Part shown: piece by piece, positions 1 to 45,574 of the stretch
Layout: each line of letters opens with the position of its first letter
Numbering within the stretch: the stretch's first letter is position 1
Origin: an uncultured Bacteroidota bacterium
Lineage (GTDB): Bacteria > Bacteroidota > Bacteroidia > 2-12-FULL-35-15
NCBI GenBank assembly: GCA_903911435.1
Contig: CAIWDF010000014.1
Coordinates: 1 to 45,574, forward strand
Direction: 5' to 3'
DNA length: 45,574 nucleotides
Notes under the pieces: generated by a model
The model's database searches: none
Seen by the model: only the letters and a program-made list of their open reading frames with translations
What the model was told of the DNA's origin: nothing
Made by a program: the position numbers and the translations under genes

Positions 1-62
1 AAAAAGTAATGCTAAGGAAAAAACTTTTCACATACAGAACACAAAAAGTAATGCTAAGGAAA
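1..62. repeat. Two copies of a 20-bp direct repeat at the window edge
   Basis: The same 20 bases (AAAAAGTAATGCTAAGGAAA) occur at 1-20 and 43-62, exactly 42 bp apart start to start. A weakly similar stretch follows near 87-104. The first copy touches the window edge, so this could be the end of a longer tandem array. No gene is visible between 1 and 262. The rest is AT-rich leader ending in the promoter of the next gene. Confidence 0.6.
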
Positions 63-232
63 TTTGAATACAAATGAATAACTGAAAAAAAGTAGGCTAG
101 TATGCAGAAATGAACACCAACCCAAATTAAATTCATCCCCAGGCACGAATGTATTTGGTGTTAGTAAGATAGAAGGATTAAAAACTGCAAATTAAGATTC
201 AACTTTAGATTATAACATTAAGTAATTTTCCT

Positions 233-240
233 TACATTTG
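233..240 (+). promoter_or_regulatory. Bacteroidota -7 promoter element for the LRR protein
   Basis: TACATTTG matches the Bacteroidota consensus TAnnTTTG. It lies 22 bp before the ATG at 263, so the leader would be short. Confidence 0.5.
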
Positions 241-262
241 TTTTTCATTAATACTCTTCCTT

Positions 263-3220
263 ATGAAAAAAATAATTATTTTATTCGCTTTAATGATTGG
301 AGTTAACTGCGCAAAAGCGCAATGGGTAACTATTCCAGATGCTAATTTGGTAACGTGGTTGCAAAATCATTATCCAACTTGTATGTCAGGAAACCAGTTA
401 AATACTGTTTGTGCTGGTGCTGTAACTGATACAATGCTGGATTTTCAATACTGGAATTCGAATTATCAAATTGTTAATTATTCCGGGGTTGAATATTTCA
501 CCAATGTAAGTACAATGAAATGTGATGATACACCGGGAGCAACCTATACGACTATTAATCTTTCTTCGTTTCCACCCAATCTTCATTATTTATATATTGG
601 GAGTGCAGATATAGACACTTTAGGAACCTTACCTACCGGTCTCCTTTATCTTGATTGTAGTAATAACACCATTTATAATTTACCCTCACTACCATTAGGC
701 TTAAAATATTTAGATTGCTCCTTTTGTAATTTAACTTCTGTTCCGACATTGCCTGCTAATTTAACTTCACTGAATTGCTCAGCTAATTATTATATAGGCT
801 CTTTGCCTACATTGCCTTCCACTTTAACTACTCTAAGTTGTTTTAATGAAGGCCTGACAAGCTTACCAGCATTGCCTTCTAGCCTTATTAGTCTTATTTG
901 TGCAGGAAATCCATTAACAGGTTTATCATCATTACCTACTAATCTAAGCAATCTTGATTGTTCAAGTTGCACATTAACTTCGCTACCTTCTTTGCCAATA
1001 TCATTAACAAATCTGAACTGTAAATACAATCCTTTTACAAGCACTCCCGTTCTGCCAGCAAACCTAACGGATTTAGATTGTAGCTATATTCCTTTTTCGT
1101 CTTTCCCTGCTTTGCCCAATGGCCTTATCAATTTAACTTGTCGGCAAATTACTGGCCTTAATTTAGCAGGATTACTGCCATCTTCACTTATAACACTTAA
1201 TTGTGATGGCAATGTAAATCTTGATTTGGCAAATTCACTTCCTTCTTCCCTTCAAACACTTTATTGCAGTTTTACTTCAAATCTCAATTTGGTGAATGCC
1301 CTTCCTTCTTCACTTATTACTTTGAATTGTAATTCAAGTGGACATATAAATTTGCCTCCGTCTTTCCCTTCAAGTTTAATCAATTTATACCTAGTGGATG
1401 ATACTTTAACTAGTATAACTTCTTTGCCACCCAATCTTCAAAGTTTAGATTGTTCCTATTCCTATAATAGTTACATTGGAGGAACTGGACAATTAACTTC
1501 ATTACCAACCCTGCCAAGTAGTCTATTGGAATTAAATTGTTCAAATAATCTGTTGACATCATTACCATCCATACCAAGTAATTTGCAAGGTTTAAGTTGC
1601 AAAGGTAATCTATTAACTACTTTGCCCGTCTTGCCAACTTTCATGAGTGGATTAGAGGCATCCTACAATAATATTTCCTGCCTACCTTTTCTTCCGGAAG
1701 TTCCGAATGATATATTTTTACAAGGTAATCCGATAAGCTGCGTTCCAAATTATCCTCTTTATACTTTTATTCTGGGCGATTTACCTTCCTACCCCATCTG
1801 CACTCCAGGAGACATGATTCATAACCCCAACGGATGCACTGGCACACCAGTAGTAAAAGGGTATACGTATACTGATAATAATTCTGATTGTAATTATAAT
1901 GCAGGTGATGTAGGTAAACCAAATATCAGTTTAATGTTGTATGATAATAACAGCATGATGCTGGTAAACCAAACGTACTCATTAAATGATGGTTATTATA
2001 ATTTTCCGGTACAAGCCGGAAGTTATACAATAGTGTTAGATACAACTGGCATGCCTTATACTTTTCAGTGTGTAAATCCTGGCATTGATTCTGTGGTTAA
2101 CCCCAATCCAAGTGACAGTGCCTACTTTGATATTATTTGTGATGGTTATGATTTAGGAATACAGTCTGCTTACCAATCAGGTTGGGTGTTTCCGGGGCAG
2201 CAACATACGCTTCATATTAATGCTGGTGATTTGAGTCATTGGTACGGTATGAATTGTGCTGGAGGAATGGGTGGAACATTATCAATTACTGTTGGAGGGC
2301 CTGTAGCTTATGTAGGTCCTGCAAGTGGAGCACTTAGCCCTTCAGTTTCAGGTAATACTTACACTTACAATATTGCAGATTTCGGAACAATAAATAATTC
2401 GACTGCATTTAATCTTTTGTTTAATACCAATACTACTGCACTTTCGGGAGATACTGTTTGTGTAACAGCTACTATTACTTCTTCCTCCGCCACGGAAACC
2501 TATACTGCAAATAACAGTACCCATTATTGTTATGTGGTACATAATTCTTTCGACCCTAATTTAAAAGAAACTTACCCCGTGGATGTAGACCCTGGATTCG
2601 CTGATTATTTCACCTATACCATCCATTTTCAAAACACAGGAACAGCACAGGCATTTAATATTAATGTATTGGATACCTTGTCCACCAGCCTTGATTTAAG
2701 TACCTTTCAATTGATGAATTACAGTCATCCGGTAAATGTTTCGTTGCAAGGAAATGTTCTAACTGCCATTTTTTCAAATATCCTTCTTGCCGACAGCACT
2801 TCCAACGAAGCTGCTTCTCATGGCTTTATCCAGTACAGGATAAAACCATTGGCCAATCTTCCGGGCGGCACTCAGATATATAATACAGCAGGTATTTATT
2901 TCGATTTTAATGCACCTGTACGAACAAATACTACCGTAAATAATTATCGCTTGTTAACCAATATTTCATCCACGGGCAATCATCAGCCGGCAATTACCAT
3001 TTCTCCAAATCCAGCAAGTTCGGTATTCACCATCACATCAGCGGAAAAGATAAAAGAAATAAAAATGAGGAATGTTTTAGGAAAGGCAATCACTCCCACT
3101 CTATCGAAAGGAGCAAGTGGAGAGACTTCAATAGACATAAGCAGTTTCGCAAAAGGAATTTACTTTGTGGAAGTATTCACAGAGAATGGAAGAGTGAACG
3201 GGAAGGTGGTAAAAGAGTAA
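263..3220 (+). CDS. Secreted leucine-rich-repeat protein with T9SS sorting domain
   Basis: This 985-aa protein has a signal peptide (about 1-19, ending in KAQ). From about residue 100 to 505 it carries some 17 short leucine-rich repeats of the LPxxLxxLxC type, in which most repeats place a Cys at the same position (LDCS, LNCS, LSCK and so on). The repeats resemble LPX-type LRRs. A region at about 530-625 looks like a beta-sandwich (SdrD-B or carboxypeptidase-regulatory-like). About 759-895 (starting near DPNLKETYP) matches the conserved domain seen before Bacteroidota sorting signals (DUF7619-like). The last 80 residues form a type A T9SS sorting domain (ISPNPASS, then KGIYFVEV and a basic end). 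The protein should pass the outer membrane by T9SS and be anchored or released. The ligand is unknown. It appears to be monocistronic with its own promoter. Confidence 0.9.
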   Translation: MKKIIILFALMIGVNCAKAQWVTIPDANLVTWLQNHYPTCMSGNQLNTVCAGAVTDTMLDFQYWNSNYQIVNYSGVEYFTNVSTMKCDDTPGATYTTINLSSFPPNLHYLYIGSADIDTLGTLPTGLLYLDCSNNTIYNLPSLPLGLKYLDCSFCNLTSVPTLPANLTSLNCSANYYIGSLPTLPSTLTTLSCFNEGLTSLPALPSSLISLICAGNPLTGLSSLPTNLSNLDCSSCTLTSLPSLPISLTNLNCKYNPFTSTPVLPANLTDLDCSYIPFSSFPALPNGLINLTCRQITGLNLAGLLPSSLITLNCDGNVNLDLANSLPSSLQTLYCSFTSNLNLVNALPSSLITLNCNSSGHINLPPSFPSSLINLYLVDDTLTSITSLPPNLQSLDCSYSYNSYIGGTGQLTSLPTLPSSLLELNCSNNLLTSLPSIPSNLQGLSCKGNLLTTLPVLPTFMSGLEASYNNISCLPFLPEVPNDIFLQGNPISCVPNYPLYTFILGDLPSYPICTPGDMIHNPNGCTGTPVVKGYTYTDNNSDCNYNAGDVGKPNISLMLYDNNSMMLVNQTYSLNDGYYNFPVQAGSYTIVLDTTGMPYTFQCVNPGIDSVVNPNPSDSAYFDIICDGYDLGIQSAYQSGWVFPGQQHTLHINAGDLSHWYGMNCAGGMGGTLSITVGGPVAYVGPASGALSPSVSGNTYTYNIADFGTINNSTAFNLLFNTNTTALSGDTVCVTATITSSSATETYTANNSTHYCYVVHNSFDPNLKETYPVDVDPGFADYFTYTIHFQNTGTAQAFNINVLDTLSTSLDLSTFQLMNYSHPVNVSLQGNVLTAIFSNILLADSTSNEAASHGFIQYRIKPLANLPGGTQIYNTAGIYFDFNAPVRTNTTVNNYRLLTNISSTGNHQPAITISPNPASSVFTITSAEKIKEIKMRNVLGKAITPTLSKGASGETSIDISSFAKGIYFVEVFTENGRVNGKVVKE

Positions 3221-3256
3221 CCTTCTTTACGAAATACGCCCACTCAAGAACTGGCT

Positions 3257-3277
3257 CATAAGTCCACTGGACTTATG
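3257..3277. repeat. Perfect 9-bp inverted repeat
   Basis: CATAAGTCC, a 3-nt ACT loop, then GGACTTATG form a perfect hairpin 36 bp after the LRR gene. No T-run follows, so a classical intrinsic terminator is unlikely. It may be a dispersed palindromic element. Confidence 0.6.
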
Positions 3278-3298
3278 CCCTGAATTTACGAATGGTGG

Positions 3299-3323
3299 CT
3301 TAGTGCCTTTGCGCCTTCGTGGC
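3299..3323. repeat. Dispersed repeat, CTTTGCGCCTTCGTGG type
   Basis: This stretch resembles the more complete copy ending at 3411 (CTTTGTGTCTT...CTTCGCGGTGAA). It is a short non-coding repeat of unknown function. Confidence 0.45.
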
Positions 3324-3349
3324 AATTAATACGTATTTACAAATCTCGC

Positions 3350-3411
3350 TTTAGAATTTAGTTCTTAGAGTTTAGAATTTCTTCTTTGTGTCTTTCTGCC
3401 TTCGCGGTGAA
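3350..3411. repeat. Composite dispersed repeat, copy 1
   Basis: The first 40 bases (3351-3390) match 27691-27730 with 3 mismatches (core TTTAGAATTTAG and GTTTAGAATTTCTT). The last 28 bases (3384-3411) match 27258-27285 in reverse orientation at 24 of 28 positions. It is non-coding and lies between the LRR gene and the carbonic anhydrase promoter. Confidence 0.7.
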
Positions 3412-3439
3412 TTCTAAATCTTCAATCTAAATAAATCCC

Positions 3440-3447
3440 TAGCTTTG
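3440..3447 (+). promoter_or_regulatory. -7 promoter element for carbonic anhydrase
   Basis: TAGCTTTG fits TAnnTTTG and is placed 47 bp before the ATG at 3495. Confidence 0.5.
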
Positions 3448-3494
3448 TGCTGTTATAAAAACCGAATAGTACTAACAGTAAAACCATTTATCCG

Positions 3495-4127
3495 ATGTTA
3501 AAAAGCTATGAGCGCCTACTAACAGGCAACAAACAATGGGCAAAAGATAAACTTAAGGACAACCCCGATTTTTTCAAAAACCTTACGCGTGGTCAAAACC
3601 CTGAATACCTTTGGATAGGATGTTCGGATAGCCGAGTTCCGGCCAACGAAATAACCAATACTCAATCGGGCGAAATATTTGTTCACCGAAACATTGCCAA
3701 CATTGTAGTGAATACCGATGTCAACTTGCTAAGCGTTTTGTACTTTGCCGTAGAAACGCTAAAGGTGAAACATGTAATCGTATGTGGCCACTATGGCTGT
3801 GGAGGTGTGCTGGCAGCCATGGAAAGCAAAGACCATGGATTTGTGAACAATTGGTTGCGCAACATCAAAGAAGTGTACAACAAACATGTGGTGGAGCTCG
3901 AATCCATCACCGACCAACAACTGCGAGCCAACCGGTTGGTAGAACTCAATGTGATAGAACAAGTGCATAACCTTGCCAAAACACGCATTGTGCAAGAGCA
4001 TTGGAAAAAACGCGAACTTGAAATACATGGCTGGGTTTATGGCTTTGACGATGGTTTGATACGCGACCTAGAAGTGAACTACAGCGATATAAAAAACGTA
4101 GAACCCATCTTCAGATACGATATTTAG
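3495..4127 (+). CDS. can: Beta-class carbonic anhydrase
   Basis: This 210-aa protein interconverts CO2 and bicarbonate in the cytoplasm, supplying bicarbonate to carboxylases. The beta-class active site is intact: Cys43 with the Asp45-Arg47 dyad in CSDSRVPANEI, and His99 and Cys102 in CGHYGCGG. Cys43, His99 and Cys102 are the expected zinc ligands. Length matches the bacterial family. There is no signal peptide. It has its own promoter and is followed 62 bp later by gltX, which also has its own promoter. Confidence 0.96.
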   Translation: MLKSYERLLTGNKQWAKDKLKDNPDFFKNLTRGQNPEYLWIGCSDSRVPANEITNTQSGEIFVHRNIANIVVNTDVNLLSVLYFAVETLKVKHVIVCGHYGCGGVLAAMESKDHGFVNNWLRNIKEVYNKHVVELESITDQQLRANRLVELNVIEQVHNLAKTRIVQEHWKKRELEIHGWVYGFDDGLIRDLEVNYSDIKNVEPIFRYDI

Positions 4128-4162
4128 CACACGTTTCGCTCTTCGGCAATCAACAATTATTT

Positions 4163-4170
4163 TACCTTTG
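4163..4170 (+). promoter_or_regulatory. -7 promoter element for gltX-folB
   Basis: TACCTTTG matches TAnnTTTG and is followed by C, as is common. It lies 19 bp before the gltX ATG. Confidence 0.6.
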
Positions 4171-4189
4171 CATCCCTATTAATTAAAAA

Positions 4190-5737
4190 ATGGAAAACAG
4201 AAGAGTACGATTACGATTTGCACCTAGCCCCACCGGAGGGCTTCACATGGGTGGTGTGCGCACAGCATTATTCAGTTATTTATTTGCCAAAAAACACAAT
4301 GGCGATTTTATACTCCGTATAGAAGATACCGACCAAACCCGCTATGTTAACGGGGCCGAAGAATACATCATAGAGGCTTTGAAATGGTGCGGTATAGAAC
4401 CCAACGAAGGTGTTGGTTTTGGTGATGGCAAGTTTGCGCCTTATCGCCAAAGCGAACGTAAAGAACTTGGCATTTATGCTAAATATGCTCAACAGCTCAT
4501 TGACAGCGGACATGCTTATTATGCATTCGACACAGCCGAAGAACTAGATGCTATGCGCAAACGATTGGAAGCTGCTAAAGTGGCTGCTCCGCAATACAAT
4601 TCGGTAAGCCGTCAGCACATGCGCAATTCATTAACCCTTTCGGAAGACGAAGTAAAAAAACTAATGGATGCCGGAACTCCTTATGTGGTGCGACTAAAAG
4701 TTCCGCGCAACGAAGAAATTCGCTTTCACGATATCATTCGTGGATGGGTAGTTGTTAATTCCACTCAGGTGGATGATAAAGTTTTGTTGAAAAGCGATGG
4801 AATGCCAACTTACCATTTGGCGCATATTGTTGATGATATTGAAATGGAAGTGTCGCATGCAGTTAGAGGCGAAGAATGGTTGCCATCGGCTCCTTCTCAT
4901 ATTCTTATTTACAGATACCTTGGCAAAGAAGAAGTGATGCCCAAGCTGGCTCACTTGCCGCTGATACTTAAACCCGATGGAAATGGTAAACTATCGAAAC
5001 GTGATAAATCGGGTATCCCTATGTTTCCGCTCAATTGGTTTGATGAACGCACCAACGAAAGTTATACAGGCTATCGTGAGTCGGGGTTTTTCCCTGAAGC
5101 ATTTATCAATATGCTGGGCATGTTGGGCTGGAATCCGGGTACACCACAGGAAATATTTTCGTTGTACGAATTGGTGGAGGCATTTACATTTGAACGGGTA
5201 AATAAATCGGGAGCTAAATTCGATCCGGAGAAAACAAAATGGTTCAATCAACAATACCTGCGCAAGAAATCGGATACCGAACTGGCAGAATTGTTTATGC
5301 CTATTTTAAAAGAAAAACTGGAAGAAAATAAAGTCTCAAATCTCAAATCTCAAGACTATGTTGAGGGTGTATGTAGATTGGTTAAAGAGAAATCGCATTT
5401 TGTAAATGAGTTTTGGGAGTCAGGTAAATACTTTTTTATTGCGCCAACCTCTTATGATGAAAAAGTGATTTCGAAAAAATGGAATGAGAATTCGAAAACT
5501 ATTTTCCAGCATTTGATGAATGAGTTCAATAGCTTGACCACTTGGGATGCTACTACTGTGCACACTGCCATAACCAATACCGAAGTGGCAACCAGCGCAA
5601 AGGTAGATTTGCAATTGCTCAGAGTACTTACCTCGGGTGCAGCCGGAGGTCCTGCCATACATGATATGTTGGTGCTGATAGGCAAGGAAGAAATAGTGAA
5701 ACGAATAGCTACCGCCATCGAACAACTAAATAAATAA
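4190..5737 (+). CDS. gltX: Glutamate-tRNA ligase
   Basis: This 515-aa class I aminoacyl-tRNA synthetase charges tRNA-Glu. The HIGH-like motif is GLHMG (17-21) after FAPSPTG, and the KMSKS-like motif is KLSKR (267-271). The C-terminal helical anticodon-binding domain is complete. Around residues 382-389 the coding sequence runs through a TCTCAAA heptamer repeated nearly three times (5334-5353), encoding a VSNLKSQD-like stretch that looks like an in-frame insertion of a low-complexity repeat. folB starts 5 bp downstream and is probably co-transcribed. Confidence 0.97.
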   Translation: MENRRVRLRFAPSPTGGLHMGGVRTALFSYLFAKKHNGDFILRIEDTDQTRYVNGAEEYIIEALKWCGIEPNEGVGFGDGKFAPYRQSERKELGIYAKYAQQLIDSGHAYYAFDTAEELDAMRKRLEAAKVAAPQYNSVSRQHMRNSLTLSEDEVKKLMDAGTPYVVRLKVPRNEEIRFHDIIRGWVVVNSTQVDDKVLLKSDGMPTYHLAHIVDDIEMEVSHAVRGEEWLPSAPSHILIYRYLGKEEVMPKLAHLPLILKPDGNGKLSKRDKSGIPMFPLNWFDERTNESYTGYRESGFFPEAFINMLGMLGWNPGTPQEIFSLYELVEAFTFERVNKSGAKFDPEKTKWFNQQYLRKKSDTELAELFMPILKEKLEENKVSNLKSQDYVEGVCRLVKEKSHFVNEFWESGKYFFIAPTSYDEKVISKKWNENSKTIFQHLMNEFNSLTTWDATTVHTAITNTEVATSAKVDLQLLRVLTSGAAGGPAIHDMLVLIGKEEIVKRIATAIEQLNK

Positions 5738-5742
5738 CCACG

Positions 5743-6093
5743 ATGCACAAAGTATTAGTAGAAGGAATAAAAGTGTATGCCTATCATGGCTGCATGGAAG
5801 AAGAAGCCCGACTGGGAGGAAACTATGTGGTGGATGTAACCATAGAAACCGATTTTACGGAAGCTGCCATCACAGATGATTTAACCAAAACAGTGGATTA
5901 TGTGGCTGTATGCAGTATTGTGAAAGAAGAAATGGCTATCCGCTCTAAGTTGATAGAACAAGTGGGGAAACGTATTGTAGACCGAATAAAGCGAGAAATA
6001 AACGGAATACTAAAAGTAAAAGTAAGAGTAAACAAACTCAACCCTCCTATTAACGGGGTGGTGAGCGGAGTGAGTATAGAAATAGAAGAATAA
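5743..6093 (+). CDS. folB: Dihydroneopterin aldolase
   Basis: This 116-aa protein of the FolB fold converts 7,8-dihydroneopterin to 6-hydroxymethyl-dihydropterin and glycolaldehyde in folate synthesis. The family signature is seen in YAYHGCMEEEARLGGNYVVD near the N-terminus, including the conserved catalytic-region Glu. The conserved C-terminal lysine region with NPPI is also present. Length is typical. It lies 5 bp after gltX, so the two form a small operon. The tRNA-Cys promoter begins shortly after its stop. Confidence 0.93.
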   Translation: MHKVLVEGIKVYAYHGCMEEEARLGGNYVVDVTIETDFTEAAITDDLTKTVDYVAVCSIVKEEMAIRSKLIEQVGKRIVDRIKREINGILKVKVRVNKLNPPINGVVSGVSIEIEE

Positions 6094-6115
6094 GTTTCAG
6101 ATTCAAAATTATTTT

Positions 6116-6123
6116 TACCTTTG
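6116..6123 (+). promoter_or_regulatory. -7 promoter element for tRNA-Cys
   Basis: TACCTTTG followed by CG lies 17 bp before the first base of the mature tRNA, so the tRNA has its own promoter with a very short 5' leader. Confidence 0.6.
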
Positions 6124-6140
6124 CGACCTAAAATTAAAAA

Positions 6141-6211
6141 GGTCCTGTGGCCGAGTGGCTAGGCTGAGCTCTGCAAAAGCTCCTACTGCGGTTCGAATCC
6201 GCACGGGACCT
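6141..6211 (+). tRNA. tRNA-Cys (GCA)
   Basis: The cloverleaf folds fully. The acceptor stem GGTCCTG pairs with CGGGACC (one G-T pair). D-arm GCC/GGC, anticodon stem GAGCT/AGCTC and T-arm TGCGG-TTCGAAT-CCGCA are all present. The anticodon loop CTGCAAA places anticodon GCA at 6173-6175. The discriminator base is T (U73), the identity element for cysteinyl-tRNA. The 3' CCA is not encoded. Confidence 0.97.
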
Positions 6212-6220
6212 CAACCAAAA

Positions 6221-6250
6221 GGCAAGAAACAATTGTTTCTTGCCTTTTTT
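6221..6250 (+). terminator. Intrinsic terminator of tRNA-Cys
   Basis: A perfect 10-bp stem (GGCAAGAAAC / GTTTCTTGCC) with an AATT loop is followed by six T. It starts 10 bp after the tRNA. Confidence 0.9.
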
Positions 6251-6335
6251 GTTTTCGATAAGTTTTAGTACATAGCTTACCGATAAATATTAAATAATTT
6301 ATCATATTTCGTTCCTCTATCTAAATATTTAATTG

Positions 6336-6343
6336 CAAATTTG
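6336..6343 (+). promoter_or_regulatory. Probable -7 promoter element for the M20 peptidase
   Basis: CAAATTTG followed by CG differs from TAnnTTTG at the first base. It overlaps an in-frame TTG at 6341, which argues against that codon as the start and for the ATG at 6389. Confidence 0.4.
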
Positions 6344-6388
6344 CGTTCCTATTTACTTTCGAACTTTAAACTTTATAATAAAATAAAA

Positions 6389-7759
6389 ATGGCAAAAATT
6401 AACGAGTACATTGAAGCAAACAAAGAACGTTTTTTAAGCGAACTTTTCGAATTATTAAGAATACCAAGCGTAAGTGCTGACCCGAAATACAAGGATGATG
6501 TGTTTCGCACAGCCGATTCTATTAAAGCTAGCTTAACTAAAGCTGGTGCCGATAAAGCCGAAATCTGCCTTACTGCAGGTTATCCGATAGTGTATGCCGA
6601 AAAAATGATTGACCCTAAGTTGCCTACCGTATTAGTTTATGGACACTATGATGTTCAACCAGCCGACCCATTGGAACTATGGACTTCAGGTCCTTTCGAA
6701 CCTGTTATAAAAGACGGAAAAATTTATGCTCGTGGTGCATGTGATGATAAAGGACAAATGTTTTCGCATGTGAAAGCATTCGAATTTATGATGAAAACAA
6801 ATTCACTTCCTTGCAATATCAAGTTTATGATAGAAGGAGAGGAAGAAATTGGTTCCGACAATCTTGGAATTTTTGTAAAAAACAATAAGGAGAAATTAAA
6901 AGCAGATGTTATTCTTGTTTCAGATACTGGAATTATTGCCAACGACATTCCTTCCATAACAGTTGGATTAAGAGGACTTACTTACCTAGAGGTTGAAGTA
7001 ACAGGCCCTAATCGTGATTTGCATTCAGGACTTTATGGTGGAGCTGTTCCTAATCCTATCAATATTCTTTGCGAAATGATTGCAAAGTTGAAAGACGATA
7101 ACAAACACATTACCATACCAGGATTTTATGATGATGTGGAAGTACTATCAGCCGAAGAACGCGCAGAAATGGCAAAAGCACCATTCAGTTTGGATGAGTA
7201 CAAAAAGTCATTGGATTTAAAAGATGTAATAGGTGAAGAAGGATACACCACTAACGAACGTAATTCCATCCGCCCAACATTGGATGTAAATGGTATTTGG
7301 GGAGGTTATCAAGGAGAGGGAGCTAAAACAGTAATTGCTTCAAAAGCCTTTGCAAAAATATCCATGCGTTTGGTTCCGTATCAAAACTCTGATAAAACAT
7401 TCGAACAGTTCAAAAATTATTTCGAATCCATTGCACCTTCATCAGTAACTGTAAAAGTGACACCACATCATGGAGGCGAAGCCGCTGTAACTCCAAGCAA
7501 CTCGATTGCCTACAAAGCAGCTAGCAAAGCCATGGAAACAACATTTGGCAAAAAGCCAATTCCTGTGCGTAGTGGAGGTAGTATTCCTATAGTGGCTATG
7601 TTTAAATCTGAATTGGGATTAGATACGGTATTGCTTGGTTTCGGCCTCGATTCAGATGCAATCCATTCTCCAAACGAACATTATGGTGTATTTAATTATT
7701 TAAAAGGAATAGAAACAATTCCTTATTTCTTTCAGTACTATGCTGAAATGAGCAAATAA
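6389..7759 (+). CDS. M20-family metallopeptidase (dipeptidase)
   Basis: With the chosen ATG at 6389 the protein is 456 aa. An in-frame TTG at 6341 would add 16 residues but lies inside the likely promoter. This is a zinc-dependent M20 peptidase/deacylase of the carnosinase-like dipeptidase group. His86 and Asp88 (GHYDVQPAD) supply metal ligands, and GEEEIGS carries the catalytic and metal-ligand acidic pair. The dimerisation (lid) domain starts after LRGLTYLEVEVTG, and the last histidine is in DAIHSPNEHYG. There is no signal peptide, so it is cytoplasmic and probably recycles dipeptides. The exact substrate cannot be read from the sequence. Confidence 0.93.
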   Translation: MAKINEYIEANKERFLSELFELLRIPSVSADPKYKDDVFRTADSIKASLTKAGADKAEICLTAGYPIVYAEKMIDPKLPTVLVYGHYDVQPADPLELWTSGPFEPVIKDGKIYARGACDDKGQMFSHVKAFEFMMKTNSLPCNIKFMIEGEEEIGSDNLGIFVKNNKEKLKADVILVSDTGIIANDIPSITVGLRGLTYLEVEVTGPNRDLHSGLYGGAVPNPINILCEMIAKLKDDNKHITIPGFYDDVEVLSAEERAEMAKAPFSLDEYKKSLDLKDVIGEEGYTTNERNSIRPTLDVNGIWGGYQGEGAKTVIASKAFAKISMRLVPYQNSDKTFEQFKNYFESIAPSSVTVKVTPHHGGEAAVTPSNSIAYKAASKAMETTFGKKPIPVRSGGSIPIVAMFKSELGLDTVLLGFGLDSDAIHSPNEHYGVFNYLKGIETIPYFFQYYAEMSK

Positions 7760-7782
7760 TCAACCAGCACGAAACAACGTAG

Positions 7783-8283
7783 ATGATAAAAAACACCTTT
7801 GCAAAAGCGCCCTTGTTCGCAAGAATGGGGGCGTTTCTTTTATTATTAATTGTACTTGTTAGTTCCTGCAATCGCAATTTTCAGGAAGTAAGTTTCAGTG
7901 GAATAGAGAGTATGAAATTTGTGAAACTTTCGCAGAATGGTGTAGAAGCAGAGATAACAGCTCGAATAAAAAATCCCAACTCAAGCGCATTCACTATATA
8001 CAAATCGGATGTAGATGTAACACTGAGTGGTTTAAATGCAGGTAAAGCTCATTTGGCAAACAATGTTAGGATAAAAGCAAAAAGTGAAGAGTCATATACC
8101 TTCAAAATAAAATCCGACTTTTCAGGATTGAGCATTACCGATATACCTAAGGTAATTGCAATGGCGATGAGTAAAAATGTAGAGATTGGTATTAAGGGAA
8201 ATATTCAAGCCGGAAAATTTTTAATAAAAAAATCTTTTCCTGTAAATATTACTCGCAGTGTACCCTTAAACCTAACAAAATGA
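7783..8283 (+). CDS. LEA type 2-like lipoprotein
   Basis: This 166-aa protein has a basic N-terminus, a hydrophobic segment and a lipobox VSSC with Cys29 as the predicted acylated residue. The rest matches the LEA14/WHy-type beta-sandwich pattern ([30 protein letters not shown]). It is expected to be a membrane-anchored periplasmic or outer-membrane lipoprotein. Proteins of this fold are linked to stress and desiccation in plants, but the bacterial role is not established. Its TGA overlaps the ATG of the next gene (ATGA), indicating translational coupling. Confidence 0.8.
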
Positions 8284-10301
8284 GCATAACTCATAAACAT
8301 ACCAATTCATTAATACACGAAACAAGTCCTTACTTGCTTCAACATGCTCACAATCCTGTCAATTGGTATCCGTGGAATGAGGAGACGTTGCTAAAAGCAA
8401 AACAAGAGGATAAACTTATTCTGATAAGTATAGGTTATTCAGCCTGCCATTGGTGCCATGTGATGGAACACGAAAGTTTTGAAGACGAGCAAGCAGCTCA
8501 ATTGATGAACGACCATTTTATATGCATTAAAGTAGACCGAGAAGAACGCCCTGATGTAGACCAAATATACATGCTTGCTGTGCAGTTGATGACAGGCAGA
8601 GGAGGTTGGCCATTGAATTGTATCGCCTTGCCCGATGGTAGGCCAATTTATGGTGGTACTTATTTTCCAAAACAACAATGGATGAATGTTTTGTTGAATA
8701 TTGCTGATGTGTATCAAAACGATAGAGAAAAGGCAATTGAATATGCAACACGTTTAACCGAAGGAGTAAGACTTTCCGAATTGGTGAAAGTGAAAGAGAG
8801 CATGGAGGAGTTTAGTGCTGAAACATTGCATCAATCATATTTGAATTGGAAAAATAGATTTGACAATATAGAGGGGGGACCGGATGGAGCACCCAAATTC
8901 CCTTTGCCTAACAATTATCTTTTTCTGCTGAGGTATGCGTTTTCATTCTCAAATATTAAAGAGGAGGTGCTTGAACATGTCAATAGAACGCTTACTAAAA
9001 TGGCTTATGGAGGAATCTATGACCAAATAGGAGGAGGGTTTTCTCGCTATTCGGTGGATAGATATTGGAAAGTGCCGCATTTCGAAAAAATGCTTTATGA
9101 TAATGCTCAACTTGTAAGTCTTTATTCAGAAGCTTTTCAGGCTACTAAAAACCCATTGTACAAGGAAGTTGTTTTCGAAACATTAGCTTTTGTTGAACGA
9201 GAATTAACTTCAGCGGATGGTGGTTTTTATTCTGCATTGGATGCCGATTCGGAAGGAGTGGAAGGGAAATATTATGTTTGGCAACAAGATGAATTGAAAG
9301 ACGTATTGAAAGAGAACTATAAAATCTTTGCTGATTATTACAACGTAAATGAAAAAGGATGGTGGGAACACAATAATTATATTTTACTAAGGAATGAAAG
9401 TGATGAAGTCGTTGCAAAAAAACATTCAACATCGGTTGACAATTTGAAGTCAATTATCGAGGCACTTAAAGTATGTTTATTGAAACAACGAGAAACAAGA
9501 GTACGACCTGGATTAGATAACAAACTGCTTACTTCGTGGAACGCTTTAATGTTAAAAGCTTATGTGGATGCTGCAAAAGCATTTGATGAAAGTAAATTCT
9601 TGAATACGGCCATAAAGAACTTGGATTTTATTTTTGCAAATGCGGTAATAGATGGTAATCAACTTTCGCACTTAATCGGAAAAAAGGGGAATGGTTTTCT
9701 CGAAGATTATTCATTTTTGATGGAAGCTTTAATTGCACTTTATGAATCAACATTTGATGAAAAATATCTTTTTAAAGCAAATGATTTGATGAAGTATTGC
9801 ATCGAACATTTTCAAGATAATGACTCGGGTATGTTTTATTTTACATCTAACGAAGACAAAGCGCTTATCAGTAGAAAAATGGAATTATCGGACAACGTGA
9901 TTCCTGCCTCCAATTCTAGCATAGCTAAATCCTTGTTTTTGCTTGGGCATCATTTAGAAAATGAATCCTATTTGGCGATGAGTAAAAAAATGTTGAATAA
10001 TATTTTAGATCAAATCGAATCGTATGGCGCTGGATACAGCAATTGGGCTATGCTGCTTTTGAACTTTACTCAACCTTTTTATGAAATTGCAATTGTTGGG
10101 AAATCGTTTCACGAAAAAAGAAAATCATTCAATCAAATTTATTTACCTAATGTGATAATGGCCGGATGTGAAACCAAAAGTAATTTGCCATTGCTGCTTA
10201 ATCGGGGTGAAAAAGGAGAAACACTCATATATGTGTGTACCAACAAAACGTGTAATAAACCAGTGAGCAATGTAAATGAAGCTTTACAACAATTGAAATA
10301 A
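8280..10301 (+). CDS. Thioredoxin-domain protein of the SPATA20/YyaL (DUF255) family
   Basis: This 673-aa protein has an N-terminal thioredoxin-like domain with the redox motif CHWC (Cys56, Cys59) in [17 protein letters not shown] and [12 protein letters not shown] long alpha/alpha-barrel region like glycosyl hydrolase or epimerase domains follows (about 200-600, for example [17 protein letters not shown]). Domain order and length match the YyaL/SPATA20 family, whose biochemical role is still poorly defined. There is no signal peptide. It overlaps the upstream LEA-like gene by 4 bp and is followed after 1 bp by the next gene, so the three probably share a transcript. Confidence 0.92.
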
Positions 10302-10302
10302 T

Positions 10303-11289
10303 TTGAAACAACTCACTCTAGTAATAACGACATTTCTTTTCAGTCAATTTTGTATAGCTCAGCTCATCAATACGAAGCCTGTAGAAATTCCACTTGGACC
10401 AGTTAACTTTAATGCGGCCGTAGTGAAACAAAATAAAATTAAAAATATTCAACTCGTGATGGTGGATAAACCAGATGGCGAGATGATAATAGACAAGGGT
10501 GGAACACAGGGATATGAATTCGATAGGAATGGGAATCTCACAAGATATTATTACACCATCTTGAATAGAACAGAGAACCTTGAGGAAGATGTTTCGCAAT
10601 TGGTGAGAAGAGGAAAAGTGGTGCGTCAGGCAGGAACACGCACAGTAAAAAAATATTATAACGATACAATATTTGTGGATGTGTTTTATAACAACACCAA
10701 CTGGGTGATTGCAAAACGTGCTCACACAGGTGATTATTACGATGCTTACTACTACGAGTATAATGCTGAAGGACGAATTCAAAAGGAAGTACATTGCCGC
10801 GAAACGAATGTTAGTGAAAACATTAAGGAGTTTAAATTAGGTGTTCAAAGTATCCTTTCGTCAGAGACGTTTCAATACACCACTTTGACAGCAACACAAT
10901 TGAAAAAATCGTGTTTGAATGACGAAGGTCGCGAATACAAAAAGGCCATCATTAACTATGATGACCACAAGAAAAAACTTTCTGAAAATTACGAGTTCAT
11001 TGTTAGTTGGATGCAAGCCGATTATTATTATAAATATGATTCAACGAGTAACCTTATAGAGAAAACATTTTCTAGCAACGAAAGTGGCGAAATGAAAACC
11101 GAATCGGCTTATGAGTACAATGCATATGGAGATGTTATAACCGAAAAACGATTTAAAAAAGGCGTACTCACGGATGAGATAAATATTTTGTATGACGATA
11201 CCACTCGTTTGCCCAAGTCGGAAGTCAATCGTGACCATATTAATGCTTCGATTGGTATTGTTAAGTTTGGTTACACGTATTATGATTAG
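10303..11289 (+). CDS. Secreted protein of unknown function
   Basis: This 328-aa protein starts at a TTG one base after the previous stop. No ATG is better placed, and the TTG start gives a clear signal peptide (KQLTLVITTFLFSQFCIAQ). The mature part has YD-like strand repeats (YYEYNAEGRIQKE, YYYKYDSTSNLIEKTF, AYEYNAYGDVITEKRF), reminiscent of the periodic beta strands of RHS/YD or MORN-like Bacteroidota proteins. It is probably periplasmic or on the outer membrane. I do not recognise a family with a known function. Confidence 0.75.
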   Translation: MKQLTLVITTFLFSQFCIAQLINTKPVEIPLGPVNFNAAVVKQNKIKNIQLVMVDKPDGEMIIDKGGTQGYEFDRNGNLTRYYYTILNRTENLEEDVSQLVRRGKVVRQAGTRTVKKYYNDTIFVDVFYNNTNWVIAKRAHTGDYYDAYYYEYNAEGRIQKEVHCRETNVSENIKEFKLGVQSILSSETFQYTTLTATQLKKSCLNDEGREYKKAIINYDDHKKKLSENYEFIVSWMQADYYYKYDSTSNLIEKTFSSNESGEMKTESAYEYNAYGDVITEKRFKKGVLTDEINILYDDTTRLPKSEVNRDHINASIGIVKFGYTYYD

Positions 11290-11331
11290 CAGATTTACGA
11301 TGTTGCAGACATTCTACATTATTATTTAATT

Positions 11332-11339
11332 TATCTTTG
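11332..11339 (+). promoter_or_regulatory. -7 promoter element almost touching the SDR start codon
   Basis: TATCTTTG is a perfect TAnnTTTG. Only 4 bases separate it from the ATG at 11344, so the transcript may be leaderless or nearly so. Confidence 0.6.
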
Positions 11340-11343
11340 TTGT

Positions 11344-12132
11344 ATGAATTTAAACTTAAAAGGGAAAACAGCCTTGGTATGTGGAAGTACACAGGGTATT
11401 GGAAAGGCATCAGCAATTGAATTAGCTTTGTTAGGTGCTAATGTAATATTACTTGCTCGTAATGAAAATGCATTAAAAGAATCGTTGAATGACTTAGATA
11501 CCACTAATGGCCAACATCACAATTTTATAGTAGCCGATTTCGAAAATCAAGCTGATTTGAAATCGAAAGTTGAGGCATTTGTTGAGACGAAAGGTGCAAT
11601 TCACATACTTGTGAACAACACAGGAGGCCCCGCCAGCGGACTTATTCAAAATGCGAAGGTGGAAGAGTTTTTGAAAGCGTTTAACAATCATTTAATTTGC
11701 AACCATATTTTGGTTCAAGCCTTGATGGAAGGAATGAAAAAAGAAAAGTATGGCAGGATTGTCAACATTATTAGCACTTCGGTGAAAATGCCTTTGAAAA
11801 ATTTAGGTGTATCCAATACCATTCGTGCTGCAGTAGCCAACTGGAGCAAAACCTTGGCCACAGAAGTGGCCCCCTTTGGAATTACCGTAAATAATGTGCT
11901 TCCTGGAGCTACACTTACCGGTAGATTGCAAACCATCATCACTAATAATTCGAAAAGTAAAAATAAATCGATAGATACCATTCAAGAAGAAATGATGGAA
12001 GAAATACCGATGGGGCGGTTTGCCGAAGCGTCAGAAGTAGCCAATGCGGTTGCATTTTTAGCATCTCCTGCGGCTGCTTACATTACTGGAATTAATGTGC
12101 CAGTTGATGGAGGTCGAACAGGATGTTTGTAG
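11344..12132 (+). CDS. SDR-family protein, FabG-like, with altered catalytic residues
   Basis: This 262-aa protein has a Rossmann fold with the dinucleotide motif CGSTQGIG (canonical TGxxxGIG), NNTGG and a typical C-terminal end (AAYITGINVPVDGG). The catalytic positions are unusual. With Ser144 in the IISTS strand, the canonical Tyr and Lys positions fall on Ser157 and Arg161 (VSNTIRAAVANW). A known SDR subgroup with SN..R at this point is annotated as 3-oxoacyl-ACP-reductase-like. The true reaction is unknown, and standard Tyr-Lys catalysis cannot apply. It is convergent with rnhA, 37 bp away. Confidence 0.85.
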   Translation: MNLNLKGKTALVCGSTQGIGKASAIELALLGANVILLARNENALKESLNDLDTTNGQHHNFIVADFENQADLKSKVEAFVETKGAIHILVNNTGGPASGLIQNAKVEEFLKAFNNHLICNHILVQALMEGMKKEKYGRIVNIISTSVKMPLKNLGVSNTIRAAVANWSKTLATEVAPFGITVNNVLPGATLTGRLQTIITNNSKSKNKSIDTIQEEMMEEIPMGRFAEASEVANAVAFLASPAAAYITGINVPVDGGRTGCL

Positions 12133-12169
12133 GTTGTTCTTGATTTAATTATGGATATTGGAAAAGAAA

Positions 12170-12625
12170 TTACGCATTATTTTCCTCGAACCAATGGTCA
12201 GCCTTTAAGCCTTTTCCCATTGCAGCCGCAACAGCGAGTTCATCGCAACGGTTGTTTTCTTTATTAGAAGCATGGCCTTTCACCCATACAAATTTTACAT
12301 GTTGTTTTCGGTACGATCTCAGAAATCGAATCCATAAATCTTCATTCTTCTTATCTTTAAACTGTTTTTTTTCCCAACCAAAAACCCATTTCTTTTCAAC
12401 TGAATCAACCACATATTTGCTGTCTGAATAGATGGTGACCGATGTTCCTTCTTTTTTTAATGCCTCCAATGCAACAATCACACTCAACAGTTCCATTCTG
12501 TTGTTGGTGGTTAATCGAAATCCTTCCGAGATTTCTTTTCGTAGCTCTCCTGCCAACATCACTACACCATAACCTCCAGGCCCTGGGTTTCCTCTCGATG
12601 AACCATCTGTAAATATTGAAACCAT
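12170..12625 (-). CDS. rnhA: Ribonuclease HI
   Basis: This 151-aa protein degrades the RNA strand of RNA-DNA hybrids (primer removal, R-loops). All four metal-binding catalytic acids are present: Asp7 (FTDGSSRGNPGPGGYG), Glu45 (NNRMELLS), Asp68 (YSDSKYVVD) and Asp128 (NRCDEL). Length is standard for the single-domain enzyme. It lies 31 bp after marC on the same strand, so it is probably the last gene of a purN-marC-rnhA transcript. Confidence 0.96.
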   Translation of the reverse strand: MVSIFTDGSSRGNPGPGGYGVVMLAGELRKEISEGFRLTTNNRMELLSVIVALEALKKEGTSVTIYSDSKYVVDSVEKKWVFGWEKKQFKDKKNEDLWIRFLRSYRKQHVKFVWVKGHASNKENNRCDELAVAAAMGKGLKADHWFEENNA

Positions 12626-12656
12626 TCTATTTTGTTATTTAACTATTAGTTTGCAT

Positions 12657-13217
12657 CTAAACCCCAGCATGTGTTCTGAATAATTTTACGGCTATTGCTA
12701 AGAGGATCACTCCAAATACTTTTCTTAAAATATTAATACCTCCCACACCTAGTATTTTTTCGAGGCGATAAGTGTTTCGCAAGACAAGGTATACAAAGAC
12801 AAGATTAATGAGAATCGCGATGATGATGTTTTGGGTTTTATATTCGGCTCGAATAGAAAGCAAAGTGGTGAGTGTTCCTGTACCAGCTATTAGTGGGAAA
12901 GCGATGGGTACGATAGAGGCTGTTGTTGCCGAATCGTCTTTGTAAAATTTTACTCCAAGAATCATTTCTAACGCCAGAAAAAAAATGATAAAAGATCCAG
13001 CGATTGCAAATGAGCTTACATCAATTCCAATTACATTGAGAATTTGTTCGCCAAGAAACATAAAAGCAATCATTATTACCCCAGACACAAGCGTTGCTTT
13101 CACCGCTTGTATATCACCATGTTTTGTTTGCAAGTCAAGTATCACAGGCAAAGATCCAACAACATCAATGACCGCAAACAATATCATTGTAATGGTAAGA
13201 ATTTCTTTATATTCCAT
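12657..13217 (-). CDS. MarC-family integral membrane protein
   Basis: This 186-aa protein has about six hydrophobic segments. The N-terminus (ILFAVIDVVGSLPVILDL) and the central PIAFPLIAGTGTLTTLLSI motif are the hallmark of the MarC/YhcE-like family (UPF0056). It sits in the inner membrane. The transported substrate, if any, is unknown, and the old link with multiple antibiotic resistance in enteric bacteria was not upheld. It is located between purN and rnhA on the same strand. Confidence 0.9.
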   Translation of the reverse strand: MEYKEILTITMILFAVIDVVGSLPVILDLQTKHGDIQAVKATLVSGVIMIAFMFLGEQILNVIGIDVSSFAIAGSFIIFFLALEMILGVKFYKDDSATTASIVPIAFPLIAGTGTLTTLLSIRAEYKTQNIIIAILINLVFVYLVLRNTYRLEKILGVGGINILRKVFGVILLAIAVKLFRTHAGV

Positions 13218-13256
13218 GGTTTAATAAAGTTAGGGAAGGTTGAATCACTTAAATGC

Positions 13257-13838
13257 TTACTTCTGATATCCAATAATAATATGTTCTATGTCCTTCGGAA
13301 AAAATGCATATTCTAGTTCATGAATTTTAGCGGCCAAGGTATAAGGTGTTTCGTTTTTAGCTACATCACATCGATGTTGTGAGAGGATTGCACCTTCGTC
13401 ATAATGTTCGTTTACATAATGAATAGAAATACCACTTTGAATTTCTTTAGCCGCGATTACAGCCTCGTGAACACGCATTCCATACATTCCTTTGCCACCA
13501 TATTTAGGAAGAAGCGCAGGGTGTATATTAATAATCTTTGATGGATACTCTTGAATAAAATTTTGTGGAACTTTCCAAAGAAATCCAGCTAATACAATCC
13601 AATTGATGCCAAAGGATTTTAATTGATTCAAAGTGTTCATGGATTCAAAAAAATCAGTTTTTGTAATGACTAAGGTAGGAATATTAGCCAGTTTAGCTCG
13701 ATTCAGAACATTAGCAGTAGTTTTGTTTGATATCACCAATGCAACCTCAATGTTGTTTGAACCTTTGAAATAATTAATGATGTTTTGAGCATTAGTGCCT
13801 TCTCCAGAGGCAAAAATGGCAATCTTGTTTGTTTTCAT
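13257..13838 (-). CDS. purN: Phosphoribosylglycinamide formyltransferase
   Basis: This 193-aa protein transfers a formyl group from 10-formyl-tetrahydrofolate to GAR, the third step of purine synthesis. The N-terminal substrate loop ASGEGTNAQNI, catalytic Asn104 and His106 (NIHPALLPKYGGKGMYG) and Asp147 (HYDEGAIL) are all in place. Length is close to the usual 190-210 aa. The promoter lies only 4 bases before the ATG, so translation may be leaderless. It is divergent from acpP. Confidence 0.95.
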   Translation of the reverse strand: MKTNKIAIFASGEGTNAQNIINYFKGSNNIEVALVISNKTTANVLNRAKLANIPTLVITKTDFFESMNTLNQLKSFGINWIVLAGFLWKVPQNFIQEYPSKIINIHPALLPKYGGKGMYGMRVHEAVIAAKEIQSGISIHYVNEHYDEGAILSQHRCDVAKNETPYTLAAKIHELEYAFFPKDIEHIIIGYQK

Positions 13839-13842
13839 GGCA

Positions 13843-13850
13843 CAAAATTA
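13843..13850 (-). promoter_or_regulatory. -7 promoter element for purN
   Basis: Read on the minus strand this is TAATTTTG, a perfect TAnnTTTG. Only 4 bases separate it from the purN ATG, so the mRNA may be leaderless. Confidence 0.5.
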
Positions 13851-13999
13851 GCTTTTAATACCATATCTCATCCATAGTATTTCGAGAAGACAACCTAAAA
13901 AATAAGTTTAAATCCTTGATTTGTAAAAGAAAACAGAAAATAAGGGGAGGAAAAATGTTAATAAACTCAGATTTTTTTTTGTTATTCTACACATAACTC

Positions 14000-14007
14000 T
14001 ATCTTTG
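14000..14007 (+). promoter_or_regulatory. Strong promoter for acpP-fabF
   Basis: TATCTTTG followed by C is a perfect -7 element. A TTTG ending at 13981 lies 18 bp upstream as the -33 element. The ATG of acpP is 31 bp downstream. Confidence 0.7.
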
Positions 14008-14037
14008 CACCCGAATTAACTAAAAAACATTTTAAAA

Positions 14038-14274
14038 ATGTCAGACATTGCAACAAAAGTAAAAGCTATCATCGTTGATAAACTAGGCGTAGACGAGAAA
14101 GAAGTAACGCTAACAGCGAGCTTTACAAATGATTTAGGTGCAGACTCATTAGACACTGTAGAGTTGATAATGGAGTTTGAAAAAGAATTTAACATTGCTA
14201 TTCCAGACGACCAAGCTGAAAAAATTGGTACTGTAGGTGAAGCAATTACTTACATTGAAGCAAACGCAAAATAA
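14038..14274 (+). CDS. acpP: Acyl carrier protein
   Basis: This 78-aa acidic protein carries growing acyl chains on 4'-phosphopantetheine. The attachment residue is Ser37 in the motif [15 protein letters not shown]. Length and charge are typical. It has a consensus promoter and a 30-nt leader, and fabF starts 19 bp after its stop, the common acpP-fabF-rnc order. Confidence 0.98.
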
Positions 14275-14292
14275 TTCCAAAAGATTTATTTA

Positions 14293-15549
14293 ATGAAGTT
14301 AAGGCGAGTAGTAGTTACAGGTCTAGGTGCGATTACACCACTTGGTAATAATGTTACAGATTATTGGAACAATCTTATCAATGGAGTTAGCGGAGCTGCG
14401 CCTATTACTCGTTTTGACGCTTCAAAGTTCAAAACACAATTTGCCTGTGAAGTAAAAGGCTTTAACCCTGAAGATTATTTAGATCGTAAAGAAGCACGAA
14501 AACTTGATCCGTACTCACAATTCGGATTATGTGCCTCCATACAAGCTGTAAAAGATGCAGGTTTGGATGGAGTGAATGCTTTCGATCCAGATAGAGCAGG
14601 AGTTATTTGGGGCTCGGGTATTGGTGGTTTACAAACTTTCCAAGACGAGTGTATAAATTATGATAGAGGAGATGGTACTCCACGTTTCAATCCTTTCTTT
14701 ATCCCCAAAATGATTGCCGATATTTGTTCTGGCCACATTTCCATCCGTTTCGGAATGCGTGGTCCTAACTTTACTACGGTATCAGCTTGTGCTTCTTCTA
14801 CTAATGCATTGATAGATGCGGCAACCTATATAAAATTAGGGAAAGCTGATATCATTGTTGCAGGTGGTTCGGAAGCTGCAATCTATGCAGCAGGTGTTGG
14901 TGGGTTCAATGCCATGCATGCTCTCTCTACTCGTAACGATTCTCCTGCTACAGCTTCTCGTCCATTCGATTTGGATAGAGATGGTTTTGTGTTGGGTGAA
15001 GGTGCCGGAGCCTTGATCTTGGAGGAGTTGGAACACGCATTAAAACGTGGTGCAAAAATTTATGCCGAAGTAGTTGGTGGTGGTATGACAGCTGATGCCA
15101 ATCACATCACTGCTCCTCATCCAGAAGGATTAGGTGCTCGAAATGTAATGAGAATTGCTTTACAAGATGCAGAAATGAGTCCTGAGGACATTGATTATGT
15201 TAATGTTCATGGAACATCTACACCTCTAGGTGACATTGCCGAAACAAAAGCAATTGTTGCAGTATTTGGCGAAAGTGCCTATAAATTGAATATCAGTTCT
15301 ACCAAATCTATGACGGGTCATTTATTGGGTGCTGCTGGTGCAATTGAAGCGATGGCAGCAATTCTAGCAGTTAAGAACGATATAATTCCTCCTACTATTA
15401 ACCATTTTACTGATGATCCAGCTTTGGACAATCGTTTGAATTTCACCTTTGGAATTGCTCAAAAACGAGTAGTACGTGCCGCCTTAAGCAATACTTTTGG
15501 TTTTGGAGGTCACAATGCCTCGGTAATTGTGAAAAAATACATCGCATAA
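14293..15549 (+). CDS. fabF: 3-oxoacyl-ACP synthase II
   Basis: This 418-aa condensing enzyme elongates fatty acids by decarboxylative condensation of malonyl-ACP with acyl-ACP. The catalytic triad is complete: Cys166 (VSACASSTNAL), His306 (VNVHGTSTPLGD) and His343 (SMTGHLLGAAG). Full thiolase-fold length. It follows acpP by 19 bp and precedes rnc by 10 bp. Confidence 0.98.
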   Translation: MKLRRVVVTGLGAITPLGNNVTDYWNNLINGVSGAAPITRFDASKFKTQFACEVKGFNPEDYLDRKEARKLDPYSQFGLCASIQAVKDAGLDGVNAFDPDRAGVIWGSGIGGLQTFQDECINYDRGDGTPRFNPFFIPKMIADICSGHISIRFGMRGPNFTTVSACASSTNALIDAATYIKLGKADIIVAGGSEAAIYAAGVGGFNAMHALSTRNDSPATASRPFDLDRDGFVLGEGAGALILEELEHALKRGAKIYAEVVGGGMTADANHITAPHPEGLGARNVMRIALQDAEMSPEDIDYVNVHGTSTPLGDIAETKAIVAVFGESAYKLNISSTKSMTGHLLGAAGAIEAMAAILAVKNDIIPPTINHFTDDPALDNRLNFTFGIAQKRVVRAALSNTFGFGGHNASVIVKKYIA

Positions 15550-15558
15550 TACTTCTCT

Positions 15559-16281
15559 TTGCCAATATTTTCACATTCTTTACGAGTACTTTTTACCCCA
15601 GACAGAAAATTAAATCAGTCCCTTCGAAATATTTTGGGATTTTATCCTTCAAATATTGCCCTTTACAAATCAGCTTTTCGTCATAGTTCGGCAGCCACAC
15701 TTATAAAGGATGGAGTAAAAGACAGTAACGAACGTTTGGAGTTCTTAGGCGACTCTGTTATTGGGACAGTGGTTGCTGATTATCTGTTTAAAAAGTTTCC
15801 TTTTAAGGATGAAGGATTTTTAACTAAGATGCGTTCCAAAATGGTGAGCCGGAATCAGCACAATAATATCGCACAGAAGCTTGGACTAAGCAATTTTATT
15901 GAAGCGAATAACGAAAGAAAAGGAATACCAAGTTCTATTAATGGTGATGCGTACGAAGCGTTAATAGGAGCTATATATCTTGATAAAGGATTTGAATTTG
16001 CACAAAAATTTCTACTCACTCGTATAATCAATGTTCATATTGATATGGAAGAGTTGGTGACAAAGGAAGTTGATTTCAAAAGTAAATTTATAGAATGGTC
16101 TCAAAAGGAACGGAAAGAATTTCGTTTTGAAACGGTTATTGATGGAAATTCTTCACCGGATAAACTTTTTACCATCAACTTAATAATGAACGAAAAAGTT
16201 ATTGGTACCGCTCAACACTTCTCAAAAAAAAGAGCAGAGCAATTAGCGGCTGAGGTAGCGTGTGCTAGCCTTGGATTTTAG
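15559..16281 (+). CDS. rnc: Ribonuclease III
   Basis: This 240-aa protein cleaves double-stranded RNA in rRNA and mRNA processing. The RNase III signature NERLEFLGDSVIG and the second metal-site motif DAYEALIGAIYLDKG are present. A double-stranded-RNA-binding domain follows from about 165 to the end (KSKFIEWSQKERKEFRFETV through AEQLAAEVAC). The start is a TTG, 9 bp after fabF. No ATG lies suitably upstream of the conserved part. It is convergent with selD, and I see no clear terminator in the 66-bp gap. Confidence 0.95.
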   Translation: MPIFSHSLRVLFTPDRKLNQSLRNILGFYPSNIALYKSAFRHSSAATLIKDGVKDSNERLEFLGDSVIGTVVADYLFKKFPFKDEGFLTKMRSKMVSRNQHNNIAQKLGLSNFIEANNERKGIPSSINGDAYEALIGAIYLDKGFEFAQKFLLTRIINVHIDMEELVTKEVDFKSKFIEWSQKERKEFRFETVIDGNSSPDKLFTINLIMNEKVIGTAQHFSKKRAEQLAAEVACASLGF

Positions 16282-16347
16282 CCTAAATCGTCACCAATTA
16301 CATCCTATAATTTTGTATTATTAAGTAACAGGTAATCTCAGAAAGTG

Positions 16348-17394
16348 TCAAATAATTTCTACTTGTTTGTCAGTTTTTAGTTTCATTCTTCCGATGGGGC
16401 TTGCAAATTCACCTAGTCCAGCTTCAATCATCAGTTTTTCGAATGTTTCTTTAGCTTCTGGATTTACACTCATAAGTAGGCCTCCATTGGTTTGAGGGTC
16501 TGACAGTATTAATAATGATTCACCTGTAATACCCTTCACCTTAGGGTCATAACCACTCCAATTACGGAAAGTACCGTCAGGAACACAAACTTGAGATGTG
16601 TAAAAATCTAAATTAGGAAATTGTGGTACTTTACTATAATTCAACTCAGCTGTCAAGTCGCTTCCTTCTGCCATTTCTATAAGATGCCCTAACAGCCCAA
16701 AGCCTGTAACATCTGTCATGGCATTTAAAGATATGAGATGCGAGACATGCATTCCAAAGTGATTTAATTGCATCATTTGTTTTGCAGCGATACCGATATG
16801 TTCTTCTTTTAACATTCCCCTTTTTTCGGCCGTAGTGAGTATTCCAACTCCAATTTTTTTAGTTAGGTACAATAGATCTCCAGCTTTTGCTGTATTGTTT
16901 TGTTTTAGGTTTTTCAAATCTACAATGCCGGTTACAGCAAGTCCAAAAATAGGTTCAGGACTATCGATGCTATGACCTCCTGCTAGGGGAATACCCGCTT
17001 CAGCACATATCGCTCTGCCGCCTTCTATTACTTTTTGGGCGACTTCAACACTCAGCTTTTTTATTGGCCATCCGAGAATCGCGATTGCCATTAATGGTTT
17101 TCCTCCCATGGCATAAATGTCACTAATCGAATTTGCGGCAGCAATTTTTCCAAAGTCAAAGGCATCATCAACAATGGGCATAAAAAAATCAGTCGTGCTT
17201 ATGATGCCTTTTCCATCGCCAATATCAAATACAGCTGCATCGTCTTTGGTTGAATTTCCTACAATAAGATTGGAATTAGTCGGTGCTATTATATTAGTTT
17301 TAAGTATTTCTTCTAATACGTGAGGAGCTATTTTACACCCACATCCTGCACCGTGCGAAAATTGGGTTAGTTTTATTTTTTCGATATTCATCAT
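16348..17394 (-). CDS. selD: Selenide, water dikinase (selenophosphate synthase)
   Basis: This 348-aa protein makes selenophosphate from selenide and ATP. The N-terminal catalytic motif is HGAGCGCK with Cys18, so this is the cysteine form rather than the selenocysteine form (no in-frame TGA). The AIR-synthase-like ATP-binding fold is complete (DVTGFGLLGHLIEMAEGS, DPQTNGGLLMSV). Its ATG directly follows the mnmH stop (TAAATG), so translation is coupled. With MnmH next to it and no selA, selB or selC in the window, the selenophosphate is most simply destined for tRNA 2-selenouridine. Confidence 0.97.
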   Translation of the reverse strand: MMNIEKIKLTQFSHGAGCGCKIAPHVLEEILKTNIIAPTNSNLIVGNSTKDDAAVFDIGDGKGIISTTDFFMPIVDDAFDFGKIAAANSISDIYAMGGKPLMAIAILGWPIKKLSVEVAQKVIEGGRAICAEAGIPLAGGHSIDSPEPIFGLAVTGIVDLKNLKQNNTAKAGDLLYLTKKIGVGILTTAEKRGMLKEEHIGIAAKQMMQLNHFGMHVSHLISLNAMTDVTGFGLLGHLIEMAEGSDLTAELNYSKVPQFPNLDFYTSQVCVPDGTFRNWSGYDPKVKGITGESLLILSDPQTNGGLLMSVNPEAKETFEKLMIEAGLGEFASPIGRMKLKTDKQVEII

Positions 17395-18414
17395 TTAAGA
17401 GGTTTTAATGATTAGATGTTGTGCCATTTTATTTGGGTTCAATTCTTTAAATTCAATATCGATAATCTTACTATTTTCCCTTTGTTCCTGACCGAAGTTG
17501 TAGGTCTTGTCGTAATAGAATAGACAGATTTCGAATGCTAGAATTAAATTTCCTGCGCGAATAGCTTCAATTGCATTTTTAGATTGTACACCACCTAGTT
17601 TTTTTCCGATACGACTTGTAGCAGCTATTAAATGTTCTTTGTCAAAATTTCCATATTCATCCACCAAATATTTCAATCGCTCTTCTTTAGGTAAATGGAT
17701 AGTCACAACAAACGCATTTTGCATTTGGAGCCAAAGACCGATTGGTAATATGTTTCTTCCAATTTTTCTACTTTCGTTTTCAACCCAACATCTCCTTGTT
17801 GAATCAATTTTTGAAAGGGAATGCCACAATTCATTTTCAAACTGTTCTTGTGAATTTTGAGGAAGTTCTCCCAATGAGCCAAATGAAGAACCTTTGTGAT
17901 GAGCTAGCTTTTCAAGATCTAGTATTTGTTCCCCGAGTCTTTCAAGTTGTTGGAGTACCAAAGTTTTTCCTGTTCCTGTTTTCCCTCCTAAGATAACTAG
18001 ATTTTTCCTTTCTTCGAAACCTTCTAGTACAAGTCTTCTGTAAGACTTATATCCTCCTTTTAAAGTAATACATTTGAATCCATAGGTCTCTAAAAACCAT
18101 GCCATGCTTGAACTACGCATACCTCCTCGCCAACAATGCACTAAAAATGTTCCAGTTGTAGATAATGAAATAGCCTGCTTCACATAGCTTTGTAACTTTG
18201 GCCCAACTATGGCCAGAGCTTCAAGAATGGCAACTTGTTTGCCTCGTTGTTTGTAAAGTGTTCCAATTATTTTTCGTTCTTCATTAGTGAATAATGGCAA
18301 ATTGATTGCTCCAACCATGTGACCTTGCTCGAACTCTGCAGGGGTACGTACATCAAGAACTGGATGATTTTCGGCTAGTTTTAAGAATTCAGAAATAGAA
18401 ACTGTTGTTGACAA
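17395..18414 (-). CDS. mnmH: tRNA 2-selenouridine synthase
   Basis: This 339-aa protein (SelU/YbbB) replaces sulfur of 2-thiouridine at the wobble position of tRNAs by selenium through a geranylated intermediate. An N-terminal rhodanese domain carries catalytic Cys94 in VHCWRGGMRSS, and a C-terminal P-loop domain carries GGKTGTGKT at 143-151. The start is a TTG, 7 bp after the stop of the POT transporter gene. selD follows without a gap. The P-loop and rhodanese pairing is diagnostic. Confidence 0.96.
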   Translation of the reverse strand: MSTTVSISEFLKLAENHPVLDVRTPAEFEQGHMVGAINLPLFTNEERKIIGTLYKQRGKQVAILEALAIVGPKLQSYVKQAISLSTTGTFLVHCWRGGMRSSSMAWFLETYGFKCITLKGGYKSYRRLVLEGFEERKNLVILGGKTGTGKTLVLQQLERLGEQILDLEKLAHHKGSSFGSLGELPQNSQEQFENELWHSLSKIDSTRRCWVENESRKIGRNILPIGLWLQMQNAFVVTIHLPKEERLKYLVDEYGNFDKEHLIAATSRIGKKLGGVQSKNAIEAIRAGNLILAFEICLFYYDKTYNFGQEQRENSKIIDIEFKELNPNKMAQHLIIKTS

Positions 18415-18421
18415 GGCGAAT

Positions 18422-19921
18422 TTATTTTACTTCTTGCATCAATTTGCGAATAAGCGGTGAAATGACAATCATGGCAATTCCTGCTATTAAAGCATAAATA
18501 GCTAGTTGTTTGTACCCATCAGTATAACCCTGCAATTTCACAAGTAAACTAGCATTTGTGTCAGAACTCGACATATCCGCTCCTAATAAACCAGCAGCGT
18601 ATTGGCCATAAGCACTAGCCAAAAACCACATTCCCATCATCATTCCTGATAATCTTTTTGGTGATAACTTGGTCATGATAGACAACCCAATTGGCGATAA
18701 GGATAGCTCTCCGAAAGTTATAACAAAATAGGCGAGTGTAAAAATGTTCAAAGAAGTCAGACCTTCTGCATCTGCAAAAAAGCGCGTGTAATAAAAAGTA
18801 AAAAAAGCTAATGCTAAAAACAAAAATCCGACACCGAATTTAATAACGGTATTGGGTTCGATTTTTCGTTTTGCCATGGCAAGCCACACTAAACCTAGTA
18901 TAGGACTAAAAATGATTACAAATAAGGAATTTGAAGTGTTGTTGACAATGTTCGGACTTGCATTAAAAAACAATAGATTATGATGTAGATTGTTTTTTGC
19001 GAAAAGGGCCAAAGAGCCTCCACTTTGTTCGAAGAAAGCCCAAAAGATGATGGAGAATAAAATAAAAATAAATGCAGCAATTAATTTTTTTCGAACCCTA
19101 GCTTCCTTCTCTTTAAATGTTTCGAAAATAAAATAGACAAAAGCTAGAGGGCCAATGGTGTACATAAAATAGTCGGTGTAATCTGTGTTTTTTATCATAA
19201 TAAAAATAAGAGGAATGCTTATGATAGAACCTGCATAGACCATTATTTCCTTGGTTGTTCGTTTACCTGTACTCAGATGTAAAAGAGGTGAATCTCCAAT
19301 AGGGCCCAGTGATTTTTTAGTAAGTAGAAAAGTGATTAAGCCAATAGTCATAACAATAGCAGCGGAAAGAAATGCATAACTCCATCCGAAATCTTTACTC
19401 TCTCCTAAATAAACACAAACAGCGCCTCCGAGCAAGGCTCCAATATTTATACCTGAATAAAATAATCCGAATCCCGCATCTCTTCTAGCATCTCCTTCAT
19501 GATAAAGTTCACCAACCATTGATGAAATGTTTGGTTTAAAAAACCCAGTTCCTATAATCGAAAGTGTGATTCCTAAGTAAAAGAAATTCTGTGGAGAAGC
19601 TACTATTATTAAATTTCCGGTAATCATTACAACTGCTCCAAACATGAGTGATTTTTTGAATCCAAGAACTTTGTCTGCAAAAATACCACCAATAAAAGTG
19701 AATGCATAAACAAATGCCTGGATGGCTCCGTATTTCAAATTGGCATCTTTATCTGATAGTGAAAGACCAAGAAGTTTGTCAGCCATAAATATTGTTAGCA
19801 CGCCTCGCATACCATAGAAACAAAAGCGCTCCCACATTTCGACTAGGAAAAGAAACCATAACTGTTTCGGATAATTTCCTTTAAAATTGCGGATTTCGTC
19901 TAATGTCAATTGTTTTTCCAT
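18422..19921 (-). CDS. POT-family proton-coupled oligopeptide transporter
   Basis: This 499-aa membrane protein has 12-14 hydrophobic segments. The POT motif ExxERFxxY appears at 28-36 (EMWERFCFYG), and the PTR2 signature FFKPNISSMVGELY near 130. It imports di- or tripeptides with protons. It is the first gene of a minus-strand group with mnmH and selD (7-bp gap), which may be only operon convenience or may hint at uptake of selenium-containing peptides. Its -7 element lies about 37 bp upstream. Confidence 0.93.
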   Translation of the reverse strand: MEKQLTLDEIRNFKGNYPKQLWFLFLVEMWERFCFYGMRGVLTIFMADKLLGLSLSDKDANLKYGAIQAFVYAFTFIGGIFADKVLGFKKSLMFGAVVMITGNLIIVASPQNFFYLGITLSIIGTGFFKPNISSMVGELYHEGDARRDAGFGLFYSGINIGALLGGAVCVYLGESKDFGWSYAFLSAAIVMTIGLITFLLTKKSLGPIGDSPLLHLSTGKRTTKEIMVYAGSIISIPLIFIMIKNTDYTDYFMYTIGPLAFVYFIFETFKEKEARVRKKLIAAFIFILFSIIFWAFFEQSGGSLALFAKNNLHHNLLFFNASPNIVNNTSNSLFVIIFSPILGLVWLAMAKRKIEPNTVIKFGVGFLFLALAFFTFYYTRFFADAEGLTSLNIFTLAYFVITFGELSLSPIGLSIMTKLSPKRLSGMMMGMWFLASAYGQYAAGLLGADMSSSDTNASLLVKLQGYTDGYKQLAIYALIAGIAMIVISPLIRKLMQEVK

Positions 19922-19959
19922 TCTGATGTTTTTCGATTTCTTAAATAACTTTTAATGTC

Positions 19960-19967
19960 CAAATATA
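19960..19967 (-). promoter_or_regulatory. -7 promoter element for the POT-mnmH-selD operon
   Basis: Read on the minus strand this is TATATTTG, a perfect TAnnTTTG, 36 bp before the POT ATG. Confidence 0.5.
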
Positions 19968-20119
19968 CATATATAATGGATGTATGTTATCAATTGAAAA
20001 AATATTGAAATAATAAATTATCGTGGGTTTTTAATCATTTCCAATTACACATAACTATTTGAATTGGATAAATTGGTTAATAGTTTAACAACCGAATTGG
20101 TTAGTTGAAAAAAATGATA

Positions 20120-20998
20120 TTAAAAAACATGCTTCTCTGCGTGATAAGAGGAACGAACCAATGGGCCACTCTCAACAAAACGAAATCCCATTTCCATTCC
20201 TTTCAGTTTGTAATTTGCGAATGTTTCAGGACGAATAAAAGCAACCACTGGGAGGTGTTTGGGTGTGGGCTGCAAATATTGGCCAATCGTTAAAACATCA
20301 CAACCTGCTTTTCGCAAATCGTCCATGGTTTCATAAACTTCTTTTTCTGTTTCTCCCAACCCAAGCATTATACCTGATTTGGTTTTCATTCCGGCATCAT
20401 GCAAACGTTTTATTAGCTCTAGGCTTCTCTCGTATTTTGCTTGAATCCGAACTTGTTTGGTAAGTCTTCTCACGGTTTCAAGGTTATGAGAAACAATGTC
20501 TGGCTTCACATCGATGATGCGTTGCAAGTTTTCCCAAATGCCTTGAAAGTCGGGTATCAATGTCTCGAATTTGGTTTGTGGACTAGCAGCACGAATTGCA
20601 TTAATCGTTTCTGCCCAAATAATCGAACCACCGTCTTTTAAATCGTCTCTATCCACTGACGTGATAACGCAATGTTTTACATTCATTAGACGAACCGATT
20701 CTGCGATTCGCTTTGGTTCTTGTAAATCAACAGCCAACGGGCGACCTGTGGCAACGTTACAAAAACCACACGAACGGGTACAGATATTTCCAAGTATCAT
20801 GAATGTTGCAGTGCCTTCGCCCCAACATTCGCCCATATTGGGGCAATTACCACTTTCGCAAATTGTGTGCAACTTATGTTTTGAAACAATTTCTCTTACT
20901 TGAGCGTATTCTTTGCCTGTTGGTAATTTTACACGCAACCATTCTGGTTTGCGAAGTAATTTAGTTTCTGTATTAGTAGTGGTTGTTGTGTCAGACAT
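20120..20998 (-). CDS. lipA: Lipoyl synthase
   Basis: This 292-aa radical-SAM enzyme inserts two sulfurs into protein-bound octanoyl groups. It has both iron-sulfur sets: the auxiliary cluster cysteines ([12 protein letters not shown]) and the radical-SAM CxxxCxxC (CTRSCGFC). The C-terminal RSSYHAEK contains the conserved serine that ligates the auxiliary cluster. Length is typical. It lies 47 bp downstream of an outer-membrane-like gene on the same strand. lpdA, a lipoamide-using enzyme, is elsewhere in the window. Confidence 0.97.
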
Positions 20999-21045
20999 TA
21001 ATTTGGATTAGTTATATCATTCGGTTGGTTCAAAAGTGGTTTATG

Positions 21046-21813
21046 TTAGAACCATTTTTTTCCGAACATTATTTTTAAGTACAACTCAACAAACACTTGT
21101 TGATTTTCATTATAAGCCATCATTGGGATAACCTGTGGATATATATCCACCAAAGCCCCTGTTTCAATTGCTTTTACACCATTGTAGCGATTCGAATATT
21201 CCGCACTTAAGGCAAATCGAGCGTATCCTCCAGGGTAAATTGTTGTGTTTTCAATGCCACTAAGGAAAGGGGCTTTACCATAAATATTGGTTTGATTGTG
21301 TAATGCAGGGTCATACCGTTCAATGGTGGATGTTTGATCGTTCTGACTGTTTCGTATTTCTAAATAAACAGGTTTAGCAAGATTAATAGTGGCACCTAGA
21401 AAGTAAGCATATCTTATTTCAACACTTTTTTTATCTGTTTTTTGATAAAGCCTATTTTGATAACCAAGCCCTGGACGAAATATTAAAAAGGAATTCAGTT
21501 TGCCATACACATACCCCTTCGCTCCTTGTCCCAAAGAGCTCACGCTTTTTACTTCTTTTGGATGTTTGAAATTCTGTGTTTCTATTTCAAACATTCTTTT
21601 ATGCTCTACAGTAACTTGTCGGCCCCTGCGATAAGAGATGCCTAATCCTCCTTCGCTATGAGCAAATACTCCAAAGCTCGCTTCATTGCGGTAAATTACA
21701 TTTAGGTCTTCTCCCTTTTGCAAACGAGTTTCGTTATCCTCTCCCTTTTGTGCCAAAGCAGCAAAACTAAGAATGGATAGAAAAATTGAACAAAAGACAA
21801 TTTTATTAGGCAT
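21046..21813 (-). CDS. Probable outer-membrane beta-barrel protein of unknown function
   Basis: With the ATG at 21811-21813 the protein is 255 aa. An upstream in-frame TTG at 21825 would add only 4 residues. The signal peptide (PNKIVFCSIFLSILSFAALA) is clear. The mature part alternates hydrophobic and polar residues as in beta strands and ends in a terminal Phe (MFGKKWF), typical of outer-membrane barrels. The peptide QKGED is repeated near the mature N-terminus. No named family is recognised. It has a consensus promoter and a small hairpin in the leader. Confidence 0.75.
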   Translation of the reverse strand: MPNKIVFCSIFLSILSFAALAQKGEDNETRLQKGEDLNVIYRNEASFGVFAHSEGGLGISYRRGRQVTVEHKRMFEIETQNFKHPKEVKSVSSLGQGAKGYVYGKLNSFLIFRPGLGYQNRLYQKTDKKSVEIRYAYFLGATINLAKPVYLEIRNSQNDQTSTIERYDPALHNQTNIYGKAPFLSGIENTTIYPGGYARFALSAEYSNRYNGVKAIETGALVDIYPQVIPMMAYNENQQVFVELYLKIMFGKKWF

Positions 21814-21831
21814 GGTGATATTCAATTCTAA

Positions 21832-21852
21832 TTTCTGAAAAAAAATCAGAAA
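21832..21852 (-). other. Small hairpin near the 5' end of the outer-membrane-protein mRNA
   Basis: A 7-bp perfect stem TTTCTGA / TCAGAAA encloses a 7-base A-run (on the plus strand). It lies between the -7 element at 21855 and the start codon, so it would form at the very 5' end of the transcript and may stabilise it. Confidence 0.4.
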
Positions 21853-21854
21853 CG

Positions 21855-21862
21855 CAAAGATA
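21855..21862 (-). promoter_or_regulatory. -7 promoter element for the outer-membrane protein and lipA
   Basis: TATCTTTG on the minus strand is a perfect consensus, 41 bp before the chosen ATG. Confidence 0.6.
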
Positions 21863-21949
21863 CAATGAAAACTTTAAAGCAAGTCGTAATATCTTATTAG
21901 AAGGGAAATATTATGTTAGTGGAGAGTAAAAAGAAAAAATGAAAATAGG

Positions 21950-22102
21950 CTATATTGCCTTTTGGGTTTTATCCGTAAAAGCTTTACCAGAGTCTATTTT
22001 ATTTATTTTTCCATACGCTGCACAACGCTCGTGACTTCTGCACGATGTCATTGAAACACTTATGAAAACAACAGACATTGCGATTACTAAAAACTTTTTC
22101 AT
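21950..22102 (-). CDS. Small lipoprotein, 50 aa, unknown function
   Basis: Translating the minus strand between the barrel gene and ung gives a short protein with a textbook lipoprotein signal: KKFLVIAMSVVF, then lipobox SMTSC with Cys21 as lipidation site. A short mature part of about 30 residues follows (RSHERCAAYGKINKIDSG...), ending at a TAG at 21950. The ATG at 22102 is preferred because it leaves a leader of about 35 nt after the promoter. An in-frame ATG at 22129 would give 59 aa but sits about 12 bp from the -7 element. The strong promoter and intact signal argue that this is a real gene. Confidence 0.75.
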   Translation of the reverse strand: MKKFLVIAMSVVFISVSMTSCRSHERCAAYGKINKIDSGKAFTDKTQKAI

Positions 22103-22141
22103 CTTTATCGGGATAAAATTCTTTCTCATTTAATTAAGGTG

Positions 22142-22172
22142 CAAAATTAAGATAATTGTTAACATAGGCAAA
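22142..22172 (-). promoter_or_regulatory. Near-perfect Bacteroidota promoter of the small lipoprotein
   Basis: On the minus strand TAATTTTG (22149-22142, then C) is the -7 element and TTTG (22172-22169) is the -33 element, 19 bp apart, the expected spacing. Confidence 0.75.
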
Positions 22173-22256
22173 AGTACAAATTATTTTTTTATAAACAACA
22201 AGCAAAACAAGAATAATTGATAGTACTTTAGTCGGATTAAATGTTAATTATTATTT

Positions 22257-22937
22257 ATGAATGCATCGAATATTAGTATAGACCCAAGTTGGAAGGCTGT
22301 TCTAAAGGAAGAGTTTTCGGCTCCATACTTTGCAAAGTTGAAAGAGTTTTTAGTAGAAGAAAAGAAACAATTTACGGTTTATCCCGCAGGCAATAAGATA
22401 TTTGCAGCATTCGACCAAACTCCTTTCGATAAATTAAAGGCAGTAATAATTGGGCAAGACCCATATCATGGCCCAGGACAGGCCAATGGTTTAAGTTTTT
22501 CGGTGAACGATGAAGTTAAAAAGCCACCATCATTGGTTAATATTTTTAAAGAAATTCAGACAGACCTTGGCATTCCAATTCCTTTGAGTGGTAATCTTGA
22601 ACCTTGGGCAAACCAAGGTATATTATTGTTAAATGCAAGCTTAACCGTGAGAGCAAACCATCCTGGGTCACATCAAAAGAAAGGCTGGGAACAGTTTACA
22701 GATGCAGTAATCAGAAAAGTATCGGATGAAAAAAAGGGCATTGTGTTTTTGCTATGGGGTAAATATGCCGAAACTAAAGAAATATTAATTAATAAGGATA
22801 AACACTTTGTTTTGAAGGCAGCACATCCTTCTCCATTAGCGGGAGGAAAGTTTTTTGGATGTAAACATTTTTCGAAGACCAATAAACTTCTCGAACATAA
22901 TTTGATTCAGCCAATCGATTGGCGAATTGAAAAGTAA
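22257..22937 (+). CDS. ung: Uracil-DNA glycosylase
   Basis: This 226-aa family-1 UDG removes uracil from DNA to start base-excision repair. The water-activating motif GQDPYHGPGQANGLSFSV contains Asp68. The DNA-intercalation loop HPSPLAGGKFFGCKHFS contains His190. Length is standard. It is a single gene, convergent with the minus-strand gene at 22943, with a 5-bp gap. Confidence 0.98.
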   Translation: MNASNISIDPSWKAVLKEEFSAPYFAKLKEFLVEEKKQFTVYPAGNKIFAAFDQTPFDKLKAVIIGQDPYHGPGQANGLSFSVNDEVKKPPSLVNIFKEIQTDLGIPIPLSGNLEPWANQGILLLNASLTVRANHPGSHQKKGWEQFTDAVIRKVSDEKKGIVFLLWGKYAETKEILINKDKHFVLKAAHPSPLAGGKFFGCKHFSKTNKLLEHNLIQPIDWRIEK

Positions 22938-22942
22938 ATAAA

Positions 22943-23722
22943 TTATTTTTTTGGAGGTGTTTCGGGTTTTGGATTGATGATATCCGAAAGCCGTGTGGCA
23001 ATAGTACTTGCTATAGGAACAAAACAGGTGTTACTTATTTTCTTTGGATTGTTTTCTTTTGAAGAAAAGGAAGCAGGAATCAATCCCGAAGATATAGTTT
23101 TACCTGCTTTATCAATAATAGTATAGTGCACAGAAGCTTCCCTTAAATAACTATCGGTGCTAAGGTTGTATGATTCAGGAACGGATTTTAGGTCTAGTTC
23201 ATTGATAAAAACAAAATATTCTGTCTTGTATTTGTTGTTGAAATAGGTCAGCATTTCTTTATCATCAATACGTGCGGTCATAAATTTTTTATCATTGTTT
23301 GCTTCTACTTGAAGTTGACCATTTATTATCCCCGATTGTTTTTGATTGGCGGAAGCTAGTTTAGTTGATTTTTCGACTAACTCAAATCCTAAGCTAGTCG
23401 ACTTATATATATACATAAGGTCTTTCCATGTTTTTGAAGAGTCAGTATAAAAGGAAACTACTGATGAAATGTTTTGTAGCTTTGATTTTAATTGATTGTC
23501 GAGTTGATGACGAAAGTTTTCGCGTATTTGTTCGAAATTCCACTTTGTTTGCTGATTGATTTTCATGTCAATCTCGCTCATGTAAAGTTTAGGTTCGAAA
23601 GGAATGAGCAGAATTTTGCCGCTTAGTTCACCAGTTTTGGTATTTCTAGTTCCTTCTTGAGCCTCCGAAAAATGAGGAAGTATGAACAATAACAGAAATA
23701 GAAATCGGTTGAGTTTGCCCAT
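22943..23722 (-). CDS. Secreted protein of unknown function downstream of rseP
   Basis: This 259-aa protein has a signal peptide (GKLNRFLFLLLFILPHFSEAQ) and a mostly alpha/beta mature part that ends in a proline- and lysine-rich tail. Conserved-looking segments are GKILLIPFEPKLYMSEIDMKI and EYFVFINELDLKSVPESYN. I do not recognise the family. It starts 6 bp after the rseP stop, so it is the last gene of the M23-dxr-rseP group and probably acts in the envelope. Confidence 0.7.
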   Translation of the reverse strand: MGKLNRFLFLLLFILPHFSEAQEGTRNTKTGELSGKILLIPFEPKLYMSEIDMKINQQTKWNFEQIRENFRHQLDNQLKSKLQNISSVVSFYTDSSKTWKDLMYIYKSTSLGFELVEKSTKLASANQKQSGIINGQLQVEANNDKKFMTARIDDKEMLTYFNNKYKTEYFVFINELDLKSVPESYNLSTDSYLREASVHYTIIDKAGKTISSGLIPASFSSKENNPKKISNTCFVPIASTIATRLSDIINPKPETPPKK

Positions 23723-23728
23723 TCACTT

Positions 23729-25051
23729 TTATTTGCTGAACAATCTTATAATATCATTCCCGTTAGTAAACAAAATTAATGCCAATAGAATAATCATACC
23801 TGCATACTGAGCGTATTCCATGACTTTTTCATGCGGTTTTCTTCGAGTAATAATTTCATAGATAAGAAATACCACATGTCCCCCATCCAAGGCTGGAATA
23901 GGAAGCAAGTTCACTACGGCAAGCATTATGCTTAAGAATGCAGTGAATGCCCAGAAGCTTTGCCAGTCCCAAGATGTATTGTATGCTTTGCCTATAGAAA
24001 GAAAACCTCCTGCTTCCTTAGCCGCACCCTTCACCGTGAACATTACTTTTATTTGTTTCAAATAACTAATTGTTGTTTCTTGAGTTTTGGATATACCTGC
24101 AGGTATAGATTCAAGAAATGAATAGTGAATCACTTGAGTTTGAAAATACTTCCTGACATCAGTGTTGATACCAACTCCAATTGTACCTGCGTCAGATACA
24201 GTTAACTTTTTCATCAATGTATCTTTCCCGCGCAATACACCAATATCAACCATTAGGTTTCTATTATTTTGCAAGACTTTGGTAACATCTTGCCTATACG
24301 GTGTAGGTGTGTTGGCAACAGAAACAACTCGATCACCCACTTGTATTCCTGCTTCGGCAGCAGGATTCGAAGGGCTAACAGCAATAACATCTAATGGATA
24401 TCGAGCTTGAACTAAATGAAATTTTCCACGAATCATTTCACTTAAATCATCATCAGTGACTGAGATTTCTACTTTCTGTCCATCGCGTTCTACTTGTATG
24501 CTTTTTGCTTTGTTAATTAACACATCTCCAAAAACTCTATCAATACTTTCGATAGGTTTATTATCAACCGAAAGTATTTTATCTCCATCTTTTAGGCCCA
24601 TTTGATAGGCGAGCGAATCGCATGCTACACCGTAGGTTGCGTTTTTAGCTGGTAAATATTCTTCACCCCAAACACACAATACCATCGAGAAAATAGCCAT
24701 TGCAAGCAATACGTTTACTGTAACACCACCTAGCATAATGATTAAACGCTGCCATGCTGGTTTCGAACGAAACTCCCAATCTTGCGGTGGTAGTTTCATT
24801 TGCTCTTTGTCAAGCGATTCGTCAATCATTCCTGATATTTTTACATATCCTCCAAGTGGCAGCCAACCTAAACCATATTCGGTATCACCTTTTTTGAATT
24901 TGAATAATGAAAACCAAGGATCGAAGAAAAGGTAGAATTTTTCCACTCTTGTTTTGAATAGTTTCGAAGGAATAAAATGTCCTAGTTCGTGCATTACTAC
25001 TAGGATAGAAAGACTTAATATTAATTGTGCTGCTTGTGTTAGTACTCCCAT
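23729..25051 (-). CDS. rseP: Site-2 zinc metalloprotease
   Basis: This 440-aa inner-membrane protease performs regulated intramembrane proteolysis of anti-sigma factors and signal peptide remnants. The zinc motif HELGH is at 21-25 in the first membrane segment. Two PDZ regions lie in the periplasmic loop (about 110-290). The second catalytic motif NLLPIPALDGGHV, with the Asp ligand, lies near 385. Length matches the family. It lies between dxr and a secreted unknown, as rseP often follows dxr in bacteria. Confidence 0.95.
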   Translation of the reverse strand: MGVLTQAAQLILSLSILVVMHELGHFIPSKLFKTRVEKFYLFFDPWFSLFKFKKGDTEYGLGWLPLGGYVKISGMIDESLDKEQMKLPPQDWEFRSKPAWQRLIIMLGGVTVNVLLAMAIFSMVLCVWGEEYLPAKNATYGVACDSLAYQMGLKDGDKILSVDNKPIESIDRVFGDVLINKAKSIQVERDGQKVEISVTDDDLSEMIRGKFHLVQARYPLDVIAVSPSNPAAEAGIQVGDRVVSVANTPTPYRQDVTKVLQNNRNLMVDIGVLRGKDTLMKKLTVSDAGTIGVGINTDVRKYFQTQVIHYSFLESIPAGISKTQETTISYLKQIKVMFTVKGAAKEAGGFLSIGKAYNTSWDWQSFWAFTAFLSIMLAVVNLLPIPALDGGHVVFLIYEIITRRKPHEKVMEYAQYAGMIILLALILFTNGNDIIRLFSK

Positions 25052-25117
25052 TAGTATAGTTGGTTCACTTAATTTATTAGTTCAATTGTCAATTGTTTTG
25101 CTTTTGTTTGCTTTTTA

Positions 25118-26290
25118 CTAGTGCTTCATTCCGTTTGCTACGAGCGTTGTGGCAATTCTTCTTGTTTCGTTATCGGTGGCTACATAATCATCGTAGCTTG
25201 GTTTGGCGATAAAAGCAATGGTTTGTAAACAATTTTCAACCACATCACTCATCTCTAAAAATCCAATTTTATCTTTCAGGAAAGCCGCAACAGCTATTTC
25301 GTTGGCTGCATTGAGCACACATGGAGAGTTACCACCTTTATTCATAGCTTCAAAAGCAAGTGCAAGATTACGAAATGTTTTTGTATCGGCTTGTTCAAAT
25401 GTGAGTTGAGGATAGTTAAAAAAACTAAAACGTGGAAAGTCTGATTTCATGCGGTTTGGATAACCCATGGCATATTGTATGGGAAGCTTCATATCCGGCA
25501 AACCCATTTGTGCTTTCATGCTTCCATCAGTAAACTGAACAATGGAGTGAACAATGCTTTGTGGATGTACAATGACATCAATCTGTTCTGCTTTCAATCC
25601 AAATAACCATTTCGCTTCTATTACTTCTAGTCCTTTGTTCATAAGGCTTGCCGAATCGATAGTGATCTTTGCTCCCATGTCCCAATTAGGATGTTTGAGG
25701 GCTTGTTCTTTTTTTACAGTTGCCAAAAAAGTTTTGTCTTTTCCTCTGAAGGGTCCACCAGATGCAGTGAGGTAAATCTTTTCAATAGGGTTGTGAAACT
25801 CACCAGCAAGGCATTGAAAAATGGCCGAATGTTCCGAGTCGACAGGATAAAGGTTCACTGCTTTTTCTTTGGCAAGTGCAGTTACTAGCTCGCCTGCTAC
25901 AACTAAGGTTTCTTTGTTAGCAAGTGCTATTTGTTTTCCAGCTTTGATGGCAGCCAAAGTCGATTCGAGGCCAGCATAACCAACAATGGCAGTCAATACC
26001 AAATCGATGCTATCCATGGATACTACTTCGGCTATTGCTTTTTTACCTGCAAACACCTTTATATCGTGAGGAAGCAAGGCTTCTTTCACATACTTGTATT
26101 TCTCTTCATCCGCTATCACCAACGTGTTGGGGTTAAATTCGATGGCTTGTTGTATCAACAAATCGGCATTGCTATGGCCTGTGAGTACTTCCACAGCAAA
26201 GCTATCGGCATTGGCACGTATTACATCCAACGCCTGTGTGCCAATAGAACCAGTGCTACCAAGTATGGCTATGTTTTTTTTTTCTCTCAA
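25118..26290 (-). CDS. dxr: 1-deoxy-D-xylulose 5-phosphate reductoisomerase
   Basis: This 390-aa protein converts DXP to MEP in the non-mevalonate isoprenoid pathway. The NADPH motif LGSTGSIGTQALDVI, the metal-site VDSEHSA and the flexible loop region SASLMNKGLEVIEA are present. The apparent start is a TTG. Codons 3-6 run through ten consecutive A, where polymerase slippage could change the frame. M23 lies 29 bp upstream and rseP 66 bp downstream on the same strand. Confidence 0.96.
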   Translation of the reverse strand: MREKKNIAILGSTGSIGTQALDVIRANADSFAVEVLTGHSNADLLIQQAIEFNPNTLVIADEEKYKYVKEALLPHDIKVFAGKKAIAEVVSMDSIDLVLTAIVGYAGLESTLAAIKAGKQIALANKETLVVAGELVTALAKEKAVNLYPVDSEHSAIFQCLAGEFHNPIEKIYLTASGGPFRGKDKTFLATVKKEQALKHPNWDMGAKITIDSASLMNKGLEVIEAKWLFGLKAEQIDVIVHPQSIVHSIVQFTDGSMKAQMGLPDMKLPIQYAMGYPNRMKSDFPRFSFFNYPQLTFEQADTKTFRNLALAFEAMNKGGNSPCVLNAANEIAVAAFLKDKIGFLEMSDVVENCLQTIAFIAKPSYDDYVATDNETRRIATTLVANGMKH

Positions 26291-26319
26291 TGTTCTATTA
26301 TAAATTTTCTAACTAACTT

Positions 26320-27186
26320 TTAAAACACCATATATTCCTGCGGATTGATGGCATTGCCATTGTACCAAAGTTCGAAATGCAAATGAGGGCCAGTGGTTTG
26401 TTCGCCCGAATTGCCAATGATGGCAATCGGTTCGCCTGCTTTCACATAATCGCCAAGTTTTTTTAATAATACCGAATTGTGTTTGTACACCGATATTAAA
26501 TTGTTCGAATGTTGCACGGTGATGGTATATCCTGTTTCTGACGAAAACGTAGCTAATACTACTGTTCCATCCAATGTAGATTTAATAGGTTCGTTATCGG
26601 CAGCCACAATGTCGACACCAAAATGTTGTTCTTTGTAGCTGTAAGAGGCGGTAATTCTTCCTTTCACAGGGGTGAAGAAAAAGAAATTGCTTATTCCTGT
26701 TTTATTGGTTTCGGTGGCGTAGGCCAAACTATATTGGTCTTGCGACTCGATGTTTTTGCGTAAGGCTACTTCTTTAGATGATGGCGACATCTTAGCATTC
26801 ACCGGTTTGGTGCCTTTCTCAGGACGAGTTTGTGCACTATCGTTTTTGGATTCGCCTTTGAGCACCGAACTTATGTTTTGCATGTAAAGGTTTTGTTCGG
26901 AAATGGTTTGTTCGAGCGAGTCGGATTTTAAAGCTAGTTTTATCATCTCTCTTCGCACTCCCACATCGGCATAACCAGGTATGTACTCGCGAAGCGAAGT
27001 GAATGCAAGCATGGAAATAACTAAGATGGTGAACACAATGGTGACGGAGCCAATAAGAATAACTACGCCAAGTGGTGTGAGGCGCAACGTAAATTTTTCT
27101 TCGAACGTGTCGTCATTCATTATCGTCAAGCGATAACGGTTGCGGAGGCGTTCGATGAGTTTGCGTTTGTTTTTTTCTTCCGTCAT
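26320..27186 (-). CDS. Membrane-anchored M23-family peptidase
   Basis: This 288-aa protein has a cytoplasmic N-terminus, one membrane segment (about 36-58) and a short linker. A LytM/M23 domain occupies about 175-288 and has zinc motifs HFGVD and HLHFELW. It should cleave peptidoglycan cross-bridges or, if it acts like NlpD/EnvC types, regulate other hydrolases, but both zinc motifs look intact. It is first in the M23-dxr-rseP group. It is divergent from the sprE-like gene, beyond which a bactofilin is encoded. Bactofilins commonly work with M23 peptidases. Confidence 0.92.
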   Translation of the reverse strand: MTEEKNKRKLIERLRNRYRLTIMNDDTFEEKFTLRLTPLGVVILIGSVTIVFTILVISMLAFTSLREYIPGYADVGVRREMIKLALKSDSLEQTISEQNLYMQNISSVLKGESKNDSAQTRPEKGTKPVNAKMSPSSKEVALRKNIESQDQYSLAYATETNKTGISNFFFFTPVKGRITASYSYKEQHFGVDIVAADNEPIKSTLDGTVVLATFSSETGYTITVQHSNNLISVYKHNSVLLKKLGDYVKAGEPIAIIGNSGEQTTGPHLHFELWYNGNAINPQEYMVF

Positions 27187-27194
27187 AAGGGCGA

Positions 27195-27202
27195 CAAAGA
27201 TA
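27195..27202 (-). promoter_or_regulatory. -7 promoter element for the M23-dxr-rseP operon
   Basis: TATCTTTG on the minus strand is a perfect consensus, only 8 bp before the M23 ATG. Confidence 0.55.
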
Positions 27203-27257
27203 GTTATTTGTTTTTTAGTTGTTAGCGAAGCAATGGTTAGTGAAATGTAGATTGTTT

Positions 27258-27285
27258 TTCACCGCGAAGACATAAAGGAACAAAG
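27258..27285. repeat. Dispersed repeat, reverse copy
   Basis: TTCACCGCGAAG... matches the reverse complement of 3384-3411 at 24 of 28 bases. Confidence 0.65.
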
Positions 27286-27465
27286 GTTCAATTTGTGCAG
27301 TAGGCAATTTTTGTAATTGAAAATGAGATTATCGAAATCTACAGTGGCAATTTGTAGCTTAAAATGAACGACCCTCAAAATTCACCCTAATTTTCATTAT
27401 TCAAATATACTATATATTTAGGTATCATTTTAGGTGAGGGTGAAAAAATATCCCTTTCGTCAATA

Positions 27466-27645
27466 TGTGATCTAGATTTTCTGCCAAAATGGCGGTTTTT
27501 TGCAAATGCCTAATTAGGCAAGTGCCCAAAGTAACGTTTTTCCCCTGTTGCCTAATTAGACAACTGCCAAAAGTATCGTTTTTCCCCTGTTGCCTAATTA
27601 GACAAGTGCCCAAAGTAACGTTTTTCCGCATCTGCCTAATTAGGC
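27466..27645. repeat. Tandem 42-bp repeats carrying a 12-bp palindrome
   Basis: GCCTAATTAG starts at 27508, 27550, 27592 and 27634, an exact 42-bp period. The first and last copies have the perfect palindrome GCCTAATTAGGC, and the middle two read GCCTAATTAGAC. The 30 bp between palindromes are also conserved in the three full units (TGCC-AAAGTA-CGTTTTTCC). A degenerate partial unit precedes them at about 27466-27507, with its own palindrome ATCTAGAT and the shared TGCCAAAA. 42 bp is four helical turns, so the palindromes face the same side of the helix. Confidence 0.9.
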
Positions 27646-27689
27646 ATTTTTACTCATTCGGGCTTTTTTTCAATTTTAGATTCCCCGAT

Positions 27690-27740
27690 TTTAGAATTTA
27701 GTACTTAGATTTTAGAATTTCTTATTTGTGTTTTTGTGGT
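27690..27740. repeat. Composite dispersed repeat, copy 2
   Basis: 27691-27730 matches 3351-3390 with 3 mismatches in 40. The following TTTTTGTGGT is a shortened version of the tail of copy 1. Confidence 0.7.
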
Positions 27741-27853
27741 AATAGAAACCTAATCATCCATTGTCGCCCAGCAACCTTCCTCTTTCTTACTTTATAGTGC
27801 TCTGGAAAACATGAAAAATCAAAAATAAAACCTTTTCTTTCGAAATAAAACAA

Positions 27854-27861
27854 TATTTTTG
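27854..27861 (+). promoter_or_regulatory. -7 promoter element for the sprE-like gene
   Basis: TATTTTTG followed by C matches TAnnTTTG, 52 bp before the ATG. Confidence 0.5.
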
Positions 27862-27913
27862 CCTTCCTGCCGTTTAGGGGAGGTATTAATTGATAATTAG
27901 AAAGCAATAATTA

Positions 27914-30628
27914 ATGTATAATTTTAAGTACACAAAAAGTGGTAACCGATGGAAACTAGCGCAATATGCGAGTGGTTGGTTGCTTGCAGCTTTTTTTGTG
28001 CTATTGCTCGATGGTTGCAAAACCACCAAAAACAATTGGTATTATCGCGGTTGGCACAATATGAATGCGCGCTACAATGGGTATTATTACTCGCGCGAGA
28101 ACATGAAAGAAACCCTCAAGAAACTCGAAAAAGCCAAAAAAGACGATTATACCAAGATACTTCCCTTATTTGTTTACACCGACAACAAAGACTCGAAAAC
28201 CTATTATGCCGACTTCGACAAGAGCATTAAAAAGTCGTCAACCGTTATTCAGCGCCATTGCATCACCGACAAAAAGAAAAAGGAAATACCGGGAGCTTGC
28301 AAATGGATTGACGAAAATTACATGCTCATCGGACAGTCGCATTTCTACAAACGCGATTTGTTTTCGGCACTCGAGGTGTTTCAGTATGTCGATAAAATCT
28401 ATCTTAAAGACCCAAAAGCCATTTACCGAGCCAAGCTTTGGGAAATGCGCACCGACAACGAAATAGGAAGTTATTCCTTGTCCGAATCCATTATTGACGA
28501 TATACGCAATGCCAAAGATTTCCCAAAAACCATCGAGTTTCAGCAGCATTATGCCTTAGTCACCACCGATTTGTATATGAAAGAAGGCGATTATGCCGAT
28601 GCCATTCGCGATATAACAAAGGCCATTACCCTCACCAAAAAGAAAACCGAAAGAGCACGTTATACCTTTATTCTTGCTCAGCTTTACGAAAAGCTTGGCA
28701 ACAACAAAAATGCTTCCATGTACTACGGTATGGTGCCTCCTTTGCACCCCAATTACGATATGGAGTTTGCTGCCAAAATAAAACAAGCGGCCTTATTCGA
28801 TGCCGAAAATGGTGATGACAAAGAAATACGTAAAACCCTTACTCAATTGCTCAAGGACGATAAAAACATTGAGTACCGCGACCAGATTTATTATGCATTT
28901 GCCAACCTCGATTATAAGCAAAAGGATGTGCCACTTGCACTTGCCGATTTGACCAAGTCGATAAAAGCAAGCACTACCAACACCACTCAAAAGGCAATGT
29001 CGTATCTCAAACGAGGCGATATTTATTTCGATATGCCCGATTATAAACGAGCGGCTGCTTGTTACGATAGTACCATGTTGGTATTGCCAAAAGATTACCC
29101 CGACTATACTCTAATTGACGAAAAACGCAAAGCACTAGCATCACTTGTGATGAATCTGAAAGTGATAGAGCTTGAAGATAGTTTACAAACATTAGCTCGC
29201 TTGAGCGAAAAAGACCGCAACAAGTCCATCGACCAAATGATGGACCGAATGGAACAAGAAGAACGCGAAAAAGAAGAAGCCAAAAAACAAGCTGCTGCCA
29301 ATGCTGCTAGTGTAGTGCCAGCCGTTACCACCACAGCAGGTGCTAACAACGGAGCTTGGTATTTCTACAATCCGAATACAGTGAATTTGGGCGTTGCCGA
29401 TTTCAATAAAAAATGGGGAACTCGTAAGTTGGAAGACAATTGGTTTCGGGCCAATAAGGATGTGGTGCTTAGTCAAACCACCGCTGACGATACTGATGCC
29501 ACCGACTCTACCAATACCAAAGGAGCTGTTGCAAGTACCAAAGATTCGAAAAACAAAAAAGACAGGAATTATTACCTAAAGAAAGTGCCATTAACTCCTG
29601 AAGCCTTTGCACAGTCGGACATAAAAATAACGGATGCCTATTACAACGCAGGTACCATTTATAAGGAGCAAATTCTGAACAACAAGAAATCGATAGAAAC
29701 CTTAGAAGAGTTACTCAAGCGTTATCCCGAAAACAAGTACAAGCTATCGTGTTATTATCAGCTTTACCGTACCTATATGGCCATGGACAATCAGCCAAAA
29801 GCGGATTATTATAAAAACATTATCCTCAACGATTATGGCAATACGGAGTATGCACAGATTATAAAAGACCCTAAACATACCAAAGATTTGCTGGCAAGTA
29901 AAAGTGAAGTGGAGTTGTTTTACATTGGTACCTATTCGATGTACACAGCAGGCAATTATTCTGAAGCATTGGTTAATTGCAACAAGGCCGAATCAGATTT
30001 TGCAAAAAGCACCTATATGCCCAAATTTGCTTTCATCAAAGCCCTTTGCATAGGTCGTACACAAGACATCAATAGTTTCGAATCGGCTTTGGGGCAATTT
30101 GTGATTAAATACCCGAAAGATCCTTTAAAAGATAAAGCACAAGACATCTTGGATGCTATCAAGCGCCAACGCGAAGCTCCAAAAGTAGCTGCCAAACAAA
30201 TTTCGTCCGACACTTCCAAAAAATCGGTGGTGGCACCTGTTCAAGACACAGCCGCAGCACCTAAGTTCATCTTCCGCGAAGAAGGCGAATACTATTGGGT
30301 CATCATTGTCGACAACAACAAAGGGGATATCAACCGTTTCAAACAAAAATTATCAAACGCCAACTCCGAATCGTTCAGTACCTTAGATTTAAGCATCAAT
30401 AGCATATTCCTCGACCTTCAGCATCAATTGGTTTCCGTAAAAACATTTGATGGTCGTCAGTCGGCAATGAATTATTACGACTTCTTCAAAGCAAAACCAA
30501 CTGCTTTCAGCGATTTGATAAGTGGAACGTATCAGTATTTCGTCATTTCAGCCGAAAATTACACCACTTTCTACAGAGATAAGAATGTAGACGAGTACAA
30601 AGAATTTTTTACAGAAAATTATCAATAA
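27914..30628 (+). CDS. TPR lipoprotein of the SprE/PorW type (T9SS/gliding)
   Basis: This 904-aa protein has a long signal and lipobox LLDGC with Cys35. The family-typical NNWYYRGWHNMNARYNGYYY region follows directly, then many TPR-like helix pairs (about 110-460). After these come an Ala/Lys-rich coiled stretch (about 440-470) and a low-complexity linker, further TPR-like repeats (about 590-760) and a C-terminal alpha/beta domain. Length and layout match SprE/PorW, the outer-membrane lipoprotein thought to link the T9SS motor with other parts of the translocon. The three T9SS cargo genes in this window fit with this call. A gene symbol is withheld because paralogous TPR lipoproteins exist. 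Confidence 0.82.
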   Translation: MYNFKYTKSGNRWKLAQYASGWLLAAFFVLLLDGCKTTKNNWYYRGWHNMNARYNGYYYSRENMKETLKKLEKAKKDDYTKILPLFVYTDNKDSKTYYADFDKSIKKSSTVIQRHCITDKKKKEIPGACKWIDENYMLIGQSHFYKRDLFSALEVFQYVDKIYLKDPKAIYRAKLWEMRTDNEIGSYSLSESIIDDIRNAKDFPKTIEFQQHYALVTTDLYMKEGDYADAIRDITKAITLTKKKTERARYTFILAQLYEKLGNNKNASMYYGMVPPLHPNYDMEFAAKIKQAALFDAENGDDKEIRKTLTQLLKDDKNIEYRDQIYYAFANLDYKQKDVPLALADLTKSIKASTTNTTQKAMSYLKRGDIYFDMPDYKRAAACYDSTMLVLPKDYPDYTLIDEKRKALASLVMNLKVIELEDSLQTLARLSEKDRNKSIDQMMDRMEQEEREKEEAKKQAAANAASVVPAVTTTAGANNGAWYFYNPNTVNLGVADFNKKWGTRKLEDNWFRANKDVVLSQTTADDTDATDSTNTKGAVASTKDSKNKKDRNYYLKKVPLTPEAFAQSDIKITDAYYNAGTIYKEQILNNKKSIETLEELLKRYPENKYKLSCYYQLYRTYMAMDNQPKADYYKNIILNDYGNTEYAQIIKDPKHTKDLLASKSEVELFYIGTYSMYTAGNYSEALVNCNKAESDFAKSTYMPKFAFIKALCIGRTQDINSFESALGQFVIKYPKDPLKDKAQDILDAIKRQREAPKVAAKQISSDTSKKSVVAPVQDTAAAPKFIFREEGEYYWVIIVDNNKGDINRFKQKLSNANSESFSTLDLSINSIFLDLQHQLVSVKTFDGRQSAMNYYDFFKAKPTAFSDLISGTYQYFVISAENYTTFYRDKNVDEYKEFFTENYQ

Positions 30629-30682
30629 TTGTTCGAATATAATAAAATTGTTTAACTTCGCTTTCCAAAAAACATAGAAAAT

Positions 30683-31105
30683 ATGGCAATGTTCAACTCT
30701 ACCACAGAAAAAAGTACTTCATCCGAAAGTTCATCGGTTAACATTATTGGTGCAGGCACCAAAATAGAAGGCGATATCATTACCAATGGCGATATCCGTA
30801 TTGATGGTTCACTAACAGGTTCCATTAATGTAAAAGGGAAATTGGTAGTAGGTGCATCAGGCATGGTCGAAGGAGAAATCATTTGTCAGAATGCCGATAT
30901 TTCGGGAGTAATAAAAGGAAAAATAGGTGTTGCCGAATTGTTGGCCCTCAAAGCATCAGCAAAACTAACTTGCGATATTATTACCAATAAAATTGCAGTA
31001 GAACCAGGAGCTAGTTTCTCAGGGTCATGCAGTATGGGAGGTGTCATTAAAGATATAAAAGGTGCTCACTCCGAAAAACCAAAAGCTTCCGAAAAAACCG
31101 CTTAA
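30683..31105 (+). CDS. Bactofilin
   Basis: This 140-aa protein has the bactofilin core (IIGAGTKIEGDIITNGDIRIDG to about 120), a right-handed beta-helix of short repeats (GDI, GSI, GEI, ADI) that polymerises without nucleotide. Flexible N- and C-terminal tails flank it, as in the family. It is a cytoplasmic, membrane-associated scaffold for cell-shape or envelope enzymes. Its end overlaps the GTG start of atpZ by 44 bp in another frame. A near-consensus -7 element (TAACTTCG, 30653-30660) precedes it. The M23 peptidase at 26320-27186 is a plausible partner. Confidence 0.93.
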   Translation: MAMFNSTTEKSTSSESSSVNIIGAGTKIEGDIITNGDIRIDGSLTGSINVKGKLVVGASGMVEGEIICQNADISGVIKGKIGVAELLALKASAKLTCDIITNKIAVEPGASFSGSCSMGGVIKDIKGAHSEKPKASEKTA

Positions 31106-31292
31106 TAATTACGCTAAGTATTCTGCAATGGGTTTCCAAATGGGAGCCATTATCTTTGTGGGTATGTATGGTGGTATTAAGTTAGATGAGTATCTTGACA
31201 TTAAAAAGTTTCCAGTTTTTACCCTCTTGCTTTCGTTGGCAGCAGTTTTTGGTTCCATTTATCTTGTAATAAAAGATTTTCTTAAAAAGTAA
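31062..31292 (+). CDS. atpZ: AtpZ/AtpI-family protein of the ATP synthase locus
   Basis: This 76-aa protein has two membrane segments. The KPLNNYAKYSAMGFQMGAI...GGIKLDE motif is typical of AtpZ, which helps F0 assembly and divalent cation uptake in other bacteria. The likely start is a GTG at 31062 inside the bactofilin gene. A start further downstream would lose conserved residues. It precedes a second small membrane gene and atpB. Confidence 0.85.
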   Translation: MLTPKNQKLPKKPLNNYAKYSAMGFQMGAIIFVGMYGGIKLDEYLDIKKFPVFTLLLSLAAVFGSIYLVIKDFLKK

Positions 31293-31307
31293 TATCCTTA
31301 TCCGTTA

Positions 31308-31670
31308 ATGATAAAAAGCACCATTCTGTTCTCTGTCCTCCTATTAGTTCTTGCCATAGCTTGGAATCAGTTCATGCCACCCAATCTAGCATCGCCTGCT
31401 ATGCCAATTATTGTTATTTATTTCTTCATCTCCACGGTCATTGTTCACCGAATACTAATAAAAACCAATACCGAATCGCCAAAAAATTTCATCCGAACCT
31501 ATATGGGAACTACCGCACTGCGTCTTTTCCTAAACTTAATGGTCATCATTATTTACATACTTGTGGATAGAAGCAGAGCCATGGCATTCGCACTTGCCTT
31601 TTTAGTATTCTACTTTATTTACCTCATTTTCGAAATCATTTCACTTCAAAAAGACCTAAAAGGAAAATAA
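31308..31670 (+). CDS. Small membrane protein between atpZ and atpB
   Basis: This 120-aa protein has four hydrophobic segments, an N-terminal Lys and a basic C-terminus (SLQKDLKGK). It lies in the position where other bacteria carry atpI (subunit I). Its size and topology agree with a subunit I-like role in c-ring assembly. Sequence similarity to AtpI is not obvious by eye, so the function is inferred from position only. Confidence 0.7.
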   Translation: MIKSTILFSVLLLVLAIAWNQFMPPNLASPAMPIIVIYFFISTVIVHRILIKTNTESPKNFIRTYMGTTALRLFLNLMVIIIYILVDRSRAMAFALAFLVFYFIYLIFEIISLQKDLKGK

Positions 31671-31778
31671 ATATTCTTTTTGTTGCTCTTCGTCCTTTGT
31701 ATTTATTTCAATTAACATTTTTTGAAATATTTCATTAAAAAACCGCTGTATTTTATGTCAGTATTTCGTTTAATTTTA

Positions 31779-31786
31779 TACATTTG
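31779..31786 (+). promoter_or_regulatory. -7 promoter element for atpB and downstream genes
   Basis: TACATTTG followed by C is a perfect consensus, 38 bp before the atpB ATG, within the 154-bp gap after the small membrane gene. Confidence 0.6.
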
Positions 31787-31824
31787 CACCCGATTTGAAA
31801 AAAACGAATAACTGATACATTTAA

Positions 31825-32925
31825 ATGACTAATAAAATCAATATATACAAGCATTTTTTACTGATACTTTCGCTGTTTGTTTCCTTTATGGTTTCGGCAC
31901 AAGAACCGGCAGCGTCATCGGAGCAAAAAGAAAACACTTCTGCTGAACATAAATCAGAAAAATTTAATGCCGGTGAACTTATCATCGATCACATTATCGA
32001 TTCTCACGAATGGCATGTTGCGGGTCACATTGCAATGCCTTTACCTATCATTCTTTATTCATCCGACAAAGGCTTGTCAGTATTCTCATCCACTCGCCTA
32101 GAAGGGGGAGAGGTTTACAACGGTTATAAATTAATAAAAAACGATATCGTAGCAGTAAGCGCTGATGGAACTACTGATGAACCAGCTACAGAAAAACTTT
32201 GGGACATTTCCATTACCAAAAATGTAGCTTCTATGTTTGTGAGTATTATTCTGATGCTTTGGATGTTTATCTCGGCAGCAAAAGCTTACAAACGCAATCC
32301 AGGAAAAGCACCAAAAGGAATGCAATCGTTATTGGAGCCATTGATAATATTCGTAAGAGACGATATTGCTAAATCGGCAATTGGCGAAAAAAAATACAAA
32401 AAATATTTACCTTTTTTACTCACCGTTTTCTTTTTTATCTGGATTAATAACTTAATGGGATTAGTTCCTTTTCTTCCAGGAGGAGCCAACCTTACAGGAA
32501 ACATTGCTGTAGGTATGACTTTAGCAATCATCGTATTCTTGATTACAACATTTAGTGCAAATTGGAATTACTGGAGACACATCATCGCCATGCCAGGAGT
32601 TCCTATTGGTGTTTTAGTAATCCTTACTCCAATCGAAATTTTTGGAATGTTTTTGAAACCAATGGTATTGATGATACGACTTTTTGCAAACATGTTGGCT
32701 GGTCACATCATTGCACTATCTTTTTTCTGTCTAATCTTTATTTTTGCTGAAATGAATACTGGACTAGGTTATGGAGTTGCGGTGTTCTCAGTAGCATTCA
32801 CCATCTTTATGGGAATGTTGGAATTGTTAGTTGCATTCTTACAAGCGTATGTGTTCACACTTTTAGCGGCTATGTATTTTGGTGCTGCTATTGAAGAGCA
32901 TCATCACGAGGAAGCGCATCATTAG
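31825..32925 (+). CDS. atpB: ATP synthase F0 subunit a
   Basis: This 366-aa protein forms the proton half-channels next to the c-ring. The essential arginine is Arg285 in LMIRLFANMLAGH. The protein is about 100 residues longer than the enteric one. A signal-peptide-like N-terminus (KHFLLILSLFVSFMVSAQ) leads into an extra soluble segment (about 27-130) before the conserved membrane helices. The C-terminus is His-rich (EEHHHEEAHH). Extended a-subunits are usual in Bacteroidota. It is the first gene after the promoter at 31779. Confidence 0.96.
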   Translation: MTNKINIYKHFLLILSLFVSFMVSAQEPAASSEQKENTSAEHKSEKFNAGELIIDHIIDSHEWHVAGHIAMPLPIILYSSDKGLSVFSSTRLEGGEVYNGYKLIKNDIVAVSADGTTDEPATEKLWDISITKNVASMFVSIILMLWMFISAAKAYKRNPGKAPKGMQSLLEPLIIFVRDDIAKSAIGEKKYKKYLPFLLTVFFFIWINNLMGLVPFLPGGANLTGNIAVGMTLAIIVFLITTFSANWNYWRHIIAMPGVPIGVLVILTPIEIFGMFLKPMVLMIRLFANMLAGHIIALSFFCLIFIFAEMNTGLGYGVAVFSVAFTIFMGMLELLVAFLQAYVFTLLAAMYFGAAIEEHHHEEAHH

Positions 32926-32984
32926 AATTTAATAAAAACGCTGAATTTCTTCGACAGCGAATAAATCGAAGGAAAAACAAATAA

Positions 32985-33260
<276 letters not shown>

Positions 33261-33275
33261 TCAACAGCAAATTTT

Positions 33276-33304
33276 CTGTACTGCAACGGTTGGTTGCAGT
33301 ACAG
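33276..33304 (+). terminator. Hairpin with short T-run between atpE and atpF
   Basis: A perfect 12-bp stem CTGTACTGCAAC / GTTGCAGTACAG with a 5-nt loop GGTTG is followed by ATTTTT. It looks like a partial terminator or an mRNA 3'-end stabiliser inside the operon. It could raise atpE transcript level over downstream genes. Confidence 0.75.
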
Positions 33305-33354
33305 ATTTTTAAACTTTACAACTTTGAATTTTTAAACTTTAAATTAATAGTAAA

Positions 33355-33849
33355 ATGGAATTAGTAAAACCCGCCTTTGGTCTAATATTTTGGATGTGTA
33401 TCTCTTTTGGGATTATTTTATACATCCTTGGTAAATTTGCTTGGAAGCCAATCCTTAAAATGCTTAGTGATAGAGAATCCTCTATTCAAGATGCATTAGA
33501 TTCAGCTGAACGTGCAAAAGAGGAAATGAAAGCATTACAAGCTGGGAACGAAAAAATATTGGCGGAAGCTCGTCACGAACGCGATCAAATGTTGAAAGAT
33601 GCTCGCGATATAAGAGAAAAAATGATTGCTGAAGCAAAAGGCATTGCAGCAAAAGAAGGAGAGCGTATGTTAAAATCGGCTCGTGAAAATATACAAAACG
33701 AAAAGATGGCAGCGATTACAGACTTGAAAAATCAAGTAGGTGTTTTATCTTTAGAAATTGCTGAAAAGATTTTGAAAGCAGAACTTGCTTCAGATGAGAA
33801 ACAAAAAGCATTGGTAAATACATTATTAAAAGACGTTAACTTAAATTAG
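33355..33849 (+). CDS. atpF: ATP synthase F0 subunit b
   Basis: This 164-aa protein has one N-terminal membrane segment (about 8-26) and a long charged helix (ESSIQDALDSAERAKEEMKA and onward) that forms the peripheral stalk. Size and pattern are standard. It lies between two strong inverted repeats in the atp operon. Confidence 0.96.
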   Translation: MELVKPAFGLIFWMCISFGIILYILGKFAWKPILKMLSDRESSIQDALDSAERAKEEMKALQAGNEKILAEARHERDQMLKDARDIREKMIAEAKGIAAKEGERMLKSARENIQNEKMAAITDLKNQVGVLSLEIAEKILKAELASDEKQKALVNTLLKDVNLN

Positions 33850-33909
33850 ATGTGAGTATTGAGATAAGAGATTTGAGAAACCCTTTCTCAAATCTCTTAT
33901 CTCACATCT
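33848..33909. repeat. Long inverted repeat between atpF and atpH
   Basis: A perfect 20-bp stem (33861-33880 with 33884-33903, loop CCC) is extended by AGATGT (33848-33853) / ACATCT (33904-33909) across a 7-nt bulge. No T-run follows. It contains TCTCAAATCTC, which also occurs in gltX at 5334-5353. In mRNA it would form a very stable hairpin. Confidence 0.85.
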
Positions 33910-33924
33910 ATATAACTAAATACA

Positions 33925-34482
33925 ATGGAAGGAACAAGAGTAGCTGCGCGATACGCAAAATCATTCATCGACCTTGCAATTGAGCAAGGAGCATTGGAAC
34001 AAGCATACACAGATATGAAATACATTGCTGAGGTATGCGCTTCCACACATGAATTTGTTATTTTCTTAAAAAGTCCTATCATTAAAACGGATAAGAAACA
34101 ACTTGTCTTGAAGGAAATATTCAATGGCAAACTTTCTAAAGTGACAGATGCATATGTTCATTTGATTACTGCGAAAAGAAGAGAAATTTATCTCGCTGAA
34201 ATAGCACATGAATTTATTGAACAATACAAAGAAAAGAACAAAATTCTTACCGCTGTGGTGACTACCGCAAACGGAATTGATGACAACATTCGTAAGAAAG
34301 TGATGGAAATCGTTAAAGGGGTTACAAGTAGTGAAGTGGTTTTACAAGAAGTAATTGATAAAGATATTATCGGAGGATTCATTATTCGTGTTGGTGATAA
34401 GCAAGTGGATGCAAGTATCGCCCGCAAGTTGAATAGCTTGAAACGCAGTTTTAATGAAAATCCGTTTATAAAAGAATTTTAA
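33925..34482 (+). CDS. atpH: ATP synthase F1 subunit delta
   Basis: This 185-aa protein is the stalk subunit joining F1 to the b subunits. The N-terminal helical bundle (RVAARYAKSFIDLAIEQG) and C-terminal motif (DKDIIGGFIIRVGDKQVDASI..LNSLKR) match the OSCP/delta family. It begins 75 bp after atpF, downstream of the long inverted repeat. Confidence 0.96.
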   Translation: MEGTRVAARYAKSFIDLAIEQGALEQAYTDMKYIAEVCASTHEFVIFLKSPIIKTDKKQLVLKEIFNGKLSKVTDAYVHLITAKRREIYLAEIAHEFIEQYKEKNKILTAVVTTANGIDDNIRKKVMEIVKGVTSSEVVLQEVIDKDIIGGFIIRVGDKQVDASIARKLNSLKRSFNENPFIKEF

Positions 34483-34526
34483 CAACAAGTAATAGGTCGT
34501 ATTTATTAAGTATTGCCGTTACCAAC

Positions 34527-34554
34527 AACTAACAACAAATAACTAACAACAAAT
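34527..34554. repeat. 14-bp tandem duplication in the atpA leader
   Basis: AACTAACAACAAAT occurs twice in direct succession (34527-34540 and 34541-34554), ending 4 bp before the atpA ATG. It is an A/C-rich, unstructured stretch that may help ribosome access where no Shine-Dalgarno sequence is seen. Confidence 0.7.
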
Positions 34555-34558
34555 ATAA

Positions 34559-36136
34559 ATGGCTGAAGTAAAACCTGCAGAAGTATCTGCAATTTTAAGA
34601 CAACAATTATCCGGATTTAAATCGGAGCAGGAACTGGAAGAAGTAGGAACTGTGTTGCAAGTGGGTGATGGTATTGCCCGTATTTATGGTCTTTCTAAAG
34701 TACAATCAGGAGAGCTGATTGAATTTGAAAGCGGATTAAGAGGCATAGTTTTGAACCTTGAAGAGGATAACGTTGGTGCGGTAACTCTTGGTTCTTCTAA
34801 CGATATTAAAGAAGGTGATGTGGTAAAACGTACCGGAAAAATTGCTTCCCTAATGGTTGGTGAAGGAATGTTGGGTCGTGTGGTTGATACCATGGGTCTT
34901 CCGATTGACGGAAAAGGACCAATAACTGGTAAACTTTATGAAATGCCTTTGGAGCGTAAAGCCCCAGGAGTTATTTACCGTCAGCCAGTAAACGAACCAT
35001 TGCAAACAGGTTTAAAGGCCGTTGACGCAATGATTCCTATTGGAAGAGGTCAACGTGAGTTGATTATCGGTGACCGTCAAACAGGTAAAACAGCTGTTGC
35101 TATTGATACTATCATCAATCAAAAAGAATTTTTCGATGCAGGTCAACCTGTATTCTGTATATATGTCGCTATCGGACAAAAAGGTTCTACAGTTGCTAAC
35201 ATTCAACGTGTGTTGGAAGAAAAAGGTGCAATGGCTTATACAGTTATTGTTTCTGCAACAGCCTCTGACCCTGCTCCAATGCAATTCTATGCTCCTTTCG
35301 CAGGTGCTGCAATTGGTGAATTCTTCCGTGACAGTGGCCGTCCTGCATTAATTGTTTATGATGATTTATCTAAACAAGCAGTTGCTTACCGTGAGGTGTC
35401 TTTATTATTGCGTAGACCTCCAGGACGCGAAGCTTATCCAGGTGACGTGTTTTACTTACACAGTCGTTTGCTTGAACGTGCTGCAAAAATCAACTCCAAT
35501 GATGACATCGCAAAAAATATGAACGATTTGCCTGAGTCTATCAAAGGAATTGTCAAAGGTGGTGGTTCATTAACTGCTTTGCCAATCATTGAAACGCAAG
35601 CAGGTGACGTTTCTGCTTATATCCCTACAAACGTAATTTCTATTACCGATGGTCAGATATTCCTAGAGTCGAACTTATTTAATGCTGGTGTACGTCCTGC
35701 AATCAACGTAGGTATTTCAGTATCGCGTGTGGGTGGTAATGCTCAGATTAAATCAATGAAAAAAGTGGCTGGTACGTTGAAACTAGATCAGGCACAATAT
35801 CGTGAATTGGAAGCCTTCTCTAAATTTGGTTCCGATTTGGATGCTGCAACAAAAGCAGTTCTTGATAAAGGTTCTCGTAATGTTGAAATCCTTAAACAAG
35901 GACAGTTTTCACCATTAAGAGTTGAGCAACAAACTGCTATTCTTTATTGTGGAACTAAAGGTTTATTGCGTGATGTTCCTGTAAACAAAGTAAGAGAATT
36001 TGAAGCAGAATATCTTGCTTTCCTTGAATCAAAACATAAAAATGTGTTGAATGATTTAAAAGCGGGTAAGTTAACTGACGAAATCACCAATGTTTTAGAA
36101 ACAGTAGCTAAGGATTTAGCAAAAGGTTATAAATAA
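34559..36136 (+). CDS. atpA: ATP synthase F1 subunit alpha
   Basis: This 525-aa protein is the non-catalytic nucleotide-binding subunit of F1. The P-loop GDRQTGKT is at 171-178, followed by the alpha/beta signature region (for example [14 protein letters not shown], with the arginine finger in ISVSRVGG). N-terminal [13 protein letters not shown] matches alpha subunits. Length is typical. Confidence 0.98.
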
Positions 36137-36145
36137 TTAAAAACT

Positions 36146-36210
36146 AAATTCTAATGTTTAACTTCTAATTACGCTTCGTATTAGGATTTAGAAATTAGAG
36201 TTTAGAATTT
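36146..36210. repeat. Imperfect inverted repeat between atpA and atpG
   Basis: AAATTCTAA (36146-36154) pairs with TTAGAATTT (36202-36210), with further partial pairing inward around a CGCTTCGTA loop. The right arm (AGAGTTTAGAATTTC) matches the TTTAGAATTT repeat family at 3350 and 27690. Confidence 0.6.
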
Positions 36211-36220
36211 CATAAATTAA

Positions 36221-37096
36221 ATGGCAAATTTAAAAGAGGTTCGTAATCGTATAACATCTGTAGGTAGTACACAACAGATTACAAGCGCCATGAAAATGGT
36301 GAGTGCAGCCAAGTTGCGAAAAGCACAAGATGCGGTAACTGCAATGCGTCCGTACGCAGGCAAATTAAAATCGATTCTAGAGAATTTAAGTGCAAGTATT
36401 TCAGATGGAAAGTATTCTCAACAACGCGAAGTGAAAAATGTACTACTCGTTGTTATTACTTCCAATAGAGGTTTGTGCGGAGGTTTTAATGCAAACGTGA
36501 TTAAAGCAGCTGGCAGATTAGCACGTGAAGAGTACAAAGGTACAAATGTTACGATACTTGCAATAGGAAAAAAAGGTGGTGACTTCTTCAAAAAAGGAAA
36601 TTATGCCAACATCACTGGTGATATGACCAAGAATCCAAATGAATTGTTCGATCATCTTACATTTGCGAATGTTGCTCCAGTGGCCGAAAAAGTGATGGAA
36701 ATGTTTGCAGCAGAAAAATTTGATAAAGTGGAGTTAATCTATAATATGTTCAAAAACGCAGCCGTTCAAATTACCACTGTAGAACAGTTTTTACCAGTAA
36801 TGCCGCCTGAAGTTACTTCAACTAAAAAGCATTCCGTGGATTTTATCTACGAACCTAATCAAGATGAAATTGTGAAAACAATTGTTCCTCTTTCATTAAA
36901 GACACAATTATTTAAAGCCTTACGCGATTCATTAGCTTCAGAACATGGGGCTCGAATGACTGCAATGCATAAGGCTACTGATAATGCAGGGGCTTTGATA
37001 AAAGACTTGAAGTTAATGTATAACAAGGCACGTCAAGCAGCAATTACAAACGAGATATTAGAGATTGTAGGTGGTGCAGAGGCGCTGAACGGATAA
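36221..37096 (+). CDS. atpG: ATP synthase F1 subunit gamma
   Basis: This 291-aa protein is the central rotor shaft. The N-terminal helix (ANLKEVRNRITSVGSTQQITSAM, coded at the start) and C-terminal helix (HKATDNAGALIKDLKLMYNKARQAAITNEILEIVGGAEAL) are diagnostic. It is the last atp gene here, followed by a terminator. atpD and atpC are not in the window, which is usual for Bacteroidota, where they form a separate unit. Confidence 0.97.
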   Translation: MANLKEVRNRITSVGSTQQITSAMKMVSAAKLRKAQDAVTAMRPYAGKLKSILENLSASISDGKYSQQREVKNVLLVVITSNRGLCGGFNANVIKAAGRLAREEYKGTNVTILAIGKKGGDFFKKGNYANITGDMTKNPNELFDHLTFANVAPVAEKVMEMFAAEKFDKVELIYNMFKNAAVQITTVEQFLPVMPPEVTSTKKHSVDFIYEPNQDEIVKTIVPLSLKTQLFKALRDSLASEHGARMTAMHKATDNAGALIKDLKLMYNKARQAAITNEILEIVGGAEALNG

Positions 37097-37122
37097 GATT
37101 TAGCAAAAGCGAATAAAAAATT

Positions 37123-37148
37123 AAATCCCACACTTTGTGGGATTTTTT
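37123..37148 (+). terminator. Intrinsic terminator of the atp operon
   Basis: A perfect 10-bp stem AAATCCCACA / TGTGGGATTT with loop CTT runs directly into a T-run, 27 bp after atpG. Confidence 0.92.
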
Positions 37149-37228
37149 GTTTCTAATAGTCAAGGCGATTACTAACATTCATCTAATTTCTGAAACGTGA
37201 AAATTAAGCCTCTTAAGCCAATAAAAAT

Positions 37229-37236
37229 TATCTTTG
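37229..37236 (+). promoter_or_regulatory. -7 promoter element for the PD40/OmpA-like gene
   Basis: TATCTTTG is a perfect consensus. It overlaps an in-frame TTG at 37234, which therefore cannot be the start codon. The ATG at 37258 is 21 bp downstream. Confidence 0.65.
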
Positions 37237-37257
37237 TTGCTCATTGCAAAATTTAGA

Positions 37258-39219
37258 ATGAACAGAAAAAGCATAACAATTATTTGTGTTTCCCTCTTTT
37301 GTTTCAACATGGTCTTCGGTCAAAAAACAAAGGACTTGATTGAAAGCGGTGACAAGGCTTTGAGCGATAATGATTATTTTGGTGCTGCTATCTATTTTAA
37401 TAAGGCAATTAATCAAGATTCAAGCGATATAGTTATTCAATATAAATATGCCGAGGCAAGCAGACTAAACTATGATTACTCCATAGCAGAGCATTGGTAT
37501 AGCAAAGTAATAAAGCAAGATGCCACAGGAAGACTTTACCCTCAATGCAGTTTTTGGTTAGCTGTTATCAAAAAGAACCAAGGAAAATATAAAGAGGCAA
37601 AAAAGTTGTTTGATAAATATGCCAAACGAAATAAGAAAAAGAAAGACGATTATTTTGTTCGAAAAGCAAATTGGGAAGTAAGTGCTTGTGATTATGCTGA
37701 ATTTCTTGTTTCGAGTCCTGATAAAAGTATAAACATGGTTCATTTGGATTCGATGGTGAACAGTAAAGTTTCGGAATATGCACCTATCGAAGTAGATAGT
37801 GTTTTGTACTTTTCATCTCTTCGCGATACCAAAGATAAAGACAAAAAACACCACGTTAATTTCAATAAAATATACACTTCCGTTCAGGACAGCATTCGAT
37901 GGAAAAAGGCAAAAGAACTAGATTCTGTATTTAATAAAAATGGAATTCATAATGCCAATACAGCTTTCAATGATGACTTTACTCGTGTCTTCATTAGTAG
38001 ATGTGAACAGAAAAATAGCCAAGATTTTATGTGTGAGATATTTTCTTCCGTTTACGAAAATGGTCGTTGGCAAGAATTGAAAAGCCTTCCCGGTGAAATT
38101 AATATGAAAGGATACACCAATACACAACCAGCAGTTGGTTTTTTAGGCGACAAAGAAGTTCTGTTTTTTTCTTCGAACAGACCTGGAGGAGCAGGTAAAA
38201 TGGACATTTGGTATTGTAAGTTGAAAAAAGATGGAACCTATGGAAAGGCTACCAATGCAGGTAAAAAGGTAAACTCAGAGGAAGATGAAATTACACCCTA
38301 CTACTGCAAACCTTGTCAGGAATTGTTTTTTAGTTCAACTTGGTGGAAAGGCCTTGGAGGGTTCGACATATTTAAATCTGAGTACAAAAATGATGAATTC
38401 AACGAGGCAAAAAACCTAGGCACTCCAATTAATAGCAATTACAATGATATCTACTTTACCATAAATTCAAAAAAAACACAGGCCTTTATTTCTTCGAATC
38501 GAAAAGGTTCTTATTTCGAAGAAAAGGAAAGTTGTTGTAATGATATTTATTCGTTCAAAATTCCTCAGATTAACGAACCCCCTAAAAAGATAGATAGTGC
38601 AAAGGTATTTGTTACACAAATGAAACTTTTGGTTCCACTCACTTTGTATTTTCACAATGACGAACCTGATAAAAGGACCACCGCGATAACGACCACAAAA
38701 AACTATAAGAAGACATTTGAAGATTATTCCGTATTGCGCGATCAATACAAAAAGGAATATTCGAAAGGGGCCAACGACAAGAATTATGAACGAGCTCTAA
38801 ATGATATCGAAACATTTTTTGATGACAGTGTAGATGCAGGAATGCAGGACTTAGACAAGTTTTCTGAATTATTAAAAAAGGTTTTAATAGGCAATGAAAA
38901 GGTAGTCATCACCATGAAGGGTTATTGCAGCCCATTAGCATCAACTGATTATAACATTAATTTGGCAAAGCGAAGAGTTTCATCTTTGGTTAATTATTTT
39001 ATGGAATACGAGAGTGGATTTTTTGTAAAGTACGTGAACAATCCAAATCCCAAGGAAGGTAGCATCACCTTTAAAGAGGAAGATATTGGTGAGTTAAAAG
39101 CTTGTGCTAACGTAAGCGATGATTATTTCGACACAAAAAATTCGATTTATAGCCCTGCGGCTGCACTCGAAAGAAAGATACAAATTATAGCGATTTCCAC
39201 TATTTCTTCCGATAAATAG
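37258..39219 (+). CDS. TPR/PD40/OmpA-like envelope protein
   Basis: This 653-aa protein (ATG at 37258) has a signal peptide (RKSITIICVSLFCFNMVFGQ) and TPR-like repeats at about 20-135. Beta-propeller PD40 blades follow at about 150-440 (LYFSSLRD, LFFSSNRPGGAGKMDIWY, LFFSSTWWKGLGGFDIF, FISSNRKGSYF). A C-terminal OmpA-like peptidoglycan-binding domain lies at about 530-653 (KGYCSPLASTDYNINLAKRRVSSLVNYF). The order TPR, propeller, OmpA resembles PorE and the many related Bacteroidota envelope proteins, so a T9SS anchoring role is possible but not proven. It has its own promoter. Confidence 0.85.
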   Translation: MNRKSITIICVSLFCFNMVFGQKTKDLIESGDKALSDNDYFGAAIYFNKAINQDSSDIVIQYKYAEASRLNYDYSIAEHWYSKVIKQDATGRLYPQCSFWLAVIKKNQGKYKEAKKLFDKYAKRNKKKKDDYFVRKANWEVSACDYAEFLVSSPDKSINMVHLDSMVNSKVSEYAPIEVDSVLYFSSLRDTKDKDKKHHVNFNKIYTSVQDSIRWKKAKELDSVFNKNGIHNANTAFNDDFTRVFISRCEQKNSQDFMCEIFSSVYENGRWQELKSLPGEINMKGYTNTQPAVGFLGDKEVLFFSSNRPGGAGKMDIWYCKLKKDGTYGKATNAGKKVNSEEDEITPYYCKPCQELFFSSTWWKGLGGFDIFKSEYKNDEFNEAKNLGTPINSNYNDIYFTINSKKTQAFISSNRKGSYFEEKESCCNDIYSFKIPQINEPPKKIDSAKVFVTQMKLLVPLTLYFHNDEPDKRTTAITTTKNYKKTFEDYSVLRDQYKKEYSKGANDKNYERALNDIETFFDDSVDAGMQDLDKFSELLKKVLIGNEKVVITMKGYCSPLASTDYNINLAKRRVSSLVNYFMEYESGFFVKYVNNPNPKEGSITFKEEDIGELKACANVSDDYFDTKNSIYSPAAALERKIQIIAISTISSDK

Positions 39220-39231
39220 AAGGCTAAATCC

Positions 39232-39239
39232 TACCTTTG
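39232..39239 (+). promoter_or_regulatory. -7 promoter element almost touching the lnt start codon
   Basis: TACCTTTG followed by C is a perfect consensus. Only 5 bases separate it from the ATG at 39245, so the mRNA may be leaderless. Confidence 0.6.
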
Positions 39240-39244
39240 CGAAT

Positions 39245-40888
39245 ATGAAGATTGTTCAGCTTTATTTACTTTCAATATTAGGTGGTGTATTATTGGCAAT
39301 GGGATGGTTTCCTTACGGATGGACTCCGTTACTATTTGTTGGCTTTGTTCCCTTATTAACCATCGAGCAAATTATTTCCACTAATCATTTTCGGCACAAA
39401 TATTTATTATTACTCGGATGTACGTTCACTACATTCATCATTTGGAACATCATTACTACTTGGTGGGTCAAGAATGCGTCTTTAGGTGGAGGAGTAATGG
39501 CAATTATTGCGAATACAATACTCATGACATTTCTCTTTCTGCTTATTCATACCGTGAGCAACCGAATAGGAAGACGTTGGAGAAGTATTGTATTTATTTG
39601 CTTCTGGATGAGTTTTGAATTTTATCATCTCCGTTGGGATTTATCTTGGCCTTGGCTTACCATTGGAAATGGTTTTGCCAATCACCCCAATTGGATTCAA
39701 TGGTATGAATATACGGGAGTATTTGGTGGAAGTTTGTGGGTGCTTGTTGTCAATTTAATGGTTGCAGGATTTATTGGCCTTAAAAATAATCAAGACAAAA
39801 AGCAGATTTTTAAGTCTCTTTCTTTTAAAAAAGCGAAAACGCTAGGAGTACTTATTCCCTTACTAGCCCTACCCTTCATACTATCATACACTATACTTCA
39901 TTTCCGAAGCGATAATGAAAAGGAAAAGGTGAAAGTGGTAGTGGTAGTGGTGCAACCCAATATCGACCCATACAATGAAAAGTTCAATGTTTCGTTCGAT
40001 ACACAATTGCGAAAAATGCTGAAGCTTGCCGCATTGAAAACGGATAGCACAACAGATTATTTGCTTTTTCCGGAAACAGCCATACAAGATAATTTATGGG
40101 AAGGAAAACTTGACCAAAGCGCAAGCATTCAAACCTTGCGTGAATTTGTAATGCCATTTCCTAAATTGAAAATAATTATCGGGGCGAATAGTTCACGTTC
40201 TTTTGGAAAAGGGGAAACCCCTTCTATCACTGCAAGAACATTTGGTGACGACACTACTACGTATTATGACGATTATAACACAGCCATACAGATTGATACT
40301 TCGGATAGTATTCAAGTGTATCACAAATCGAGATTGGTGCCTGGGGTAGAGAAAATGCCATTTCCTTTTTTATTTAAGTACTTCGAAAAGTATGCCCTCA
40401 GCCTTGGAGGACCAGCTGGAAGTTATGGTACACAAGACGATAGAACGAACTTAGTTGCACGTGATACAAAAGTGAAAACTGCACCTGTCATCTGTTACGA
40501 GAGCATTTATGGAGAATTTGTTTCGGAATATATTACCAATGGAGCACAGTTTATCTCCATCATCACCAATGATGGCTGGTGGGGTGATACTCCTGGATAC
40601 AAACAACATCTAAGGTTCGGAGCTTTGCGTGCAATTGAAACTCGCAAGTGGATTGCGAGGAGTGCAAACACTGGTATATCCTGTTTTGTGAGCCCAATGG
40701 GAGAAATACAACAAGCCACTGACTATTGGAAACCTGCTGTGATAGGCCAACAAATAGGTTTAAACAATGAGCTTACCTTTTATGTTCGATATGGTGATTA
40801 CATTGCGCGAACTGCCATCTACATCACCCTATTGTTGATTCTTTATTCGTGGCTCATTCGCTTCAAGGTAATCCCAAAACAAAAATAA
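39245..40888 (+). CDS. lnt: Apolipoprotein N-acyltransferase
   Basis: This 547-aa inner-membrane enzyme adds the third acyl chain to lipoproteins. Membrane helices occupy about 1-215 and the C-terminus. A nitrilase-like periplasmic domain between them carries the catalytic triad Glu277 (FPETAIQDN), Lys361 (YHKSRLVPGVEKMPF) and Cys417 (VICYESIYGEF). Length is slightly above the enteric enzyme. It acts on lipoproteins such as the LEA-like, SprE-like and small 50-aa lipoproteins seen in this window. Confidence 0.95.
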   Translation: MKIVQLYLLSILGGVLLAMGWFPYGWTPLLFVGFVPLLTIEQIISTNHFRHKYLLLLGCTFTTFIIWNIITTWWVKNASLGGGVMAIIANTILMTFLFLLIHTVSNRIGRRWRSIVFICFWMSFEFYHLRWDLSWPWLTIGNGFANHPNWIQWYEYTGVFGGSLWVLVVNLMVAGFIGLKNNQDKKQIFKSLSFKKAKTLGVLIPLLALPFILSYTILHFRSDNEKEKVKVVVVVVQPNIDPYNEKFNVSFDTQLRKMLKLAALKTDSTTDYLLFPETAIQDNLWEGKLDQSASIQTLREFVMPFPKLKIIIGANSSRSFGKGETPSITARTFGDDTTTYYDDYNTAIQIDTSDSIQVYHKSRLVPGVEKMPFPFLFKYFEKYALSLGGPAGSYGTQDDRTNLVARDTKVKTAPVICYESIYGEFVSEYITNGAQFISIITNDGWWGDTPGYKQHLRFGALRAIETRKWIARSANTGISCFVSPMGEIQQATDYWKPAVIGQQIGLNNELTFYVRYGDYIARTAIYITLLLILYSWLIRFKVIPKQK

Positions 40889-40960
40889 ATATGGAAACGA
40901 TACTGCGAAATACTTTATTTTCGCAAGGTATAATTGAAAACAAACTCTAAACTAAAAACG

Positions 40961-42364
40961 ATGGAAAAATTTGATGTTGCAATTATTGGTTCTGGCCCTG
41001 GAGGCTATGTAGCCGCCATACGCTGTGCCCAGCTTGGCATGAAAACAGCGCTTATTGAAAAATATTCGACACTTGGTGGCACTTGCTTGAATGTAGGTTG
41101 TATCCCATCGAAAGCTTTGTTAGATTCTTCGGAGCATTATCACAACGCCACACATACTTTTGCCGAGCATGGTATAGAAATAAAAAATGTGAAAGTGAAT
41201 TTGGAACAAATGATTAAACGCAAGCGGGAAGTGGTGAAACAAACGTGCGATGGAATAAATTATTTGATGAAGAAAAATAAAATTACCGTGTTCACAGGGC
41301 ATGGTTCCTTTGTAAATGCTTCTACCATTGCCATCACCGAAGGTGGAGGTGCTCGCACAGAAATTGAAACTGTAAAAACTATTATTGCTACTGGCTCGAA
41401 ACCTGCATCGTTGCCCGGCATTGTGATAGATAAGAAACGTATCATCAGTTCTACTGAAGCCCTTGAATTGACAGAGGTGCCAAAGCATTTAATAATAATA
41501 GGAGGAGGGGTGATTGGCTTAGAATTAGGTTCGGTATATGCTCGGCTAGGTGCGAAAGTGTCCGTGGTGGAGTTTACTGCTGGTATCATCAGCACCATGG
41601 ATGGCTCTCTGGGCAAGGAATTGCAACGAAGCTTAAAAAAATTGGGCTTCGAGTTTTTCTTTAGTCACAAAGTAACAGGAGCAGTGAGCAAAGGAAAAGA
41701 AGTAACTGTAACTGCCGAGAATGCTAAGGGCGAGAAGGTGGAATTGAAAGGAGATTATTGTTTGGTATCAGTGGGACGAAAACCGTATACCGACCAACTT
41801 GGCCTTGACAAGGTAGGTGTGAAGCTTGATAACAAAGGAAGAATAGAAACCAACGAACATTTACAAACCAACGTTGCCAATATATATGCAATAGGCGATG
41901 TGGTGAAAGGCGCTATGCTAGCTCATAAGGCCGAAGAGGAAGGAGTGTTGGTGGCAGAAATAATGGCCGGACAAAAACCTCATATCAATTATAATTTAAT
42001 TCCTGGTGTGGTGTACACTTGGCCCGAAGTAGCATCTGTAGGCGCTACAGAGGAACAACTGAAGCAAGATGGTAGAAAATATAAAGTAGGTAACTTTCCT
42101 TTTAAGGCAAGCGGAAGAGCGAGAGCTTCGATGGATACGGATGGTTTCGTGAAAGTATTGGCCGATGAGGTGACCGATGAACTCTTGGGTGTACACATCA
42201 TTGGCCCTCGTGCTGCTGATATGATAGCCGAAGCCGTGGTGGCTATGGAATACAGAGCAAGTGCAGAGGACGTTGCGCGAATGAGTCATGCGCATCCTAC
42301 TTACACCGAAGCAATGAAAGAGGCTTGCTTAGATGCCACTGGAAAAAGAGCGTTGCACATTTAA
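40961..42364 (+). CDS. lpdA: Dihydrolipoyl dehydrogenase
   Basis: With the ATG at 40961 the protein is 467 aa. The in-frame TTG at 40934 would only add nine polar residues. This flavoprotein reoxidises lipoamide in 2-oxoacid dehydrogenase and glycine cleavage complexes. The FAD motif GSGPGGYVAA, redox disulfide Cys42-Cys47 (GGTCLNVGC), NAD motif IGGGVIGLELGSVYARLG, and C-terminal catalytic His (SHAHPTYTEAM) are intact. It is probably its own transcription unit upstream of hemH, with a 52-bp gap. Confidence 0.96.
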   Translation: MEKFDVAIIGSGPGGYVAAIRCAQLGMKTALIEKYSTLGGTCLNVGCIPSKALLDSSEHYHNATHTFAEHGIEIKNVKVNLEQMIKRKREVVKQTCDGINYLMKKNKITVFTGHGSFVNASTIAITEGGGARTEIETVKTIIATGSKPASLPGIVIDKKRIISSTEALELTEVPKHLIIIGGGVIGLELGSVYARLGAKVSVVEFTAGIISTMDGSLGKELQRSLKKLGFEFFFSHKVTGAVSKGKEVTVTAENAKGEKVELKGDYCLVSVGRKPYTDQLGLDKVGVKLDNKGRIETNEHLQTNVANIYAIGDVVKGAMLAHKAEEEGVLVAEIMAGQKPHINYNLIPGVVYTWPEVASVGATEEQLKQDGRKYKVGNFPFKASGRARASMDTDGFVKVLADEVTDELLGVHIIGPRAADMIAEAVVAMEYRASAEDVARMSHAHPTYTEAMKEACLDATGKRALHI

Positions 42365-42416
42365 TCATCAAAAAGAAATATCATTTTATAATAAACAATT
42401 GAACAGTAATTAAATT

Positions 42417-43466
42417 ATGAAAACTGGAGTATTATTAATAAACCTTGGAACACCCGATAGTCCGAAGACAGCTGATGTTCGCAAATACTTATCTCAATTT
42501 CTGAACGACCCACGAGTGATAGACATCAACCCTGTAGGCCGATTCGCCTTGGTGAATGGAATCATTGTGCCGTTTCGTTCGTCAAAGTCGGCAAAGCTTT
42601 ATCAACACATATGGACCAAAGAAGGTTCACCGTTGTTGATTTACAGCCTTCGCATGAAAGACTTGCTACAAAAGGCTTTGGGCGATACTTATGTGGTGGA
42701 GTTGGGCATGCGTTATCAGCAGCCGAGCATCGAAACAGCGTTGAATGCCTTGCGATTGGCTCAAGTGGAGAACATTGTCATCATTCCGTTGTATCCTCAG
42801 TACGCATCGTCAAGCACGGGCTCATCAGTAGAAGAGGCTTTGCGCATCATTGGCAAATGGGAGGTAACACCTTCCATTCGTGTGGTAAGTAAGTTTTACG
42901 ACAACCCCGATTTTATTGCTGCTTGCGTTGATGTGGCCGAAAAATACAAAACACCTACACAAGGAAATGCCGCTGCTGGTAAGGGTTGGGACAAGTACGA
43001 TTATATCATCTTCTCGTATCACGGTTTGCCCGAGCGACACATTCGCAAGGGTGCCGCGCATTATGGCGCCAACAGCTGCACACTGGGCACTTGTTGCGAC
43101 ACCATCACTGATAAAAACCAATATTGCTATCGAGCTAACTGCTTTGCCACCACTCGCCAGCTGGTGAAGGCATTGAACATACCCGAAGGAAAATATGAAA
43201 CCACTTTCCAATCGCGGTTGGACGATAAATGGATAAAACCATACAGCGACAAAACGATAGTGGCCAAAGCTAAGGCTGGAATGAAGCGAATACTCGTGTT
43301 TTCGCCCGCTTTTGTGGCCGATTGTTTGGAAACCATTTACGAAATAGGCACCGAGTACAACGAATTGTTCAAGGAACACGGTGGCGAGAGCGTGGAATTG
43401 GTGGCGAGCCTCAATGATAATAAATTATGGATTGAAGCCTTGCGAAAAATGGTGGTTGGGAAATAA
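42417..43466 (+). CDS. hemH: Ferrochelatase with a cysteine-rich insertion
   Basis: This 349-aa protein inserts ferrous iron into protoporphyrin IX (or coproporphyrin in the alternative pathway). The N-terminus LLINLGTPDSPKTADVRKYL and the metal-site His202 (SYHGLPERH) are typical. Between His202 and the conserved ATTRQL helix lies an insertion with five cysteines (221, 226, 227, 237, 242). This resembles the internal segment that binds a [2Fe-2S] cluster in some bacterial ferrochelatases. A bidirectional terminator follows. Confidence 0.95.
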   Translation: MKTGVLLINLGTPDSPKTADVRKYLSQFLNDPRVIDINPVGRFALVNGIIVPFRSSKSAKLYQHIWTKEGSPLLIYSLRMKDLLQKALGDTYVVELGMRYQQPSIETALNALRLAQVENIVIIPLYPQYASSSTGSSVEEALRIIGKWEVTPSIRVVSKFYDNPDFIAACVDVAEKYKTPTQGNAAAGKGWDKYDYIIFSYHGLPERHIRKGAAHYGANSCTLGTCCDTITDKNQYCYRANCFATTRQLVKALNIPEGKYETTFQSRLDDKWIKPYSDKTIVAKAKAGMKRILVFSPAFVADCLETIYEIGTEYNELFKEHGGESVELVASLNDNKLWIEALRKMVVGK

Positions 43467-43514
43467 GTGGTAATTCAGTATTTTTTACTGATGACGAAAT
43501 AAGTACTGTAAATT

Positions 43515-43549
43515 AAAAAAGCCTCTTACGCTGTTGTAAGAGGCTTTTT
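43515..43549. terminator. Bidirectional terminator between hemH and a T9SS gene
   Basis: A stem GCCTCTTAC / GTAAGAGGC with loop GCTGTT is flanked by an A-run on the left and a T-run on the right. It can therefore terminate both hemH (+) and the convergent gene (-). Confidence 0.92.
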
Positions 43550-43564
43550 AGTTTCTGTGTCTAT

Positions 43565-44974
43565 TTATTCCTTCACCACCTTCTTCCTCACCACTCCCTT
43601 CTCAGTTTCCACTTCTACAAAATATACACCAGCCTTCCAAGTGCTAATATCTATTGCCTTTTCGCTATTGGCTATTCGCTCTAGCTTTAAAACTTCTTCG
43701 CCTAGTACATTATATATATGTATGGCATTAATTCTTAATTGTGAATTCTCAATTGTGAATTCATTAGTTGTAGGGTTCGGGTAAATTTCTATCTCCCCTC
43801 CATCTACTCCCAATTCCTCTATCCCCACATTACAACCTACATACTCACACCCATTACTATCTATTCTTACCACCCAAAAATCTGTTAACGTAGAGAAAGC
43901 TTGTCCACAAAAAATTAAGCCAGTATCTGATGTTGATTTTAAGTCATTCAAATAATTGTCAATATTAGGATTTGCATAATAAGTTCGTATCCATTGCTGA
44001 TTACCTGTACAATCTGTTTTTACAAGCATACCATATGGAATGCTTCCATTCATTTGTTGTCCTCCTATAACTATACTCCCATCATTCAAAATAAGAGGAG
44101 CTGTGGTGAACCAATCGTTTCCTGACACGCTGCCATAATGGTTGTGCCAAATCTCCCCGCCAGTTTTACTAATCTTAATTAAGAATGCTTCTCCTAAGAA
44201 GCCTGAGATGGCTTTAGCTCCTGAGAGAACATAAGTGCTATCTGCCAATTGAGTTACATAACATGGGCCAGATGTACCTAAATAAACTTGTTGCCAATCT
44301 AGATTCCCCTGTGCATTTGTTTTAACAATAAAGAACTGATTATTTTGTGAACCAGATAACAAAAATCCACCATCAAGTGTTCGAATTATTGAGTAAGCTT
44401 TTTCCTGACCGGATGTACCAAATGTTTGTTGCCATTCGAATGTTCCTAAATAATCTGTCTTAACAAGGTAAAAGTCAAATTGTCCATTCCCAAAACTTGT
44501 AGTAGAACCAAGTAAGGCATAACCACTATCGAGCGTTTGAATAGTTGCATTTGCAAACTCCGTGCCTTGCCCTCCATAATTTTTTGTCCATAATGTATCC
44601 CCATTATTATTAAACTTGACCAAGAGGCAATCTCCACCGTTTGTCGTATCTTGTAAATTAATCAAAGTGCCACCAAACACATAATTATGGTCATTTGTTT
44701 TAATCAAAGAATTAGAACTTCCTGTATAATAAGCAAATTGATTCTTTGGAAAGTTTCGCGTCCAAATTGTGTCCCCATTCAAGTTTATCTTCATTAATTT
44801 AAATGAACGATAATTTGAAGTGATTTCCTGACCGATTACTACATAACCGGTGTCCACAACCATACTTGTTGCTCCTTGGTTTAGACCAATGTTGTACACA
44901 TCATTAAAATAAATTTGTCCATTTGCATTCAGTGCAGACAACATTACCAAAAGGAAAAAATAAAACAACTTCAT
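43565..44974 (-). CDS. T9SS cargo protein with repeated propeller-like blades
   Basis: This 469-aa protein has a signal peptide (KLFYFFLLVMLSALNANG). About seven to eight repeats of 45-50 residues follow the pattern GD-xx-W-xx-xYGG...DGGFLLxG, as in Bacteroidota beta-propellers (delta-60-like). A type A T9SS sorting domain lies at about 395-469 (IYPNPTTNEFTIENS, AGVYFVEVETEKG, basic end). It is exported to the cell surface, with no predicted enzyme activity. Part of the sorting domain is built from short repeats (AATTGTGAATTC twice). Its ATG directly follows the stop of the upstream gene (TAAATG), so the two are coupled. Confidence 0.88.
   Translation of the reverse strand: MKLFYFFLLVMLSALNANGQIYFNDVYNIGLNQGATSMVVDTGYVVIGQEITSNYRSFKLMKINLNGDTIWTRNFPKNQFAYYTGSSNSLIKTNDHNYVFGGTLINLQDTTNGGDCLLVKFNNNGDTLWTKNYGGQGTEFANATIQTLDSGYALLGSTTSFGNGQFDFYLVKTDYLGTFEWQQTFGTSGQEKAYSIIRTLDGGFLLSGSQNNQFFIVKTNAQGNLDWQQVYLGTSGPCYVTQLADSTYVLSGAKAISGFLGEAFLIKISKTGGEIWHNHYGSVSGNDWFTTAPLILNDGSIVIGGQQMNGSIPYGMLVKTDCTGNQQWIRTYYANPNIDNYLNDLKSTSDTGLIFCGQAFSTLTDFWVVRIDSNGCEYVGCNVGIEELGVDGGEIEIYPNPTTNEFTIENSQLRINAIHIYNVLGEEVLKLERIANSEKAIDISTWKAGVYFVEVETEKGVVRKKVVKE
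43737..43762. repeat. 12-bp direct repeat inside a sorting-domain coding region
   Basis: AATTGTGAATTC occurs at about 43738 and again 14 bp later, within the coding sequence of the T9SS C-terminal domain (peptide EFTIENSQLRIN on the minus strand). A nearby stretch (around 43662-43680) has a similar repetitive feel (GCTATTGGCTATTCGC). Confidence 0.6.
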
Positions 44975-45574
44975 TTAGTGCGAAATTACAAGTTTCTGTT
45001 TTTCGATAACATTCGAATTAGTTTTTAATAAAACTAAATATACACCGTCTCTATATTCCTTTGTATTAATCGTCATTAAATCATTATCGTTCACATCATG
45101 TTTTTCAACCAAGCTTCCTAATGAATTATATATCTCTAACCCAGATCTCGAATTTTCTTCTGCCAACCTTATTTCAATGTTTGTAAATTCCATTGATGGA
45201 TTCGGGTATATTTTAAGATATGTTTGCTTAACATTTGTGGTATTCAGGTTTCTATCAAGACTCTTGTTTTTTCTATCATTTAAGTCATAAGGATATCGAT
45301 CATATTGCAATCCTTTAGTTAGTGCAAGTATTGCTCTTGCATTAACCGATGTCTCAGGATTATTATCATAAATTAATTGCACAACCTTCATCAAGCTATC
45401 TGGCAAATCAAACCAAGATTTATTTTGTTGGGCAAGTATCAAATTCATTGCACTCAATTTTGTTTGATCACTAAGGAAAGCACCTTCTTTTGTATATATT
45501 TCATTCAACACAGCTTGAGCATTAACATAATCCTTTTTATTTATTAACACACCTATAAGCTTCAAATTTCCCAT
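44975..45574 (-). CDS. T9SS cargo protein, C-terminal part (cut by window edge)
   Basis: At least 199 aa are visible and the frame is open to the window edge, so the N-terminus and the main domain lie outside. The visible part has helical, TPR-like segments (DYVNAQAVLNEIYTKEG, ETSVNARAILALTKGL), a linker and a type A T9SS sorting domain (about 120-199: IYPNPSMEFTNIEI, YRDGVYLVLLKT). The likely whole protein is a surface protein. The Met at the edge is probably internal. It is followed without a gap by the next T9SS gene. Confidence 0.8.
   Translation of the reverse strand: MGNLKLIGVLINKKDYVNAQAVLNEIYTKEGAFLSDQTKLSAMNLILAQQNKSWFDLPDSLMKVVQLIYDNNPETSVNARAILALTKGLQYDRYPYDLNDRKNKSLDRNLNTTNVKQTYLKIYPNPSMEFTNIEIRLAEENSRSGLEIYNSLGSLVEKHDVNDNDLMTINTKEYRDGVYLVLLKTNSNVIEKQKLVISH

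Follow-up and report, generated by a model that had tools for sequence, protein, structure and literature searches.

Bacterial minisatellites are usually regarded as accidents whose unit length is arbitrary. Short tandem intergenic units occur at many loci in filamentous cyanobacteria (LTRR/STRR) and in mycobacteria (MIRU-VNTR), in other phyla and with other units than those described here. Non-coding satellites dispersed within one genome are termed rare in the available text of a survey of 119 bacterial species (PMC6749651). That text describes satellites of Leptospira interrogans and Methanocella conradii that, like the family reported here, are long-unit, non-coding, and transposed within one genome, but they belong to other phyla, have other units, and come with no 21-bp quantum in the portion available. 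The closest known element, by description rather than by direct sequence comparison, is BrickBuilt of Porphyromonas gingivalis, which the accessible part of its report (PMC4596501) presents as an intergenic, species-restricted element of 19 copies with a leader, 23-nt units, and a tail. The likeness extends to MITE464/PgRS from the same source: all are species-restricted elements of Bacteroidota that combine leader, tandem units, and tail and are always intergenic. BrickBuilt also has dispersed copies with differing unit numbers and imperfect units, and PgRS units measure 41 nt.

Here we analyze a 45,574-bp stretch of DNA from an uncultured Bacteroidota bacterium (contig CAIWDF010000014.1, hereafter the window), which carries an array of palindromic 42-bp units. 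The array is probably one member of a species-specific minisatellite family that is non-coding and occupies five intergenic loci, all in this one genome. We rate the family as a bacterial intergenic minisatellite that is unusual in two respects, the contrast between its cores and its spacers and its membership in a clade-wide set of arrays built on a 21-bp quantum. It differs from BrickBuilt in unit length and number (42 bp at five loci here, 23-nt or 41-nt units and 19 copies there). The terminal inverted repeats of BrickBuilt match IS5-family elements and none were found here, and the available text of that report describes no locus-specific cores set against shared spacers.

The window array is rigid in period. 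In a pattern search of the window, GCCTAATTAG starts at 27508, 27550, 27592, and 27634, a spacing of exactly 42 bp, and TRF reports 27507–27643 with period 42, 3.3 copies, 88% matches, 0 indels, and a score of 218. The whole array spans 27506–27647 (this and all following array features on the forward strand) and consists of core 1 (27506–27521, ATGCCTAATTAGGCAA), spacer 1 (27522–27547, GTGCCCAAAGTAACGTTTTTCCCCTG, with identical copies at two sister loci that have different cores), core 2 (27548–27563, TTGCCTAATTAGACAA), spacer 2 (27564–27589, CTGCCAAAAGTATCGTTTTTCCCCTG, identical in sister locus C207), core 3 (27590–27605, the same letters as core 2), spacer 3 (27606–27631, GTGCCCAAAGTAACGTTTTTCCGCAT), and core 4 (27632–27647, CTGCCTAATTAGGCAT). 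The first and fourth cores contain the perfect palindromic 14-mer TGCCTAATTAGGCA, and the middle two read TGCCTAATTAGACA, with one mismatch. Thus the four copies, their exact period, the perfect outer palindromes, and the conserved spacers given in a preliminary description made from the sequence all hold, as does its equation of 42 bp with four helical turns (4 × 10.5 bp). Ahead of the array lies a leader (27461–27505, delimited by local alignment of left flanks) that includes a degenerate lead-in unit (27464–27505). This decayed fifth unit, also noted earlier, is real and is kept in sister loci, but the palindrome read in it (ATCTAGAT) is not conserved, as sister leaders have GGTTTAGG in its place. 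The tail (27648–27673) shares with all loci the T run after CAT and is otherwise weakly similar at the window locus. Across the 4.19-Mb genome and counting both strands, TGCCTAATTAG has 8 matches: the window array accounts for 6 and a sister array for the other 2 (one palindrome). The reversed control pattern has 0.

The array does not appear to encode protein. Cys-Leu-Ile-Arg can be read on both strands, as first described, and is a mere consequence of the palindrome. The two ORFs on the window array were rightly called spurious: neither matches Pfam, and no reading frame of the repeat units shows coding constraint. With stops in several frames and a synonymous share of at most 0.24, a protein-coding 14-residue repeat was rejected. 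Throughout, coding status was assigned from ORFs with a minimum of 100 codons instead of annotated genes. We also rejected a 21-bp sub-repeat within the 42-bp unit, since identity at lag 21 is 0.04–0.20, below background; the family is therefore not visibly a dimer of 21-mers, as several other 42-bp arrays are.

Searching the genome with the array recovered strong copies on contigs C99, C207, C86, C152, and C59, besides the window locus (C14). The copies on C99 and C59 are probably one locus split by the assembly, since C99 ends and C59 starts inside an array of the same core type, and this gives five intergenic loci. All are built alike: a leader and a degenerate unit come first, followed by cores of 16 bp (TTGY-N8-RCAA) with a 26-bp spacer (consensus CTGCCAAAAGTAACGTTTTTCTCGTG) between one core and the next. 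Every sister array whose end is known closes with a core and then CATTTTT. The copies are thus head-to-tail, imperfect, and outside genes, as in a minisatellite, and their short tandem units recur at several intergenic loci of one genome, as in BrickBuilt. A sequence model of the unit detected no convincing solitary units elsewhere in the genome, and its matches in 35 other members of the genus were at chance level. Nothing above chance was found for the array in 16 genomes of other families, and viral contigs gave no match at all. A species-wide collection, in which records of this or near genomes may be omitted, returned one single, chance-like match. In having several copies and none in relatives the family resembles the ordinary decaying satellite considered in the preliminary description, yet the period is 42 bp at every locus with no indel. 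A CRISPR array was rejected, as the spacers are not unique: cores and spacers alike reappear within an array and in other arrays.

The gene neighborhoods give little reason to read the array as a regulatory site. At the window locus the flanking genes are, as named at the outset, an M23 peptidase gene on the left (26320–27186, reverse strand; Pfam PF01551, E = 1.6e-27) and on the right the sprE-like gene, a porW/sprE type IX secretion lipoprotein gene (27914–30628, forward strand; NCBIfam NF052312, E = 3.3e-199). The divergent gap between them measures 727 bp in the window and 184–305 bp (median 197) in the 13 relatives with that gene pair, and the array is absent from the gap in 13/13. A TAnnTTTG −7 element precedes porW/sprE in the window (27854–27861, forward strand), 60 bp before the ATG and about 210 bp from the array, and the same motif stands 81–108 bp before the ATG of the orthologues in 13/13 relatives. 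Because these relatives have a short gap, no array, and a retained TAnnTTTG, the window array is extra DNA, situated about 210 bp ahead of an intact porW/sprE promoter element. The proposed operator for the divergent genes is therefore unsupported: the array is missing in the 13 relatives, the family adjoins unrelated genes at its four other loci, and its palindrome varies from locus to locus. An operator confined to a single locus is ruled out by the five loci. Origin-like iterons or a partition site, also proposed, are unlikely because the copies are scattered over five intergenic sites and no rep or par gene was recognised among the neighboring genes examined there.

A broader version of the operator reading fits some features of the family. 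A dimeric protein could bind TTGY…RCAA once per four turns, always on the same face of the DNA, as an operator or enhancer cluster, with the locus-specific inner bases tolerated or bound by different paralogues. The TTGY/RCAA ends and the dyad are retained in nearly all cores across loci, the 42-bp period never slips, and 3/5 loci lie between divergently transcribed genes. Against this, flanking genes differ at every locus and are unrelated, the inner core changes with the locus, the porW/sprE promoter persists without the array, and comparable unrelated arrays of the clade mostly lack a dyad, which reaches p ≤ 0.05 in 4/42 and was accordingly rejected as a general property of 21-bp arrays. 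We regard such a cluster as unlikely, and a regulatory effect of the array as a gene switch is unsupported.

The flanks of the five loci bear on how copies might have moved. Between 28 and 45 bp of the window leader recur at the four sister loci, and one pair of sisters has 132 bp in common. Left-flank local alignments of the window locus score 36–62 against shuffle maxima of 24–27, and the leader similarity of C207 to C86/C152 is at shuffle level. On the right, 40 bp are common to C86 and C59, and the window locus does not exceed shuffles against C59. A leader and partly common tail at dispersed intergenic sites, with the anatomy of BrickBuilt (PMC4596501), could mark a MITE-like element that carries the array as cargo and is mobilized in trans by a transposase, which would supply a dispersal route for the minisatellite rather than contradict it. 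However, the left flank aligned to the reverse-complemented right flank never scored above shuffles at the four loci tested, the shared flank length varies between loci, and none of the three Y1 transposase-like genes of the genome (on C262, C157, and C165) lies on a contig bearing units. A MITE-like origin is thus a tentative option that we rate well below the minisatellite reading; for want of terminal inverted repeats, the family is not filed as a MITE. REP/BIME elements with RAYT were rejected, as the units do not flank the Y1 genes, whose contigs carry none.

Cores and spacers of the minisatellite family have diverged in different ways. For the 29 units compared, the identity of cores averages 0.844 inside a locus and 0.699 between loci, a difference reached by 0/5000 permutations, whereas that of spacers is 0.857 inside and 0.852 between (p = 0.29). 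Five 26-bp spacers are identical to the letter at two or three loci that carry different cores. The cores of C86/C152 read TTGTAGGT|TTACGCAA and those of C207 TTGCGTAA|TTACGCAA, so that the C207 left half differs by 5 adjacent changes, every one complementary to the right half. Similarly, C99/C59 cores read TTGTCGGT|TTAGGCAA and window cores TTGCCTAA|TTAGGCAA (the middle two window units with GACAA), with 4 left-half changes, again every one complementary to the right half. In both C207 and the window the left half is thereby the reverse complement of a right half shared with sister loci. Furthermore, some units of C86 and C152 show a right-arm CG → TA change complementary to the left arm, one C86 core is inverted (TTGTGTAAACCTACAA), and 7/8 cores of C207 are palindromised alike. 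Judging by leader and sister loci rather than by an outgroup, we infer that the imperfect core is probably the older form and the perfect one derived, because GGTTTAGG is the form present in the leader.

Template switching between short inverted repeats is known to homogenize arms, invert interiors, and produce clustered multinucleotide changes (PMC8604942). Arm homogenization, inversion, and clustered multi-base changes are likewise seen in the cores; the published cases are isolated inverted repeats in yeast genes, whereas these are tandem arrays. The core pattern would thus seem to fit quasi-palindrome template switching rather than one conserved operator, and locus-specific rewriting of palindromes beside unchanged spacers may form a natural record of such events. 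Selection for perfect operators or for a better dyad would yield the same picture, and the like palindromes of 7/8 C207 cores need repeated events or spread between units. The palindromes could also serve as a structured RNA, with the array transcribed into hairpins that either sequester a protein or work as a terminator. Folding of the C14 and C207 arrays is much stronger than that of shuffled sequences (z −7.3 to −9.1), and core 4 of the window with the following T run resembles a weak terminator, but the C86 stretch tested, which has the other type of core, does not surpass shuffles on either strand (z +2.5 and +0.9), pair 5:12 is broken in 8/28 units and pair 4:13 in 3/28, and Rfam gives no match at its gathering threshold. 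We consider a structured RNA highly improbable.

The 42-bp family is one of many arrays with periods in multiples of 21 bp. In 535 kb of the same genome, TRF detected 36 non-coding arrays, 31 of which have a period of 21, 42, 63, 84, or 126 bp. The proportion is 24/28 in a 432-kb subset unselected for arrays, from which contigs fetched for holding the 42-bp family or a weak match to it were removed. Other multiples of three (15, 18, 24, 27, and 30 bp) are absent from the array list of this genome, as are the odd half-steps 31–32 and 52–53 bp, which leaves the pattern unexplained by either reading frame or simple helical phase. Apart from small families with two or three loci each, the arrays are mutually unrelated in sequence. 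Isolated two-copy repeats, of which there are very few, likewise favor 21 and 42 bp. The trait also follows relatedness in the sampled contigs from which array densities were taken: the six nearest relatives (PorW/SprE identity 65–81%) have 14 multiple-of-21 arrays of other sequences in 361 kb, the count is 2 in 900 kb for ten more distant genus members and 0 in 140 kb for three genomes from other families. Some arrays of relatives, unrelated in sequence, precede the same genes, for example porW/sprE in G014 (a 21/63-bp array of the TTCCTTCCATAGAAG type at about the same place, L183 7216–7380) and the M3 peptidase gene in G051; most orthologous sites examined in relatives carry no array. A literature search with most subscription journals outside its scope found no report of a 21-bp quantum.

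Arrays are concentrated at contig ends. With 12 masked ends excluded, 16/71 readable ends lie within a lag-21 or lag-42 array compared with 11/3000 interior windows; arrays thus sit at roughly a quarter of the readable ends examined and often cause the assembly to break. The window itself opens within another 42-bp repeat (AAAAAGTAATGCTAAGGAAAAAACTTTTCACATACAGAACAC; 1–62, second copy partial), and its contig was therefore broken at an array. Six short contigs of the genome (L119, L121, L130, L133, L151, L152) have N, either masked or withheld letters, at both ends. The crowding at ends, and the equality of the quantum with a common k-mer size, could point to an artefact of k = 21 assembly graphs. 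This we regard as exceedingly improbable, because the units are not perfect copies and, in assemblies made separately, the trait tracks relatedness: long-contig relatives (G051, G004) carry arrays and other genus genomes do not, and some arrays lie well inside contigs, that of the window 18 kb from the nearer end.

Because so many unrelated intergenic arrays have multiple-of-21-bp periods, a process common to the clade may set unit length. For the minisatellite family we propose that copies spread inside the genome together with their leader, and that unit number would change by slippage or unequal recombination. Replication template switching between inverted half-cores would keep, perfect, and sometimes flip the palindromes, rewriting cores and leaving spacers untouched; any effects on adjacent genes would be indirect. 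A more speculative idea, to which we give limited credence, is a clade-specific molecular ruler, an enzyme or DNA-binding protein spanning two helical turns, that creates or maintains 21-bp-multiple arrays of any sequence, with the cores of the 42-bp palindrome family re-edited locus by locus. Unrelated arrays of a single clade at multiples of 21 bp make the determinant of repeat length directly testable.

Elsewhere in the genome, in L115 (G000:C40; 239–622), 19-bp units (TTTTTTCGGGAAACGCTAC) turn at 406 into 21-bp units (CATCATTTTCCCATCCCGTTC), head to tail, and some of the 19-bp units have GAAAACGTTACTTTT in common with the reverse strand of the 42-bp family spacer. A second dispersed 21-bp-based family (GACATGTGGGGTGAAATTC) occurs at L142 10034–10265, L128 3778–3897, and G000:C150:1–119. 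Another 21-bp array family (GAGAATGTATGCCAACTTCAT) is present at two loci, L149 2721–2984 and G000:C215:8021–8279, with 85% identity over 259 bp.
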